From Alicyclobacillus mali NBRC 102425 (GTDB taxonomy: Bacteria; Bacillota; Bacilli; Alicyclobacillales; Alicyclobacillaceae): a DNA stretch of 64,000 nt. The first letter of the stretch is position 1, and every line of letters starts with the position of its first letter. Below the pieces are notes generated by a model. That model ran no database searches, was not told the DNA's origin, and saw only the letters and a list, made by a program, of their open reading frames with translations. Of the stretch, positions 1 through 64,000 are shown piece after piece. A program made the position numbers and the translations under genes. Location: contig NZ_BCSG01000017.1 in the NCBI RefSeq assembly GCF_001570745.1, positions 1-64,000 on the forward strand, written 5' to 3'.

Positions 1-800
1 AAATTAACTGAAATTCCAACTAAGCTTGTTTTATACCCATACGTCATTATTTCGTAATTTGCACACACGGATTCACCATTGTTCTTTTCATACTCGAACG
101 AAAGTTTCCGGCGTCGTTCTTCGAGATATTCGCGAAACAGCCTCTTAAATACCCTAAAGTTGCTGCTGCCGAATACGACGATAAGTTCCGGCGCTATGTA
201 GGTTATCAAATCCCTGAGGAAGTTCTGCGCCCATTGATTCTGAAACAAATCTCGTTCCGCCAAACCTCTTATCTGGCTATAGTCACTCACTGTGACAAAC
301 GGGAACAAATCTAGATGGATGGCTGTATACTGCACATCTGGAATCTCGTAATAGGATCCATTCAGGTTTTGTAGCAACCGCTCTACTAGATATGGATCTT
401 CCTTTTTTCCAAACCACTTTACGTACGGCTGCTTCTTAAAATAGAAGTTATAACTATTCAAGATTTCGGTGGAAAGAGCCTCGTTTTGCAGAATGTCTTG
501 CAAGGATTCATTGTTCTCCAGGACTCTAAAACGGTTTTCGTTTGGCGGTTCTAGGTAGATAAGCTTCGTCTGATCGCCGGTATCCGCCAACAATTTCAGA
601 GCCTGTTTTTTATTCAGCTTGAGAAATTCACTTCGCGACGGATTTGCCCCGATTGTGACTATCTTCGGTTTCCGTGATTGGGTATTTCCAAACCAAATCA
701 CAGGAGGGGCTCTGTCCAAAAGTTCGTGTCCCCACTTGCCACGGAGTTCAATTTGCTTTCTTACGGCGCGGTGAAGCATCTCGATTTCGTAGCTGGACAA
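1..800 (-). CDS. Uracil-DNA-glycosylase-like fold protein, partial (C-terminus outside window)
   Basis: This leftward frame is open from a TTG at 800 to the window edge, about 266 residues. A GAGAGGAG ribosome site lies 8 bases upstream, and an in-frame TGA 18 bases upstream of the TTG leaves it as the only good start. The pattern recalls the uracil-DNA glycosylase superfamily: WFGNT at 36-40, an IGANPS loop at 50-55 after a hydrophobic strand, a HLDLFP strand at 162-167, and VVFGSSNF at 208-215. It would bind or process damaged or modified bases, but no catalytic residue can be assigned with confidence. Base composition is much more AT-rich than the core genes, which suggests transfer. Its position beside the DUF499-DUF1156 operon suggests a defence-island accessory. 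The family call is tentative; the existence of the gene is much surer. Confidence 0.6.
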   Translation of the reverse strand, partial: MSSYEIEMLHRAVRKQIELRGKWGHELLDRAPPVIWFGNTQSRKPKIVTIGANPSRSEFLKLNKKQALKLLADTGDQTKLIYLEPPNENRFRVLENNESLQDILQNEALSTEILNSYNFYFKKQPYVKWFGKKEDPYLVERLLQNLNGSYYEIPDVQYTAIHLDLFPFVTVSDYSQIRGLAERDLFQNQWAQNFLRDLITYIAPELIVVFGSSNFRVFKRLFREYLEERRRKLSFEYEKNNGESVCANYEIMTYGYKTSLVGISVN

Positions 801-1549
801 GGGAAGTGTCTCCTCTCAAAAAGATTCCAGTTCAATGAGTCCGGTCAAAAAATAATTCGCCAAGAACCAGTGTAGTCGCGTCATGCCGTGGAGGTGATAC
901 TCGGCTCATAGAGGCGCGGTTAAACTTCTCTCCACATTCAGTCGCTGATGATAGTTGCCCGAATTCAATTCTATGTAGTATATTAAGCATTCATGCTCCT
1001 TTGGATACCAAATCGAATGGTTCTTGAACACTCAGTCCAACAACTTACAGACATTTGTTCCGATATATCTAGGAGAGGCAAATGGCCTCTGTCATTCAAC
1101 TACTGCTTATTTACCAGTTTCTTTGTCCTGCGGCAAGCTGTTATTTCGTGATTTTCGCTATCTTCTCCAGAAGGACCAGCGCGGAAACAAGTAGCGACCG
1201 TCGTTCATGCCACGATTCACGAGATAGCGTTTTAACGCGGGTGATATCACCAGCTTTTCATCGGCCTGCCGAAGTTCTTTGCGCAGGCGAAAGATCTCGT
1301 CTTGCATGTCACCCTCGTACGCTGAACTCATATCGTCTTGCCACGTGTTCGACCCTTCTAAGGCGTGTTTCACCAATCGTCCTATGAATTTCTTGCCAAG
1401 ATAGCAAGGAGAACGTGGAACTGCGGCGAATATACATCTAGGATGTCATTCTTATCGCTGTGTGAAATGCAAGCACGCGATGAGTGCTGATACGCATAAG
1501 CGTGACTTGTGTTCGTGAAGCCTACCAGCAAGACAGGAGGACGCTTTGC
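801..1549. other. AT-rich intergenic stretch between the UDG-like gene and the defence operon
   Basis: About 750 bases with no convincing intact gene. The short frames in it have weak ribosome sites or protein-unlike composition. A possible decayed transposase piece lies at 1158-1376. The promoter of the DUF499 operon must be here or just upstream of 1550, but no clear -35/-10 pair was found. Confidence 0.5.
1158..1376 (-). pseudogene. Possible remnant of an IS3-type transposase OrfA
   Basis: A 72-residue leftward frame contains a charged helix (DEIFRLRKELRQAD) of the leucine-zipper kind found near the C-terminus of IS3-family OrfA proteins. It is preceded by VKHALEGSNTWQD, which resembles an OrfA N-terminal helix-turn-helix segment but joins the zipper too early, as if an internal piece were deleted. 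The rest does not match what I recall of the family. No terminal inverted repeats or OrfB were seen. If correct, it is a decayed insertion sequence marking the edge of the defence island. Confidence is low because the match rests on one helix. Confidence 0.3.
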
Positions 1550-4500
1550 GTGATCCACGTGAGGGACGCATGTAAACCTCGTCAAGAAATTATCCAGGGA
1601 AACCTAAATCTCGAGGTATTTACGGCTTCGCTTCGTCCCGTACTCGAGTTTTACCGCACGGGCGAGCGACGGTTGGACGATGTTTACTTAGATGCTCATC
1701 GGTTTTTTAGAGAAGCTACCTATCCAACCAAAGGACTCTTAACGGTACTACGCCAAACGATGCAGCGTCTTGCAGGAGACATGGGGGTCCCAGCCATTCA
1801 ACGCCTGGAAACGGGCTTTGGCGGTGGCAAGACGCACACTCTCATTGCTTGCACACACGTCGCTCATTTGGGCCGTAACATCGCCGACGTCCTCAAGGCG
1901 TCACTTCTGCAGAACTTCGGCGAAGAAGATATGGAAGCTTTCCTTCGCGCGCTGCCGGAGCCTGGTGAAGTGACTGTCGTCGGCGTAGCTGGTGACGAAA
2001 TCCCCGTACACAAGCCGCAGGGCACAGAACTCGTGCCTTACACGCTTTGGGGAGAGATTGCGCGTCAAGTTGGTGGAGACGCGCTCTATCTTGCACTCGG
2101 CGATGAGGCCACCTCGTTCGCTGCGCCAGGCGGTACGTATTTCGATCGCGTCTTTGGCGGTCGCAAGGCGCTCATCATGCTGGATGAGTTAGCACAGTAT
2201 GCGGCGAGGCTCGAAGCCGCGCGGCCAGATGGTGCATCTCAGTTGGCGGCTTTCCTGATGAGTCTTCATGGATACGCCCGTACACATCAGGGTGTCTCCA
2301 TCTTGCTGACACTAGCGAGTTCTACGGACGCATTCTCTCGTCAGACCGAGATGTTGAAGCGCCAGCTGGGCGATGTCGCTGGACGCGATATAACTGAGGA
2401 CGAAGTTGTCGCAATCGCAGAGCGCGCTCAGAAGAGCGCAAGCAGTGTTGTTGCACGGGATGCGGTAGCGGTGACTCCTGTGGATCAAACGGAACTCACA
2501 GCCGTATTGGCGAAGAGGTTATTCGAAACCATTGATCGGCAGGCCGCTGAGCAAGTCGCTGTCGAGTACATGCAACTTTACAACAAGAATATGCACATGC
2601 TTCCCGCCGATAAGGTGCCATCCTTGCGGGAACGAATGGTAAGCACGTATCCATTCCACCCGACGTTCATCGATTTTCTGAATCACAAACTCGCGGAAGC
2701 AGAGAATTTCCAAAAGACGCGTGGCGTTCTGCGAGTGCTGTCTTTGGTTGTGCGCAATCTGTGGATGAGTACGTTTGATGCTCCAATGATCCACGTATGT
2801 CACGTGGACCTGCGGTCCCGCGACATTGTCGACGAGATTTTAGGTAGAACGAGCAGTGCGGATCTTCAATTCATCCTTCACGCCGATATCGGGAGTTCAC
2901 AGTCAAGTCGCTTAGAGAGCGGCCTGAGCAATGCCGAGCGGTTAGACCGCGAATGGATGAGCAAAATCCCGGCATGGGATGGTTCCGGCCGCGGACACAT
3001 TCCTGTGCACGAGTTTACGTGGAAGACCGTTTTTTTGAATAGCCTTGTGGGCCGGCACGAGGGGCTGAACTCAAACGTATTTGGTGTTACCGAGGCCGAG
3101 GCTATCCTGCAAACGGCCTATCCTGGGCTCCCGCCCTACAACGTTCGTCAGGCGCTCGAGGCCATTCGGGAGAATGCGTATTATCTACGCTTCGATCAGG
3201 GTAAGTACTTTGCGAGCGAAGAGCCTACGATTAACAGCGTGTTGGCCCGAATCCGCCAATCGTTGCCGCTGGGACAAGTTGAAGGGAGGTTAGACGATGT
3301 TGTTCAGCGGATGATTCAAGATCGTACGGGTCTGTTCCGTATTGTTCCTAATGTAGACGCGCCAGAGCAGATACCGGATGATCCGGAACATCTCTTGCTT
3401 GGAATTGTTTCGCTATGGACAGACGACTTCGATCTTGATCTGGTCTACACATTTGCAGGTGAGAATCGGCCCCGCCAGTTCCAGAACCACTTGTATCTGC
3501 TCGTCCCGAACACGGTCAGGCTGAAGGGACGAGAAGTCGAGCTCTTTGCAGACCAGCAGGCGTTAGAAGCGAGAGATCGTCTGCACGATCTTGCTCGTCA
3601 GGTGATCGCAATGGACAAGTTAAATCGGGAGCCTGAGAGCTACGGTGTGAACCCGCGCTACCTGCAGTCGCAAGAATTCACACTGCGCAGAAAGGAGCGC
3701 GAACAAGCGCTTCAGAGGGCGGTTGTGGCATCTTATCGGCTGCTCGTGCTGCCTACACGGCATGGACCAGAAACGATTCAGCTATCCGCGTCCTCTGGCG
3801 CCGAGAGCGGAGGGGCCATCCTCAATCTGGTAAGAGAACAGCTGATTTCTGCTGGGAAATTGGTTCTATCAAACGCGGTGAAGCGCGAAACGGTCGTCGC
3901 GCTATCTCAACTGCTCTTTGGTGATGGATCGGACCATATCATGATTGACCAAATTGCCCAACGAGCAAAGACCAATCGAGCCTGGCCCGTGTTCGAGACA
4001 AAGCAGCTTCTTGAGCAACTTATTCGCCACGGGGTCGAAATTGGCCATTGGTGCGTGTTCAGACAGGTCGGTGCTGAAGAGGATCCTCGCGTCGAGCTTT
4101 ATTTCATGCATTACAAAGACTATCCTGACCAACCTCTGCCGCTGAGTGCAGAGATTATGAATGGCGATTATGGCATTGTGACGTTCCAGGGCGCTATTCA
4201 ACGCGCTTGGTTAAAACCTCGCATTGACTTACAGGGGATTGCGGCGAGAATCATTCAGGAGAATGGTTGCTTGCGATTGGCAGACCTGAAGGAGAAGGTG
4301 TCGGCCGAGATCGCCAAGCAGACCGGAGACGCATCGGAGATACGGGAGCAGAGTATTGAGGCAGCCGTGCAGCAGCTTCTCAGGTCTGGCCAGATTTGGG
4401 CGTATGAAGGCTCGCCGGAGCAAACAGAGCGGCCGGCAAAGCAGTGGAAGGCCCATGATGTGCTGTACACGCCATGGCCAGAACACGTTCTCATTCTCCC

Positions 4501-4885
4501 GGATGAGGCCAAGCGCCGAGGTTGGGATGATGTAGAGCAAGCGCGCGGCCCGCGCATCCTACCGGTTCGCGGTCACGACGCACTGGTCAAGCTGTGGCCA
4601 GAACTTCCTAAGCTCGAGAGGATGTACATGCGTGGAGGCTGTAGCAAAATTCAGAGGCTCGAGCTGTCCGAACTCTCTGGTCCGGGCGCGTGCCGCGTCA
4701 CGCTGTCGTTTGAAGACCTCGATCCTGATGCACTAAAGAGTCTAGGAGCCACGTTCCAGCATCTAAGGGAAGTCTTTGAGATAGATGATTCGTCCGAGAT
4801 TGACATGCGCATAGAACCGCAGGAAGGTTGTCCATTCGTCCAAAGGCTTGTAGATCTAGGTCTTGTGCACGAGGTGAGGTTGTGA
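1550..4885 (+). CDS. DUF499-family AAA+ ATPase of a putative anti-phage operon
   Basis: The protein is about 1111 residues. I chose the GTG at 1550 because an AGGAGG box ends 9 bases before it and the family's N-terminal segment (DACKPR near residue 5) begins there; the upstream 22 codons look untranslated. A Walker A site GFGGGKTHT lies at 89-97 and a Walker B strand with acidic end (LIMLDE) near 207-212, so it should bind and hydrolyse ATP. DUF499 proteins are large P-loop ATPases related to the PglY/BrxC proteins of phage-defence systems and usually sit beside DUF1156 methyltransferases, as here. The exact role, perhaps a DNA-bound motor or sensor, is inferred. Its TGA overlaps the next gene's GTG by four bases, which implies translational coupling. 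Confidence 0.85.
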   Translation: MIHVRDACKPRQEIIQGNLNLEVFTASLRPVLEFYRTGERRLDDVYLDAHRFFREATYPTKGLLTVLRQTMQRLAGDMGVPAIQRLETGFGGGKTHTLIACTHVAHLGRNIADVLKASLLQNFGEEDMEAFLRALPEPGEVTVVGVAGDEIPVHKPQGTELVPYTLWGEIARQVGGDALYLALGDEATSFAAPGGTYFDRVFGGRKALIMLDELAQYAARLEAARPDGASQLAAFLMSLHGYARTHQGVSILLTLASSTDAFSRQTEMLKRQLGDVAGRDITEDEVVAIAERAQKSASSVVARDAVAVTPVDQTELTAVLAKRLFETIDRQAAEQVAVEYMQLYNKNMHMLPADKVPSLRERMVSTYPFHPTFIDFLNHKLAEAENFQKTRGVLRVLSLVVRNLWMSTFDAPMIHVCHVDLRSRDIVDEILGRTSSADLQFILHADIGSSQSSRLESGLSNAERLDREWMSKIPAWDGSGRGHIPVHEFTWKTVFLNSLVGRHEGLNSNVFGVTEAEAILQTAYPGLPPYNVRQALEAIRENAYYLRFDQGKYFASEEPTINSVLARIRQSLPLGQVEGRLDDVVQRMIQDRTGLFRIVPNVDAPEQIPDDPEHLLLGIVSLWTDDFDLDLVYTFAGENRPRQFQNHLYLLVPNTVRLKGREVELFADQQALEARDRLHDLARQVIAMDKLNREPESYGVNPRYLQSQEFTLRRKEREQALQRAVVASYRLLVLPTRHGPETIQLSASSGAESGGAILNLVREQLISAGKLVLSNAVKRETVVALSQLLFGDGSDHIMIDQIAQRAKTNRAWPVFETKQLLEQLIRHGVEIGHWCVFRQVGAEEDPRVELYFMHYKDYPDQPLPLSAEIMNGDYGIVTFQGAIQRAWLKPRIDLQGIAARIIQENGCLRLADLKEKVSAEIAKQTGDASEIREQSIEAAVQQLLRSGQIWAYEGSPEQTERPAKQWKAHDVLYTPWPEHVLILPDEAKRRGWDDVEQARGPRILPVRGHDALVKLWPELPKLERMYMRGGCSKIQRLELSELSGPGACRVTLSFEDLDPDALKSLGATFQHLREVFEIDDSSEIDMRIEPQEGCPFVQRLVDLGLVHEVRL

Positions 4886-5499
4886 AGGGTACTAAATCCC
4901 CCAAATTACACCAGAGAGAGATACAAGAACGGTACAGCCGATATGTAGAACCCCTCGTGCGGCAGATGCCATGGGTGTTAAGAATCACGGAGCGCAAAGG
5001 AAAGCCAAGCCCAGTGTTCGTCGTCAAAGAGCGAGTTCATGTTCTAGACGAAGGCACGAATCCGGGCTCGCGCAAGGTTTCGTCCGTGCTTAAGGAGCGG
5101 GGGACTTTGTACGGCCCCGCACTCTGGCGATGCAGGCCTGTGTTGCGGCTGATTCTCGCCGAAGTGAAAGATGGACTTGGCATTCCACTCGAACTGCAAC
5201 AGTTTGTCGCTGACCAACGCGTTTCGTTTCGTGGCAATCTTCCTCTGGATGCAGAAGCTGGTGAAAAGCTTGCCTTGCTATTCAAACTGCAGGAGCGAGT
5301 CACCGATATGGATCGCGTCGAGCTCATGGCGTGGCGGATCGAACGATGCACAGCGGAAGAGGCTGGATACTGGTGGTCTCGTATCACACAATTCAACGAG
5401 GCTGCGAATCGGTGGGCGCAAGCAGGATTGCGGCTCCTGTTGGGTGGTCAGCCGGGCGATCCCGCCGTGATCGAGATGTTGCAAGAAATTCGGAGATGA
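4882..5499 (+). CDS. Small conserved partner protein of the DUF499-DUF1156 operon, function unknown
   Basis: About 205 residues, starting at the GTG that overlaps the DUF499 stop (GTGA) behind a GAGGTGAGG ribosome site; the longer upstream frame lies inside DUF499. The protein is basic at its N-terminus, with a mid-region beta-like stretch (SPVFVVKERVHVLD), a central helical part and a C-terminal amphipathic section ending IEMLQEIRR. I see no catalytic motif, membrane segment or metal site. Related loci often carry a small gene here (DUF3780 or similar), but I cannot assign this protein to a named family. Its place between the ATPase and the methyltransferase, with an overlapping start, suggests a stoichiometric subunit or adaptor. 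Confidence 0.75.
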   Translation: MKGTKSPKLHQREIQERYSRYVEPLVRQMPWVLRITERKGKPSPVFVVKERVHVLDEGTNPGSRKVSSVLKERGTLYGPALWRCRPVLRLILAEVKDGLGIPLELQQFVADQRVSFRGNLPLDAEAGEKLALLFKLQERVTDMDRVELMAWRIERCTAEEAGYWWSRITQFNEAANRWAQAGLRLLLGGQPGDPAVIEMLQEIRR

Positions 5500-5517
5500 C
5501 GAGAACGGAGGATTTGC

Positions 5518-8500
5518 ATGTCAACGGGTGTGACGATTCAGGACAGGCGACTCATCGAGGCAGGATTTCCTTGTCATCAAGTTGGAGCGGAGACGCAGCG
5601 GGAGCGGGACACGGGGCAAGCCCCGCCGACTCATCGTTTGCACGTGTGGTGGGCACGGCGCCCGCTTACGCCGAGCCGCGCCGCCATCCTTGGGTCTATC
5701 TTGCCGGCCGATACCGATCCAGATTGGTTCCTGAGGCAGCTGGGCATTGAGAAGGCCGTGGCGATTGTAAATGGGCAGGAGTGGACGTTGGATCCTGACC
5801 TCTGGGAAAAGATTCAGGCGACGGCCACGGGCGAGGAATATATCGAGGTAGATGCAGCCGTGGTGCGAGCCTATCACAGGGAGTGTAAGAGAAGGAATGA
5901 AAATCAAAAACTGCTATCGGACTTAATCGCCAAGGAGCCGCGACTGGCTTCGGATCCCGTGGTGGTGAGATGGATGCGTGAAGACGCTCCATTACCCGCA
6001 GAGCCTCCGTTAGTCGGTGCAAGGTTGGTTGTCCACAGAATCGCCGCTGATCCGAGTTGGGCAAAGCAGAGGATAGAGTGGGAAAACGAGCATGGTATCC
6101 GGACAGCTGATGACAAGTATGGCTATCCAAGAGCGTTCACCGTAACTAACAAAAAAGTACTACCTACTAATACTAAGCTTACAATTTTAGATCCAACAGC
6201 TGGAGGTGGATCTATACCTTTTGAAGCGCTGCGATTGGGCCAGCACGTGATAGCGAATGATCTCAATCCAGTGGCCGCAGTTATACTCCATGCAACATTG
6301 GAGTATCCACTGCGCTTTGGTCGGGAACTTGCCGGTGACATTGAAAAGTGGGGGAATATATTGCGCGAGAGACTCGTGGAGGCTATTGGCGACTTGTTTC
6401 CCGCAGCTTCCACTGATGGATTAGCAAGTTCATTGCAAAGCGAAACACCGGATGGCTACATCTACTGCCGCCAAGTCACCTGCCCGCACTGCGGGGGAGA
6501 GGCTCCGCTTCTCAACACTTGCTGGTTGTCTAAAAACGGAGATAAGTGGGCCGTGCGGATCGTCCCGGACGGCAAGGCGCAGGGCGGAAAGGTCCACTTC
6601 GAAACATATCGATTGACTGGAAACAAGGGACCGAATGGCGAAGATCCCGACTTTGCGACCGTAAAGGATGGCGTCGGGCTTTGCGTGCACTGCAAACAAG
6701 CCGTTCCCTCCGAAGAGATCCGGGCGCAAGCACGAGGTGAGTCGCCGAGAGGCAAATGGCGCGATCGCCTGTATTGCGTGGTCGCCGTGCGTTATCAACC
6801 GAAGCTCGACAAGAACGGGCAGCCCATACGCTACAAGAGCGGCAAAAATGCGGGCGAGATTCGCACGGAGAAAGTAGTGTATTATCGCCCGCCGAACGAA
6901 GCCGATCTCGCCGCTCTCGAGGAAGCTGAACGGCGGCTGATGGAGCACTGGGATGAATGGAACGCCAAGGGGCTCATCCCAACAGAGGCGATTCCAGAAG
7001 GACATAAGACGAGCGAACCACGCAGGTACGGCATGACGCGGTGGTGTGACATGTTTACGCCGCGGCAGTTGCTTGGACACTTGACGCTGATCGAGGAGCT
7101 TAATCGGCTAAAGCCGCAAATCCTGGCCGAGTTAGGGGAAGAGCGGGGCAAAGCGGTCGTAACATATTTACAGTTCGCGATCGACAAGGGGCTGGATTAT
7201 AACAGTAAGCAGACGAGATGGCATTACGGACGAGGCGTTATCGTAAATACTTTTGGACGGCATGATTTCTCTCTTAAGTGGACCTTCGCAGAGATGGTAC
7301 TCACCGGCCCCAATTCGGGTATTGCCTGGGGCCTTACGCAGGTGATAGACGCTTACAAGGGTGTGAGCGGTCTTTTACCTCACAAGGTTGACGGAGGTCT
7401 CAGGGATACTAGGGCTCGTGTCCTATGTGGTACAGCAGCTTATTTGGGCGGCGAGTCGAGCTCAGTTGACCTAATATGCATGGATCCTCCATATTACAAT
7501 AATGTACAATATGCTGAATTGTCCGATTACTTCTACGTATGGCAGCGTAGGACATTGAGAGACCTCTATCCCGGATACCTTTCTCGTCCGCTTACAAATA
7601 AGGACGATGAGGCTGTCGCCAATCCGGCGCGCGACGGCTCATCGAGGAACGCGAAAATCGAATATGAGAGGTCCATGTTAGAAATTTTTTCTGAATGTCG
7701 GCGAGTCCTAAAGAACCAGGGCATCATGTGTATTATGTTTACTCACAAAGCACAAGAAGCCTGGGAGGCTCTCACGAAGTCGCTCATTGAGACGGGATGG
7801 ACGATCACAGCCTCCGTGCCCGTTGACAGCGAAGCTAGCGAGTCGATTCATCAGAAGGACAATGCCTCGGCCGCCAGCTCCATCTTCCTCACCTGCCGGA
7901 AGCGAGACACGGAGAATCAGGCTCCGTCGGTATGGTCCGGATTTGGCGGCACCGGTGTGGCCGCACAGATTCGTGAGGCTGTGCGCGAGGCTTTGAAGGA
8001 GTTCGAACCCCTTCGTCTAAATCCGGTGGACGAGATGGTCGCGAGTTACGGGCGCGCCTTGCAGGTTTTGTCGCAGAACTGGCCGGTACTGGACGGAGAC
8101 GAGATGGTCAGCCCAATACGCGCGATGAATGAGGCCAGTGCGGTGGTGGCGCAGTACCAGATTGCCCGCATGACCAACGGCCGTATTCGCGTCGAAGACT
8201 TGAGTTCCGAAGCGGCCATGGCGCTCACCTTGTTTGGCATTTTCGGTACGCAGCAGTTTCCTTATGACGAGGCGTTAAGCCTGTCGAGATCGCTCAACAT
8301 GAGCCTTGAGACGAAGACGGGTGGATACCGGGTCGAGCCTCGGATGATTGGTATCAATAACGAGTTGTCCGGGCGTCGCCGGGAAACCACTGAGGAGTCA
8401 GGCTACTACGCGCCGCTTGTCAAAAAGGGTTCGAAGCTTCGCTTGGCACTGCCGGAAGAGCGGAATCCGAAACGCCTTCAGGCGCCTCAGACAGAATGGG

Positions 8501-8712
8501 ACATGTTGCAGGGACTCATCATGGCGTACCGAGAGGGCGATATCCCGGGAGCACATACCTACTTGCAGCGACATGCGGAAGGTAGGGCGTCGCTCGTCCT
8601 TGATCTCTTGGCCGTTTGGGCTTCGCGCGTCGCGGACGACAAGAAACGAAAAGAGGCAGAGACCATCCTGTACAGTCTGCGCGCTGACTCGGGAGTGGCT
8701 TCGGCTTGGTGA
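5518..8712 (+). CDS. DUF1156-domain adenine-specific DNA methyltransferase
   Basis: A 1064-residue protein with an ATG six bases after a GGAGG box. The N-terminal DUF1156 signature LHVWWARRP is at 41-49. The SAM-binding motif I DPTAGGGS is at 225-232 and is followed by NDLNPVA. The catalytic motif IV DPPYYN at 656-661 marks an amino-methyltransferase that probably modifies adenine in DNA. Two CxxC pairs (322-325 and 389-392) between them could hold a zinc ribbon. Relatives include the PglXI-type methylases of type 3 BREX. The inferred role is to mark host DNA while the neighbouring ATPase and helicase act on unmarked phage DNA. Parts of the gene around motifs I and IV are noticeably AT-rich compared with the rest. 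Confidence 0.88.
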   Translation: MSTGVTIQDRRLIEAGFPCHQVGAETQRERDTGQAPPTHRLHVWWARRPLTPSRAAILGSILPADTDPDWFLRQLGIEKAVAIVNGQEWTLDPDLWEKIQATATGEEYIEVDAAVVRAYHRECKRRNENQKLLSDLIAKEPRLASDPVVVRWMREDAPLPAEPPLVGARLVVHRIAADPSWAKQRIEWENEHGIRTADDKYGYPRAFTVTNKKVLPTNTKLTILDPTAGGGSIPFEALRLGQHVIANDLNPVAAVILHATLEYPLRFGRELAGDIEKWGNILRERLVEAIGDLFPAASTDGLASSLQSETPDGYIYCRQVTCPHCGGEAPLLNTCWLSKNGDKWAVRIVPDGKAQGGKVHFETYRLTGNKGPNGEDPDFATVKDGVGLCVHCKQAVPSEEIRAQARGESPRGKWRDRLYCVVAVRYQPKLDKNGQPIRYKSGKNAGEIRTEKVVYYRPPNEADLAALEEAERRLMEHWDEWNAKGLIPTEAIPEGHKTSEPRRYGMTRWCDMFTPRQLLGHLTLIEELNRLKPQILAELGEERGKAVVTYLQFAIDKGLDYNSKQTRWHYGRGVIVNTFGRHDFSLKWTFAEMVLTGPNSGIAWGLTQVIDAYKGVSGLLPHKVDGGLRDTRARVLCGTAAYLGGESSSVDLICMDPPYYNNVQYAELSDYFYVWQRRTLRDLYPGYLSRPLTNKDDEAVANPARDGSSRNAKIEYERSMLEIFSECRRVLKNQGIMCIMFTHKAQEAWEALTKSLIETGWTITASVPVDSEASESIHQKDNASAASSIFLTCRKRDTENQAPSVWSGFGGTGVAAQIREAVREALKEFEPLRLNPVDEMVASYGRALQVLSQNWPVLDGDEMVSPIRAMNEASAVVAQYQIARMTNGRIRVEDLSSEAAMALTLFGIFGTQQFPYDEALSLSRSLNMSLETKTGGYRVEPRMIGINNELSGRRRETTEESGYYAPLVKKGSKLRLALPEERNPKRLQAPQTEWDMLQGLIMAYREGDIPGAHTYLQRHAEGRASLVLDLLAVWASRVADDKKRKEAETILYSLRADSGVASAW

Positions 8713-11700
8713 GAGAGATGCAGGAAAACGCGAAACGAGGCTTTCAATCGCGTCTATGGCAGCATAGGTACCGCACATCGGCCGTGATCGACGGGCGGCC
8801 GATGGATATCCTTCATGACTTCTACCTGCCAGCGCTCGAGCTGGCGACTCGATACGATAGGGTGGCGGGGTACTTCCGCTCCTCGTCCTTGGCCGCGGCT
8901 TCCCGCGGCTTTTCGAGCATGGTGGGCCGCAAGGGCACCATTCGGATGGTGGTCGGCGCGGATCTTGACCCGGAAGACGTGCGTGCTGTTCTGCGCGGCG
9001 ATCAGGCTCGTTTGGCGCGCGCGCTAGGTCGGGAACTGGAAGATAGCTCGCTTTGGCCCGCGCCTGTGCAAGACGGGGTGACGCTGCTGGCTTGGATGGT
9101 TGCGCAGGGAGTGCTTGAAATACGCGTGGCTCTGCGCCGCCATGCTGAGACCGGGGAACCCCTTCCGTTTGACAGCACGGAGGATGGGTATTTTCACGAC
9201 AAGTTTTTTATCCTGACGGACGATGAGGACTGTCGAATTTACGGGACGGGATCGCTCAATGAATCGCGCACGGCGCTCGTGCTCAACGCGGAGAGCATCG
9301 ACATTCACTGCGATTGGTGGAGCGACATTGACAGGATACGTTGCGATGAGGCGCAGGCGGACTTCGAGAGGCTTTGGGACGGAAAGGCGCCTCATTTTGC
9401 CGTCTGCCCACTTCCGGACGCGGTTCGTCGTCGACTGATTCGTCTCGCAGAAGGGGTGACGGTGGTTCGCGAAGTCGACGGCACGGAGGTGGAGGTAGCT
9501 CCGGAGCAGGCTTCTTCGCCGAGTGCTCCGTCTGCGCTCGAGTGGCTCCGGTTTGCGGTCATTCGCGACGCGCCGCGCATGCCGGGTGGGGAACAAGTCG
9601 GGATTGAAACCGCGCCGGTTGCGCCGTGGCCGCACCAGCGGGTGGTGGCGGAGCGCCTGGTCGAGGACTGGCCCTATAACTACATGCTGTGCGATGAGGT
9701 TGGATTAGGAAAGACGATTGAAGCAGGTCTGGCTTTTCGGGCGTTGTATTTGTCTGGCTGGATTCGGCGGATCCTTGTGGCTGCGCCGGCCAGCTTGACC
9801 GAGCAGTGGCTGCAGCAGATGAAGACGAAGATGCTCTTGCCGTTCGCCCGGCTGCGCATGTCGCCAAGCCCCGAACATCGTTACTTGCTTCCCTACGAGC
9901 ACAGTGTTCCAGCCCGAATGCCATACGGTGCGGATCTCCTCATCGTGTCGACCGGCCTCTGGCAACGAGAGGGTGCCGCGCGAGATCTCCTCGCTGCTCC
10001 ACCATATGATCTCGTCCTTGTCGATGAAGCTCACATGGCGCGGCGCCATAATGCATCCGCTGGAATGGATGAGGCGCCAGACTACAGCAACCTTTATCGG
10101 CTGCTCGATTCGTCTGTTCGTCCACACAGTCGTAGCCTGTGGCTCGCCACAGCGACCCCCCTCCAACTGGACATGGTGGAAGTCGCCGATCTCGTCCGGC
10201 TCGTCGGTCGGGTGAGCGGATTTCAGTACGAACCGGCGCTCTTCCGCACGTATTATGAATCGCTGGCCAAGTTGCTGCACGAGGAACGATTGTCCGACTG
10301 GGAGTGGCGTTTTGTTCGGGATGCGCTCCAAGCATTGAAATCCCATGATCCTGCGCTGTGGCATTTCATCACAGAGCACGTCTTGACGAGGATGCAGACG
10401 CGGGCGCTGGACGCTTGGTTTGAACAGCCGGAGGCAGGCGAGCCTTCGCGCCGCGCGCGTGATAAGATGCCCATCGTTGCTCGGATGGCAGCGCCTCTTT
10501 CTCGGGTCATGCTTCGGCATACGCGCGAGCTGTTGAAGGTGTACAAACAGCATGGTCAGCTCAATGGATCATTGGCAGAGCGCGAAGTTCGTCCCGTGGA
10601 GGCGTTGGAATACACGCCGGAAGAGGCTCACGTGTACAAGTTGCTCAATCGGTATTGTGAAGGGCTTCGTGACAGGCTCGGTTCCGACAGCAGCCGAGGA
10701 GCTTCCGCGCGTTTCTCGGTCCGATTCCTCGAGAGCCTACTTCGCCTACGATTTGCATCGAGCCTGTACGCATTCGCCAAGACTGTTGAGAGGCGACTCA
10801 AGCGCGTCATCGCGACTTTGGAACACGCGGAACGCGAAGAAACTCCGCTCGCTACGGACCTCGAGACGGAGGATGTCTACGAACCTGAGGTGGAGGACAC
10901 GGAGGTCTTCGAGGTAGAGCTCTTGGCACATCGCGATCCCGAAGTGTTGCGCTGGGAGCGCCGCCAGCTCGAGCAGTTGAAGCAAGTCCTCCAGGCGATC
11001 ACGACTACACCTACCAAGACCCGAAAACTACTCGACGTGCTCGATCAACGCCGCCTCGGAGACGGACGTCTAAAGCAGACGGTCATTTTCACCCGGTTTT
11101 ACGACACGCTTGTCCACTTGCGGGAGAAGTTGTTTGAGCGGATGCCAGGCGTGCGGCTCGGAGTCTACTCTGGGCGCGAGGCTGGTTACTTCGACGTTGA
11201 GCTTCAGATGTGGATCGAGACGGATCGCGAGGAAGTCAAAGAGCGGTTCTTGGCGGGAGAGATAGACGTACTGCTGTGTACGGACGCCGCGGCTGAGGGG
11301 CTAAACCTCCAGACAGCTGACATGCTGATCAACTTCGATCTCGGCTGGAATCCGATGAAAATCGAGCAGCGTATTGGGCGCATCGATCGAATCGGGCAGC
11401 GCCACAATCGAATCTACGTCCTCAACTTGTGCTATGCACAGTCGGAGGAAGGTGAGGTGTACGCTCGCCTCTTAAAACGACTGGCAGAGGCCAAACACGT
11501 TGTAGGCCCGCAGCAGCTGTCCCTCTTGCCGGTGCGGACGGAAGAATTCGAGCAATTGGCGAAGGGTGAACTCGCGCTCGATGAGTTGCATCAGCGGGTG
11601 ATGAGTCGCCTGGAAGCCGAAGAGAGACAAGCTCATCTGATGCAGCTCAGCGCAGACGAGATGTACGAAATGTACGAGCGCATGTTAGCTACGTCCTCTG

Positions 11701-12659
11701 GACGCACCACGCCCCTGCGCCTGCAAGATATCTGGGACACGCTTGCCGGTTCCGCTTACTTGAAAGGCCTAGGTTGCTACACGGAGGAAACGCCATATGG
11801 CCCCGTGTTTGTGGTCCAAGGCGTTCCCGGTGTGGAAGACGGTACACGGCTTACCGTTTCTCCAGAGCTCTATGAGCGGGGACTTCCCGGACACCATATC
11901 CATTTCGCCTCCTATGGCGATACCGTCTTCGACACCATTGTCGAGCACGTTCTGTCTCATCCGATGCCGTCAGGTGTGAGACGCGTATCTGTGCCAGGAG
12001 GCGAGTACGGGCCGATTGAGCGCTGCGGCTACGTTGTCCTGTGTGATAGTCAGGAGGGACATGAGGCACGTTTTACGGTCCATCACGTCACGAGCTTCCA
12101 GGACACCTTGCATGTACGCGATGTCGCGACAGACGTCGACTGGAATGTGGTTGCGCCAGCAGCCGAGAACGTGTTGCGCGAGCGGCTCGCTGACGAACTC
12201 AGCAGGGCTATCCGAGTACGACAGGAGAAACGAAACGCCCAATCGGTAAATGAGAAACTGGGGTTCTATCACGCTTGGCTGAGTGTTGTGACCGCGGACC
12301 GGCTGTTGCGTGAGGTACGTGGGTCTAAAGATGAAGCGCAGATTCGCGCGACGGCTGCCATCCGCGAATATGAAGAGCGATTTTGTGATCGACACGCCAT
12401 TCGGATCCCGCTCGTGCCAGTACGTATTCTCGCGTCTTGGTTTCCGCATGCCATGGCGGTGGATAGGGAAAATGCCTGGATAGAAGGAGATCTAACGCAG
12501 CTTGTGGTGGGTTTTCCGTACATTCAAGCGGGGTTAAGCGTCGCTCGACGAGCAGTGGACGCCTTAAAAAAAGAAGAGGGTTCGGTCACCTTGCAGAAGC
12601 TTCAGCATCGGCTCGTCATTGAGGAAGAGTCGTGGATGCGAAAATTAGCTTCCGGCTGA
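8709..12659 (+). CDS. Fused phospholipase-D-type nuclease / SNF2-family helicase
   Basis: About 1316 residues. The GTG at 8709 overlaps the methyltransferase stop (GTGA); an ATG nine bases on is an alternative. The N-terminal part is PLD-like: HDK at 163-165 and GSLNES at 181-186, a single half-site with slightly irregular spacing to the following Asp. The SNF2/RapA-type helicase follows: DEVGLGKT (329-336), DEAH (439-442), GLNLQTA near 864 and the arginine-finger motif QRIGRIDRIGQ from 887. The C-terminal 350 residues are unassigned. In DISARM, the PLD protein and an SNF2 helicase are separate genes; here they are one chain. It probably translocates on DNA and cuts it. Confidence 0.85.
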   Translation: MREMQENAKRGFQSRLWQHRYRTSAVIDGRPMDILHDFYLPALELATRYDRVAGYFRSSSLAAASRGFSSMVGRKGTIRMVVGADLDPEDVRAVLRGDQARLARALGRELEDSSLWPAPVQDGVTLLAWMVAQGVLEIRVALRRHAETGEPLPFDSTEDGYFHDKFFILTDDEDCRIYGTGSLNESRTALVLNAESIDIHCDWWSDIDRIRCDEAQADFERLWDGKAPHFAVCPLPDAVRRRLIRLAEGVTVVREVDGTEVEVAPEQASSPSAPSALEWLRFAVIRDAPRMPGGEQVGIETAPVAPWPHQRVVAERLVEDWPYNYMLCDEVGLGKTIEAGLAFRALYLSGWIRRILVAAPASLTEQWLQQMKTKMLLPFARLRMSPSPEHRYLLPYEHSVPARMPYGADLLIVSTGLWQREGAARDLLAAPPYDLVLVDEAHMARRHNASAGMDEAPDYSNLYRLLDSSVRPHSRSLWLATATPLQLDMVEVADLVRLVGRVSGFQYEPALFRTYYESLAKLLHEERLSDWEWRFVRDALQALKSHDPALWHFITEHVLTRMQTRALDAWFEQPEAGEPSRRARDKMPIVARMAAPLSRVMLRHTRELLKVYKQHGQLNGSLAEREVRPVEALEYTPEEAHVYKLLNRYCEGLRDRLGSDSSRGASARFSVRFLESLLRLRFASSLYAFAKTVERRLKRVIATLEHAEREETPLATDLETEDVYEPEVEDTEVFEVELLAHRDPEVLRWERRQLEQLKQVLQAITTTPTKTRKLLDVLDQRRLGDGRLKQTVIFTRFYDTLVHLREKLFERMPGVRLGVYSGREAGYFDVELQMWIETDREEVKERFLAGEIDVLLCTDAAAEGLNLQTADMLINFDLGWNPMKIEQRIGRIDRIGQRHNRIYVLNLCYAQSEEGEVYARLLKRLAEAKHVVGPQQLSLLPVRTEEFEQLAKGELALDELHQRVMSRLEAEERQAHLMQLSADEMYEMYERMLATSSGRTTPLRLQDIWDTLAGSAYLKGLGCYTEETPYGPVFVVQGVPGVEDGTRLTVSPELYERGLPGHHIHFASYGDTVFDTIVEHVLSHPMPSGVRRVSVPGGEYGPIERCGYVVLCDSQEGHEARFTVHHVTSFQDTLHVRDVATDVDWNVVAPAAENVLRERLADELSRAIRVRQEKRNAQSVNEKLGFYHAWLSVVTADRLLREVRGSKDEAQIRATAAIREYEERFCDRHAIRIPLVPVRILASWFPHAMAVDRENAWIEGDLTQLVVGFPYIQAGLSVARRAVDALKKEEGSVTLQKLQHRLVIEEESWMRKLASG

Positions 12660-12706
12660 TTCTAGCTCTCCTCCCATCTGGGACACTGAGGTATCCGTTC
12701 TACGGC

Positions 12707-12733
12707 GGGGCGCACATCAACGGGTTGCGCCCC
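12707..12733. terminator. GC-rich hairpin after the defence operon
   Basis: The arms GGGGCGCA (12707-12714) and TGCGCCCC (12726-12733) pair perfectly, 47 bases after the helicase stop. There is no T-run, so intrinsic termination on + is uncertain; it may only stabilise the 3' end. Confidence 0.4.
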
Positions 12734-12803
12734 TCCCGCGTGGGACCAGGTTGCTTGTCCGAAGATCCTTTGCAACCATTCTATCGAGAGGATGCGATGG
12801 TCC

Positions 12804-13103
12804 ATGTTCAAGGCGAACAAATGGCTGGTCATCATGGTCTGGTTGACGGCCCTTGTCGTGTACGGCGTGTTTGAAATCGACAGGGCGATTCGAGCGACTA
12901 TAGGTGTTCAAAATTTGCAGTTTTCGGATACGCCTGTCCCTGTAACGGTCAATGACCCTGCCCTTGATAATGTTTCGGTAATCCCCATGGGGGGCAACAC
13001 GGTTTGGATTCTGAACCGAGCCAACATGGAAGTCACCGTCATTACGAGGGATCGGGACGGCCAGTTCCATATGGAGGGCCCCATGAGCATCCTTACTCAC
13101 TAA
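12804..13103 (+). CDS. Small single-pass membrane protein, unknown
   Basis: About 99 residues. The first 30 residues (MFKANKWLVIMVWLTALVVY and following) form one membrane segment with a positively charged N-terminus; the remaining 70 residues are a polar, beta-prone domain with no cysteines. The ATG at 12804 has a GAGAGG box 12 bases upstream, rather far. An ATG at 12792 is too close to that box to be used. I do not recognise the family. It sits between the defence operon and fabH and is probably its own unit. Confidence 0.6.
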   Translation: MFKANKWLVIMVWLTALVVYGVFEIDRAIRATIGVQNLQFSDTPVPVTVNDPALDNVSVIPMGGNTVWILNRANMEVTVITRDRDGQFHMEGPMSILTH

Positions 13104-13191
13104 CGCCCCTCCCACGAGGCAACGTCCCACGAGTCAACGAGGAGCGACGCGCGAACGAAGACCGTCCTCTGTCGCCGCTCCCCGCTCATAC

Positions 13192-14166
13192 TCAATACTC
13201 CACCATCGCGCCGCCCCACACCAAACCGCCGCCGAACGCCACCAGCATGAGCAGATCGCCGCGCTGAATGCGCCCGTCGCGGATGGCGGTGTCCACCGCG
13301 ATGGGAATCGTCGCCGACGAGTTGTTGCCGATGTTCTGGATGGTGCTCACGACCTTCTCGGGCGGGAAATCGAGGCTCTCCGCCACCGCGTCGATGATCC
13401 GCTGGTTGGCCTGGTGCGGGATGAGCCAGTCGATCTCGTCCTTCTGCCTTCCGGTCTTCTGCAGCAGTTCCTCGGCGGTGGCTGCCATCACGTTCACGGC
13501 GAGCTTGAAGATCTTCCGCCCGTCCATCACAATTTTAGCCTTCGCACCCTCGCCGTACGGCGTCCGGCTGCCTCCTCCGGGGATGTAAAGATTCTCGAAG
13601 TAGGTGCCGTCCGTGTGAATGGCAGTCGCGAGCACGCCGCCGGGTTCATCTGGCTCGCCACGCGACACGACGAACGCGCCCGCTCCATCCGCAAACAGGA
13701 TGCACGTGCTGCGGTCCGTGTAGTCCGTGAAGCGCGACAGCGTGTCGGCGCCGACGATGAGCACGTGCTGGTGCAAGCCCGATTTCACGAACTGCTCCGC
13801 CACCTGGAGCGCAGACAGAAAGCCGGCGCACGTGGCATGGAGATCAAACGCGCCGATGTTGCGGCAGCCAAGGCGCGCCTGGACCTGACAGGCGACGGGC
13901 GGCAGCAGGTGGTCTGGGGTCTCCGTGGCGACAATCAGAAGATCGATGTCCTTCGCGTCCAGCTTTGCGTCGGCGAGCGCCGCCTGGGCCGCGAAGTAGG
14001 CAAAGTCCGAGGTGGCCTCGTCCGGCCGCGCAATTCGCCGCTCGGCAATGCCCGTGCGGGTCTGAATCCACTCGTCAGAGGTCTCCACCATCTGTTCAAT
14101 TTCGACATTGGTCAGGCGCGTCTCCGGCAGGTAGGAGCCCACGCCGCGAATGACGGCTTTATACAA
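13192..14166 (-). CDS. fabH: 3-oxoacyl-ACP synthase III (KASIII)
   Basis: A 324-residue enzyme that condenses an acyl-CoA primer with malonyl-ACP to start fatty acid synthesis. In Alicyclobacillus this is the step that would select branched or cyclic primers. The catalytic triad is visible: Cys113 in ATCAGF, His251 in PHQAN and Asn281 in IGNNSS. The start is a TTG preceded by GGAGAGGTG at a good distance, giving the family N-terminus MYKAVIRGVGSYLPE; an ATG 54 bases upstream gives an unlikely extension. It stands alone, not in a fab cluster, so it may be a second KASIII copy with a specialised primer preference. Confidence 0.93.
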   Translation of the reverse strand: MYKAVIRGVGSYLPETRLTNVEIEQMVETSDEWIQTRTGIAERRIARPDEATSDFAYFAAQAALADAKLDAKDIDLLIVATETPDHLLPPVACQVQARLGCRNIGAFDLHATCAGFLSALQVAEQFVKSGLHQHVLIVGADTLSRFTDYTDRSTCILFADGAGAFVVSRGEPDEPGGVLATAIHTDGTYFENLYIPGGGSRTPYGEGAKAKIVMDGRKIFKLAVNVMAATAEELLQKTGRQKDEIDWLIPHQANQRIIDAVAESLDFPPEKVVSTIQNIGNNSSATIPIAVDTAIRDGRIQRGDLLMLVAFGGGLVWGGAMVEY

Positions 14167-14335
14167 TCCATTCACCTCTCCGCCAGTATAACAGCCAACG
14201 ACATGGCCCATGTGGGCCAAAGTGCGCCAGAATCGTGACGAAATTGGCGATCTTACGCGGGTCGCTACCCAAACTGGATAGCGGTTACAATGGAGATCAA
14301 CGCGGAGCTGAGCTCATTTGGGGGTGGCTGGCTGG

Positions 14336-15271
14336 ATGATCGCACTGGAAGACAGGTTGCGCGGCGGCATGTGGGGGTTGCTTGTGGGCGATGCGCTCGG
14401 CGAGCCCTATGTCGGACTTCAACCCGAAGAGATGCCGCCTGAGGGCGAGATAGACATGGAGGGGCCGCCTGGGGAATGGGTGGCCGTGGTGCCCCCGGGC
14501 ACGTGGACCGACGATGGTGCGCAGGCGCTGTGTCTGCTCGACTCGCTTCTCACGTGCGGCCGGTTCGATCCGGCGGACTTCGCCGCGCGGCTCATCGCGT
14601 GGCATGACGAAGGACTTTGGACGGTGGACGGACAAGCATTTGGCATTGGGTGGCAGACCAAACTGGCCATTCAGGAGATGAAGCGCGGCGTGGAACCAGA
14701 ACGCGCGGGGCTGGTGCTTCCGGAGGGGAAGGGCAACGGCGCCCTGATGAGGGTCCTACCGCTCGCGCTATGGCATCGGGGCGATGATGCAGCGCTTGTC
14801 GAAGATGCGCACCGGCAGGCGCGCGTGACGCACGGCCATGTCACGAATCAGGTGTGCTGCGCTGTGTACTGCTTGTGGGCGCGGCGCATGTTGGATGGTC
14901 AAGCGCCTAGCGAGGCGTACGAGAACGCCATCGCGGCGCTGCGCGGCCTTTACGGGAAGGAATCGCCGTACCGCCGATCCCTCGAAGATGAGGTCCGTCC
15001 AGACCATTCGCCTGTCACGAACGGCGATGGCTACGTCGTGCACACGCTTAACGCGGCTCGCCTGGCTCTAAACGAGACGAGCTACGAGCGGGTCGTCAGG
15101 CGCGCCATTCAGCTCGGTCGGGACACGGATACCAACGCGGCCGTGGCGGGCGGGCTTGCCGGGATCGCATTCGGCGCGTCGGGCATTCCGGAGAGGTGGC
15201 GTCGCCAGCTCAGGGGGAGGGACAAGGCGGAGCCGCTTGTGGAGTCCCTCGTGCGATGGCGCCTCGGCTGA
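14336..15271 (+). CDS. ADP-ribosylglycohydrolase family protein
   Basis: About 311 residues. The fold's metal-binding signatures are present: GDALGEP near the N-terminus, TWTDDGAQAL around residue 60, and GRDTDTNAAVAGG in the C-terminal third, which together hold the two magnesium ions in DraG/ARH enzymes. Such enzymes remove ADP-ribose from proteins, nucleic acids or small molecules; the substrate here is unknown. I prefer the ATG at 14336 behind GGGGGTGG; a TTG at 14318 is possible. It is transcribed away from fabH and ends four bases before the convergent lipoprotein gene. Confidence 0.85.
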   Translation: MIALEDRLRGGMWGLLVGDALGEPYVGLQPEEMPPEGEIDMEGPPGEWVAVVPPGTWTDDGAQALCLLDSLLTCGRFDPADFAARLIAWHDEGLWTVDGQAFGIGWQTKLAIQEMKRGVEPERAGLVLPEGKGNGALMRVLPLALWHRGDDAALVEDAHRQARVTHGHVTNQVCCAVYCLWARRMLDGQAPSEAYENAIAALRGLYGKESPYRRSLEDEVRPDHSPVTNGDGYVVHTLNAARLALNETSYERVVRRAIQLGRDTDTNAAVAGGLAGIAFGASGIPERWRRQLRGRDKAEPLVESLVRWRLG

Positions 15272-15274
15272 CGA

Positions 15275-16123
15275 TCAGCCGTTGACGGTCGGGTAGATGG
15301 CTGTCGGATCGCCCTTGAACTTCGTCTCCGTGTAGAGCGCCGGGTTGGTCAGCTCGTATCCGGATTGGCCCTGATACGTCAGACGCAGCGCGGGCTGGAA
15401 GTACACGTTTCGGTAGGCGGATGGCTGGCGGAACGTGCAGTAGAGCGCCAATGTGTGGCCGGGCGGGACGGTGATGGGCGAGACCAGCGTCTTGGCCTGC
15501 GTCGGAATCGTGATGGGCGCCTGCTTGGGATCCATGACGTACGCGGTGCGCCCCAGCTCCACGCCGCCACCCACAGCAAAACCATCGAATGTAACGGGGT
15601 GCGGGAGCGGGTTTGCAACCACCATGGCGAACACGTGGGACGTCGTGAACGTGCCACTCTCGCCGGCAAAGCTGCGCAACTGAAGCAGCCAATTCACGCG
15701 CTTCGGCACGAGGGTGACGTCCATTTCGCCGAATGAGAAGGTGTGCGTCCAATTCGGTGTCGCGATGGTGAGCGTGGGTTCGGCGCCGCGCATGGAGCGC
15801 GTCGCCATCGACGTGAAATGCAGCTGAAATTCGATGGAGTCGTTGGTGAGCTCAAGCTCCTGCTGAGAGAAGCTGCGCGTGTGCAGGCCAGGCGTCTGGA
15901 GCTGCGCGGACGACACAACGCTCTGCGTCGTGGGATTTGCATCGATGAGCAGGCATTGCAGCGCAAGCGGTGCCTGCTTGGTGGTCACGGCGTCGATCAT
16001 CCAGTGATTCACGAGCATCCACTGCGAGCTCGCGGGGGAGGAGCCGCAGGCGGTGGACACCGCACAGACACCGACGAGGGCCGCGGAGGCGGCGGCGCGA
16101 GAGAACCATGCCCGGAGAGCCAC
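15275..16123 (-). CDS. Predicted lipoprotein, unknown function
   Basis: About 282 residues. The GTG at 16123 is chosen because an AAGGAT box precedes it and the protein then begins with a compact signal peptide ending in the lipobox VSTAC (the Cys becomes lipid-anchored). The ATG 18 bases upstream has no ribosome site. The rest is rich in Thr, Val and Pro and looks like beta-sandwich domains, with no enzyme motif recognised. A TATAAT box (16156-16161, minus strand) lies about 33 bases upstream. It converges with the ADP-ribosylglycohydrolase gene. Confidence 0.7.
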   Translation of the reverse strand: MALRAWFSRAAASAALVGVCAVSTACGSSPASSQWMLVNHWMIDAVTTKQAPLALQCLLIDANPTTQSVVSSAQLQTPGLHTRSFSQQELELTNDSIEFQLHFTSMATRSMRGAEPTLTIATPNWTHTFSFGEMDVTLVPKRVNWLLQLRSFAGESGTFTTSHVFAMVVANPLPHPVTFDGFAVGGGVELGRTAYVMDPKQAPITIPTQAKTLVSPITVPPGHTLALYCTFRQPSAYRNVYFQPALRLTYQGQSGYELTNPALYTETKFKGDPTAIYPTVNG

Positions 16124-16155
16124 GCTATCATCCTTGTCCATGAAAGGTTGGAGAA

Positions 16156-16161
16156 ATTATA
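16156..16161 (-). promoter_or_regulatory. -10 box of the lipoprotein gene
   Basis: A perfect TATAAT reads on the minus strand 33 bases before the GTG start. No good -35 box was found 16-18 bases upstream, so promoter strength is uncertain. Confidence 0.4.
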
Positions 16162-16175
16162 GCACGTGAAGCGCG

Positions 16176-16228
16176 AGGATGCTCGCGAGCATGCGAGCGA
16201 GGGCTCGCGCCAGGACAGGCCCTCGCGC
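16176..16228. repeat. GC-rich inverted repeats between lipoprotein and glycosyltransferase genes
   Basis: Two small palindromic elements lie here: a self-complementary TGCTCGCGAGCA, and an 8-base pair of arms GCGAGGGC and GCCCTCGC. They sit just after the stop of the leftward glycosyltransferase gene and may end its transcript, though no T-run follows. Confidence 0.35.
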
Positions 16229-16272
16229 TGGGCGAACGGCGCCGGGGCTTCCCATGGACGGATCGACCGCCG

Positions 16273-17640
16273 TCACACGTCCCAGGACATGGACGACCAG
16301 GCCGTGGACTCGGTTTGAACCGCCAGCACGTCGTCCATCAGGCGGGCGAGTTGCTGCGCCTGCGCTCGGCGGCTGTAGGCCGGATTCCACGTGCGCCGCT
16401 CGGTGACAGGCTTCTCCATAAGGTGGAGCATGGCCTGCGCGATGGCGTCAGGATGATCCGGCGGCACGACGATGCCCGCCTGCTCCCGGCGGACGAGATC
16501 GGCGGCTTCGCCTTCGCGGAGCATGGCGAGGATGGGGCGGCCGGCGTACAGGTACTCGTACAGCTTGCCGGGCACGTAGTCCTTGGCCTGCGCCGACTGA
16601 TCGCCGATGAGGAGCGTCGCGTCGGCGGCCAGCATGCGGGCGAGTGCCTCGCGGCGCGGGAGGTAGCCGAGCGGCTCGATCACGGCCTCAAGCCCAAGCT
16701 CCCGGATGAGGCGCGCATGGTGATGGTGGCCGGGGTAGTCGAGGACGCCCGCGAACTGAATGCGGAGGCGCTGGGGAGTGATGTGCCCGTTTTGCAGCAG
16801 TCGATGCACGGCCTGAAACAGGGCGTCCGCTGACCGCCCGGGGTACAGGATGCCGCCGTAGAAGAACGTGAACGGCTCTTCTTCGCCCTTGCGCCTGGCG
16901 GGCGCAGGCGGAAAATCCGCCTCGTCCACGCCGTTTCGGATGACGTGAATGTCGAGCGCGCGATGCGGGTACTTCGCCGCAAAGAGGCGCCAGAAGCCGT
17001 CGGTGACCGTCACGATGGCCGATGCGCGGGCGAAGACCGTGCGCTCGAGCCGCCGCTCAAGGGCGGCGCGCCAGCCGCGATGGTGGAAGTGCAGGTTGTC
17101 CGTCCACGGATCCCGAAAATCCGCAATCCAGGGCGTCCGCGCAAACGCCGAAGCGATGAGACCTGCAAGCTGCGTGCTCTGCGGCCCCGAGGTGGTGTAG
17201 ATGCAGTCGACGACGCGCTGCCGCACGATGCGCCGGGCCGCGAATCCGGCGAGCATGGCCCACGCCACGGATTCGTCCGGGATGAGCGCGTGCGCTTGGG
17301 CCCACTTCCACGCGCTCCAGGCGAGCCGCTTCCACAGCGGGCGCCGCGCCTGGGCGGACGGCTGCTGCGCCGGAGCCGAGCCGTCGCCCACCATGCGCCC
17401 CGACCAGCGGGCGAGCTGCTTCGACACAACATCCGTGACGCGCACAATCTGCACGTCCTCGGGGATCTCGTCGAGAAGCGACGGATCGGGCGTGGCGCTG
17501 TAGACGTGATCGGCCGTGAGAACGGTCACCTTCCAGCCGAATTCCCCGAGATATTTCGCGAATTTGAGCGGGCGCTGCACAGCGATCCCGCCGACCGGCG
17601 GGAAGTCGTGGCAGATGATGAGGGCGTGGCGGCGCTTCAT
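16273..17640 (-). CDS. Glycosyltransferase, GT4-like (GT-B fold)
   Basis: About 455 residues starting at MKRRHALIICHDFPPVGGIA. The ATG at 17640 overlaps the stop of the upstream dehydrogenase gene (ATGA), which fixes the start; a longer in-frame extension lies inside that gene. The N-terminal Rossmann half has the DFPPVGG loop that binds the acceptor side, and the C-terminal half has the GT4-type donor site (FFYGGILYPGR, then YEYLYAGRPILAM). It should transfer a sugar from a nucleotide donor to an envelope glycan at the inner membrane face. Being coupled to a nucleotide-sugar dehydrogenase suggests it uses, or works beside, a uronic acid donor. Confidence 0.85.
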   Translation of the reverse strand: MKRRHALIICHDFPPVGGIAVQRPLKFAKYLGEFGWKVTVLTADHVYSATPDPSLLDEIPEDVQIVRVTDVVSKQLARWSGRMVGDGSAPAQQPSAQARRPLWKRLAWSAWKWAQAHALIPDESVAWAMLAGFAARRIVRQRVVDCIYTTSGPQSTQLAGLIASAFARTPWIADFRDPWTDNLHFHHRGWRAALERRLERTVFARASAIVTVTDGFWRLFAAKYPHRALDIHVIRNGVDEADFPPAPARRKGEEEPFTFFYGGILYPGRSADALFQAVHRLLQNGHITPQRLRIQFAGVLDYPGHHHHARLIRELGLEAVIEPLGYLPRREALARMLAADATLLIGDQSAQAKDYVPGKLYEYLYAGRPILAMLREGEAADLVRREQAGIVVPPDHPDAIAQAMLHLMEKPVTERRTWNPAYSRRAQAQQLARLMDDVLAVQTESTAWSSMSWDV

Positions 17641-19004
17641 GGCACCATCTCCACCGCGCAGTCCCGTTCGGCGGATGCGTGGGGCGCGGGCATGGCGATG
17701 TAGGGCAGGTGGCTGTCGCCGCGGATCTGCCAACCCGCCTCCTTGAGGCTCGGCACGAGGCGGCGCTTGAGATCCAACACGACGAGAGGCTGACGCGCGA
17801 GGGCGAGGAGGGCGGGCCAAGGCGCTGCATCAAACGCCGGCTGCCAGGCTGCGACGGCCACGGCATCCGCGTCCGCCAGGCAGTCTTCGAGCGACGCCGC
17901 CTGGAAGGGGAAGTACGGATCGACGGTCGGATCGAACGCCATAACGCCGGCCCCGCGCTCGGCGAGGATCTCCGCGAAGTGGACGGCCGGGCTCTGGCGG
18001 ATGTCGTTCGATCCGTCCTTCATGCCGAGGCCCAGAAGCGCCACGCGCGCACCCGACAGGCGCTTGCCGATCTGGCGCAGCGCGTCGTCGAGTTGGCGGG
18101 CGGCGCGATGCGGCGCCGTCAGGTTGATTTGGCGGGCCAGTGAAAAGAGCGGGATATGCTCGTCGGATGTGAGCGAAGCCGCGAGGTACGCGTACGCGTT
18201 CGGGATGCAGAAGCCGCCGACGCCGATGTTGGGCTCGAGCAGGTGCACGCGCGGGTGCGTGTTGGCCATGCGGATGAGCTCATAGACATCGACGCCGTGC
18301 TGCTCGGCGACCATCTTGAGCTCGTGCGCCAAGGCGATATTGACGTCGCGCTGCGCGTTTTCCACGACTTTGGACAGCTCGGCGACGCGGAGGCTGGTCT
18401 TGTGCAGCCGGCCGTCCGTGAGGCGGGCGAGCACGGCCATGGCGCGATGGGCACACGCGTCCGTGAGTCCCGCGACAACGACATCAAGGGTCTGGAACTC
18501 TTTCATTGCGCGGCCCTCGGCGACCCGCTCGGGCGCGTACGCCACGTGGAAGTCCCGGCCCGGCACCAGGCCGCTCGCCGACGCGAGGCGGGGGACAATT
18601 TCGTCCTCCATCATGCCGGGGACAAGCGTGCTGCGGATGAGGACGAGGTCGCCCCGGGAAAGGGCCTGGCCAAGGTCGTTGACGCAGGCGAGAAGCGGCG
18701 CCTTGTCCACGACGTCGCCCGCCACCGGCAGGCCGACGGTGACGATGAAGGTGTCGGCGCGCTCGGCGGCTTCGGCCAGCGCTGTCGTGGCGGTGAAGCG
18801 GCCGCTTTCGAGGTGCCGGCGCAGGATGCTTGCGAGGGATTCGCCTCGGTAGGGCTCCATGACGTGCGTCACGCTGGCGCGGAGTTCGTTCACCTTGCGC
18901 TCGTCCACATCGACACCGATCACCGTCTCGCCGCGCTCACAGAGCGCGAGGGAGAGCGGCAAGCCAATATAGCCAAGTCCAATGACTGCAATCTGCGTGC
19001 GCAT
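17637..19004 (-). CDS. UDP-sugar 6-dehydrogenase (WecC/UDP-glucose dehydrogenase family)
   Basis: A 455-residue protein with a GGGAGGA box upstream. It oxidises the C6 hydroxyl of a UDP-hexose to a uronic acid with NAD. The N-terminal GLGYIGLP dinucleotide loop is at 9-16 and the family's STLVPG segment is central. The catalytic Cys sits in GVGGFCIPNAY; the usual motif continues CIPVDP, so the residues after the Cys differ. A second Rossmann half (LLGLGMKDGSNDIRQSP) binds the UDP-sugar. It is the first gene of a two-gene operon with the glycosyltransferase. Whether the substrate is UDP-glucose or UDP-N-acetylmannosamine cannot be decided; overall it looks closer to WecC. Confidence 0.85.
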   Translation of the reverse strand: MRTQIAVIGLGYIGLPLSLALCERGETVIGVDVDERKVNELRASVTHVMEPYRGESLASILRRHLESGRFTATTALAEAAERADTFIVTVGLPVAGDVVDKAPLLACVNDLGQALSRGDLVLIRSTLVPGMMEDEIVPRLASASGLVPGRDFHVAYAPERVAEGRAMKEFQTLDVVVAGLTDACAHRAMAVLARLTDGRLHKTSLRVAELSKVVENAQRDVNIALAHELKMVAEQHGVDVYELIRMANTHPRVHLLEPNIGVGGFCIPNAYAYLAASLTSDEHIPLFSLARQINLTAPHRAARQLDDALRQIGKRLSGARVALLGLGMKDGSNDIRQSPAVHFAEILAERGAGVMAFDPTVDPYFPFQAASLEDCLADADAVAVAAWQPAFDAAPWPALLALARQPLVVLDLKRRLVPSLKEAGWQIRGDSHLPYIAMPAPHASAERDCAVEMVP

Positions 19005-19456
19005 GCGGGTTCCTCCCGTAGGTTCGGATCTGGCATGAGAACGTGCGTGAGGCGTTTATGCGCAGTGTAGCAAGCCAGCATGAACCGACTGTGAGGAGTT
19101 TGCAAAGATTTGGTGTACAAGTTGCAAGGAAACTGCAGCGAAGAAGCGCGATCTCGGCGGGCTACAGCAAGCGATTGTTTTCAGACTCGTCACAAATTTG
19201 TCACATAAACTGTATCAAAACACTATTCACAAGTACGGTATTGTTTTAATACAATTGTGCCAGAACAGAAACACAGGCCGAGGGGAGATGAGAGAGACAG
19301 ACACACGGTGATGAGCGAACCACCTCGCATCAGCAATATGCACCTCGCGGACTTGTTCTCGGAATCTTGGCTCGACTTGAGACGGATCGACATGAAACAG
19401 GAATGAGACAGGCGCATGGCAAACGCGCCGCATATGGAACCTAGGGGGAATGGAAG
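19005..19456. other. 450-base divergent intergenic region (dehydrogenase / aceA)
   Basis: No gene seen. It is AT-rich around 19,190-19,260 and carries the likely promoters of both divergent units. The best candidate on + is described separately at 19226-19255. Confidence 0.5.
19226..19255 (+). promoter_or_regulatory. Candidate aceA promoter with palindrome over the -10 box
   Basis: TTCACA (19226-19231) and TACAAT (19250-19255) are separated by 18 bases. An inverted repeat GTATT-5 nt-AATAC (19238-19252) overlaps the -10 region and could be a repressor site. The predicted transcript would have a leader near 195 bases. Confidence 0.35.
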
Positions 19457-20740
19457 ATGACATACTTCAAGACGGCTGCGGAACTGGAGCAACATTGGAA
19501 TTCGGATCCGCGCTGGAAAGGCGTCGAGCGCGCCTACACCGCCGAGGATGTGATTCGGATCAGGGGTTCGGTGCATATCGAACACACGCTCGCGCAGATG
19601 GGCGCGGAGAAGCTGTGGCGGCGCCTGCATGAAGACGGCTTCATCCGTGCGCTCGGTGCCCTGACGGGCAATCAGGCTGTGCAGCAGGTCAAGGCCGGCC
19701 TGAAGGCCATCTACGTCAGTGGCTGGCAGGTGGCGGCGGACGCGAACCTGGCTGAGCACATGTACCCGGACCAGAGCCTGTACCCGTCCAACAGCGTGCC
19801 GAGCCTGGTTCGCCGCATCAACAACGCGCTTCTGCGCGCGGATCAGATTCAGACTTCCGAAGGCAAGGGCGACACCGACTGGATGGTGCCGATTGTGGCC
19901 GACGCGGAGGCGGGATTCGGCGGTCCGCTCAACGTGTTCGAGCTCATGAAGATGATGATTGAGGCCGGCGCCGCGGGCGTCCACTTCGAGGATCAGCTGT
20001 CGTCTGAGAAGAAGTGCGGCCACATGGGCGGCAAGGTGCTCATCCCGACATCGCACGCGGTCCGGAATCTGACGGCTGCGCGCCTCGCCGCAGACGCGCT
20101 CGGCGTTCCCACGGTCATCGTGGCGCGCACGGACGCCAACGGCGCTTTCCTCATCACGAGCGATGTGGACGATCGCGACGCGCGGTTCATCACCGGCGAG
20201 CGCACACCGGAAGGCTTTTATCGCTTCCGCGGCGGGCTGGAGGCCGCCATTGCCCGCGGACTCGCCTACGCGCCGTACGCCGACATGATCTGGTGCGAGA
20301 CGTCCGAGCCGAACATCGAGGAGGCGAAGCGCTTCGCCGAGGCCATCAAGGCCGAATTCCCGGATAAGCTTCTCGCCTACAACTGCTCGCCTTCGTTCAA
20401 CTGGCGGAAGAAGCTCGATCCGAAGACCATCGAGGAGTTCCAGGAGACCATCGCGTCGTTCGGCTACAAGTTCCAGTTTGTGACGCTCGCTGGCTTCCAC
20501 GCCCTCAATTACAGCATGTTCGAGCTGGCATACGGCTACAACCGGCGCGGCATGGGAGCGTACTCTGACTTGCAGCAGCAGGAATTCGCTGCGGAGGACC
20601 GCGGCTACACGGCGACTCGCCATCAGCGGGAGGTGGGCACAGGCTACTTCGATGAAGTGGCGCAGGTGGTGTCTGGCGGACTTTCGTCCACGACAGCGCT
20701 CACCGGCTCCACGGAGGAGGAACAGTTTGTGGAGGCGTGA
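19457..20740 (+). CDS. aceA: Isocitrate lyase
   Basis: A 427-residue enzyme that splits isocitrate to succinate and glyoxylate, the first step of the glyoxylate shunt used for growth on acetate or fatty acids. The catalytic loop KKCGH is at 185-189 (Cys187), and the substrate-binding NCSPSFNW is in the C-terminal half. Length fits the short bacterial form. AGGGGG lies nine bases before the ATG. No malate synthase gene is adjacent in this window. A strong intrinsic terminator follows at 20822-20846. Confidence 0.96.
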
Positions 20741-20741
20741 C

Positions 20742-20767
20742 GGCTCAGCCCGACGGGCTGATGAGCC
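20742..20767. repeat. Inverted repeat right after aceA
   Basis: Arms GGCTCA and TGATGAGCC with an inner GCCCG/CGGGC pair form a compact hairpin immediately after the aceA stop. No T-run follows; it may protect the 3' end upstream of the true terminator. Confidence 0.35.
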
Positions 20768-20821
20768 CCGCGATCTCGGCGCTCTGCGAGGATGGTTCCA
20801 ACTCGGCATGGCACTCACTTT

Positions 20822-20846
20822 GGGGCCCGGTGTGGCCCCGTTTTTT
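20822..20846 (+). terminator. Intrinsic terminator of aceA
   Basis: GGGGCC and GGCCCC pair around a 6-base loop and are followed by a G and six Ts (20841-20846), a typical Rho-independent terminator. Confidence 0.85.
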
Positions 20847-20983
20847 GTTGCGTGGTTGCAGGGTAGCAGGTGAGAACATAAGGAGCAGGGGAATTCGGAC
20901 GGCCCCGTTCGCAGACGAGGTCTGGGGCGAAGCGGGGCGTGTGGTGCCATGGATCACCACACTGAGAAGCGGCGGGGTGAGGA

Positions 20984-21172
20984 GCGCGAACCTGAATCGA
21001 TGGCGAAAACCCGGGGGGTTCGCGAAATGCGAGAATTCCGCATGGGGGCTGGATTTTTGAGCATAGACAGGGTATGATGATGGCAGTTGGAAGGCGCGTG
21101 AAGGACGCGCGTTGCGTAGGTTCGCGATTTTCGCCCGGAAGGCCGCGCCAGGAGCGGGCTCAGGGGCGTAGA
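20984..21172 (+). promoter_or_regulatory. CRISPR leader 1
   Basis: These 189 bases are clearly homologous to the reverse complement of 52814-53002, the stretch beside the second array, and to nothing else seen in the window. Conserved blocks include the GCGAACCTGAATCGATGG start, the TTCGCGAAAT block, and CTGGAT and TATGAT 18 bases apart (TATGAT at 21073-21078), a plausible promoter. The end next to the repeat is also conserved. This fixes + as the transcribed strand. Confidence 0.8.
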
Positions 21173-22290
21173 GTTGATCCGCCGAGATCGTCGGCGGCCC
21201 CATTGAAGCGGATAGAGTCCGTCTGCTGTTGTGGCTCCAGCAAACGTTGATCCGCCGAGATCGTCGGCGGCCCCATTGAAGCTCCATAATCGCCGCCACA
21301 TGATCACGCCGCAAAGTGTTGATCCGCCGAGATCGTCGGCGGCCCCATTGAAGCTTGCGTTGCAAGATCGTGATCTCCGCTGTGTTATGTTGATCCGCCG
21401 AGATCGTCGGCGGCCCCATTGAAGCCCGGTCTTCCAGACGGCATTCGGGATCAGGATGTTGTGTTGATCCGCCGAGATCGTCGGCGGCCCCATTGAAGCA
21501 GCGCGTCGTCCCACATGTCGTAAACCGCGCCCTGTTGATCCGCCGAGATCGTCGGCGGCCCCATTGAAGCTACCCGGCGTCGTAGATGGACTTGGCCGTG
21601 GCCTCCGTTGATCCGCCGAGATCGTCGGCGGCCCCATTGAAGCATCTTGTGGGAATATACGTCGTTCCCCGCAGGAGGAAGTTGATCCGCCGAGATCGTC
21701 GGCGGCCCCATTGAAGCAATCTCTTGCTCAGCCCGCTTTGCTCGATGTCCCACGTTGATCCGCCGAGATCGTCGGCGGCCCCATTGAAGCTTTACAGACC
21801 TCCTTCCAGTCCTCATCTCTGCAGAGTTGATCCGCCGAGATCGTCGGCGGCCCCATTGAAGCGTGAGCCGTAACCCATATATGTCTGGGTGCGTTTGGTT
21901 GATCCGCCGAGATCGTCGGCGGCCCCATTGAAGCGTGACAACGAACGCATGGACGGAACTGCAATACGAGTTGATCCGCCGAGATCGTCGGCGGCCCCAT
22001 TGAAGCCGACACCGGTTTCTTATTCTCCACCTATAAATACCGTTGATCCGCCGAGATCGTCGGCGGCCCCATTGAAGCTCGAAGCCGTGTTGACAGGTGG
22101 CACCATCTGCATCCGTTGATCCGCCGAGATCGTCGGCGGCCCCATTGAAGCTACCTCGCCGTAGTATCAGAAGCCATTGCTGTCCATGTTGATCCGCCGA
22201 GATCGTCGGCGGCCCCATTGAAGCAATCGCAGGATGTCTCGTACCGTCAACACCGAGAACGTTGATCCGCCGAGATCGTCGGCGGCCCCA
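21173..22290 (+). CRISPR. CRISPR array 1: 16 repeats, 15 spacers
   Basis: The 37-base repeat begins GTTGATCC, contains a 7-bp inverted repeat (CCGCCGA/TCGGCGG, 5-base loop) and ends ATTGAAGC, which would be the 8-base handle of the crRNA. Repeats start at 21173, 21246, 21318, 21389, 21463, 21534, 21607, 21681, 21754, 21826, 21898, 21970, 22042, 22115, 22188 and 22261. Spacers are 34-37 bases and all differ. The last repeat is cut after 30 bases (its TTGAAGC end is lost), marking the leader-distal end. No cas gene is nearby, so the subtype cannot be told. Confidence 0.97.
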
Positions 22291-22300
22291 ATCACGACAA

Positions 22301-22325
22301 AGAGGGCGGTAATCACCCGCCCTCT
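22301..22325. terminator. Terminator between CRISPR array 1 and the MFS gene
   Basis: AGAGGGCGG and CCGCCCTCT form a 9-bp stem around a 7-base loop. On the minus strand it is followed by TTTGTCG and should end the leftward MFS transcript; it could also stop the CRISPR transcript. Confidence 0.65.
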
Positions 22326-22360
22326 TCGAACATCTTTAATCGTGGCGATGCATTCCGCTT

Positions 22361-23584
22361 TTAAGCTTCTATCCTCCGAAAGTCATCCCGTGAGCCAAGC
22401 CAGCATCCGAGTGCCACAACGGCCATGCCGATCAGGGCGATGGCGTCCGAAGGACTGCACCATCTGTCCAACATGCCACCGAGCCACGAGCCGAGCGGCG
22501 GGCCAAGTGCAATCAGTGAGCCCCGTAGGCCCATGATGCGTCCCATGACCTGTGTCGGCACAGAGCGCTGGACGACGGTCCGCGCCAATGGTGGATACCC
22601 GCCAAACAGGAGTCCGGCGCAGGCGAGGAACACGTAGATGAGCGTGAAGGCGTGGATCCAGAACACCGGCGCGAACGTCGCGCCCCATCCGATGATCATC
22701 ATCGCCATGACGACGCCGGTCCTGCGTCTCTTGGAGATCCAGCCACTGAACGCCGCTCCAGCAATGGAGCTGATGGCATAGGTGGACCAAAGGCTGCCTA
22801 GGATCCAGGCACTTCGGCCAAACTGTCGGTGGGTCAGGAGAGGCAACTCGATGTCAAGTGCACCGTACGCCACATTGAGCGCCCACGCGCCGACGGTGAT
22901 CCACCAGACCGGGCGCAGGGCGTACAAAGTCTTCATGGCCTCGAGGGTGTTTTGCACAAACGATCGCGCCACTTCACACATCGTCATCGGCGCATGCCTC
23001 GCCTGCGCGGGTACCTTCGCCATTCCAACACATAGCGCCGCGAGCCAAAACGAAATTGCGTCCGCGAACAAGGCCGCGGAGCTACCTACGCGCGCGATGG
23101 CGAATCCGCCAAGGGCCGGTCCCAGAATGGTTGCGCCGTTCCACAGGATTTCCATGAGCGCATTGACGGGGCCAAGCTCACCATCCGCTATGATGTTGGG
23201 GATGACGACGCTCCAGCCAATGGTCGAAAACGGCGTAAGGCAGCCTGCCGCAATCGCGAACATCAGAAGCGCCCACACAGGAAGCGCGTGCATACGTTGC
23301 AGCACGGCGGTGGATGCGAACAAAGCGCCAAGCATGACTTGGGATGTCATGAGCACCCGCTTGTGCGAAGTGTGGTCCAGGACATGCCCAACGGTGGGGC
23401 CGAGCGCGACGGCTGGCAGGCCGAAGGCAAGGCCCAGCCATCCCATGATTTGCGCGCTCTTGGTCATGGTCATCGTGGACCACAAAAGCCCCATCCAGCC
23501 CGCCTGATCACCCAAAACGGACACGCCATCCGCAATCATGAAAAGTGCCAGACTGCGGCGTTGAAACCACCCGTATGTTCTCAT
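22361..23584 (-). CDS. Major facilitator superfamily exporter
   Basis: A 407-residue integral membrane protein with about twelve hydrophobic segments, of the MFS_3/enterobactin-exporter-like kind (N-terminal FQRRSLALFMIADGVSVLGDQ). The conserved cytoplasmic loop between helices 2 and 3 reads GPTVGHVLDHTSHKR. Such carriers usually export drugs or small metabolites with the proton gradient; the substrate is unknown. GAGGTGA precedes the ATG. It appears to be a single-gene unit that ends at the hairpin next to CRISPR array 1. Confidence 0.85.
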   Translation of the reverse strand: MRTYGWFQRRSLALFMIADGVSVLGDQAGWMGLLWSTMTMTKSAQIMGWLGLAFGLPAVALGPTVGHVLDHTSHKRVLMTSQVMLGALFASTAVLQRMHALPVWALLMFAIAAGCLTPFSTIGWSVVIPNIIADGELGPVNALMEILWNGATILGPALGGFAIARVGSSAALFADAISFWLAALCVGMAKVPAQARHAPMTMCEVARSFVQNTLEAMKTLYALRPVWWITVGAWALNVAYGALDIELPLLTHRQFGRSAWILGSLWSTYAISSIAGAAFSGWISKRRRTGVVMAMMIIGWGATFAPVFWIHAFTLIYVFLACAGLLFGGYPPLARTVVQRSVPTQVMGRIMGLRGSLIALGPPLGSWLGGMLDRWCSPSDAIALIGMAVVALGCWLGSRDDFRRIEA

Positions 23585-23731
23585 GTTCAGTTGTCACCTC
23601 GTCAGGAGCCCCCTGCTGGAAGCTCGCAAATGGTTGCAGACGGGGCTTCCCCCGACGAGATGCATCAAATGGGCCTGTGCATCCGAACGGCTCCTCTCGG
23701 CAATCTCCAGAACATTTTAACACGCGCCCAC

Positions 23732-23761
23732 AACAAAAGCGCCGCTCGTGTGGAGCGACGC
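23732..23761 (-). terminator. Terminator of the BMP-type ABC operon
   Basis: On the minus strand GCGTCGCTC and GAGCGGCGC pair (one G-T) around CACAC and are followed by TTTTGTT, 20 bases after the last permease gene's stop. Confidence 0.75.
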
Positions 23762-23780
23762 CTCTGCTTGACTCTCCGCA

Positions 23781-24698
23781 TTATCTCCGCGGTTCGTACG
23801 GAATGCCATCCGCCGCTGGCGGCGTGGATCGGCCGATGAGCCCGGTCAGTGCGAGAATGGTCAGCGCGTACGGGATCATCTGCAGAATGTTGGACGACAC
23901 GCCATGGCCTTGCAGCACAATGCCGAGCGCGGTGGAAAAACCGAAGATGAGCGCCGCGCCGAACGATCCGAGCGGCGTCCACTTGCCGAAAATCATGGCG
24001 GCGAGCGCGATGTACCCGCGGCCACTCGTCATGTTGGACGTGAACCCGTTCAGGATCCCGATGGACAAATACGCTCCGCCGATCGCGGAAAACACGCCAC
24101 TCAGCACCACGCCGAAATACCGCAGCCGCCACACCGGGATGCCGAGCGTGTCCGCGGCGAGCGGATTCTCGCCGACGGATCGCATCCGCAGGCCAATCCG
24201 GGTGGAGAACAGGAACCAGTGAGCGAGAAAGACCAGCACAATGCCGATGTACATCAGCACGCTTTGATTGCGGAAGATGATGCCGATGTACGGAATGGCG
24301 TCGAGGCCCGGGATGCTGAACGACGGCAGCTTCGGGGTGTTCACAGGCGTGCCGCTGTAGCCAAACAGGGTGTTGAGCAAAAACGTGGTGAGGCCCGCCG
24401 CAAACACGTTGATGCCCATGCCGAGCACGGTCTGGTCCGCCGAGACGTGGATGGCGCCCCACGCGAGTGCCAGGGCCGTGAGGGCGCCGCAGATGATGGC
24501 GGCCAGAAGCCCAATCCATGCGCTCCCCGTCCAGTATGAGAACGCGACGCCAAAAAAGGCGCCGATGAGCATGATGCCTTCCATCGCGATGTTGACGACG
24601 CCAGTGCGTTCGGAAAACGTCCCCCCGACCGCCGGCAGCGCGAGCGGAATGGCCATGGACAAGGTGAGCGCCCAAATCTCCGGATTGGAGAAGATCAT
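23781..24698 (-). CDS. ABC transporter permease, BMP/nucleoside type (NupQ-like)
   Basis: A 305-residue membrane protein of the branched-chain/sugar permease family with about eight to nine helices. It is the last gene of a four-gene leftward operon with a BMP lipoprotein, an ATPase and a second permease, the arrangement of the B. subtilis nupNOPQ (yufNOPQ) guanosine uptake system. Characteristic stretches are EGIMLIGAFFGV near residue 40 and the TIGLRMRSVGENP-like coupling loop (LRMRSVGENPLAADTLGI) facing the ATPase. AAGGAGGATG precedes the ATG. Confidence 0.88.
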   Translation of the reverse strand: MIFSNPEIWALTLSMAIPLALPAVGGTFSERTGVVNIAMEGIMLIGAFFGVAFSYWTGSAWIGLLAAIICGALTALALAWGAIHVSADQTVLGMGINVFAAGLTTFLLNTLFGYSGTPVNTPKLPSFSIPGLDAIPYIGIIFRNQSVLMYIGIVLVFLAHWFLFSTRIGLRMRSVGENPLAADTLGIPVWRLRYFGVVLSGVFSAIGGAYLSIGILNGFTSNMTSGRGYIALAAMIFGKWTPLGSFGAALIFGFSTALGIVLQGHGVSSNILQMIPYALTILALTGLIGRSTPPAADGIPYEPRR

Positions 24699-24740
24699 GC
24701 ATCCATCCTCCTTCGCTTCGCGGCTCTGGGTGCCTCTGCT

Positions 24741-25814
24741 TCAGCTCGCTGGCGTCTGGGCGCGCAGAGATCGGCGGCGCCGATACCAGCCGATGACCTG
24801 CGGAATAATGCGCTCACATCCAACGAAGAAGATGATAAGGCCCGTCAAAACGTCGGTGAGCGACGCAGGGACGTTTGATGCAATCTGCATGTTCTGGCCA
24901 CCCGTGGTGAGCGCGCCAAAGAACAGGCCGGCAATGACGACGCCAATGGGGTTGTTGCGGGCCAGGAGCGCCACGACGATGGCTGTATAGCCGTAGTTCG
25001 ATGAAAAGCCGTCCAGTAGCTGATGATCCACGCCCAGCATCTGCACAGATCCGGCCAGGCCGGCGAACAGGCCCGAGAGCCCGAGGGCCGTGACGATGGA
25101 GGACTTCACGCCGATCCCGGCGTAGCGCGCGGCACGCGCGTTCAGGCCCACGGAGCGAAGCGAAAATCCAAGCGTCGTCTTGTACAACAAAAACCACGCT
25201 GCCGCGACGGCAATCACCGTGATGACGATGGAAATGGGCGAGAGCTGCGCCTGCTGAAATCCCTGCGCGAAGTACGGAAACTGGGTGTTCGGCGCGATGG
25301 GCGGCGACTGCGGGATATAACCCTTCTGCTGCATCGGGCCGCCTTCAATCAGGTAGCGCGCGAACAAAATGGCGATATAGCTCATCATCATGGTGGTGAT
25401 GACCTCGTGCGCGCCGACGAAGGCCTTGGTCAATCCAGGGATCACGGCCGCCCACAGCGCCCCAGCGATCATGCCGGCCACCAGGCACAGGATCATGTGC
25501 ACCACGCCCGGGAGCGATGTGAAGTGGTAACCGACCCAAGCGGCGGCTGTCGCGCCCATCCAATATTGGCCGTCCGCACCGATGTTGAAAAGCCCGCTTT
25601 GGAATGAGATGGCGATCCCGAGCCCGATGATGATGAGCGGCAGGCTCGCTGTCAGGGTGTTGCCGATATTGACCGGGCTTCCGAACGCGCCGGATACGAG
25701 CGATGCGTACACCGACAACGGGTGGTAGCCCAGCGCCGCCACCAAGATTGCGCCGATGACAATCGCCACAAGGCTCGCTGCCACCGGCAGGAGAATGGAT
25801 CGAAGCGCCTTCAC
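24741..25814 (-). CDS. ABC transporter permease, BMP/nucleoside type (NupP-like)
   Basis: A 357-residue multi-helix membrane protein. The first permease of the operon carries the LRSVGLNARAARYAGI coupling loop near residue 215-230, equivalent to that of its partner. The GTG start overlaps the ATPase stop (GTGA) and has AAAGGAGGG upstream. With the partner permease it should form the heterodimeric channel for nucleosides or related purines; the substrate is inferred from family and gene order only. Confidence 0.88.
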   Translation of the reverse strand: MKALRSILLPVAASLVAIVIGAILVAALGYHPLSVYASLVSGAFGSPVNIGNTLTASLPLIIIGLGIAISFQSGLFNIGADGQYWMGATAAAWVGYHFTSLPGVVHMILCLVAGMIAGALWAAVIPGLTKAFVGAHEVITTMMMSYIAILFARYLIEGGPMQQKGYIPQSPPIAPNTQFPYFAQGFQQAQLSPISIVITVIAVAAAWFLLYKTTLGFSLRSVGLNARAARYAGIGVKSSIVTALGLSGLFAGLAGSVQMLGVDHQLLDGFSSNYGYTAIVVALLARNNPIGVVIAGLFFGALTTGGQNMQIASNVPASLTDVLTGLIIFFVGCERIIPQVIGWYRRRRSLRAQTPAS

Positions 25815-27331
25815 GCGGTTCCCTCCTTTCTCCGCTGGCCCGTCATCATCAGGCCGAGCATCTCGCGCGTCGCTTCTTCGCCGCGCACAATCCCGACAAT
25901 GTCGCCGTCGTGCATGACGGCAATCCGATCGGACAGACTCAGGATCTCGTCCAATTCCAGCGAGATGAGCAGCACCGCTCGACCCTCGTTTCTCAGGCGC
26001 ACCAACTGCCGATGCACACCCTCGATGGCGCCGACGTCCAGACCGCGGGTGGGCTGGGCTGCAATGAGCAGGACGGGATCGCGCGAGACTTCGCGAGCCA
26101 GAATGACCTTCTGCTGATTGCCGCCGGACAGCTCGGACGCCCTGCGCCGGAAGTCGGGCGGGCGCACATCGAACGTTTGAATCAACTGTTCCGCCTGCGA
26201 CTCGGCGGCCCGCCGATTGAGAATGCCGCGCCGCGAAAACGGCGGCCTGCGGAAGTCGCGGAGAATCAGGTTGTCGGCGAGATCGAAGGACAGCACGAGC
26301 CCGTCCAACTGCCGATCCTGTGGCACGTATGCGATGCCGAGCTCCGTCCGACGCGCCGGGGACAGGTGTGTGATGTCGCGCCCTTCAAGCCGGATCTCGC
26401 CGGATTCGGCCCGCAACAGCCCCGCGATGGCGTCGGCAAACTCGAACTGACCATTGCCGTCGATCCCAGCAATGCCGAGGATCTCCCCGCGTCGGACCTC
26501 CAGGTTGACACCCTTGACGCGCTCATGGCGATCCGCCGAGCGCACACGCAGGTCGCGAACCTGCAGGACGGGTTCGCCCGCCTGAAGCGGCGGCTTCTCC
26601 ACGCGCAGCACCACCTCGCGCCCCACCATGAGGTTGGCGAGCATCTGCGGCGTTGCGCCTTTGGTCTCGAGGGTCTCCACAGTCTTGCCCTGGCGCATCA
26701 CCGTGACGCGATCGCTCACCTCGAGCACCTCGTCCAGCTTGTGGCTGATGAAGATGACGGGCACGCCGTCTTCCTTCAGCGCGCGGATGATACGAAACAG
26801 CTCGCGCGTCTCCTGGGGCGTGAGGAGCGCCGTGGGCTCGTCCAGGATGAGGACGCGCGCTTTCCGGTAGAAGGCCTTGAGGATCTCGACGCGCTGCTGG
26901 AGGCCGACCGTCAGGTCGCCGACTTTCGCGTCGGGATCGACGGCGAGGCCATAGCGTTCGGACAGCTGGCGAACGAGCCTGGACGCCTCGCGACGGCGGA
27001 AGCGAACGCCGCCGGGTTCGTCGCCGAGGACGACGTTTTCTGCGACGGTGAACGCCGGGATGAGCATGAAGTGTTGGTGAACCATGCCGATTCCGGCCCG
27101 AATGGCGTCGCGGGGGCTGCGGAAGTGGACCGGCTCGCCAAACAGCCGAATCTCGCCAGCCGTCGGCTCGAGCAGGCCGTAGATGACCTTCATGAGTGTG
27201 GATTTGCCGGCGCCGTTTTCGCCGAGGATGGCGTGCACCTCGCCGGATCGCACCGAGAGGTTGACGCCGTCATTGGCCTTGACGCCCGGGAACCACTTCT
27301 TGAGGTCGATGACCTCGAGCACGTTCTCCAA
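25811..27331 (-). CDS. ABC transporter ATP-binding protein, duplicated, BMP/nucleoside type (NupO-like)
   Basis: About 506 residues with two fused ATPase halves, as in sugar and nucleoside importers. The first half has Walker A GENGAGKST and Walker B LILDEPTALL; the second has a degenerate Walker A (GIDGNGQFE) and the signature SGGNQQK, and ends in the AAQPTRGLD Walker B region. I place the start at a TTG (27331) after AGGAGG, giving MENVLEVIDLKKWFPGV; the TTG at 27355 is upstream of that box. It energises the two permeases encoded downstream. Confidence 0.9.
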   Translation of the reverse strand: MENVLEVIDLKKWFPGVKANDGVNLSVRSGEVHAILGENGAGKSTLMKVIYGLLEPTAGEIRLFGEPVHFRSPRDAIRAGIGMVHQHFMLIPAFTVAENVVLGDEPGGVRFRRREASRLVRQLSERYGLAVDPDAKVGDLTVGLQQRVEILKAFYRKARVLILDEPTALLTPQETRELFRIIRALKEDGVPVIFISHKLDEVLEVSDRVTVMRQGKTVETLETKGATPQMLANLMVGREVVLRVEKPPLQAGEPVLQVRDLRVRSADRHERVKGVNLEVRRGEILGIAGIDGNGQFEFADAIAGLLRAESGEIRLEGRDITHLSPARRTELGIAYVPQDRQLDGLVLSFDLADNLILRDFRRPPFSRRGILNRRAAESQAEQLIQTFDVRPPDFRRRASELSGGNQQKVILAREVSRDPVLLIAAQPTRGLDVGAIEGVHRQLVRLRNEGRAVLLISLELDEILSLSDRIAVMHDGDIVGIVRGEEATREMLGLMMTGQRRKEGTA

Positions 27332-27394
27332 GGTCGGGATCGCCTCCTGTCGCAATGGAAAGGGGGAGCGCAGCGTCGGCCGCGCTCCGCGGAA

Positions 27395-28468
27395 TCACTT
27401 CTGCACGGTGGTGGACACCTGGATCTTGCCGCTCAGGATCTCCTGCTTCGCCTGGTTCACAGCGTCCGTCACCGACTTCGGCAGGCCCGAGATGATCGGT
27501 GCGATACCGACGCCGTTGTTCGAGAGGTCGAAGTTGTTCACGCCGCTCTTGAAGGTGCCATCCTGCACGGCCTTGATGGTATCAAACACGGAGGTATCGA
27601 CGCGCTTGATGGCGCTCGTGATGACGGTGCCGGGCGCGAGGTACGACTGGTCCGTGTCCACACCGACGGCGTAGACCTTGGCGCTCTGCGCGGCTTTGAT
27701 GGAGCCGATGCCGGTGCCGCCCGCCACCGGGAAGATGATGTCGGCGCCCTGCGAAATCTCGTTCTGCGCGTACTGGCTGCCCGCCGCCTCGTCGTTAAAC
27801 GAGTTGGTGTATTCGACGATGACCTTGCCTGTCGGATCCACGCTGTGGAAGCCCTGCTGGAAGCCGGCAATGTACGTGTCCACGGGCGGGATCTCCTGAC
27901 CACCGACCACGCCGACGGTGTTGTGGCTGTTGATGTTCTTCAAAAGATGATTTCTCTGCACCATGCCGGCCACGACGCCCGCGAGATAACCGGCTTGCTG
28001 CGACTGGAAGATGGCGCTCGCGACGTTCGGGATGCCGGTGATGCTGTCGTCGATGATGAGGAAGTGCGTCTTGGGATACTCTTTCGCCACCTGTTGGACG
28101 GCGTCCGCCATGAGGTAGCCCACGGCAATGACGAGATTATATCCGTCCTGCGCGAAGTGGCTGAGGTTCGGGACGTAATCCGACTCGGACTGCGACTGCA
28201 CGACGCTCGTCTGGATGTTGGGCAGATCTTTCTGCGCCTCCTGCATGCCGACGTACGCCAGATGGTTGAAGCTGTTGTCGTTGAGTCCGCCGGTGTCGGT
28301 GACGAGGCCGACCTTGATGGTCTTGCCGCTCGTCGAGGTGGTGTTGCCAGTGCCGCCGCTGTTCGAGGTGTTGGTGGTGCCGGACGACGAGTTGTTGGTG
28401 CCGCACCCCGCGACAAGGGCCGCCGCGGCCAGGATGGAGAGGCCGCTCTGCCAAATTCGCTTCTGCAT
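27395..28468 (-). CDS. BMP-family substrate-binding lipoprotein (NupN-like)
   Basis: About 357 residues. The ATG at 28468 follows AAGGGGG and gives a signal peptide with lipobox LVAGC; the mature Cys is followed by a Ser/Thr/Gly/Asn-rich linker before the binding domain (KVGLVTDTGGLNDNSFN). BMP/Med/PnrA proteins bind purine nucleosides outside the membrane, and the conserved Asp-Asn-Ser-Phe here belongs to that pocket. It is the first gene of the operon, in the position that usually has the highest expression. Confidence 0.9.
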   Translation of the reverse strand: MQKRIWQSGLSILAAAALVAGCGTNNSSSGTTNTSNSGGTGNTTSTSGKTIKVGLVTDTGGLNDNSFNHLAYVGMQEAQKDLPNIQTSVVQSQSESDYVPNLSHFAQDGYNLVIAVGYLMADAVQQVAKEYPKTHFLIIDDSITGIPNVASAIFQSQQAGYLAGVVAGMVQRNHLLKNINSHNTVGVVGGQEIPPVDTYIAGFQQGFHSVDPTGKVIVEYTNSFNDEAAGSQYAQNEISQGADIIFPVAGGTGIGSIKAAQSAKVYAVGVDTDQSYLAPGTVITSAIKRVDTSVFDTIKAVQDGTFKSGVNNFDLSNNGVGIAPIISGLPKSVTDAVNQAKQEILSGKIQVSTTVQK

Positions 28469-28850
28469 GTGTCTAACCCCCTTGAGAATGGATCCGATCA
28501 ACGCAAGCATTTGCTGCCGAGCACGTTTCCATGCTCGGAACCATTCGACGCAGATTCGACACCCGTCGACAGATCTCCTGTGTCAATTTGCTGGATCTCA
28601 CTTTGGATTCGAGTCCATGTTGCACAAAGGAATTGAAGACGAAAGAGTGTGAAAGGACAGGGAGTTTCGAGGGGGATGATGGCCACGCGAGGGGCGGCGC
28701 CGCGCAGCGGTTCCGTGCTTGGTGCCACCCCTCGGGCAAGGCAAACCTGAGGAAATCGCCGGAGTCGCACCTCGGCCAGAGGACAGCGCGGGGTCGCCTG
28801 ACTGCCCGGGATGCGAACTGGCGCAGCGGCTGGGACGACGGGTGGCGTGG
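28469..28850. other. 380-base intergenic region upstream of the BMP operon
   Basis: No gene seen. On the minus strand a TTGACA box (28581-28586) lacks a good -10. A hairpin CCGAGCA/TGCTCGG sits near 28520-28541 in the operon leader, and a 10-bp stem with arms GAGGGGTGGC/GCCGCCCCTC sits near 28690-28735 after the upstream MFS gene; neither has a T-run. Confidence 0.4.
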
Positions 28851-30176
28851 TTACGTGTCCAATTCGCCTGAGGCCACGTCCAGGCTGGCACCCTTGCCGG
28901 TTTCGTATCCGCCAATCCACCACGCGACGGCTCCGGCGAGCCCGATGGCCCAGACGAGTGCGTTGAACATGGTGTACGCCGTGATCCCGAAGTTTTGCGT
29001 GATGTAGATGGTGGCGATGTACAGGCCGATGCTGATAAACCGAACCAGCGCTGTGTATGTGCCACGCCGCTGCGTCGGCCACACCTCGCCTTTCAAGGTA
29101 TCCTCGGTCAGATACCCAATGTTCACGAACACGTTCAGCACAATGAGCAACAACCAGAAGAGCGCCAGGCTCTTTGACCAAGCTGGGATGGTGGCCCAGA
29201 TGACAAGCGTCATGACGAATGAACCCAGATATCCTATCAGGAGAAGCGACTTGCGGCTCCATCGGTCAGCCCAAAGGCCGAAGAAGCCAGAGACGAAGCC
29301 TGTGCCGGTCGCCACCAGAATGATGGCGGCGTTCAATTTCGGGAAGAAGTGGGGGCCGAGCACATAGGTCATAAGGCCGAAGCCGGCCGATCCCGCAAAC
29401 GAGATGGTGAGCGTCGTGAACAGTTTCAGACCCAGACCCACGCGCTTGGCGCGCGAAGCGTCCGACGCTTGCGCTGCCTGCGTGGCCCGCCGAGCCGCCT
29501 CTTGCCGCGCCTGATACTCCTCGAAGCCATAGAACCTTTCGATCTCGGCACGGGCGCGATCGTGCTGGCCTGTTCTTTCGAGCCAGCGGATGGACTCGGG
29601 GGTGTTGCGGCGAGCGAAGAACAGGATGACGAGCACCGCGAGCAGCGTCACGGCAATCATCGCGCGCTGGAAGGCGACATGTTGATATGCAGTTGAAAGC
29701 GCCACGACGCCGAGAATGACGCCACCCAGGTTGATGAAGTTGAGTTCGAGCATCATGGTCTTGCCCCTGTGTCTGTGCGGCATCATCTCGTGTGATACGG
29801 CCATGATGGTGTTCATTTCACCGCCTGCGGCGAACAGGAGCATGGCGAGAAACAAAAGGATGAGGGCGTACTGGTTGCTGAAGACAAGTCCGATGGCGCC
29901 AAGGCCATAGAGCGCCATGGTGGTGTAGAAGGTGTTCTTCCGCCCGACGCGATCGGCCAACGGCCCGGCGACTGCAATGCCGATGATGAGCCATATGGGC
30001 GACCACGCCAGGAGAAGCGACTGAAGCGACTTCGGCATCGGCACCCACTGCGTGGCGACGCTCGAGAGGCTGAAGATGTAGTTCTCGAGCAGCATGCCGA
30101 GCCCGAACGACCAGAACAGCCAGCTGTCGGTTCGCGTCCAGTGTTCGTCGCGAACCGTTTGCGGTGCGCTTGACAT
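28851..30176 (-). CDS. Major facilitator superfamily transporter, sugar-porter-like
   Basis: A 441-residue carrier with about twelve helices and the loop motif GPLADRVGRKNTF between helices 2 and 3, typical of MFS transporters of the SP/metabolite-proton symporter type. A charged central loop (residues about 205-250, rich in Arg, Glu, Ala) separates the two halves. The start is the ATG after AAGGGAGATG; a longer in-frame extension has no support. The substrate cannot be deduced. It is divergent from the isochorismatase-like gene. Confidence 0.85.
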   Translation of the reverse strand: MSSAPQTVRDEHWTRTDSWLFWSFGLGMLLENYIFSLSSVATQWVPMPKSLQSLLLAWSPIWLIIGIAVAGPLADRVGRKNTFYTTMALYGLGAIGLVFSNQYALILLFLAMLLFAAGGEMNTIMAVSHEMMPHRHRGKTMMLELNFINLGGVILGVVALSTAYQHVAFQRAMIAVTLLAVLVILFFARRNTPESIRWLERTGQHDRARAEIERFYGFEEYQARQEAARRATQAAQASDASRAKRVGLGLKLFTTLTISFAGSAGFGLMTYVLGPHFFPKLNAAIILVATGTGFVSGFFGLWADRWSRKSLLLIGYLGSFVMTLVIWATIPAWSKSLALFWLLLIVLNVFVNIGYLTEDTLKGEVWPTQRRGTYTALVRFISIGLYIATIYITQNFGITAYTMFNALVWAIGLAGAVAWWIGGYETGKGASLDVASGELDT

Positions 30177-30338
30177 CGTTTCATCTCCCTTCGATGAGGA
30201 CAGCTCCATTGTACCCCTTTCCACAGGCGTGCAAGTGGCAATTTGGGTCGGCGCCCTGTTTGGGCGTATGATGGCCTTGATGAGGTCGGGGCTCGCGGGC
30301 GAAGCGGCCGGTCGTGATAGCATGAAAGGAGAAGGAAC

Positions 30339-30908
30339 ATGGCATTGGATGTGAAACACACGGCGCTTTTGGTGATGGACGTCCAGAACGGCATCGTGTC
30401 GCGATACCTGCAGGGTGAGGAAACGCTTCGACCCTTTCAGCAAGCCGTGTCGGCTGCGCGCAAGGCGGGCATCCAGGTCATCTTTGTGCGCGTGGCGTTC
30501 AGCGAAGGTTTCCCTGAGGCGAGCCCGCGCAACAAGATGTTTGCGCACCTCGCGCAGGCCGGCAACATGACGGTGAGCGCCGACACCACCCAAATTCACG
30601 AGTCGGTGCGGCCAGAGCCGGGAGAGCCGGTGGTCACGAAGTACCGCGTCAGCGCATTTGCCGGCAGCAACCTGGAGGTCATCCTGCGCGCGAAGGACAT
30701 CACGAACCTCGTGCTCTGTGGCATCGCCACCTCGGGCGTGGTGCTCTCCACGCTGCGCGCGGCCGCGGACAAGGACTACGCGCTGACCGTGCTGAAAGAC
30801 GCCTGCCTGGACGCCGATCCCGAGGTGCACCGGGTGCTCGTGGAGAAGGTGTTCCCGCGGCAGGCCGACGTCATGACCGTCGACGAGTGGGCGAAGACGC
30901 TCGCCTGA
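30339..30908 (+). CDS. Isochorismatase-like hydrolase fold protein lacking the catalytic Cys
   Basis: A 189-residue protein with AAGGAGAAGG before the ATG. The fold is that of cysteine hydrolases (isochorismatase/nicotinamidase): VMDVQNG near 13-19 supplies the Asp and TKYRVSAF near 102 the Lys. The usual nucleophile segment (G-x-x-T-N-x-C-V) reads GIATSGVVLST here, so Val replaces the Cys. Many related proteins share this variant, and their activity is unclear; EntB-type isochorismatases also work without Cys. It lies 18 bases before a metallo-hydrolase gene, probably in one operon. Confidence 0.82.
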   Translation: MALDVKHTALLVMDVQNGIVSRYLQGEETLRPFQQAVSAARKAGIQVIFVRVAFSEGFPEASPRNKMFAHLAQAGNMTVSADTTQIHESVRPEPGEPVVTKYRVSAFAGSNLEVILRAKDITNLVLCGIATSGVVLSTLRAAADKDYALTVLKDACLDADPEVHRVLVEKVFPRQADVMTVDEWAKTLA

Positions 30909-30926
30909 TGTGGGGAGGCGTGAGGC

Positions 30927-31559
30927 GTGGAAATCGCGCCGAAGATTCACCTGTTGGAGTGCACCAAGGGAAGCTACAGCTATCTTGTGCTGGGTGACGA
31001 GCCCGTGCTGGTCGATACCAGCATGCCCGGGCGTGCGGACGCGATGGTCAAGGCGCTTGCGTCCCTCGGTCTGAAGCCGGGCCACCTCGCCCACATCGTC
31101 CTGACGCACCTGGACGTGGATCACATCGGCAATGCCAAGCGGCTAAAGGAGCTCTCCGGCGCGACACTCTGGGCGCCCGCGCCGGACATTCCGTACATTG
31201 AGGGTAACGCGAAGCCGAAGGGCGTGCGCCGCGCGATTGCCGGGCTGATGCGCGTCGAACGGCCGAAGGTGGACCGCGCGCTCGAGCCGGGCGCACACGT
31301 GGGCGGCCTGGAGGTGGTATCCGCGCCCGGTCATACGCCCGGCCACGTCTGCCTCATCGCGCGCGACACGCTTCTGGCGGGCGATCTCGTCACCACTCGC
31401 GGGGGCCGGCTGAAGAAGTCGCCGTCCTTCCTCACCTGGGACAAGGCGGCGCTCAGGCAGTCGCTCGCGGACGTGGGCAGGTTGTCGTTTGACTGGGTCT
31501 GCCCCGCGCATGGCGATCCCGTCCGGCGCGGATCCCTGTGGGAGGCGCTGCTGGAGTAG
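30927..31559 (+). CDS. Metallo-beta-lactamase-fold hydrolase
   Basis: A 210-residue single-domain protein starting at a GTG eight bases after GGGGAGG. The metal motif reads HLDVDHIG (residues 61-68), where the usual second His is Asp; further ligands are in APGHTPGHV and PAHGDP near the end. Family members include lactonases, glyoxalase II and thioesterases; the substrate here is unknown. It shares an operon with the isochorismatase-like gene. Confidence 0.83.
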   Translation: MEIAPKIHLLECTKGSYSYLVLGDEPVLVDTSMPGRADAMVKALASLGLKPGHLAHIVLTHLDVDHIGNAKRLKELSGATLWAPAPDIPYIEGNAKPKGVRRAIAGLMRVERPKVDRALEPGAHVGGLEVVSAPGHTPGHVCLIARDTLLAGDLVTTRGGRLKKSPSFLTWDKAALRQSLADVGRLSFDWVCPAHGDPVRRGSLWEALLE

Positions 31560-31612
31560 TCGGGGGTTCTGGGCTCGTGAAGGCGAGGCGCGGGTGACGC
31601 GCCTCGTTCCGC

Positions 31613-32032
31613 TCACACGCCGACGTTCGATTCCTCGCGCTCGCGGACGTAGGGCAGGAGCTTTTCGCGCGCCCAGTCCGGCAGCGGGGCGGATTTGCGC
31701 TTCTCGAAGTCGTAGTGGACGACCACCGCAGTGCCTTCGCACATCACCTCGCCGCGGACGCTTACGATTTGACAGAAGAATTCGAAGCTTGATCTCCCGA
31801 GCCGCGTGAGCCAGGTGCGCGCCACCACGTCGGTGTGCTCGGGATAGCGCGTCTCCTGGCGGAAGTCGATGTGCAGCGAGGCGATGACGAGCGGCAGACG
31901 CTGGCCGGGGAACACCTCCTGCAGAAAGGAGATGCGGGACTCCTCCATATAGGTGGCGTAGACCGCGTTGTTCACGTGGCCGTTCAAGTCGGTGTCGCTG
32001 TAACGGATATGAATCGGCGTTTCATGGATCAA
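31613..32032 (-). CDS. Hotdog-fold acyl-CoA thioesterase (4HBT family)
   Basis: A 139-residue protein. I choose the TTG at 32032 because AGGGGGA lies seven bases upstream and the family's N-terminus follows (IHETPIHIRYSDTDLNGHVNN). The Asp in YSDTDLNGHVNNAVY is the catalytic residue of 4-hydroxybenzoyl-CoA thioesterase relatives such as YbgC/FcbC. It hydrolyses acyl-CoA thioesters in the cytoplasm; the preferred chain is unknown. Convergent with the metallo-hydrolase gene. Confidence 0.85.
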   Translation of the reverse strand: MIHETPIHIRYSDTDLNGHVNNAVYATYMEESRISFLQEVFPGQRLPLVIASLHIDFRQETRYPEHTDVVARTWLTRLGRSSFEFFCQIVSVRGEVMCEGTAVVVHYDFEKRKSAPLPDWAREKLLPYVREREESNVGV

Positions 32033-32251
32033 ACTGCATTCCCCCTGTCGGTTTTGTCGCATTTCTCTGCAGTCCATTGTAACCGAAGTCCGCAGGCAAG
32101 GAGGAATCCCTGTGCGCCGAATTCACCGGCTCCGCATGGCAGTTGTCATTGTCGCCTCCGGTCTCGCTCGTGTTTGTTCCCGTTGCTTCCTAAACGAGGG
32201 GTAGGCTGAATGTTCCCGCCTGCCCACCACGCGTGACCCGGGGAGATGCGC

Positions 32252-32671
32252 ATGGCAGTTGTGACCGACATCCTTTCAGGGCTGTTGATGGCGTGGTTTA
32301 GTCTCTTATTCATAGGAATCAACCGGTTCTGCGGGAGAGTCAAGTGGAAGGATCGCGACGCTTGGCAGTACATCCTGCTCGAATGCATGCTGATCCTGTA
32401 CTTTATCGGGAGCTTGAAGCGATGGTATTTCGTGATCCCGATCATGGCGTTTTTGTTTCCTGTGTGGGATTTTCTCCAGTTCCGTGCTCATTGGCTTTCG
32501 TGGATCACCGGTGCCTCGGATGAAAGGCTTCGACGTTATGACGACGCATTCGGTGACAATGTGTACTTGCTTCCCAAATCCGACAGGAGGACTGTGCCGG
32601 ACGCTTACCACACGGTCCAACACGTTTTGATGGCGCTAAACACGATCGCGGTCTTCGCCATGTTGCGTTGA
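32252..32671 (+). CDS. Small membrane protein, unknown
   Basis: About 139 residues, ATG six bases after GGGGAG (an ATG two codons earlier is too close). It has an N-terminal helix (LSGLLMAWFSLLFIGIN), a central pair (YILLECMLILYFIG and WYFVIPIMAFLFPVW) and a C-terminal helix (LMALNTIAVFAML), joined by basic loops. No family recognised. It stands alone, between a divergent thioesterase gene and the convergent ABC operon. Confidence 0.65.
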   Translation: MAVVTDILSGLLMAWFSLLFIGINRFCGRVKWKDRDAWQYILLECMLILYFIGSLKRWYFVIPIMAFLFPVWDFLQFRAHWLSWITGASDERLRRYDDAFGDNVYLLPKSDRRTVPDAYHTVQHVLMALNTIAVFAMLR

Positions 32672-32717
32672 GGCTTCGAAGCATGCGCGAGCGCGCAGGG
32701 CACCGGGCCCTGCGCAC

Positions 32718-33797
32718 TCATCCTTCCATCACGCAGGCGCGCCGCACTTTCCACCCCACGCGCTGCCCTTCCTGGTATTGCGGCGGGCCCACGTGACTCG
32801 CCAAGAGCCGCCCGGCGAGGGACTCGAGTTCGTACAGCGTCCGGTGCCCCACGTACTGCACCCGCACCACGCGGCAAGGCAGGGACGCCTCGTCGTCGGC
32901 GGTGAGTTCGCACCACTCCGGCCGCATCATGAGCGTCCTGCGGCCGAGATCGGCCGAGCGCGGCGCGGACGTCAGTCGAACCGTCTGCTCGCTGTCCGCG
33001 ATTTGCACAAGCGCCTGCCCGCTCCCGTTCACCTCGCGCACCACGCCCGTCGCGCACGCGGCCGGCCCCAAAAGCCGGGCGATCTCGGCCGTGCGCGGGT
33101 TCTCGTACACCTCCGCGGGAGATCCCACCTGTAGGATCTCCCCGTGCATCATGACGGCCACGCGGTGCGCCAAAGACAGCGCCTCGTCCGCTTGGTGGCT
33201 CACGTACAGCGCGGCCGCCCCCGTCTGTCGAATCCGCTCGCGCACCTCGTGCATGAAGGTTTCGCGGTTGGCCGGATCGAGGCTCGCGGTGGGCTCGTCA
33301 AACAGGTACAACTCCGGCCTCGACGCGAGCGCCCGCGCCAGGCCGACCCGCTGGCGCTGACCGCCCGAGAGTTCCGACGGATAGCGCGCGGCAAACGCGT
33401 CCATGCCGACCGCGGCGAGCACCGATTCCGCCTCGCGCCGCGCCAGAAGCCGCGCCATGCCCCGCCTGCGGAGCGGATAGGCCACGTTGTCCACCACCAT
33501 CCACTGCGGCCAGAGCGCGTGCGACTGAAATACCACGCCCACGCGCCTGCGCTCCGGCGGAAGAGAAAGCGTCGGCGAGGCCACCATCTCCTCGCCTATC
33601 CAGATGGCCCCCGACTGAATGGGATAAAACCCCGCGATGGCGCCGAGAAGCGTGCTCTTGCCCGATCCAGACGGCCCGACGAGCGCGACGATCTCGCCCG
33701 CCTCTATGGTCAGCGACGCGCGTCTGACCGCCACCTGCTGGCCGTGTGCCACGGTGACGCCTGCCACGGAGAGGCGATGCGCTTTCGAATCCTTCAT
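32718..33797 (-). CDS. ABC transporter ATPase, iron(III)/Fbp type
   Basis: A 359-residue ATPase with Walker A GPSGSGKST, signature LSGGQRQR, Walker B LYLFDEPTASLD and a C-terminal TOBE-like regulatory domain (from about residue 240). The ATG overlaps the permease stop (ATGA) after GAGGAGGTGA, which rules out the longer open frame. It is the last gene of a binding protein-permease-ATPase operon; overall organisation matches FbpABC-type ferric or similar metal importers. The substrate is inferred from the family only. Confidence 0.88.
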   Translation of the reverse strand: MKDSKAHRLSVAGVTVAHGQQVAVRRASLTIEAGEIVALVGPSGSGKSTLLGAIAGFYPIQSGAIWIGEEMVASPTLSLPPERRRVGVVFQSHALWPQWMVVDNVAYPLRRRGMARLLARREAESVLAAVGMDAFAARYPSELSGGQRQRVGLARALASRPELYLFDEPTASLDPANRETFMHEVRERIRQTGAAALYVSHQADEALSLAHRVAVMMHGEILQVGSPAEVYENPRTAEIARLLGPAACATGVVREVNGSGQALVQIADSEQTVRLTSAPRSADLGRRTLMMRPEWCELTADDEASLPCRVVRVQYVGHRTLYELESLAGRLLASHVGPPQYQEGQRVGWKVRRACVMEG

Positions 33798-35443
33798 CCG
33801 AGCTTCACCTCCTCGAGGGGTGCGGCCGGCACGGCCATGCGAAGCTGCGACAGTCCCTGGCTTCGCCGCCCCCTCGGCTCGCGCAGCGCCAAGAGGCCGA
33901 GGGCGAAGCTTGCGGCCGTCATCCACACGGCCAGGACCGCGACCGTACGGACATCCCCGCCTTCGCTCGCGGACAGCACGGCCACGGCGATGGTCTGGGT
34001 ATTCGGGCCGTAAAGCAGGCTCGCGAGTGTCACCTCGTACAAGCCAGACATGAGCGCCTGCAGCGCCACCTGGCGCGCCGCGGGCCGGATGGCGGGCCAA
34101 ATCGCCGCACCATACGCCCCCGCAGGCCCTGCGCCAAACGATCTCGCCGCGCGCCACGGTTCGGGCGGCGCATTCCCGCGCGCCGCCACGATGGCGTCGG
34201 CGAGGCCGTAGAACTTCGCTACGTACGCGAGACCCAGGATCCACCAGGTGCCGTACAGCACGTGCCCGAAGGCCACCAGGATGGCGACGGCCACGGCCGT
34301 TCCAGGCGCCGCGTACAGCAGCCATAAGGCGAGATGGGCCGCCCGCGCCACCGCGGAGGCTGGCACGGCTTCTGCGGCGACAAGACCAAGCAGGGCGATC
34401 ACGGCGGCGACCAAAACCGCGAGGACGACCGTGTGCACGAGCGCCGGCCACGCACTGACGAGCGGCGAAAACAGTCCCGCCGCGTCCCAGTTCCTGGGTG
34501 TGGGCGGCAGGCCGTAGGCTCGCGTGAGGGCGGTGAGCACAAGGGCGGCGAGCGGAAGGCCGCTCGTCGTCGCCACGTACAGCCCGTATGCAGCGAGCGA
34601 AATCGCGCGAACCCGCTTGGGAAACAGGGGCAGCGGTGTTGCGCTGGGGGCAGACGTGCCGAGGCCGGGATCGAACCGCATGGCCGCTCGGCTCACGGTC
34701 ACCGCCAGCGCGCCGACGGCCATGAGTTCAAACGCCTGCCATGTGGCGGCCGTGAAACCCTGCGTGCCGCCCGTGGACAGGTTGGCGAAGATGGAGGTGG
34801 CCGCCGTGCGAAACCCGCTCGGCTCGCCGAGTTCGTACGGGACGCCAAAGTCACCCAGGGAAAACGCGAACGACAGCGCGCAGGCCGCCAATAGCGGGCG
34901 CAGCGCCACCGGCCGGAACGCGGCCCAGAAGGCGCGCCAAAGCCCGGCCCCGCAGGAGCGCGCGGCCCACATGGGTTCGACGTTCATGGCCGCAACGGCG
35001 GTCAGTCCACTCAGATAGCCGATGGGGGCCGCGTGGATGGCGAGGGCCGCCGTGACGCCCCATGGCCCGTACAGCCAGCTCACGTGGACGTGCGCCAACT
35101 GGTCCAAAAGGCCCGCCCGGGCGTAGGCGTCGCCGAGCGCGAACGCGCCGATGAACGGCGGCGTCCACAGCGGCAGGAGGCTGATGGCGTGAAGCGCCGC
35201 CTGACCCCGGCGCACGGCGCCAGAGAGCATCACGGCCCAGGCCATGCCGACGACGCTCGCGATGGCGCTCGATACGGCGCTCGTCCACAGCGAGTTCCAG
35301 AGCGGGCCGAGGGTCGAGGCGATGCCCGCCGCCGACGGGAGTTCAAGGGCGAGATGGAGCACGGGGTAACCGCATAGAACCGCGGCGGCCGCGGCGAGCA
35401 CCAGCGTGCCAACCGCGGCGATCCACGAGATGCGCGATTTCAT
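33794..35443 (-). CDS. ABC transporter permease, two-domain, iron(III)/Fbp type
   Basis: A 549-residue membrane protein made of two homologous permease halves with about twelve helices in total, as in FbpB/SfuB. The ATG at 35443 overlaps the stop of the binding-protein gene (ATGA). The first half ends near residue 260, after which a GLGTSAPSATPLPLFPKR linker leads to the second. The very high G+C and Ala content is normal for membrane genes here. Confidence 0.87.
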   Translation of the reverse strand: MKSRISWIAAVGTLVLAAAAAVLCGYPVLHLALELPSAAGIASTLGPLWNSLWTSAVSSAIASVVGMAWAVMLSGAVRRGQAALHAISLLPLWTPPFIGAFALGDAYARAGLLDQLAHVHVSWLYGPWGVTAALAIHAAPIGYLSGLTAVAAMNVEPMWAARSCGAGLWRAFWAAFRPVALRPLLAACALSFAFSLGDFGVPYELGEPSGFRTAATSIFANLSTGGTQGFTAATWQAFELMAVGALAVTVSRAAMRFDPGLGTSAPSATPLPLFPKRVRAISLAAYGLYVATTSGLPLAALVLTALTRAYGLPPTPRNWDAAGLFSPLVSAWPALVHTVVLAVLVAAVIALLGLVAAEAVPASAVARAAHLALWLLYAAPGTAVAVAILVAFGHVLYGTWWILGLAYVAKFYGLADAIVAARGNAPPEPWRAARSFGAGPAGAYGAAIWPAIRPAARQVALQALMSGLYEVTLASLLYGPNTQTIAVAVLSASEGGDVRTVAVLAVWMTAASFALGLLALREPRGRRSQGLSQLRMAVPAAPLEEVKLG

Positions 35444-36450
35444 CGGAAGATCTGGGCGAACTGGTGGAGGATGTTCGCCCGGTCTCGTTCCAACTGCGCC
35501 CAGGGCACCTGCATCAGCGCCGCGCCCTTCGGCACCGTGGGGGACGCGCCGACGACCGGGGACAGGCCGACGGACGCCACCACCTTCTGACCGGCCGGGC
35601 TCAGGAGCCAGTTGGCAAACGCCTTGGCCACCGGCGTCTCGTGTCCTTTGACGAACGCGAGAGGCCCCGGCACCACGATGGCGCCGTCCTCTGGCCACAC
35701 CACGGCGATGGGCGATCCTTGCTTCACAAGCGTGAACGCGGCGCTGTCGTTGGTCATGCCCACGTCCACCTTGCCGCTCGCGACATCATCCGCGACGGTC
35801 TTCACCGACGACTGCACCGCCGCGCCGTTCTGCTTCAGCGTTTTAAAGTAGTTCCAGCCGTATCGCGTCTCCATCATGCCGACAAACGCCATGGTGGTGC
35901 CGGAATAGGACGGATCGCCGATTTCCACCTCGCCCTTGTACGCGGCGCTGGTGAGGTCGCGCCACGAGTGGGGCACAGGCACGGACATGCCTTTGTGGTA
36001 CACGATCACGTCGTGAAACACGTACGCCCCCACCCAATCCGCGCCCTGATCCGCGCTCGGCAGATGGCTTGCGGCAGACGGCTTCTCGCGCGAGAGAATG
36101 CCCTGGGCGGCCAAGGTGTCCGCCGCGGTCGGATCGGCCAAGAGCACCATATCCGCGCCGATGGCGTGCGCCTTCGCCTCCGACTCGAGCCGCGTCACGA
36201 GCGCGCCCGTGCCCGTGGTCACCATCTGCACGCGCGCGGCCGGATCGTACGCCTCAAACGCCTGTGCCAGCGCCTGCGCGTTCTGCTGGGTCAGCGCGGC
36301 GTACACCGTGACGGTGCCCGCGGGCTTCGCCCCTTGGGCGCTCGCCGCGGCCTCTGCGGGGGCATGGGGATGTTGCTCGGCGTGCCACGCTGCGACGCCC
36401 GCCGCGACGACCACCGCCGCCGCGGCGACACTCAATCCCTTCATGAGCAT
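35440..36450 (-). CDS. ABC transporter substrate-binding protein, iron(III) type
   Basis: A 336-residue periplasmic-type binding protein with an N-terminal uncleaved or signal helix (GLSVAAAAVVVAAGVAAW) and no lipobox Cys. The domain begins TVTVYAALTQQNAQALAQAF, like the ferric-binding proteins FbpA/FutA, and ends with PKGAALMQVPWAQLERDRANIL. The ATG at 36450 follows GGAGGGTG. It is the first gene of the three-gene operon; anchoring probably relies on the N-terminal helix. Confidence 0.87.
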   Translation of the reverse strand: MLMKGLSVAAAAVVVAAGVAAWHAEQHPHAPAEAAASAQGAKPAGTVTVYAALTQQNAQALAQAFEAYDPAARVQMVTTGTGALVTRLESEAKAHAIGADMVLLADPTAADTLAAQGILSREKPSAASHLPSADQGADWVGAYVFHDVIVYHKGMSVPVPHSWRDLTSAAYKGEVEIGDPSYSGTTMAFVGMMETRYGWNYFKTLKQNGAAVQSSVKTVADDVASGKVDVGMTNDSAAFTLVKQGSPIAVVWPEDGAIVVPGPLAFVKGHETPVAKAFANWLLSPAGQKVVASVGLSPVVGASPTVPKGAALMQVPWAQLERDRANILHQFAQIFR

Positions 36451-36564
36451 GCGTTTCACCCTCCATTCGTCTCCTTGCTCCGATGGTACCGAGCGTGTGT
36501 GGAGATTCGATGAAGGGAAGCGCACGCAACGGTAAAAGATTGGGAACCTTGTGTTGAGATTTCG

Positions 36565-37365
36565 TCACGCTTTGCGCATGTACATCCGCACCGCGAGCGG
36601 GGCAAAGACGAACATGATGGCCGCGGCGCCGGCGAGCGAGATGGCGATGTCCGGCGTCGCCTGGCCCTGATTGGCGAGCGATCGCACGGCGGCAATCAGG
36701 TGGGAGAGCGGATTGACGTTGACGAACACCTGCAGCCACTTGGGCATGGTGTTGACCGGCGCGAACGCGTTCGACAGGAACGTGAGCGGGAACAGGATGA
36801 GCATCGAGATGCCCTGCACGCTCGCCGCCGTCCGCGCGACGACGCCGAAGAACGCGAAGATCCAGCTGAGGGCGAACGCGCACACGATGACGAGCAGCGC
36901 GGCGGTGGCGACGTGCGCAAGGCCCCCGCGCGGGTGATAGCCCATGAGGTACCCCACGGCGAAGATGAGGACCGTGGCCAAGAGGTACCTCACCATGTCG
37001 GCGAGGAGCGCACCGGCGAGCGGCGCGATGCGGGCGATGGGCAGGGCGCGGAAGCGATCGAACACGCCCTTGTCCATGTCTTCGCGCAGCTGGACGCCGG
37101 TGACGACCGATGCGGTGATGACCGTCTGCACGAGGATGCCCGGGATGACGAGCGGCAAATAGTTCTGTGAGTTGCCGGAGATGGCGCCGCCGAAGATGTA
37201 GGTGAACATGAGCGTGAAGATGATGGGCTGCAGCGTGACGTCGAACAGCTGCTCTGGCGTCCGGCGCATCTTCAACAGGCCGCGGTAGGCCATGGTGAGC
37301 GACTGGCGCAGCGCAGTCGCCATGGAGGCGCGCGCCGGGATGACTGCGAAGGCTGTCTGTTGCAT
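36565..37365 (-). CDS. ABC-2 type exporter permease, DrrB-like
   Basis: A 266-residue permease with six predicted helices and the DrrB-like N-terminal segment (MAYRGLLKMRRTPEQLFDVTLQPIIFTLMF). Its ATG shares one base with the stop of the ATPase gene (TGATG) after GGAGAGAG. With the ATPase it should form a drug or lipid exporter. A longer open frame on this strand extends into the ATPase gene and is not the gene. Confidence 0.9.
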   Translation of the reverse strand: MQQTAFAVIPARASMATALRQSLTMAYRGLLKMRRTPEQLFDVTLQPIIFTLMFTYIFGGAISGNSQNYLPLVIPGILVQTVITASVVTGVQLREDMDKGVFDRFRALPIARIAPLAGALLADMVRYLLATVLIFAVGYLMGYHPRGGLAHVATAALLVIVCAFALSWIFAFFGVVARTAASVQGISMLILFPLTFLSNAFAPVNTMPKWLQVFVNVNPLSHLIAAVRSLANQGQATPDIAISLAGAAAIMFVFAPLAVRMYMRKA

Positions 37366-38375
37366 CAGGCACTCTCTCCTTCGTCGGCGGTTTCGGCCTC
37401 GTGACCGGTGAGGGCGAGGAACACCTCGTCTAAGGTCGGCTTTTGCACGCCGAGTTCGGTGATGTCGATGCCGGCTGCCTTCAGCGCCACGAGCAGATCC
37501 GGCACGACGCTCGTGTCGGCCACAGGCGCGATGATCCGGCGCCCCTCGGGCGAGGGCGTGGCCTGCGCGCCAAGCGCCGCTTCCACGATGGCGCGCGCCC
37601 GCGGCACATCCTCCGGGTTGGCGAAGGTGAGGTGCAGGGACGACCGGCCCACCGACGACTTCAGCTCGTCCGGCGTGCCTTCCGCAATGACGCGGCCGCG
37701 ATCGATCACGGCGATTCGGTTCGCCAGCTGGTCCGCCTCGTCCAAATATTGCGTGGTCAGGAGCACGGTTGTGCCTTCGCGCACGAGCTGGCGGATGGTG
37801 TCCCACATCTGGGCGCGCGTGCGCGGATCGAGCCCGGTGGTGGGTTCGTCGAGGAAGATGAGCGGCGGCGTGGCGATGAGGCTGGCCGCGAGATCCAGGC
37901 GGCGCCGCATGCCGCCGGAAAAGTGCTTCAGCGGGCGATTGCGCGCCTCGGTGAGGCCGAACTGCTCGAGCAGGCGCTCTGCCGTCGCTCGCGCCTCGCG
38001 GCGGCTCTGTCCGAGGAGGCGCGCGAAGAGCACCAGGTTTTCCGCGGCGGTGAGTGTCTCGTCGACGGAGGCGTACTGACCAGTCACGCCGATGAGCTGG
38101 CGCACGCGGTGCGCGTCCTTCACGACGTCGTGGCCGAAGATGCGCGCCTGGCCTGCGTCTGGGCGGATGAGCGTCGCGAGCATGCGCACGGTGGTGGTCT
38201 TGCCGGCGCCATTGGGGCCGAGCAGGCCGTACACCGTGCCGGCCTGCACGGACAGGCTGATGCCGTCGACGGCGCGATGGGGGCCAAAGGCCTTGACGAG
38301 ATCGACCGCTTCGATGGCGACGGACGTTCGCCGTGCGGCGGCCGACGTCTGGGCTTGTGTAATTATCAGGGACAT
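37365..38375 (-). CDS. ABC exporter ATPase, DrrA-like
   Basis: A 336-residue ATPase with Walker A GPNGAGKTT, signature FSGGMRRR, Walker B LIFLDEPTTGLD and the DrrA-type C-terminal extension (LDEVFLALTGHEAE near the end). AAAGGAGG precedes the ATG. It pairs with the DrrB-like permease for daunorubicin-resistance-type export; the real substrate is unknown. Confidence 0.9.
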   Translation of the reverse strand: MSLIITQAQTSAAARRTSVAIEAVDLVKAFGPHRAVDGISLSVQAGTVYGLLGPNGAGKTTTVRMLATLIRPDAGQARIFGHDVVKDAHRVRQLIGVTGQYASVDETLTAAENLVLFARLLGQSRREARATAERLLEQFGLTEARNRPLKHFSGGMRRRLDLAASLIATPPLIFLDEPTTGLDPRTRAQMWDTIRQLVREGTTVLLTTQYLDEADQLANRIAVIDRGRVIAEGTPDELKSSVGRSSLHLTFANPEDVPRARAIVEAALGAQATPSPEGRRIIAPVADTSVVPDLLVALKAAGIDITELGVQKPTLDEVFLALTGHEAETADEGESA

Positions 38376-38455
38376 GCGAAAAAACCTCCTTTCGCGCTCA
38401 TCGTAGCGGCGGAAGATGAACGGACGATGAACGGAAAGGAGGTCGGTTTTTCGCG

Positions 38456-39451
38456 TCAGCGCGCGGACGCGTCGAGCGCGCCGACCACCGGATGCGGGAC
38501 GTACGGTTCTTCCAAGTAGCGCATCTCGTCGTCCGAGAGCTTGACGTCGATGGTGGCCACCGCGTCCTCGAGGTGGTGCATCTTGGTGGCCCCGACAATC
38601 GGGGCGGTGACGCCCGGCTTATGCAGGAGCCAGGCCAGCGCAATCTGGGCGCGCGGAACGCCGTGGCGCTCCGCGAGCTCGCCGACGCGATCCAGAATGG
38701 CCTGATCGACCTCTGCCATGCGGTCGTACTTGGCGCGCTGCACCTGGTCGGTCTCGGAGCGAAGCGTCGATTCGGACCGCCCCCGCGCCAGGCGGCCAGC
38801 GGCGAGCGGGCTGTACGGGATGACGCCGATGCCCTCCTCGCGGCAGAGCGGCATCATCTCGCGCTCCTCCTCGCGGTAGATGAGGTTGTAGTGGTTCTGC
38901 ATGGAGACGAACCGGGTGAGCCCGCGCCCATCCGCCACGGCCAGCGCCTTCATGAACTGCCACGCGTACATGGCCGACGCGCCGATGTAGCGGACCTTGC
39001 CGGCCTTGACGAGATCGTGCAGGGCCTCGAGCGTCTCCTCAATGGGCGTCTGGTAGTCCCAGCGGTGGATCTGGTACAAATCCACGTAGTCCGTGCCGAG
39101 CCGCTTCAGGCTTTGGTCGATGGCTTCCATGATGGCCTTGCGCGACAGGCCGCCGGCGTTCGGCCCCTCGCGGAGCGGGAAAAACACTTTGGTGGCGATC
39201 ACGACCTGATCCCTCGGCACCGCTTCCTTGAGGATCTTGCCGACGATTTCTTCGCTCGTGCCGATGGAGTAGACGTTCGCCGTGTCGAAGAAGTTGATGC
39301 CGAGATCGAGCGCGCGGTGGATGATGGGCCGCGCGTCCGCCTCGTCGAGCACCCAGGGATGTTGCCAGGTGCCGGGCTTGCCAAAGCCCATGCAGCCGAG
39401 GCAGATGCGAGAGACCTCAAGGCCAGTTCGGCCGAGTTTGACGTATTCCAT
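38456..39451 (-). CDS. Aldo/keto reductase 1
   Basis: A 331-residue NADPH-dependent oxidoreductase with a TIM barrel. The catalytic tetrad is visible: Asp and Tyr in FFDTANVYS, Lys in VIATKVFF and His in YQIHRWD. AAAGGAGGTTT lies before the ATG. It follows the second aldo/keto reductase by 60 bases on the same strand, and an AraC regulator is divergent upstream, so all three probably respond to the same carbonyl signal. Overall it resembles the YghZ/GSP69-like group. Confidence 0.92.
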   Translation of the reverse strand: MEYVKLGRTGLEVSRICLGCMGFGKPGTWQHPWVLDEADARPIIHRALDLGINFFDTANVYSIGTSEEIVGKILKEAVPRDQVVIATKVFFPLREGPNAGGLSRKAIMEAIDQSLKRLGTDYVDLYQIHRWDYQTPIEETLEALHDLVKAGKVRYIGASAMYAWQFMKALAVADGRGLTRFVSMQNHYNLIYREEEREMMPLCREEGIGVIPYSPLAAGRLARGRSESTLRSETDQVQRAKYDRMAEVDQAILDRVGELAERHGVPRAQIALAWLLHKPGVTAPIVGATKMHHLEDAVATIDVKLSDDEMRYLEEPYVPHPVVGALDASAR

Positions 39452-39511
39452 CGCTGAAACCTCCTTTTGTGCCGTGGGTGTGACCCCGCCCGGCGTCCCG
39501 ATGGCTTGGCC

Positions 39512-41444
<1,933 letters not shown>

Positions 41445-41526
41445 CGGACAGGCCCGCTCTTCAACAGGCCCGCCGTTCACGCGCCGTTCATCTTGGCGAG
41501 GTATCCTTGCGCGTGAGGTGATGAAC

Positions 41527-42201
41527 ATGGCAACCATCCTCGTGGCCGACGACGAGCCTCACATCCGCGAACTCGTGCGCAGCACGCTCGAGCGGGAAGG
41601 GCATCGGGTGGTGGAGGCGGCGGACGGGCGCGAGGCGGCGGATGCACTGGCCCATGAGCCCGTGCAGCTCGCCGTGATCGACGTGATGATGCCCGAGGTG
41701 GACGGGTTCGAGCTGACGCAATGGTTGCGCGAAGAGCGCGATGTGCCGATTCTGCTCCTGACCGCGCTCGGGGAGACAAGCCACAAGGTGCGCGGCCTTC
41801 GGCTCGGCGCGGACGACTACCTCGTCAAGCCCTTCGCCCCCGAGGAGCTTGTGGCGCGCGTCGAGGCGCTTCTGCGCCGCTATCGCATGCGGGCGGACGG
41901 CGCGCTCGATCTCGCCGGACTCCGCCTCCTCTCGGACACGTATGAAGTCGAGGCGAACGGGGAGCGCACGTCGCTTCCGCCGAAGGAGTTTCAGCTTCTG
42001 TTCACGCTGGCCGCGTCGGCGGGCAGGACGCTCTCCCGCGACAAGCTGATTGAAGAGGTGTGGGGGTACGACTACGCGGGGGACGAGCGGACGGTGGACG
42101 TGCACATCAAGCGGTTGCGCGACAAATTCCCCGAGGACATCTACCCGTTTCGCATCCGCACCGTGCGCGGGTTGGGGTATCGCCTGGAGGTGAACGCGTG
42201 A
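41527..42201 (+). CDS. OmpR-family response regulator
   Basis: A 224-residue protein with a receiver domain (phospho-acceptor Asp52 in IDVMMPEVDG, Lys101 in LVKPF) and a C-terminal winged helix (DERTVDVHIKRLRDKF, RTVRGLGYRLE). The ATG at 41527 follows GAGGTG at six bases. The partner kinase starts at a GTG overlapping this gene's stop, so the two are translated together. The stimulus is unknown. Confidence 0.93.
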   Translation: MATILVADDEPHIRELVRSTLEREGHRVVEAADGREAADALAHEPVQLAVIDVMMPEVDGFELTQWLREERDVPILLLTALGETSHKVRGLRLGADDYLVKPFAPEELVARVEALLRRYRMRADGALDLAGLRLLSDTYEVEANGERTSLPPKEFQLLFTLAASAGRTLSRDKLIEEVWGYDYAGDERTVDVHIKRLRDKFPEDIYPFRIRTVRGLGYRLEVNA

Positions 42202-43307
42202 AGGAGCGAGCCGCCTCGCGGGGGTCTGACGACTTCCGCGCCCGTCACGTGCGCTGGCAGTGGCGCGAAGCGTTGGATAGGCTAATCTGGATGTCGTGTT
42301 GGTCGTTCGTATTGCTGAGCGCCTCGTACGGCGTGGTGCGCCTCATCGGGCGCGCATTCGGGTGGCGGCCCGTGCCGTATGGCCAGCTGATGATGATTGG
42401 CGGCGTGGGCCTGGTGATGCTCGCGCTCGTCGCGCTTCTCTGGAATGCGCTTGGCTTCGACCGCGATGATCGCCTCTTTTTCCGCATTCTCGACTCCTTG
42501 CGCGAGATTGGCCGCGGGAATTTCAGCGCTCGCGCCATGCTGGAGGTCCGGCGTGGCTTGCCGGATCACCCCATGAACCAGCTGGTGCTGCACGTTCGCG
42601 AGATGGCGGAAGGGCTCGAGCGCATCGAACAGATGCGCCAGGAGTTTGTGGCGAACGTTTCCCACGAGATGCAGACGCCGCTCACGTCCATCCTCGGTTT
42701 CGTGAAGGCGCTCAAATCGGACGGGCTGTCGGAAGGCGAGCGGCGCCACTATCTCGACATCATTGAGGCGGAGAGCGAGCGGTTGTCCCGCCTGGCGGAC
42801 AACCTGCTCAAACTCACCTCGCTCGAATCAGGCCATCACCCGATGACGCTCAAGCGCTTCCGTCTCGACCGCCAGCTGCGCGAGGTGGCGATTGCTTGCG
42901 AGCCGCTCTGGACGGAGAAGGGTCTCCTTCTCGACATGCAGGTGGAGCCCGTCGAGTTGGAAGGCGACGAGGACCTCCTCGGCCAGGTGTGGATGAATCT
43001 CCTGTTTAACGCCATCAAGTTCACGGAGCCGGGCGGCCGAATTCAAGTGCGCCTCGAGAAGGAAGACACAGGCGTCTGCGCCTCGGTTGCGGACACCGGC
43101 ATCGGCATCCGTGCGGAAGATATGAGCCGCGTATTCACTCGCTTCTTCAAGGCGGACCGGTCGCGCGGCAAACCGGGCAATGGGCTTGGCCTCGCCATCA
43201 CCAAGCGCATTGTGGAGATGCACCACGGGGACATCTCGGTCGAAAGCGAGCCAGGGCGTGGGTCGACATTCAAGGTGCACCTGCCGTATACTCAGGGTGG
43301 AAGATGA
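42198..43307 (+). CDS. Membrane sensor histidine kinase
   Basis: About 369 residues. The GTG at 42198 overlaps the regulator's stop (GTGA) behind GGAGGTGA. Two membrane helices (residues about 30-55 and 65-85) lie close together, leaving almost no outside sensor loop, so it may sense the membrane itself. A HAMP-like region follows, then the phospho-acceptor His156 in VSHEMQTPLTS (the usual Arg is Gln) and the ATP-binding N, G1 and G2 boxes (NLLFNAIKF, DTGIGI, GNGLGLAI). Confidence 0.92.
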   Translation: MKERAASRGSDDFRARHVRWQWREALDRLIWMSCWSFVLLSASYGVVRLIGRAFGWRPVPYGQLMMIGGVGLVMLALVALLWNALGFDRDDRLFFRILDSLREIGRGNFSARAMLEVRRGLPDHPMNQLVLHVREMAEGLERIEQMRQEFVANVSHEMQTPLTSILGFVKALKSDGLSEGERRHYLDIIEAESERLSRLADNLLKLTSLESGHHPMTLKRFRLDRQLREVAIACEPLWTEKGLLLDMQVEPVELEGDEDLLGQVWMNLLFNAIKFTEPGGRIQVRLEKEDTGVCASVADTGIGIRAEDMSRVFTRFFKADRSRGKPGNGLGLAITKRIVEMHHGDISVESEPGRGSTFKVHLPYTQGGR

Positions 43308-43367
43308 GGATTGGCGTTCCATCGCCGAAGCTTATGAATTCGGGTGTCCTTCGGGGAGGCGTGATGC

Positions 43368-43559
43368 GTGCTCGCCGCCGAAATTCTCCTTCTTCTCCTT
43401 TTCGCCGCGATTGAATTCGCCGTTGGACTGTTCTTTGCCTGGGCGTTTGCGCGCATGTTTCAGGTGAGGTTGTCGAAAAGGACGAGGCTGTGGATGGCGA
43501 CCGTCTGGGCTGCTCTCGGCGTGATGCCCACTGTGCTTGGAATTAACGGAGGATTGTGA
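43368..43559 (+). CDS. Small two-helix membrane protein
   Basis: 63 residues from a GTG after GGGGAGG. Two hydrophobic helices (AAEILLLLLFAAIEFAVGLF and WMATVWAALGVMPTVLG) flank a basic loop (RLSKRTR). It lies between the histidine kinase and a LysE exporter, same strand; no family recognised. Confidence 0.55.
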   Translation: MLAAEILLLLLFAAIEFAVGLFFAWAFARMFQVRLSKRTRLWMATVWAALGVMPTVLGINGGL

Positions 43560-43592
43560 ATCGGTTGATCGAACGCCGGAAAGGAGTTTCGC

Positions 43593-44213
43593 ATGGTCGG
43601 CGCGTTTTGGCACGGCCTGATTTTGGCCTTTGCGCTCATCCTGCCGATTGGCATGCAGAACGGATTTCTCCTCAGCCAAGGCGCGCTGCACCGGCGATGG
43701 CTGGCGGCCCTGCCGGCCGTGGTAACGGCGGCCCTCTGCGACACGTTTCTCGTGGCGCTCGCGGTCTTTGGGGTGTCGGGCGCCGTCTTTCACATCGTTT
43801 GGCTGCGCGTCGCGCTTGGCATCGTGGGCGTGGCCTTTCTGTTGTACATGGGCTTTCAGACGTGGCGCGAGAATCCTGACCATGACGCCGTCACATCCGA
43901 GGTCTGGTCGCCGCGTCGGCAGATGGGCTTCGCGATGTCGGTCTCCCTTCTGAATCCGCACGCGCTCATGGATACGCTCGCCGTGATCGGCGGGAGCGCG
44001 GCCGTGTACGGCACTTGGGGCGAGAGGGCGTCGTTCGCGGCGGCGTGCGCACTTGTCTCGTGGGTTTGGTTTTTCTTCCTCATGACGCTCGGCCATGTGG
44101 CGGGCCGCGCCGCGGCGGGGGTGGGGCTGAAGCGGGTCATCAACCGCATCTCCGCCCTCATGATGTGGGCCTCCGCGGGGCTCCTCATCCACATCCTGCT
44201 CACGTTCCGCTGA
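43593..44213 (+). CDS. LysE/ArgO-family amino-acid exporter
   Basis: A 206-residue membrane protein with six helices. The family signature FALILPIGMQNGFLLSQG is at the N-terminus, and the conserved LLNPHALMDT lies in the middle. These carriers export basic amino acids; the exact substrate here is not shown. AAAGGAG precedes the ATG. Confidence 0.9.
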   Translation: MVGAFWHGLILAFALILPIGMQNGFLLSQGALHRRWLAALPAVVTAALCDTFLVALAVFGVSGAVFHIVWLRVALGIVGVAFLLYMGFQTWRENPDHDAVTSEVWSPRRQMGFAMSVSLLNPHALMDTLAVIGGSAAVYGTWGERASFAAACALVSWVWFFFLMTLGHVAGRAAAGVGLKRVINRISALMMWASAGLLIHILLTFR

Positions 44214-44311
44214 CAGAAGGTTCCGGTCTTCATCTGTCGAGGCGAGCGCATGCCCGTGGGCGATGGGCCCGATGCGCGCATTCGCGCGACGGCAGGAAGC
44301 CCGGGCGCGCA

Positions 44312-44335
44312 GATGGCGCCCGCGCGGGCGCCATC
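44312..44335. terminator. Perfect 24-base palindrome between convergent genes
   Basis: GATGGCGCCCGC is followed at once by its reverse complement GCGGGCGCCATC, making a hairpin with a minimal loop. It sits between the convergent lysE-like and celB-like genes and could end both transcripts, though no T-run follows either way. Confidence 0.5.
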
Positions 44336-44358
44336 CAGCAATGGCCGGGGCGAGCGGG

Positions 44359-47249
44359 TCAGCTCACGACAAAGTTGACCACGCCGCCGTTGGTGAAATA
44401 GCAGTTGCCCGTCCAGTTGCTCGTGTCAAACGCCTGGAAGTTGAGCGGATACGTGCCCGCGGTCACCGACGACGGCACCTGCCAGGTGGCAGTCACGGTC
44501 TGGGTCTGGCCGGGAAGGAGCGTGGTGCTCGGCCAGTACTTTTGGAAGATGGCGCCGCTCTGTCCATCCACCTCCACGTCGATGAGCCCGTTCTGGAGCG
44601 CGTCGGTCGACGAGACGTTCGCGAACGTGGTCTGGATGGTCACCGTGTCACCCGGCGCAATGGAGATGTTGGTTCCCGACGGATAGTGGCCGCTCGCGTC
44701 CGGCGCCGGCACGTTGTACGTGGTGCCGTTCACCGTGATGACCGTGTTCTTCGTGACAATGTCGCCGTACTTGGCCGCGGGCGGCTGATTCACGGTTATG
44801 GTTGCGCCCGCCGTATCGGCGTCGTACGTGGCGCCTGTGGCCGGATCGAACGCGAACGCTTCGACGGTGTAGGTCCCGTTGGCGGATGGGGCCGCAAAGG
44901 TCCAGGATTCGCTCGCGGGCGCGCCTGGCGCAATCTCCACGCCTGTCACCTGGTGGCTCGCGACGAGATCGCCCGTCGAGTCGTACAGCTCGAGTTCCAC
45001 CGTCGCGCCGTGCAGGGGCCTATCCGAGTTGAACGACGCGGTCACGGTCTCCGAGCCGCCGGCGTTCACGGTGGGCGAGGAGAGCGCCAGGGTGTCCGTC
45101 ACCGACGCGGCGGCGTGCGGCGCGGGGATGAGCGGATGCAGGACGAGATCCACGCCACTGTACGGCATGAGTTTGATCGACTGGGCGGTCGGCAGCGTCA
45201 GCGCTGCGGTGACGGCGCTCGATCCTTCGCCGTACACGAGTGCCTTCGTGATGGCGTAGGGCCCCACGCCGAGCACGTTCAGATTTGCGCTGTAGATGGT
45301 CGAAGGGCTGCGGTTGACGAGCATCAGGGAGATGTCGCCGTTTGGCTCCCGCACCGCGTGCACGTCGATGTCGCTCTGGGACGACGCGGAGCCCAGGAAG
45401 GTGTCGCCTGGCCGTGCGAAGTCGGACACGAGCTGGAAGCCGTAGTACGGCGGCAGCGAGGTGTATTCAGGCGGCTCCTGAACGCCCTTGGGCGTGGTCT
45501 GCCCGGACGACAGCAGCCCGTAATCGCCGAACAGGTTCTGGCCGTAGAGGCTGGGACTCGTGTAGTTGTCCTCGGCGCCGTTCAGGAGGTCCCACCAGTC
45601 GACGTTGGCCGCGCCCGCTTGCACGAAGCCGGCGAGATCGTCCGCTAGGAACAGCGCCTCGGGCAGGTTCGTCGACTGCTGCCCCGGATTGTAGGACACG
45701 CTGTTGGTCTCGGTCACGAAGATTTGGATATTTTTTGCGTTCGATCCGGCGTATGCGTTGATCTCGCGCTTGAGCTCCGCCACCATGGCGGGGATCTGAT
45801 CGGTGTCGGCGAGGAGCCCGGCGTCGGTCTCCTGGCCGGGGGTCTCGGGGTACCAGTGGACGTCGACGAAGTCGATGTACGGGCCGAGCGCCTTGAGCAC
45901 GACGGTGTTCCAGTCGTCGTTGCCGTTCACGGTGGCGCCCCAGGGCCAGTTGTACGGCATGGTGAGCACCGCGCCAATTTTGATGTTGGGATCGACGGCG
46001 CGCATGGCCTGGATGAACTGCAGGGCGTTCTGGGCGTAGGCCTGCGGGCTCAGGCCAGGGTTGCCCTTCTGCGGCTCGTTCGGGACGGCGTGATCGTCCG
46101 CTTCCCAGCCGTTGCCGTTGTAGTAGCCGTTGCCATAGGTCTCGTTGCCGAGCTCCCAATAGAGGACGTTGTGTGATGGGTGACGTCGGCGTACTTGACC
46201 CAGTCGGCTGCGAGCTGGGGCGTGCCGGTGCCGTAGTTGACGGTGATGATGGGCGTGGAACCTACGGCGTTCACGAACTGCATGAAGTTGTCAAAGGTGT
46301 CGCTGGGGTTGACGTAGCCCCCATCGTTGCGCGTGTTGGTCTCCCAGTTGTACACGTCCGAGATGGAGCCGCCGGGCCAGCGGATGAGCGCGGGATGGAG
46401 CGCCTGCACCTCGGAGATGACGGTCTGCGAGTTGAGCCCGCTGTCCCACACGGCCGCGTTCAGGCCAAAGGCGGTGGCGGGGACGGCCTGGAGGCGGGCG
46501 GCTGCGTTCACGGTGATGGTGGCGCTGGCGGTGGGCGCGCCGAAGCCGAGCGCGTTCGTGCAGATGCGGGTCATGAGCGCGGTCTGCGCGGCGCCCTGCG
46601 GATCGACCTGCGTTTCAAAGCTCGACCAAGTGCGGGCGAGATCGGACGGAGACAGCCCATTCTGGCGCAGGTAGGCGGAGATGGTGGGGGACAAGGACGC
46701 GGCCTGCGCGAGCGCGTTTCCGACGGTCGAGCTCGAGGCTTGGCCGGCCAAGATGGCTTTGGACGATTGACCGATGACGGTCAAAAACGATTGATAGAAG
46801 AGGCCGACGGCGGGCGAAGAGAGCAGGGGAGAAATCGACTGAAGCGTCTGTAAAATCTGCGCGGCGTTGCTCCCGCGAGTCGACACGGCGCCGTACGTTG
46901 CCAGGTTGAACAGGTTGGAGACGGCCTGTGCTACCTGGGACTGCGCGCTCGTCGCCGGGGACGCATTCGGATACAGCCACTGGAGCCACTGCGACGTCGA
47001 CAGGTTGGACGCCGCTTGTGCTGCGGCCTGGACGGCTGCGAGCTCGGGCACCGTGAGCGCGTCGTGAATCACCTGCATCTCCGTGGCCATGGACGTCGAA
47101 GCGAAGTCGTCGGCGCGCACGCGGGCGGCAATGCTCGGGCGATGTTGCGAGGCCAGATGGGCCGTCGGATGGGCCGCGGCCCACGCGGGTGACGCCCCGG
47201 TCCACAGCGTGATGACGGCGGCCAGCGAAGCAGACCAAGTCTTCTTCAA
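44359..47249 (-). pseudogene. celB-like GH51 endoglucanase/arabinofuranosidase-type glycosidase, frameshifted
   Basis: Two frames on the minus strand join into one secreted glycosidase of about 962 residues if two bases are removed near 46169-46175. There a CACACA tract makes the N-terminal frame read THHTTSSIG instead of THHNVLYWELGNE. The upstream piece has a signal peptide ending ASPAWAAA (TTG start after a G-rich box) and an N-terminal domain. The downstream piece has the catalytic residues (acid/base Glu in WELGNE, nucleophile in FVTETN), then Ig-like and C-terminal beta domains. It closely matches in layout what I recall of A. acidocaldarius CelB (about 100 kDa, GH51, cell-bound). An assembly or sequencing error is as likely as a true mutation. 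Confidence 0.8.
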
Positions 47250-47299
47250 AGCGATCCCCCCCATAGCAGAAAGCGGTTTCAAAAACTTCAAAACGATTT

Positions 47300-47316
47300 A
47301 GTAAAATCGATTTACT
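47300..47316. promoter_or_regulatory. Likely LacI-type operator at the celB-like promoter
   Basis: AGTAAA-ATCGA-TTTACT is a perfect 17-base inverted repeat that overlaps the expected transcription start (about 47313) of the leftward celB-like gene. Position and symmetry fit repression by the divergent LacI-family regulator. Confidence 0.6.
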
Positions 47317-47319
47317 TTC

Positions 47320-47348
47320 GTTATAGCGTCGGTTGTCTATAATGTCAA
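47320..47348 (-). promoter_or_regulatory. SigA-type promoter of the celB-like gene
   Basis: On the minus strand TTGACA (47343-47348) and TATAAC (47320-47325) are 17 bases apart, one mismatch from consensus. It would give a leader of about 65 bases before the TTG start. Confidence 0.75.
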
Positions 47349-47423
47349 TGAGCATCTTTTTCTCGATTCCGACAGCGGCGGTTTCCGCGTTTCATAGAAT
47401 CGGAACACCGGGAGGGATTCAAG

Positions 47424-48437
47424 GTGGCCACGGTGAAGGACATCGCGCGGCTGGCCGGGGTGTCGCCCACGACGGTATCCTGGGCGCTGAACGGCAAGCG
47501 CGTGAGTGAGGAGTCGCTGCGCAAAGTGCTGGAAGCCGCGCGCGAACTCAACTATCACCCGAAGATGAGCGCTCGGAGTCTGCGAGCGGGCAAGGTCTTT
47601 TCCATCGGATTTTACATCGTCAACCCGAGCCTGGATCCGCGTTTGAACGGGTATTTGTTTCCCATGCTCGCGGGCATTTCGAAGGTCCTCGCCGAGGACA
47701 ACTACGCGATGCAGTTCGATATCGTCACGCCCGACAAACTCGATATTTTAGCGAAGAAAGCGCTTGAACATTCTGTCGACGGCATGCTCGTGTTGCCCCA
47801 GTTCAGCGGCGTGACGGAGCGGTTGTTGAAGGAACTGCCCGACAAATTCCCCGTGGTCTATATGCAACAGGATCCGGCGTCGAGCCCCGGGCACTGCGTC
47901 GTGATCGATCAGGCCGCGGGCGTGGAACTGGCCATTCGGCATCTGCATCATCTTGGCCATCGCGCCATTGGCGTCATCGCAGGGCCCGCGGAACACGTGG
48001 ACAACGTGCTTCGCCTGCAGGCGGCGCAGGCAGTGTTTCGCGATCTCGGCCTCAGCTGGCGCGACGAGTGGGTGGCGCACGGGCAGTTCGACATGGAGAG
48101 CGGCGAGGCGGGCATGCGGCACATTTTGCAGGCGCCGGATCGCCCCACGGCGGTCTTTTGCTTCAACGACTATATGGCCATCGGCGCCCTGCGCGCGGCG
48201 GCGAGTGCGGGCCTGCGTGTGCCGGTCGATGTATCCATCCTGGGTTTCGACGACACGGACGTGGCCGAGGCGAGCACGCCCGCGCTGACGACCATTCAGC
48301 AGCCGGTGTTTCAGCAGGGCCAGCAGGCGGCCGCCATGCTCATGCGGCTCATCAAGGGAGAGGAGTTGCCCAAGCATGTGGAGCGCATCCGGCCGGCCGT
48401 GATCGAGCGGTCGTCCGCGGAACGGAGGCGGGCATGA
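47424..48437 (+). CDS. LacI-family transcriptional regulator
   Basis: A 337-residue regulator. The N-terminal helix-turn-helix (VKDIARLAGVSPTTVSWALNG, residues 4-24; Trp takes the usual Arg-side position) and hinge (RSLRAGKVFSIG) are followed by a sugar-binding periplasmic-like domain. GTG start eight bases after GGGAGG. It is divergent from the celB-like gene, whose promoter holds a palindrome, so control of that gene by a released sugar is likely. Its stop overlaps the ATG of glpP. Confidence 0.9.
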   Translation: MATVKDIARLAGVSPTTVSWALNGKRVSEESLRKVLEAARELNYHPKMSARSLRAGKVFSIGFYIVNPSLDPRLNGYLFPMLAGISKVLAEDNYAMQFDIVTPDKLDILAKKALEHSVDGMLVLPQFSGVTERLLKELPDKFPVVYMQQDPASSPGHCVVIDQAAGVELAIRHLHHLGHRAIGVIAGPAEHVDNVLRLQAAQAVFRDLGLSWRDEWVAHGQFDMESGEAGMRHILQAPDRPTAVFCFNDYMAIGALRAAASAGLRVPVDVSILGFDDTDVAEASTPALTTIQQPVFQQGQQAAAMLMRLIKGEELPKHVERIRPAVIERSSAERRRA

Positions 48438-48985
48438 GCGCGTTCGAGGGCCGGCGCGTGCTTCCCGCTGTGCGCAGCCCGAAGGACTTTGAGGAGCTGA
48501 TGCAGGGACCGCACCCGGTGGTGGTGCTCTTGGAGACGAATCTCACCGCGCTTCCGAGCCTGATGCGCCTGGCGAACAAGGCGGGAAAGCATCTCATCCT
48601 CCATGCGGACCTGATTCAAGGGTTGAAGCACGACGAGGCGGGGACCCAGTTTCTGTGCCAGATGATCCGGCCGTACGGCATCATTTCCACGCATGCGAGC
48701 GTGATTGCGACGGCGAAGAAGCAGGGCGTGATCGCCATCCAGCGCGTGTTTCTCATCGACTCGCACAGCCTGCGCACGAGTTACCGCGTTCTGCAGCAGG
48801 CGAAGCCGGATTACCTGGAGGTCCTGCCGGGCGTGGTGCCGCAGCTCATTGCGGAGATTCGCGAGCAGACGGGCCTGCCGGTGCTTGCGGGAGGGTTTGT
48901 GCGGACGAAGGAGGACGTGGAGCGGGCCGTCGCGGCTGGCGCGACGGCGGTGACCACCTCCGTGAAGGAACTGTGGCAGATGTAG
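48434..48985 (+). CDS. glpP: Glycerol-3-phosphate-responsive antiterminator
   Basis: A 183-residue protein matching the GlpP family over its length: VVLLETNLTALPSLM, HLILHADLIQGL, GIISTHASVIATAKK, AIQRVFLIDS, EVLPGVVPQLI and LAGGFVRTKEDV. In Bacillus, GlpP binds glycerol-3-phosphate and lets RNA polymerase read through terminators in the leaders of glp genes. It is translated in overlap (ATGA) with the LacI regulator. Likely targets are the glpK and glpD leaders near 54.9 and 56.6 kb. Confidence 0.92.
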   Translation: MSAFEGRRVLPAVRSPKDFEELMQGPHPVVVLLETNLTALPSLMRLANKAGKHLILHADLIQGLKHDEAGTQFLCQMIRPYGIISTHASVIATAKKQGVIAIQRVFLIDSHSLRTSYRVLQQAKPDYLEVLPGVVPQLIAEIREQTGLPVLAGGFVRTKEDVERAVAAGATAVTTSVKELWQM

Positions 48986-49003
48986 GTGGGTTGTACGTCG
49001 GCC

Positions 49004-50725
49004 TCACTTGGCGATGCGCTCCGCTTCGCGCGTCGGCATGGCCTGCGGCTCTTGGTACGTGCCTCGAAATATCGACGCGACCGCGCCAATCACCATGAGG
49101 ATGGCGGAGATGACAAACGCGAGCGCGAGGCCGGTGTGAAACGGCGACGAGATGAGCGTCGGGAAGAAGTGCTTGCCCGTGATCACGGCTGCCTGGGACG
49201 CGGGCAGCTTGTTCAGGATGTTGAGGCCGCTTGGGCCGAGCAGGGACTCGAGTGGATTGTACCCGAGGAGCGCCGCGAACAGTGACGAGGTGGGCGGAAG
49301 CTTGGCGAGGGCGTCGGCGGCCGTCGCGGGCACGCCGTGGGCTGTGAGCCCGGATACGAGCGCGTGAGGCAGCTTCGCCGCGAGCCCGGCCACCACGATG
49401 GAGAAGAAGATCCCCATGCTCATCATTTGCCCCGCATTGTTGAAGGTGGAACGCATGCCGGACGCCACGCCCCGGTACTGCGCCGGCACGGAGCTCATGA
49501 TGGAGGCGTTGTTCGGCGACGCAAACAGTCCCATCCCCACGCCGATGACGAAGATGTCCGCCCAGAACGCAAAGCGGTTGAAATCGATGGGAAGTGCGGC
49601 GAGCAGCAAAAATCCGGCCGCGCTCACAAGCAGGCCGCCCGTCGCAAAGGCCCGCTGCCCGAACTTGTCGGACAAGTAGCCGCTGAGCGGTCCGGCGGCG
49701 AGAAATCCCACCATCTGCGGCAGCGTATAAAGCCCTGCGATAAGCGGTGTGTTCTGGTATGACACGCCGTGCAATGGCAGGTAGATTCCCTGCAGCCAGA
49801 TGATCAGCATGAAGCTCAGGCCGCCCCGCGCGAGAGAGCCCATGAACAGCGCCACGTTACCCAGCGTGAACGGCCGGATGCGGAACAGCTCCAGGCGAAA
49901 CAGCGGATCCGACACGCGGCGTTCGATCGCGCCGAACACGCCGAGCATCACCACGCCGTCGACCAGGAGCGCGATGACCATCGGCGACGACCAGCCCATG
50001 CTGTGTCCCCCGTACGGCATGATGCCGTAGGTCAACGCGAGCATCATGGCCAGGACGCCGAGGGCCAAGGTCGCGTTACCGGGGATGTCGAGTTTCGCGT
50101 CGCGCTGCGGTTTCGCAATCTCCTTCAGCATCAGGTACGCCCACACGGTCCCGACGATCCCGATGGGCACATTGACGAGGAACACGTAACGCCAATGCCC
50201 GGTCGAGGCCAGGATCCCACCCAGCACCAGGCCCACGACGCTGCCCGCCACGGCCGCGATTTGGTTCAGGCCGAGTGCAAGACCGCGTTGGTTGTTGGGA
50301 AACGCATCGGTCAAAATGGCGGCGCTGTTGGAAAAGAGGAACGCGCCGCCGATGCCCTGGATCATGCGGAAGATGATGAGCTCCAGTTCTCCCGCCCTGC
50401 CGTGGCTCCACGTCAGCGAGCAGAGCACCGAGCCGACGGTGAACACCAGGAATCCCAGGTTGTACAGGCGAACGCGGCCGAACATGTCGGACAGTCGGCC
50501 GAACGTCACCAGCAACACCGTCGTCGCCACGTTAAAGCCCATCAGGACCCAGAGCAACAAACTCGTCTGTCCGCCCTGCAGCGGATTGACCTGAATCCCT
50601 GCAAAGATGACGGGCAGTGCGATGATAAGAATCGTGCCATTGATGGAAGCCATCAACACGCCGAGCGTGGTGTTGGAGAGCGCAATCCATTTATAAGCAG
50701 GACTTCTCGCATCCAAAATCCTCAC
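49004..50725 (-). CDS. DHA2-family MFS multidrug exporter
   Basis: A 573-residue, 14-helix proton-coupled exporter. Motif A reads FGRLSDMFGRVRLYN and motif C SVVGLVLGGILASTGHWR. The GTG start overlaps the MerR gene's stop (GTGA), so regulator and exporter form one operon. A large hydrophobic loop (residues about 455-520) with Pro-rich sequence lies before the last helix. Substrates are probably lipophilic drugs, from the family. Confidence 0.9.
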   Translation of the reverse strand: MRILDARSPAYKWIALSNTTLGVLMASINGTILIIALPVIFAGIQVNPLQGGQTSLLLWVLMGFNVATTVLLVTFGRLSDMFGRVRLYNLGFLVFTVGSVLCSLTWSHGRAGELELIIFRMIQGIGGAFLFSNSAAILTDAFPNNQRGLALGLNQIAAVAGSVVGLVLGGILASTGHWRYVFLVNVPIGIVGTVWAYLMLKEIAKPQRDAKLDIPGNATLALGVLAMMLALTYGIMPYGGHSMGWSSPMVIALLVDGVVMLGVFGAIERRVSDPLFRLELFRIRPFTLGNVALFMGSLARGGLSFMLIIWLQGIYLPLHGVSYQNTPLIAGLYTLPQMVGFLAAGPLSGYLSDKFGQRAFATGGLLVSAAGFLLLAALPIDFNRFAFWADIFVIGVGMGLFASPNNASIMSSVPAQYRGVASGMRSTFNNAGQMMSMGIFFSIVVAGLAAKLPHALVSGLTAHGVPATAADALAKLPPTSSLFAALLGYNPLESLLGPSGLNILNKLPASQAAVITGKHFFPTLISSPFHTGLALAFVISAILMVIGAVASIFRGTYQEPQAMPTREAERIAK

Positions 50726-51195
50726 TCACCCTTTTGATCTTGAAATTCAACCGCCTTTGTCGCTTCCTCCTCGCGCTCCAGTCGGGCCCGGATGCGCGTC
50801 AATCGGTCCATGTAATGTTCGCGCATGGCCGCAAGTCTCATCATCTTGTCATCAATGTGGCGAACCACGTCCTCAAGCAAGCGCACGGATTCCGAAAGCA
50901 TTTGGACGTTGTGTTCGGGCTCCCGACCTTCTGCGATGCGCGCCCGATAAGTCTTCAACTGGTCTTCTGTGGAGAGAATGGACCGAATCTCTTGCAGCGA
51001 GTAGCCCAGGGCTTCCTTGAGGCGAAGAATGTGTTCGATGCGTTCAATCGTGTCTTCGTCATACACCCGATGTCCACCCGGCGTTCGCGGAACCTCAGGA
51101 ATGAGACCCTTCTCTTCGTAATAGTGGAGCGTGCGCGGGGTGACGCCCAGTCGTTCCGCCACGGCTTCCACGGTCCACAGTTTGCCGCGCTCCAT
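50722..51195 (-). CDS. MerR-family regulator of the adjacent exporter
   Basis: A 157-residue regulator. The ATG at 51195 follows GAGGAGGTGG; the longer frame lacks such a site. The N-terminal winged helix is canonical (LWTVEAVAERLGVTPRTLHYYEEKGLIP, then HRVYDEDTIERIEHI), with a long coiled coil and a short C-terminal part with no Cys, so it senses an organic ligand rather than a metal. A perfect palindrome lies upstream at 51245-51260. Confidence 0.9.
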   Translation of the reverse strand: MERGKLWTVEAVAERLGVTPRTLHYYEEKGLIPEVPRTPGGHRVYDEDTIERIEHILRLKEALGYSLQEIRSILSTEDQLKTYRARIAEGREPEHNVQMLSESVRLLEDVVRHIDDKMMRLAAMREHYMDRLTRIRARLEREEEATKAVEFQDQKGE

Positions 51196-51244
51196 CTTCC
51201 ACCTCCTCAGCTTCTGCCGCACCCCAGTGTACGCCAATCAGAAA

Positions 51245-51260
51245 CTCACGTCAACGTGAG
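51245..51260. promoter_or_regulatory. MerR-type operator palindrome
   Basis: CTCACGT-CA-ACGTGAG is a perfect 16-base inverted repeat 50 bases before the merR-like start, like the ACCTCACGT...ACGTGAGGT sites of MerR drug regulators. It probably mediates autoregulation of the operon. Confidence 0.7.
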
Positions 51261-51311
51261 GTTTAGGGCACGCATACTCGCATCATCTGAATCGGGTAGA
51301 AGGGACGCTAC

Positions 51312-52813
51312 AAGGCGGGCCCGCCGACCGTCTTGGCGGATCAACGGAAGACCTCGAGCACCCACTCTTCGCCCGCAAGCCGCTTCAATGGGGCCGCCGA
51401 CGATCTCGGCGGATCAACTTAGGCAATCAAGTGCAGGAATGTCTTCGCGCCCGGCTTCAATGGGGCCGCCGACGATCTCGGCGGATCAACGTTGATCACC
51501 CCGCGTATGTTGTGCAGGTTACGATTGCTTCAATGGGGCCGCCGACGATCTCGGCGGATCAACCCGGGTAGCATTTCGTCCGCAGTCGTGGAGCTGTGGC
51601 TTCAATGGGGCCGCCGACGATCTCGGCGGATCAACGCACGGGTTCGGGCTCTTTATGGAGCCTGGAACAGGTAGCTTCAATGGGGCCGCCGACGATCTCG
51701 GCGGATCAACGTTATACGAGCTTGGCATGATTGGCCTTGTCAAAGCTGCGCTTCAATGGGGCCGCCGACGATCTCGGCGGATCAACAATTATGATAAATA
51801 CTGTTACTATCTGAGCCAAAGTAGCTTCAATGGGGCCGCCGACGATCTCGGCGGATCAACTGACTTCGATCTTTACGGATCTCTGTTTACTGCACAGCTT
51901 CAATGGGGCCGCCGACGATCTCGGCGGATCAACGGTGCTGCCTTTGTTCGCGAGCGCCAACAGCGCCTCGTAGCTTCAATGGGGCCGCCGACGATCTCGG
52001 CGGATCAACGGCCTCGAAGTCTGCTTCCTTGCGCTTGATATTTTCGCTTCAATGGGGCCGCCGACGATCTCGGCGGATCAACTTGTACGCACCCATGGTC
52101 AATAATAGCTACCAAATTCAGGCTTCAATGGGGCCGCCGACGATCTCGGCGGATCAACCAAAGCCCTGCAAAAGTTTGTGGAGCTCGCCGCGCCGGCTTC
52201 AATGGGGCCGCCGACGATCTCGGCGGATCAACCCGCCCCTTTTTTGCTGGGTATTTCTGCGGCGGAAGGCTTCAATGGGGCCGCCGACGATCTCGGCGGA
52301 TCAACCGCACACGGTCGTACTTCGCGAAGAAGTTCTCGAGGCTTCAATGGGGCCGCCGACGATCTCGGCGGATCAACGCGTCCGACAGCGACGGCGAAGT
52401 GTTCTCTGGCGGTGCTTCAATGGGGCCGCCGACGATCTCGGCGGATCAACTGTGACTGCGGATCTTGCGATCCGGAGATCTTCATGCTTCAATGGGGCCG
52501 CCGACGATCTCGGCGGATCAACTGATCCTGGATGTAGTAAACAGCCCAAATCCAGGAAGCTTCAATGGGGCCGCCGACGATCTCGGCGGATCAACGGAGA
52601 TGCAGGTAGCGACGAAGTGCTCGCATGTGCTGCTTCAATGGGGCCGCCGACGATCTCGGCGGATCAACGACTTCAGAGGTTGCGCGAACGTGACGGAGAG
52701 GTGGGCTTCAATGGGGCCGCCGACGATCTCGGCGGATCAACAACAAAGCGAAGAGTCCCTAAACCATTAACTCCACGCTTCAATGGGGCCGCCGACGATC
52801 TCGGCGGATCAAC
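51312..52813 (-). CRISPR. CRISPR array 2: 20 full repeats plus one degenerate, 20 spacers
   Basis: The same 37-base repeat as array 1, in reverse orientation (GCTTCAAT ... GGATCAAC on +). Full repeats start at 51382, 51454, 51527, 51599, 51674, 51750, 51824, 51897, 51973, 52046, 52122, 52196, 52269, 52341, 52414, 52486, 52559, 52632, 52705 and 52777. Spacers are 35-39 bases. A degenerate repeat (51312-51345) marks the old end. The leader is on the right, so transcription is leftward. The newest spacers are nearest 52813. Confidence 0.97.
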
Positions 52814-53002
52814 TCCACGCTTCACAGCCCGCTCTTGGCGCGGCTTTCCGGGCGAAAATCGCGAACCTACACGGCTCGCATCCTTTTCAGATGTTCCAAC
52901 TGCCCTCATCATACCCTCTCACCGGTCAAAAATCCAGTCCCCATGCGGAATTTTCTTATTTCGCGAACCCCCTGGGTTTTCGCCATCGATTCAGGTTCGC
53001 GC
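52814..53002 (-). promoter_or_regulatory. CRISPR leader 2
   Basis: Read on the minus strand this is homologous to leader 1 along its length, including the conserved CTGGAT-18 nt-TATGAT block and the ends next to the repeat. Differences cluster in two short blocks (GGTGAG in place of GCATAG, and the stretch before the last 60 bases). Confidence 0.8.
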
Positions 53003-53139
53003 TTCTTGAATCGTTGCAGGCAGACGCATGTACCATGCATCCCTACGCAGATGCATTCGTTCGATGAAGGTGCCCTTTTTAACTGCCCCTGTACCGAAGA
53101 ACTCGAGTTATCGTGTGCCACACGTGCACCAAAAACACG

Positions 53140-53168
53140 TTCTCAAGCTCCCCATCGCGCGCTATAAT
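53140..53168 (+). promoter_or_regulatory. Promoter of the phosphate-transporter operon
   Basis: A perfect TATAAT (53163-53168) has TTCTCA 17 bases upstream (53140-53145). It is 54 bases before the GTG start of the PiT gene. Confidence 0.5.
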
Positions 53169-53221
53169 ATCTCTTCTACTCCCAATCTCAACATGGTGAG
53201 ATCTAAGGGGGTGGCCAATGA

Positions 53222-54205
53222 GTGGTTGCTCTCGCTGCATACGTTCTCGTAGCGGTCTTTGCGGCGTTGTCTGGGTTGAACGATGGAGGCAATTTGCTCG
53301 CGGTGCTCGCGAGTTCGCGAATCTTGCCGGTCGCGGTCGTGATCGTCGAGATCGGCACATGCATGACCGTTGCTCCGTTTCTCATTGGAACGCGAGTGGC
53401 CCATACCATCGGCGCCGGCATCCTGCCGCTCGCCGAACTCAGCCTGCCCGTGGTGACGGCTGCGCTGGTGGCGACGCTTGTGACACTTCTGGCCTGTTAT
53501 GCCTCTAGCGTGCCGACAAGCATCACGTTCGCACTTGTAGGCGCAATGGGTGGAGTGGGCGCGGTGATGCTGGGGATGGATCGGGTTCATTGGGCGAGCG
53601 TGGGGCGCGTGGCGGGATGGCTCGTCCTGAGCGTGATGCTGGCCGGCGTCGCGGGATATGTGGCTCACATTGTCGCGAAGCTCCTTCTGGGACGCGCGTC
53701 CGCACGAGCGGGACGATCAGCGCTTTGGACGGAGATTGCGACATCCGCTTGCGTATGCATAGGATACGGCGCGAACGATGCGGAAAAGACGCTGGGCCTT
53801 TTGGCGCTGGTGACGGGCGTGTCGCATCACCGCGGCGTATTTCACGTGGCGCCGTGGATGGTCGGGTTCTCGACCGCGGCCTTTCTCGTGGGACTGCTCG
53901 TCGGCGGCTGGCGCGTGGCTCGCATGATTCAAGGCCACGTCTTTCGTATCCGACCCATCCACGCGGTCATGAACGAGTTCGCCACGGCGGCGGTCGTGAT
54001 CGCGGCCTCAAGCCTGGGCGGGCCTGTGAGCACGACGCAGGCGCTCGACAGTTCGCTGGTGGGCGTGGGGGCGAGCGCGCACGCGCGGCGGGTGCGCTGG
54101 CGGGTGGTGCGGAAGATGGCTGGGGTGTGGATCATGACCATGCCGCTGGCGTTTGTCGTCGGGTGCGTGACGGGACAACTGTTTGTTTGGGGGGGATACC
54201 GATGA
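53222..54205 (+). CDS. PiT-family inorganic phosphate transporter
   Basis: A 327-residue low-affinity phosphate carrier with about ten helices. The family GxNDGxN/GANDAxK signatures appear as LSGLNDGGNLLAV near the N-terminus and GYGANDAEKTLGLLAL in the second half, and VSTTQAL follows. The GTG start has AAGGGGGTGG upstream. It overlaps the DUF47 gene (ATGA), the common Pit-DUF47 pair. The N-terminal signature departs slightly from the usual form, so substrate could also be sulfate or another anion. Confidence 0.88.
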   Translation: MVALAAYVLVAVFAALSGLNDGGNLLAVLASSRILPVAVVIVEIGTCMTVAPFLIGTRVAHTIGAGILPLAELSLPVVTAALVATLVTLLACYASSVPTSITFALVGAMGGVGAVMLGMDRVHWASVGRVAGWLVLSVMLAGVAGYVAHIVAKLLLGRASARAGRSALWTEIATSACVCIGYGANDAEKTLGLLALVTGVSHHRGVFHVAPWMVGFSTAAFLVGLLVGGWRVARMIQGHVFRIRPIHAVMNEFATAAVVIAASSLGGPVSTTQALDSSLVGVGASAHARRVRWRVVRKMAGVWIMTMPLAFVVGCVTGQLFVWGGYR

Positions 54206-54837
54206 GCAAGCTGGCGCAGTGGCTTCGCCCGAATGAGTCAAGGTTCTTCGCGCTGCTCGAGGCGCAGGCGCGGCAGGCACAACGAGGGGTGCATTTGCTC
54301 GGCGAGATCGTGGAGATGAAGCCGGGTGAAGACGAGCTGCGCCGATACGCAGAGCGGATGCGAGCGTTGGAGCAGGAGGGCGATGCCATTCGGCGAGCCG
54401 TCATTGAGGAACTGATTCGCAGCTTCATGACGCCGATGGATCGGGAGGATATCTACGATCTCTCCCGCAGCCTGGACGACATTCTCGACTATGCACACAC
54501 GACGGTGCAGGAGTTTCTGGTGTACGCGATTCCGTTTGAGCCCGCCATTCATGAGATGGCGGAGGCGCTGAAGGAAGGCGTGGATGCCTTGGCCGAGGCG
54601 GTCGCGGGGCTGGTGAAGCCGGGGCCGTCTGTGCACGCTGCGATTGTGCGGGCGAAGAAGATGGAAAACCGGATGGAGGAACTGTATCGGGAGTCGAACG
54701 CCGAGCTGTTCCTGAGCCAGGACGTGCACCACATCTTCCGCATGCGCGAGGTGTATCGGCACATGAGCAATGCCGCGGATAGGCTCGACAGGGCCGCGGA
54801 CATGGTGGGAGGTATCTTGATCAAGGGGCTGGGGTAG
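54202..54837 (+). CDS. DUF47/PhoU-like phosphate transport regulator
   Basis: A 211-residue, fully helical, acidic protein with no membrane segment. The PhoU-like three-helix bundle carries MDREDIYDLSRSLDDILDYA near residue 75-95, whose acidic residues bind metal in relatives. Overlapping translation with the PiT gene indicates it gates or regulates that carrier. Confidence 0.9.
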   Translation: MSKLAQWLRPNESRFFALLEAQARQAQRGVHLLGEIVEMKPGEDELRRYAERMRALEQEGDAIRRAVIEELIRSFMTPMDREDIYDLSRSLDDILDYAHTTVQEFLVYAIPFEPAIHEMAEALKEGVDALAEAVAGLVKPGPSVHAAIVRAKKMENRMEELYRESNAELFLSQDVHHIFRMREVYRHMSNAADRLDRAADMVGGILIKGLG

Positions 54838-54871
54838 GGGGGCGTGACCGCCCGCAAACCAACTGAGACCC

Positions 54872-54901
54872 TTTACACGAAGCGCGCGGCTGCGTTACAG
54901 T
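54872..54901 (+). promoter_or_regulatory. Candidate glpK promoter
   Basis: TTTACA (54872-54877) and TACAGT (54896-54901), 18 bases apart. The transcript would start near 54908, just upstream of the leader hairpin. Confidence 0.5.
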
Positions 54902-54930
54902 GAAGGCAAGTTGATAGTTACGCCTTTTGA

Positions 54931-56535
<1,605 letters not shown>

Positions 56536-56565
56536 CGGCTCGTAGATCCGCGCCTTCGCGGAAGA

Positions 56566-56571
56566 TATAAT
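56566..56571 (+). promoter_or_regulatory. -10 box of glpD
   Basis: TATAAT directly upstream of the leader hairpin; no convincing -35. The transcript would start near 56578. Confidence 0.4.
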
Positions 56572-56607
56572 AGACTTGACAAGTTCATCACGTATGGTTG
56601 AGACGAT

Positions 56608-56665
56608 GAGAAAACCACAGGTCAGGTGCCTGAGAGGGCGCTTGGTTTGTGGTTTTTCTCTTGTT
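56608..56665 (+). promoter_or_regulatory. glpD leader terminator/antiterminator, probable GlpP target
   Basis: GAGAAAACCACA (56608-56619) pairs with TGTGGTTTTTCTC (56648-56660, one bulged T) and is followed by TTGTT. An inner TCAGG/CCTGA stem extends it. It lies 28 bases before the glpD start and should end transcription unless GlpP acts. Confidence 0.7.
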
Positions 56666-56688
56666 CGGATGTAAAGGAGGCATACAAC

Positions 56689-58383
56689 ATGGCGGAGGTG
56701 CGGTTTTCAACAATGGCGAGATCGGCCATCAAGGCGGAGATGGCCGGCGAGCCGTTCGATGTACTCATCATCGGCGGTGGCATCACCGGAGCGGGCATCC
56801 TGCTCGACGCGACGGCACGGGGCATGAAGGCGGCACTGGTCGAGATGCAGGACTTCGCCGCGGGCACGTCCAATCGGTCGACGAAGCTCGTGCACGGCGG
56901 CCTGAGGTATCTGAAGCAGTTTGAGGTGGGACTCGTTGCAGAGGTCGGGAAGGAGCGCGCCATCGTCTACGAGAACGGCCCGCACATCACGACGCCCGTG
57001 TGGATGCTCTTGCCCATCATCGAGGGCGGCACGTACGGCTGGCTTGCGACGAGCGTGGGCATCTACGTGTACGACAAGCTCGCGGGCGTCAAGCGCTCCG
57101 AGCGGCGCAAGATGCTCACCGCCGAGCAGGCGCTCGCGATTGAGCCGCTGCTTCGCCGCGATGGCCTGAAGGGCGCGGGCTATTACGTAGAATACCGGAC
57201 GGACGACGCCCGCCTCACGCTGGAGATTCTGAAAAAGGCGGTGGAGATGGGCGGAATTGCGCTCAACTACGCGAAGGCCACCGGTTTTCTCTACCATGAG
57301 GGTAGGGTCGCGGGGGCCGAAATCGAGGATGTGTTCACCGGCGAAACCTTCGTCGTTCGGGCGAAGAAGGTCGTCAACGCCACCGGTCCGTGGGTCGATG
57401 AGCTCCGGGAGAAGGACGGATCGAAGTCCGGCAAGACCCTGCATCACACCAAGGGCGTGCACATCGTGGTGGACGGGAAGCGGTTCCCGCTTCGAAATTC
57501 CGTGTACTTCGACGTGCCCGACGGGCGCATGGTCTTCGCCATTCCGCGCGACGGCAAGACCTACATCGGCACTACCGATACGGATTATCACGGCGATCTC
57601 GTCCATCCTCGCATGACACAGGCGGATCGCGACTATCTCATCGACTGCGTCAATTTCATGTTCCCAAACGTCAAGCTGACGGCCGAGGACATCGAGAGCA
57701 GTTGGGCGGGTGTTCGGCCGCTCATCCACGAGGAAGGCAAAGATCCGTCGGAGATCTCGCGCAAGGACGAGGTGTTCGTCTCGCCGTCCGGGCTCCTCAC
57801 CATCGCGGGCGGCAAGCTCACCGGCTACCGCAAGATGGCGGAGAAGGTCGTTGACATGGTGGCGCGCGATCTCGGCCAAGCCGGTCGGAGCTTCAAACCG
57901 TGCAATACGGACAAAATTCCCTATTCGGGCGGCGATTTTGGTGGATCGGACAAGATGCCGGCGTTTGTCGAGGATCGCGCGCAGCGCGGCGTGAAGCTCG
58001 GCCTGGCGGAGGAGGACGCGAGGCGCCTCGCCCGGCGCTATGGCACCAACGTGGATGTCGTTTTCAACCTGCTCGCGTCCGGGCGGGATCGCGCAGAGGC
58101 GTATGGGCTGAGGCCAGATGTGTATGCGGAATTGGCGTACGGCCTGCGGCACGAGATGGTGGCGACGCCGTCCGACTTCTTCATCCGAAGAACGGGCGCG
58201 CTCTACTTCGACATCGACTGGGTGAAGGAGAATCAGGACGCCGTCATCCGGTACATGGCGGCGGCTTGCGGCTGGAGCGAAGAAGAGACCGAGCGGCACG
58301 CGCGGGAACTCGAGGCGCGCGTGATGGAGGCAACGGTGGTGGAGGAAGACGTCTCTGCTTCGGGGAGCCTGGTGGGGTCGTGA
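56689..58383 (+). CDS. glpD: Glycerol-3-phosphate dehydrogenase (FAD, membrane-associated)
   Basis: A 564-residue flavoenzyme that oxidises glycerol-3-phosphate to dihydroxyacetone phosphate and passes electrons to quinone. The FAD loop VLIIGGGITGAGI is at 25-37; the family marks GTSNRSTKLVHGGLRYL and RMVFAIPRDGKTYIGTTDT follow. AAAGGAGG precedes the ATG. It lies 150 bases after glpK behind its own leader hairpin; a terminator follows at 58429-58464. Confidence 0.96.
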   Translation: MAEVRFSTMARSAIKAEMAGEPFDVLIIGGGITGAGILLDATARGMKAALVEMQDFAAGTSNRSTKLVHGGLRYLKQFEVGLVAEVGKERAIVYENGPHITTPVWMLLPIIEGGTYGWLATSVGIYVYDKLAGVKRSERRKMLTAEQALAIEPLLRRDGLKGAGYYVEYRTDDARLTLEILKKAVEMGGIALNYAKATGFLYHEGRVAGAEIEDVFTGETFVVRAKKVVNATGPWVDELREKDGSKSGKTLHHTKGVHIVVDGKRFPLRNSVYFDVPDGRMVFAIPRDGKTYIGTTDTDYHGDLVHPRMTQADRDYLIDCVNFMFPNVKLTAEDIESSWAGVRPLIHEEGKDPSEISRKDEVFVSPSGLLTIAGGKLTGYRKMAEKVVDMVARDLGQAGRSFKPCNTDKIPYSGGDFGGSDKMPAFVEDRAQRGVKLGLAEEDARRLARRYGTNVDVVFNLLASGRDRAEAYGLRPDVYAELAYGLRHEMVATPSDFFIRRTGALYFDIDWVKENQDAVIRYMAAACGWSEEETERHARELEARVMEATVVEEDVSASGSLVGS

Positions 58384-58428
58384 GACTGGCCTGGTGAATC
58401 CCGCCGGGACTCTCGATGCGATAAAAGT

Positions 58429-58468
58429 GCGGCGCCAAGTCGAGCGAGTTGAGACTTGCGCCGCTTTC
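58429..58468 (+). terminator. Terminator after glpD
   Basis: GCGGCGC-C-AAGTC pairs with GACTT-GCGCCGC (one bulged C) and is followed by TTTCCTGCTTTTTCT, 45 bases after the glpD stop. Confidence 0.75.
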
Positions 58469-58572
58469 CTGCTTTTTCTACAAAAATCGATGCATTTCGC
58501 TGCAGGAATCCTCACCCCCGTTGCCGAATCCATCCCGCGCAAGCTTCGATTCGGACATCAGGGGGCGTTCTT

Positions 58573-60453
58573 GTGGGACTGTGGAAACGACTTGCTTTCG
58601 GGCTCCCGGCAGCGCTCGGCATGCTGGCTGTCGGAGTGCCGACCATGGAAGCAGACGCCGTGCAGGCGGCGCCGCTGGCCAATCCATCAACGGAAAACGC
58701 GCAGGATCTGGGTCCCGCCAACGCGAGCCAGACCGTCACGGCGTCGGTCATTCTGCACGTGCAGAACCCAACGGCTTTGCAGAACTATATCCAGCAGACG
58801 GAGACACCGGGCAGTGCGCAGTATCACAAGTTTTTGACGACCAGCCAATTCGCCGCGCAGTTCGCGCCGTCGTCTCAGACCATTCAGCAGATTGAACAGG
58901 AACTTCAGCAGTACGGCCTGCAGGTGGTGAGCGTCAGCGCGGATCACCTGGATCTGCAGGTGCAGGGGACCATTCAGCAGTTTGACAACGCGTTCAACAC
59001 CGTGATCGACCTGTTCAAGGCGAATGGCCAGGTGTTCCGGGCGCCGAAAAAGCCGCCACAAATTCCGGTGGCGCTCCTCACCAACGTGCTCGCGGTGGTG
59101 GGGCTCGATACGGCCAACGCGGCACAGTCGCTCACCGTGAAGACGCCGAATGTGTCAGGGATGCCGTCCCCGAAAGCGGTGCTCCCGCAGGGAGGCAGCA
59201 CGGCGACGGGCACGCCGGGGAGCTACACCGTCGGCGACACGGCGAATCGCTACGACATCAATCCACTCTATCAAAAGGGCATCACGGGCAAGGGCGAGAC
59301 GGTCGGCATTGTGACGCTGTCGAGCTTTAACCCGCAGGACGCCTACACCTACTGGAAGGGCATCGGCCTGCACGTCTCGCAGAACCGCATTCAGATGGTG
59401 AACGTCGACGGAGGCGGCCAGATGGATGATGGCTCGGTCGAGACGACGCTCGACGTCGAGCAGGCGGGTGGCCTTGCGCCGGACGCCAATGTCGTCGTGT
59501 ACGACGCGCCCAACACGGATCAGGGCTTTATCGACGCGTTCTACCAGGCGGTCTCCGACAACCAGGTGGACTCGTTGTCCGTGAGCTGGGGGCAGCCGGA
59601 GATCGACTATTTGCCTCAGATGAACCAGGGCCAGTCGTATGTCGATGAGCTGCTCGCGTTCACGCAGGCGTTCATGGAGGCGGCGGCACAGGGCATCTCC
59701 GTCTATGCGGCCGCCGGAGACTCGGGTGCCTACGACACCGCTCGCGATTTCCCGCCTTCGCAGGGATTCTCTACGCCGCTGACGGTCGACTTCCCGGCGT
59801 CGGATCCGTTCGTCACGGCCGCGGGTGGCACGACGGTGCCGTTTTCCGCCACGTTCTCGCTCGGCAAAGTCAACATCACGCAGCAGCAGCCGTGGTCGTG
59901 GCAGTACTTGCAGAATCTCGGCTATCAAGGACTGTTCCCCATCGGGACAGGCGGTGGCGTGAGCGTCATCTTTCCGCGCCCGTGGTATCAGAATGGCGTG
60001 AGCGGCGTCCAGAACAGCGCGGCGAATCAGGCGTTCACCGACTCGCAGGGCGTGCTGTACGGATCTCCCTTCACCTACAACCTGCCGAGCAATTACGCGG
60101 GTCGCAACCTGCCGGACGTCTCGATGGACGCGGATCCGGAGACGGGCTATCTCGTGTACTGGAGCGCGGGGGGCGGCTGGCTCGCGGGCTACGGTGGCAC
60201 GAGCTTTGTGGCGCCGCAGCTGAACGGCATCACGGCGCTCATCGATCAGTACGTCGGCGGCCGCGTCGGCTTCCTAGATCCGGTCTTCTACCAACTCATG
60301 CAGCAGAATGGGTACGGGGCGAATCAGCCGTTCAACGACCTGACGACAGGGAACAACTGGTATTGGTCCGCTGTGTCCGGGTACGATCCGGCCTCCGGAA
60401 TTGGCACGCCGAACGTCGCCAACCTGGCGCAGGCCATCAAGTCGATGGGCTGA
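58573..60453 (+). CDS. Secreted S53 family acid protease (kumamolisin/sedolisin type)
   Basis: A 626-residue prepro-enzyme. The GTG at 58573 follows AGGGGGC and opens a signal peptide (LWKRLAFGLPAALGMLAV). The pro-domain runs to about residue 210, with the family DQxxPGSxxYHKFLTxxQF pattern (ETPGSAQYHKFLTTSQF). The catalytic set is complete: Glu290 and Asp294 in VETTLDVE, Asp383 in AAGDSG and Ser544 in GGTSFVAPQ; the calcium site is in the last 60 residues. It should digest protein outside the cell at low pH and high temperature. Stands alone between glpD and the glucuronate operon. Confidence 0.93.
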   Translation: MGLWKRLAFGLPAALGMLAVGVPTMEADAVQAAPLANPSTENAQDLGPANASQTVTASVILHVQNPTALQNYIQQTETPGSAQYHKFLTTSQFAAQFAPSSQTIQQIEQELQQYGLQVVSVSADHLDLQVQGTIQQFDNAFNTVIDLFKANGQVFRAPKKPPQIPVALLTNVLAVVGLDTANAAQSLTVKTPNVSGMPSPKAVLPQGGSTATGTPGSYTVGDTANRYDINPLYQKGITGKGETVGIVTLSSFNPQDAYTYWKGIGLHVSQNRIQMVNVDGGGQMDDGSVETTLDVEQAGGLAPDANVVVYDAPNTDQGFIDAFYQAVSDNQVDSLSVSWGQPEIDYLPQMNQGQSYVDELLAFTQAFMEAAAQGISVYAAAGDSGAYDTARDFPPSQGFSTPLTVDFPASDPFVTAAGGTTVPFSATFSLGKVNITQQQPWSWQYLQNLGYQGLFPIGTGGGVSVIFPRPWYQNGVSGVQNSAANQAFTDSQGVLYGSPFTYNLPSNYAGRNLPDVSMDADPETGYLVYWSAGGGWLAGYGGTSFVAPQLNGITALIDQYVGGRVGFLDPVFYQLMQQNGYGANQPFNDLTTGNNWYWSAVSGYDPASGIGTPNVANLAQAIKSMG

Positions 60454-60525
60454 GATGCATCACCTCCGAGGCGCCGCTGGCTTCTCGGCCGGCGGTGCAA
60501 AAGGGGCGCGATGAGGTGTTTGCGA

Positions 60526-60555
60526 TTGCTTGGGTATACAAGTATACGGTACAAT
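60526..60555 (+). promoter_or_regulatory. Promoter and operator of the glucuronide operon
   Basis: TTGCTT (60526-60531) and TACAAT (60550-60555) are 18 bases apart, and GTATAC-AA-GTATAC (60534-60547), a symmetric site typical of GntR regulators, fills the spacer between them. The product of the first gene probably represses here. Confidence 0.65.
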
Positions 60556-60589
60556 ATCGATCGACTTGGGTCTGCGAGGAGGTGGAGGC

Positions 60590-61294
60590 GTGATCGCAGG
60601 TGTGACCTACGGTGTGGCCAAGAAGACGCTTGGAGAGCAGGCGTACGAGGCCATCCGCGAGGAGATTTTGTCGCTTCGGCTGCATCCGGGGCAGACGGTC
60701 TACGAGTCGGATTTCACGCGCATGTTGAACATGAGCCGCACGCCGGTGCGCGAAGCGGTGCGCGCGCTTGCGATGGAGCGGCTGATTGAGGTGCTGCCCC
60801 AGCGGGGCATGAAGGTGGCGCTGATTTCGGAGCGGCAGGTGGAAGAGACCCGATTCGTCCGGGAGAGCCTGGAGCTTTCGGTCATCCGCCGCGTCGCGGA
60901 GGACGTCGCGCGGGACGCGTCGGTGCGCGCCCGGCTGGAGAGGGAGATGGCGAGATCGCTCCAGGACCAGCGGGAGGCGGCCGAGGCGGGGAATGCGCTT
61001 CAATTCATGCATGCGGATGATGCGTTTCACCAGATCTTTCTGCAGCACTTCGACAACGAGACGCTCACGGCCATCGTGGCGCAGATGCGGGGGCATTTGA
61101 ACCGGGTGCGGATGCTTTCGCTGTTCGAGCCGGAGCGGATGAAGCGGCTCGTCGGTGAGCATGAGCGGGTCGCCGAGGCGGTGCTTTCGGGCGATGCCGA
61201 TAAGTCTGCGGAGGCGATGCAGCATCACCTGGCGAAGCTGATGGAAGATCTGCCTGGAATCAAAGCTCGCCATCCGGCGTTCTTTGGCCCCTGA
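60590..61294 (+). CDS. GntR-family (FadR/FCD type) regulator
   Basis: A 234-residue regulator with an N-terminal winged helix (TLGEQAYEAIREEILSLRLH, MLNMSRTPVREAVRALAMERLI) and a C-terminal FCD ligand domain with the metal-binding Asp/His pattern (HADDAFHQIF, GEHERVAEAVLSGDADKSAEAMQHHL). The GTG start follows GAGGAGGTGG. The first gene of a likely operon with an SDR and an alpha-glucuronidase; the ligand is probably a hexuronate, as for UxuR/ExuR-type proteins. Confidence 0.88.
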   Translation: MIAGVTYGVAKKTLGEQAYEAIREEILSLRLHPGQTVYESDFTRMLNMSRTPVREAVRALAMERLIEVLPQRGMKVALISERQVEETRFVRESLELSVIRRVAEDVARDASVRARLEREMARSLQDQREAAEAGNALQFMHADDAFHQIFLQHFDNETLTAIVAQMRGHLNRVRMLSLFEPERMKRLVGEHERVAEAVLSGDADKSAEAMQHHLAKLMEDLPGIKARHPAFFGP

Positions 61295-61316
61295 CCGGCG
61301 CGCGGAGGTGCAGCAC

Positions 61317-62084
61317 ATGCGGTTACAAGATAAGGTGGCGCTCGTCACGGGCGGCGGGCGGGGTATTGGCGCGGCGATTGCCCGCCGGTTCGCGCAGGAG
61401 GGCGCCGACGTCTGCCTCGTCAGCCGGACGCAGGCTGAGATCGAGGCACAGGCGCAGTGGATCGCGTCGCAAACGGGGCGCGCCGCGTTGCCGGTGGTGT
61501 GCGATGTGTCGAATCCGGCGGACGTCGAGCGCGCGGTGGCGGCCGCCGAGGAGCGCTTTGGCCGGATCGACATTCTGGTCAACGCCGCGGGCATCTCCGT
61601 CGCGGCCCCTTCCACGGATCTCTCCTTCGAGCGATGGAAGGCGTGCCTGAACATCAACCTCGATGGGACGTTTCTGTTCTGCCAGGCGGCTGCGCGCGGG
61701 ATGATTGCGCGCGGGCAGGGCGGAAAGATCATCAACATCACGTCCATCGTGGCGCACGCAGGGATCCCGGAGCGGGCGACGTATGCGGCGAGCAAGGGCG
61801 GCGTGCGGCAGCTCACGCAGGCGCTCGCGGTCGAGTGGGCGAAGCACAACATCCAGGTGAACGCCATCAGTCCGGGCTTCATCATGACGGAGATTGTGCG
61901 CGATTACATCCAGCGCGGCATTCACAAGCCCGAGAAGCTCGTCGCGCGCATCCCAGCCGGCCGTATGGGCCAGCCAGACGACATCGCGGGCCCAGCGGTG
62001 TTTCTCGCCTCAAGCGATTCCGACTACGTCACGGGCACCATTCTCATCGCCGATGGTGGTTTTCTCGCCAACGGCTACGTGTGA
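61317..62084 (+). CDS. Short-chain dehydrogenase/reductase, possibly a hexuronate oxidoreductase
   Basis: A 255-residue classical SDR: cofactor loop TGGGRGIG at 11-18, NAAG near 90, Tyr156-x3-Lys160 active site, and the C-terminal GGFLANGYV typical of the family. The ATG at 61317 follows GGAGGTG. In Bacillus, the D-mannonate (fructuronate) oxidoreductase UxuB is an SDR, so that step of glucuronate breakdown is a reasonable guess from context, but the sequence alone does not settle the substrate. Confidence 0.85.
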   Translation: MRLQDKVALVTGGGRGIGAAIARRFAQEGADVCLVSRTQAEIEAQAQWIASQTGRAALPVVCDVSNPADVERAVAAAEERFGRIDILVNAAGISVAAPSTDLSFERWKACLNINLDGTFLFCQAAARGMIARGQGGKIINITSIVAHAGIPERATYAASKGGVRQLTQALAVEWAKHNIQVNAISPGFIMTEIVRDYIQRGIHKPEKLVARIPAGRMGQPDDIAGPAVFLASSDSDYVTGTILIADGGFLANGYV

Positions 62085-62095
62085 GGTGAAGCTCC

Positions 62096-64000
62096 TTGAC
62101 AAACATCCCTGAGGCCGATCTCGACTACCGCGCGTGGCTGCAGGAGAGCTCACTGCCCCACAGCGCACCGGAGGTGGCGCGGCGGATGGCGGTATACGGC
62201 CCAGCTGATGATCCGGTGCTTCGCACCGCGGCGGCGGAGTGGGCGCGCGCGGTTCGCGCGGCGTGCGGAGAAAGCCCCGAGCCTCTGGCGGCAGATCCGG
62301 GTGGTGCGCCGAGCACACCGTGCATCGTCATGGGGCTTCTGTCGGCGATGCCGCGCGGGCTTCGTGAAGACGCGCAGGCCGCGCTCGCCAGCGCGCTTTC
62401 GGACGAGGCGTACGCCATCCTGCCGGTGGACGGGCAGGGTGCCGCGGTCGTGTCGCGGACGCCCGCTGGCGTGCTGTATGGCGTGTTCCACCTGATTCGC
62501 CGCCTGCGGCTTTGCGAACCGCTCCACGAGGCTTGCGTCTCCTCACCCAAGAACGCCTGGCGCATGCTGGACCACTGGGACAACGCCGACGGCACGATTG
62601 AGCGCGGATACGCGGGGAAATCGCTGTTTTTTCGCGGTGGGCAAATCGATTTTGACGAGGCGCGCGTGCGGGACTACGCGCGGCTTTTGGCATCCATCGG
62701 TGTGAACGCCATCGCTATCAACAACGTCAACGTGCACGAGACCGAGACGCGCTTCCTCAAGGAGGCGCATCTGCCGGGTGCCGCACGGCTGGCCAACGTG
62801 TTCCGCCCGTACGGCATCCGGATGTTCCTTAGCGTCAACTTCGCGAGCCCCGTCGATCTCGGCGACCTGCCGACCGCAGATCCGCTCGATCCGCGCGTCG
62901 AGGACTGGTGGTGCGCGGCGGCGGATCGCATCTATGCACACATCCCGGACTTCGGCGGCTTCCTCGTGAAAGCGGACTCCGAGTTCCGGCCCGGTCCCTT
63001 CACCTACGGGCGCGATCACGCCGATGGCGCGAACATGCTCGCCCGAGCGCTGGCGCCTCACGGCGGCGTGGTCATCTGGCGGGCCTTCGTGTACAACTGC
63101 CTCATGGACTGGCGAGATCGGCGCGCCGACCGCGCCCGGGCGGCGTACGATCACTTCGTGCCGCTCGACGGCCACTTTTTGGACAACGTCCTGATTCAGA
63201 TCAAGAACGGACCGATGGACTTTCAGGTGCGCGAGCCGGTCTCGCCGCTCTTCGGCGGGCTTTCCGACACGAACGTGATGCTCGAATTTCAGATCACGCA
63301 GGAGTACACCGGCCAGCAGCGGCACGTGTGCTATCTTGCGCCGATGTGGAAAGAGGTGCTCGACTTCGACACGCACGCGCGCGGGCCGGGATCGACGGTG
63401 GCCGAGATCGCGAGCGGCAAGCTGTTCGGGCGGCCGCAAGGCGGCGTGGCGGGCGTCGCGAACGTGGGCGACGATGTCAACTGGACGGGGCACTCGCTGG
63501 CGCAGGCCAACCTGTACGCGTTCGGCCGCCTCGCCTGGGATCCGTCGCTTGACCCGGCCGAGATCGCGCACGAGTGGGCGAGGCTCACGTACGGCGACGA
63601 TCCGGATGTCGTCCGCGCGGTGATGGGCATCCTCATGGCCTCCTGGCCGGCGTACGAGGCGTACACGGCGCCGCTCGGCGTGGGCTGGATGGTGAACCCG
63701 GGACACCACGACGGGCCGAATCCGGAGGGGTACGAGTACTCGAAGTGGGGCACGTACCATTACGCGGATTGGCAGGGCGTCGGCGTGGATCGGACGATGG
63801 CCACGGGCACGGGCTACACCGGCCAGTACCACGAGCCGGTGCGAAGTCTGTACGAACACCTGGAGACGTGCCCGGACGAGCTGCTCCTCTTCTTTCACCA
63901 CGTGCCGTACACGCACGTGCTGCACTCAGGGAAGACGGTCATCCAGCACATCTACGACGCGCACTTCGACGGCGTCGAGGCGGTAGTCTGGATGATGGAG
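62096..64000 (+). CDS. aguA: GH67 alpha-glucuronidase, partial (C-terminus outside window)
   Basis: 635 residues are inside the window, from a TTG at 62096 after GAGGTGA. It removes 4-O-methylglucuronic acid from xylo-oligosaccharides. Family marks: [23 protein letters not shown] near 158-180, the likely acid Glu296 in KADSEF, and Asp352 (YDHF) and Glu380 (REP), which correspond to the paired carboxylates known from GH67. No signal peptide, so it acts in the cytoplasm on imported oligomers. The short gap after the SDR gene shows one operon with it and the GntR regulator. Confidence 0.93.

Follow-up and report, generated by a model that had tools for sequence, protein, structure and literature searches.

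DUF499-centred BREX-related (BR/Hma) systems were described in 2026 and fall into three types, with a DUF499 protein, a DUF1156 methylase and a Snf2 helicase as the published Hma/BR core (PMC12839542; Hma in PMC8565338). According to PMC12839542, type 2 BR combines DUF499, DUF3780, a DUF1156 methylase and an HKD helicase, the HKD-helicase fusion being a stated feature of this type and DUF3780 occurring in 98% of its taxa; for DUF3780 itself, that paper reports that no definitive homologs were found.

The window analyzed here (i.e., a stretch of 64,000 nucleotides from Alicyclobacillus mali NBRC 102425) begins at base 1 of its contig, and 1.5 kb from that end carries a cassette that had been described, from its sequence alone, as four genes on one strand. 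Re-reading the gene ends and junctions from the sequence upheld this description (1550–12659, all on the + strand), and yielded the following features:

1535..1542 (position approximate), + strand: candidate ribosome-binding site AGGAGG, preceding the GTG start at 1550 (sequence)
1550..4885, + strand: DUF499 AAA+ ATPase gene (Pfam, motifs)
1814–1834, + strand: Walker A motif GFGGGKT of the DUF499 ATPase (motif)
2174–2188, + strand: IMLDE motif of the DUF499 ATPase (motif)
4565–4849, + strand: DUF7744 at the C-terminus of the DUF499 ATPase (PF24897, 65 bits)
4882..5499, + strand: gene of the DUF7680 protein, 205 aa (Pfam PF24728, AlphaFold2)
4972–5448, + strand: DUF7680 domain (PF24728, 105 bits)
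5518..8712, + strand: DUF1156 adenine methylase gene (Pfam, motifs)
6190–6213, + strand: DPTAGGGS of the methylase (motif)
6481–6492 and 6682–6693, + strand: two CxxC motifs of the methylase (motif)
7483–7494, + strand: DPPY of the methylase (motif)
8709..12659, + strand: HKD(PLD)-Snf2 helicase gene (Pfam, NF042964, motifs)
9195–9260, + strand: HDK...GSLN of the helicase HKD domain, residues 163–184 (motif)
9693–9716, + strand: DEVGLGKT of the helicase (motif)
10023–10034, + strand: DEAH of the helicase (motif)
11376–11399, + strand: GRIDRIGQ of the helicase (motif)

Since AGGAGG precedes the GTG at 1550, this start was preferred over the opening of the reading frame at 1484. Two of the three junctions (ATPase/DUF7680 gene and methylase/helicase gene) are GTGA overlaps, while the DUF7680 and methylase genes are separated by an 18-base gap (5500–5517), all as previously read. 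The divergent gene at 3–800 (P0005) was considered as a fifth component and rejected, having no BLAST match in 25 DUF7680 neighbourhoods; it also had no family match in PADLOC or Pfam.

Profile searches agreed with the domains that the sequence-only reading had assigned to the three large proteins. The ATPase matched PF04465 with 110 bits (cut-off of 23), the methylase matched DUF1156 (PF06634, 58 bits) and N6_N4_Mtase (PF01555, 31 bits), and the helicase exceeded the cut-offs of both SNF2 (PF00176, 39 bits) and Helicase_C (PF00271, 65 bits). That nuclease and helicase form one protein was likewise supported by the HDK...GSLN motif, by NF042964 (351 bits over residues 33–934, below its own cut-off of 1100) and by the PADLOC models PLD_Helicase and PbeA (201 bits for the latter), with the Pfam PLD domain staying below threshold (PLDc_2, 15.1 bits vs. 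the 27 needed). PbeA of the DndCDEA-PbeABCD systems is likewise described as a fusion of HKD nuclease and SF2 helicase; those systems differ in having an ABC ATPase and a phosphorothioate mark set by Dnd proteins (PMC6459918, PMC10853773). The second gene, whose product had been called unknown, in fact encodes a member of Pfam family DUF7680, although it still is the least-known component of the four, and no PADLOC 2.0.0 or NCBIfam 20.0 model (including their DUF3780 models) matched it.

The cassette thus contains the DUF499 AAA+ ATPase, DUF1156 N6-methylase and Swi2/Snf2 helicase genes of a BR locus, and so belongs to a kind of system already on record (PMC12839542), contrary to the earlier view that it belonged to no known kind; what is new is the DUF7680 architecture. 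Judged from sequence, it is probably a fourth architecture of the DUF499-centred BR/Hma kind, i.e., DUF499(DUF7744) - DUF7680 - DUF1156 methylase - HKD-Snf2 helicase, acting as a self-contained, restriction-modification-like phage defence. Type 1 BR/Hma shares the three large proteins (as described in PMC12839542 and PMC8565338), but of the 18 three-gene loci that have no small protein, 17 are ordered helicase-methylase-ATPase, and these systems lack both the small protein and the HKD motif (0/22). The type 1 helicase moreover has an N-terminal TUDOR and a C-terminal PD-(D/E)XK nuclease domain, whereas the N-terminus of the window helicase is HKD-type and its C-terminal part matched no nuclease family in Pfam; the type 1 ATPase that was scanned carries HEPN, and the window cassette has neither HEPN nor an Hma-type helicase. 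When calibrated on true members, the window appeared roughly equidistant from types 1 and 2: HmaA, HmaB and HmaC (PADLOC) gave 163, 241 and 203 bits vs. 1760, 1221 and 1134 for a type 1 locus (L112), and the NCBIfam type 2 models (NF042961–NF042964) gave 152–351 bits vs. 828–1453 for a DUF3780 system.

As had been proposed, the ATPase, methylase and helicase are homologous to those of type 3 BREX, and also of type 3 BR, both of which differ in containing PglZ as described in PMC12839542. PglZ and BrxL, already noted as missing from the visible locus, and BrxC (DUF6079) are absent from the whole genome (2.79 Mb, completeness given as 100%), with zero matches to PF08665, PF13337 and PF19557; DrmA and DrmB were both absent from the visible locus (Pfam, PADLOC, NCBIfam). 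With the contig end lying so close to the left, the cassette might be what is left of a larger BREX or DISARM locus, its other genes lying past that end, and one MZB-domain gene does occur elsewhere in the genome, on contig C30. However, this 762-aa frame, which we take to be probably an MrfA/YprA-type helicase, is of a kind also present in B. subtilis. Such a remnant is highly improbable given the genome-wide absences, the mid-contig cassettes of relatives on long contigs, which keep just the four-gene set, and the position of PglZ, which was matched in 12 of the 51 searched genomes but never beside a DUF7680 cassette.

DUF7680 was located on 61 contigs that span many phyla, and 41 of these carried all four genes in a single order and on a single strand; contig ends cut off the cassette in 14, and six loci lacked one or more of the genes despite having room for them. 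Moorella thermoacetica also carries the cassette (L154). The gene order had no exception in these 61 loci and 25 further neighbourhoods (overlapping samples that share some genomes). Main-group relatives were ~40–80% identical in all four proteins, and relatives with a short-form DUF7680 (group B, i.e., L041 and L047–L049) ~28–37% identical in the three large ones. From these sequences, the set is more than a chance association, and the suggestion of a self-contained methylation-type module holds for it as a gene set. Among 299 genomes of the phylum Bacillota, DUF7680 was found at 14 and DUF3780 at 11 of 58 DUF1156 places, never both together. No match to the window DUF7680 (P0002) was found in 72,556 plasmid records.

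Methylases and Snf2 proteins have other roles too, and the module might therefore regulate or maintain DNA through epigenetic methylation and chromatin-type remodelling, with defence secondary or absent. This is very unlikely, given the nuclease motif kept in the helicase, the patchy presence of the cassette (7 of 101 relatives, this genome counted), the defence-like genes (judged by eye) that lie between the core genes of some relatives, and the defence role shown experimentally for the related HmaA, as described in PMC12839542.

Type 2 BR is among the closest known systems, and the cassette could simply be a diverged member of it, in which case DUF7680 would be a rapidly evolving DUF3780 and would not call for a subtype of its own. 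DUF7680 occupies the type 2 position of DUF3780 between ATPase and methylase, gene order and strand agree, and the HKD nuclease lies N-terminal to the helicase in both, the motif occurring in 37/37 DUF7680-system helicases, 10/10 DUF3780-system helicases and 0/22 others, with every HKD helicase on one side of a branch in the tree. The predicted folds also show their elements in the same order (AlphaFold2 pLDDT of 92.1 for DUF7680, with the DUF3780 model of only middling confidence at 78.4), and viruses hold lone copies of either family. Nevertheless, PF12635 (DUF3780) had zero matches in this genome, the DUF499 C-terminus is DUF7744 rather than Fn3-like, the helicase has 1316 aa rather than ~905, an aspartate at H+8 is present in 37/37 DUF7680 and 0/10 DUF3780 helicases, the three large proteins score far below true type 2 members, and DUF3780 systems separate with support of 100 in the methylase and ATPase trees. 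We therefore consider a diverged type 2 system rather unlikely, and favour the fourth architecture.

Profile comparisons did not support a homology between DUF7680 and DUF3780, no version giving a significant P: 0.18 for 21 vs. 10 rows, 0.43 for 60 rows (54 of 61 loci, five viral copies and P0002; L202 and six more loci left out) vs. 26 rows (26 of 28; L220 and edge fragment L231 left out), and 0.48–0.64 with secondary-structure lines added. Fold searches of BFVD and PDB with DUF7680 yielded nothing at E ≤ 0.001, and the best VIA Z scores (6.0 for DUF7680, 3.2 for DUF3780) fall in a range which the tool calls common.

The neighbours of group B varied by tree, on long branches: the methylase trees place it with the main group, the ATPase tree with the systems that have no small protein (support of 94), and the helicase tree in an unresolved fork together with main-group and DUF3780 systems. 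L133 (a methylase with no other core genes in view) nests within group B in the larger of the methylase trees. Length limits were applied to the trees, for which 15 of the 61 broad loci were chosen; L140 was not in the ATPase tree, and the later methylase tree was built from 36 rows selected out of 76.

For the fourth architecture, we infer that the most likely function is methylation-licensed, ATP-driven restriction. The DUF1156 protein would methylate adenines of host DNA at a specific site, and DUF7680, a predicted adaptor or reader, would join the DUF499 ATPase to the methylase. The ATPase may then scan DNA and judge the modification state of the site, so that on unmodified incoming DNA the assembly would recruit or release the helicase, whose Snf2 motor would travel along the DNA while its HKD domain cuts or nicks it. 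The BR model published for related types (PMC12839542) counts towards this explanation.

DUF7680 also occurs outside the cassette. On four of five viral contigs it stands alone, without DUF499 or DUF1156, and two further scans for lone viral copies returned only the same five contigs; lone DUF3780 genes likewise occur (L231 being excluded from the count), including gp4 of the isolated Proteus phage vB_PvuS_Pm34. Lone DUF7680 copies include the viral L233 and L187 of Thermoactinomyces daqus. In 50,697 records of named phages, tblastn with P0002 and two lone viral copies found no match. It is possible, as a tentative proposal, that phages repeatedly capture DUF7680 or DUF3780 alone as a decoy, the free copy filling the joint between host ATPase and methylase and thereby disarming the DUF499 system or making it methylate the phage, and that both families form one superfamily of complex-forming subunits.

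With this cassette, a group of systems first classified in 2026 gains another widespread architecture. DUF7680, listed in Pfam as a family of unknown function, is thereby placed in a firm context, and DUF3780 gains a candidate distant relative. If the decoy proposal is true, lone DUF7680 and DUF3780 copies would be a marker for finding inhibitors of DUF499 systems, and these viral copies make phage counter-measures to such systems testable by simple co-expression.

The coordinates and junctions that the sequence-only reading gave for the four genes of the cassette (1550–12659) matched the re-read sequence. Profile searches, which had been proposed there as a check, confirmed the families of the ATPase, methylase and helicase and assigned the second gene product, previously an unknown 205-residue protein, to DUF7680:

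Gene 1: ATPase with DUF499 and a C-terminal DUF7744 domain (profile search)
Gene 2: DUF7680 protein (PF24728; 105 bits against a cut-off of 24)
Gene 3: methylase with DUF1156 and N6_N4_Mtase domains and a DPPY motif (profile search and motif)
Gene 4: helicase with Snf2 and Helicase_C domains following an HKD-type N-terminus (profile search and motif)

The closest DUF7680 match among named genomes was that of Alicyclobacillus fructus (82%). Per 1-kb window, GC content was 50–61% across the cassette and 63–70% in the next six windows. The host genome comprises 2.79 Mb in 85 contigs, and the contig in question (C17; 122,719 bases), of which the window covers bases 1–64000, starts ca. 1.5 kb left of the cassette. 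The only sizeable gene in this left part (3–800, minus strand, at least 266 codons) is divergent from the cassette and runs off the contig end; Pfam and PADLOC offered no family for it and NCBIfam models only noise, and its product bears a slight resemblance, judged by eye, to uracil-DNA glycosylases. The window also contains two CRISPR arrays that share a repeat, located at 20745–22218 (recognised as repeated peptides in ORF translations) and at 51384–52807 (a 24-base core in 20 copies), while no cas genes were recognised by eye in its ORF list. Because of the DPPY motif, the methylase would target adenine rather than yield m5C; the related HmaB is annotated as an adenine methylase in PADLOC-DB, versus m5C in its own paper (PMC8565338).

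The cassette is a real, conserved module. DUF7680 was present in 7/101 relatives and in 20/398 genomes of the phylum (host genome counted in both), and DUF499 and the methylase were found in all 25 non-self neighbourhoods, with the helicase in 23 and the remaining two stopping at contig edges. Among 61 DUF7680 loci from named genomes, a set that shares genomes with these neighbourhoods, DUF499 was present at 56, the methylase at 51, the helicase at 42 and the complete four-gene set at 41, with zero breaks of gene order or strand. By record title, these loci stem from Bacillota, Deltaproteobacteria, other Desulfo- groups, Gammaproteobacteria, Planctomycetes, Verrucomicrobia, Armatimonadetes, Ignavibacteria and Synergistetes. 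Fourteen of the 20 incomplete loci were cut at contig ends, and six had room yet missed some parts, i.e., DUF7680 stood alone (L178, L187 and L195), both methylase and helicase were missing (L190 and L193), or the helicase was missing (L184). Judged from sequence, the cassette is probably a functional defence module, for which the best-supported mechanism would be restriction licensed by methylation and driven by ATP, with the HKD-Snf2 protein as effector.

Several relatives carry additional genes inserted among the core genes. In L153, L185, L186, L189, L191, L192, L194, L196 and L202, they occupy the intervals separating DUF7680, methylase and helicase; by eye, the additional genes look like AAA ATPase, Abi and Schlafen-type genes, some of them like abortive-infection or OLD-type genes, and their positions are cargo sites worth mining.

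DUF499-centred BREX-related (BR) systems have been divided into three types (PMC12839542). In the main text of that paper, 'DUF7680' and 'DUF7744' do not occur and the DUF7680 architecture is not named (supplements aside), and its authors may have placed such loci under another type. The literature searched yielded no 'DUF7680', and 'DUF3780' only in this paper. Gene order is identical in DUF7680 and type 2 (i.e., DUF3780) loci, whereas three-gene loci without a small protein read helicase–methylase–ATPase in 17/18 cases (L140 being reversed). Among 299 genomes, DUF3780 occurred in 13 and DUF1156 in 52, the latter at 58 places, which held DUF7680 (14, window counted), DUF3780 (11), neither (33, including some truncated or lone methylases) or both (0); one genome holds a system of each kind, at separate places. 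The host genome itself has a second DUF499-type system (L116; contig C37, 1–4364) of the kind without small protein, with a helicase and a DUF1156 methylase, which ends at the contig edge and whose helicase clusters with type 1-like helicases in the tree.

When calibrated with true members, models NF042962–NF042964 scored 828, 1453 and 1362 bits in a DUF3780 system (L070) vs. 152, 247 and 351 in the window, and the HmaC, HmaB and HmaA models 1134, 1221 and 1760 bits in a type 1 system (L112) vs. 203, 241 and 163. Of the ATPases scanned, those from the window, L029 and L051 contain DUF7744, and three from group B, two DUF3780-type and two others do not; the two DUF3780-type ATPases gave Fn3-like matches and one of the two others HEPN, consistent with what has been published for type 2 and type 1, respectively. 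Within the tree set, an HxK..G[ST]xN motif was shared by the helicases of DUF7680 (37/37) and DUF3780 (10/10) systems and by 0/22 others, with an aspartate eight residues past its histidine in 37/37 DUF7680 and 0/10 DUF3780 helicases.

The methylase trees joined the main group of DUF7680 cassettes with group B (SH-like 99 with L133 inside; SH-aLRT 94) and kept the DUF3780 systems separate (100). For the ATPases, the tree set the main group by itself (100) and joined group B with systems without a small protein (94). The helicase tree placed all HKD helicases on one side of a branch (100), in an alignment whose columns may include the HKD part. Group B (L041, L047, L048 and L049) forms a second, divergent set of DUF7680 cassettes whose small protein measures 139–168 aa, a length that comes closest to that of the lone copies L234–L236 from viruses (138–158 aa).

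AlphaFold2 models of DUF7680 (pLDDT 92.1) and DUF3780 (78.4) share the element order E E E H E H H H H once the terminal helices and one short helix are left out; this order of four strands and five helices is one of 126 arrangements, and the omitted elements were hand-chosen, hence the agreement is not a test. An EE..W motif starts the equivalent helix in both models, and the best hhalign alignment of the two families fell in the same register as the fold elements, without being significant. DUF7680 and DUF3780 are probable, albeit unproven, distant relatives. DUF3780 was proposed as a reader of modified DNA (PMC12839542), and DUF7680 would be a candidate for the same role.

DUF7680 was also found on five viral contigs, with a complete cassette in L232 and DUF7680 alone in L233–L236, whose whole records (possibly fragments) lack DUF499 and DUF1156. 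L233 also encodes an Erf-like protein, SSB and a helicase, L234 a terminase large subunit and ribonucleotide reductase, and L235 exonuclease V, while L236 only matched phage families of unknown function. In bacteria, the lone DUF7680 gene of contigs L178 and L187 lies among small genes, of which 3/4 and 2/4 scanned matched phage families that are found in bacteria too; the organism of L187, Thermoactinomyces daqus, also has a complete cassette (L197). The lone gene of L195 (9764–10597) adjoins genes resembling CRISPR type III parts by eye. Lone copies were enriched among viral (4/5) vs. genomic (3/61) loci (Fisher p of 2e-4), a comparison that is biased because 11-kb cassettes seldom fit on viral contigs. 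L178, L187 and L233 are 69–74% identical to cassette copies, and since the nearest one differs for each, their sequences suggest several separate captures.

Lone copies recur for DUF3780, as DUF499 adjoins it in 19 of 28 viral loci and not in nine. Apart from an edge fragment (L231), the latter records (L212, L220, L224 and L226–L230) contain neither DUF499 nor DUF1156 anywhere; in L212, the opposite strand gave a helicase-like match, and DUF3780 in L220 adjoins terminase and portal genes. Moreover, an isolated Proteus phage, vB_PvuS_Pm34, encodes a DUF3780 relative, gp4 (39.5% over 111 residues, E of 2e-13), the sole match of three DUF3780 queries among 50,697 phage records. Regulation, self-methylation or chance capture might also account for lone phage copies. 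A lone phage-borne subunit of a host defence complex suggests interference with that defence, and these solo small-subunit copies in phages, though outside the window, constitute the most interesting lead.
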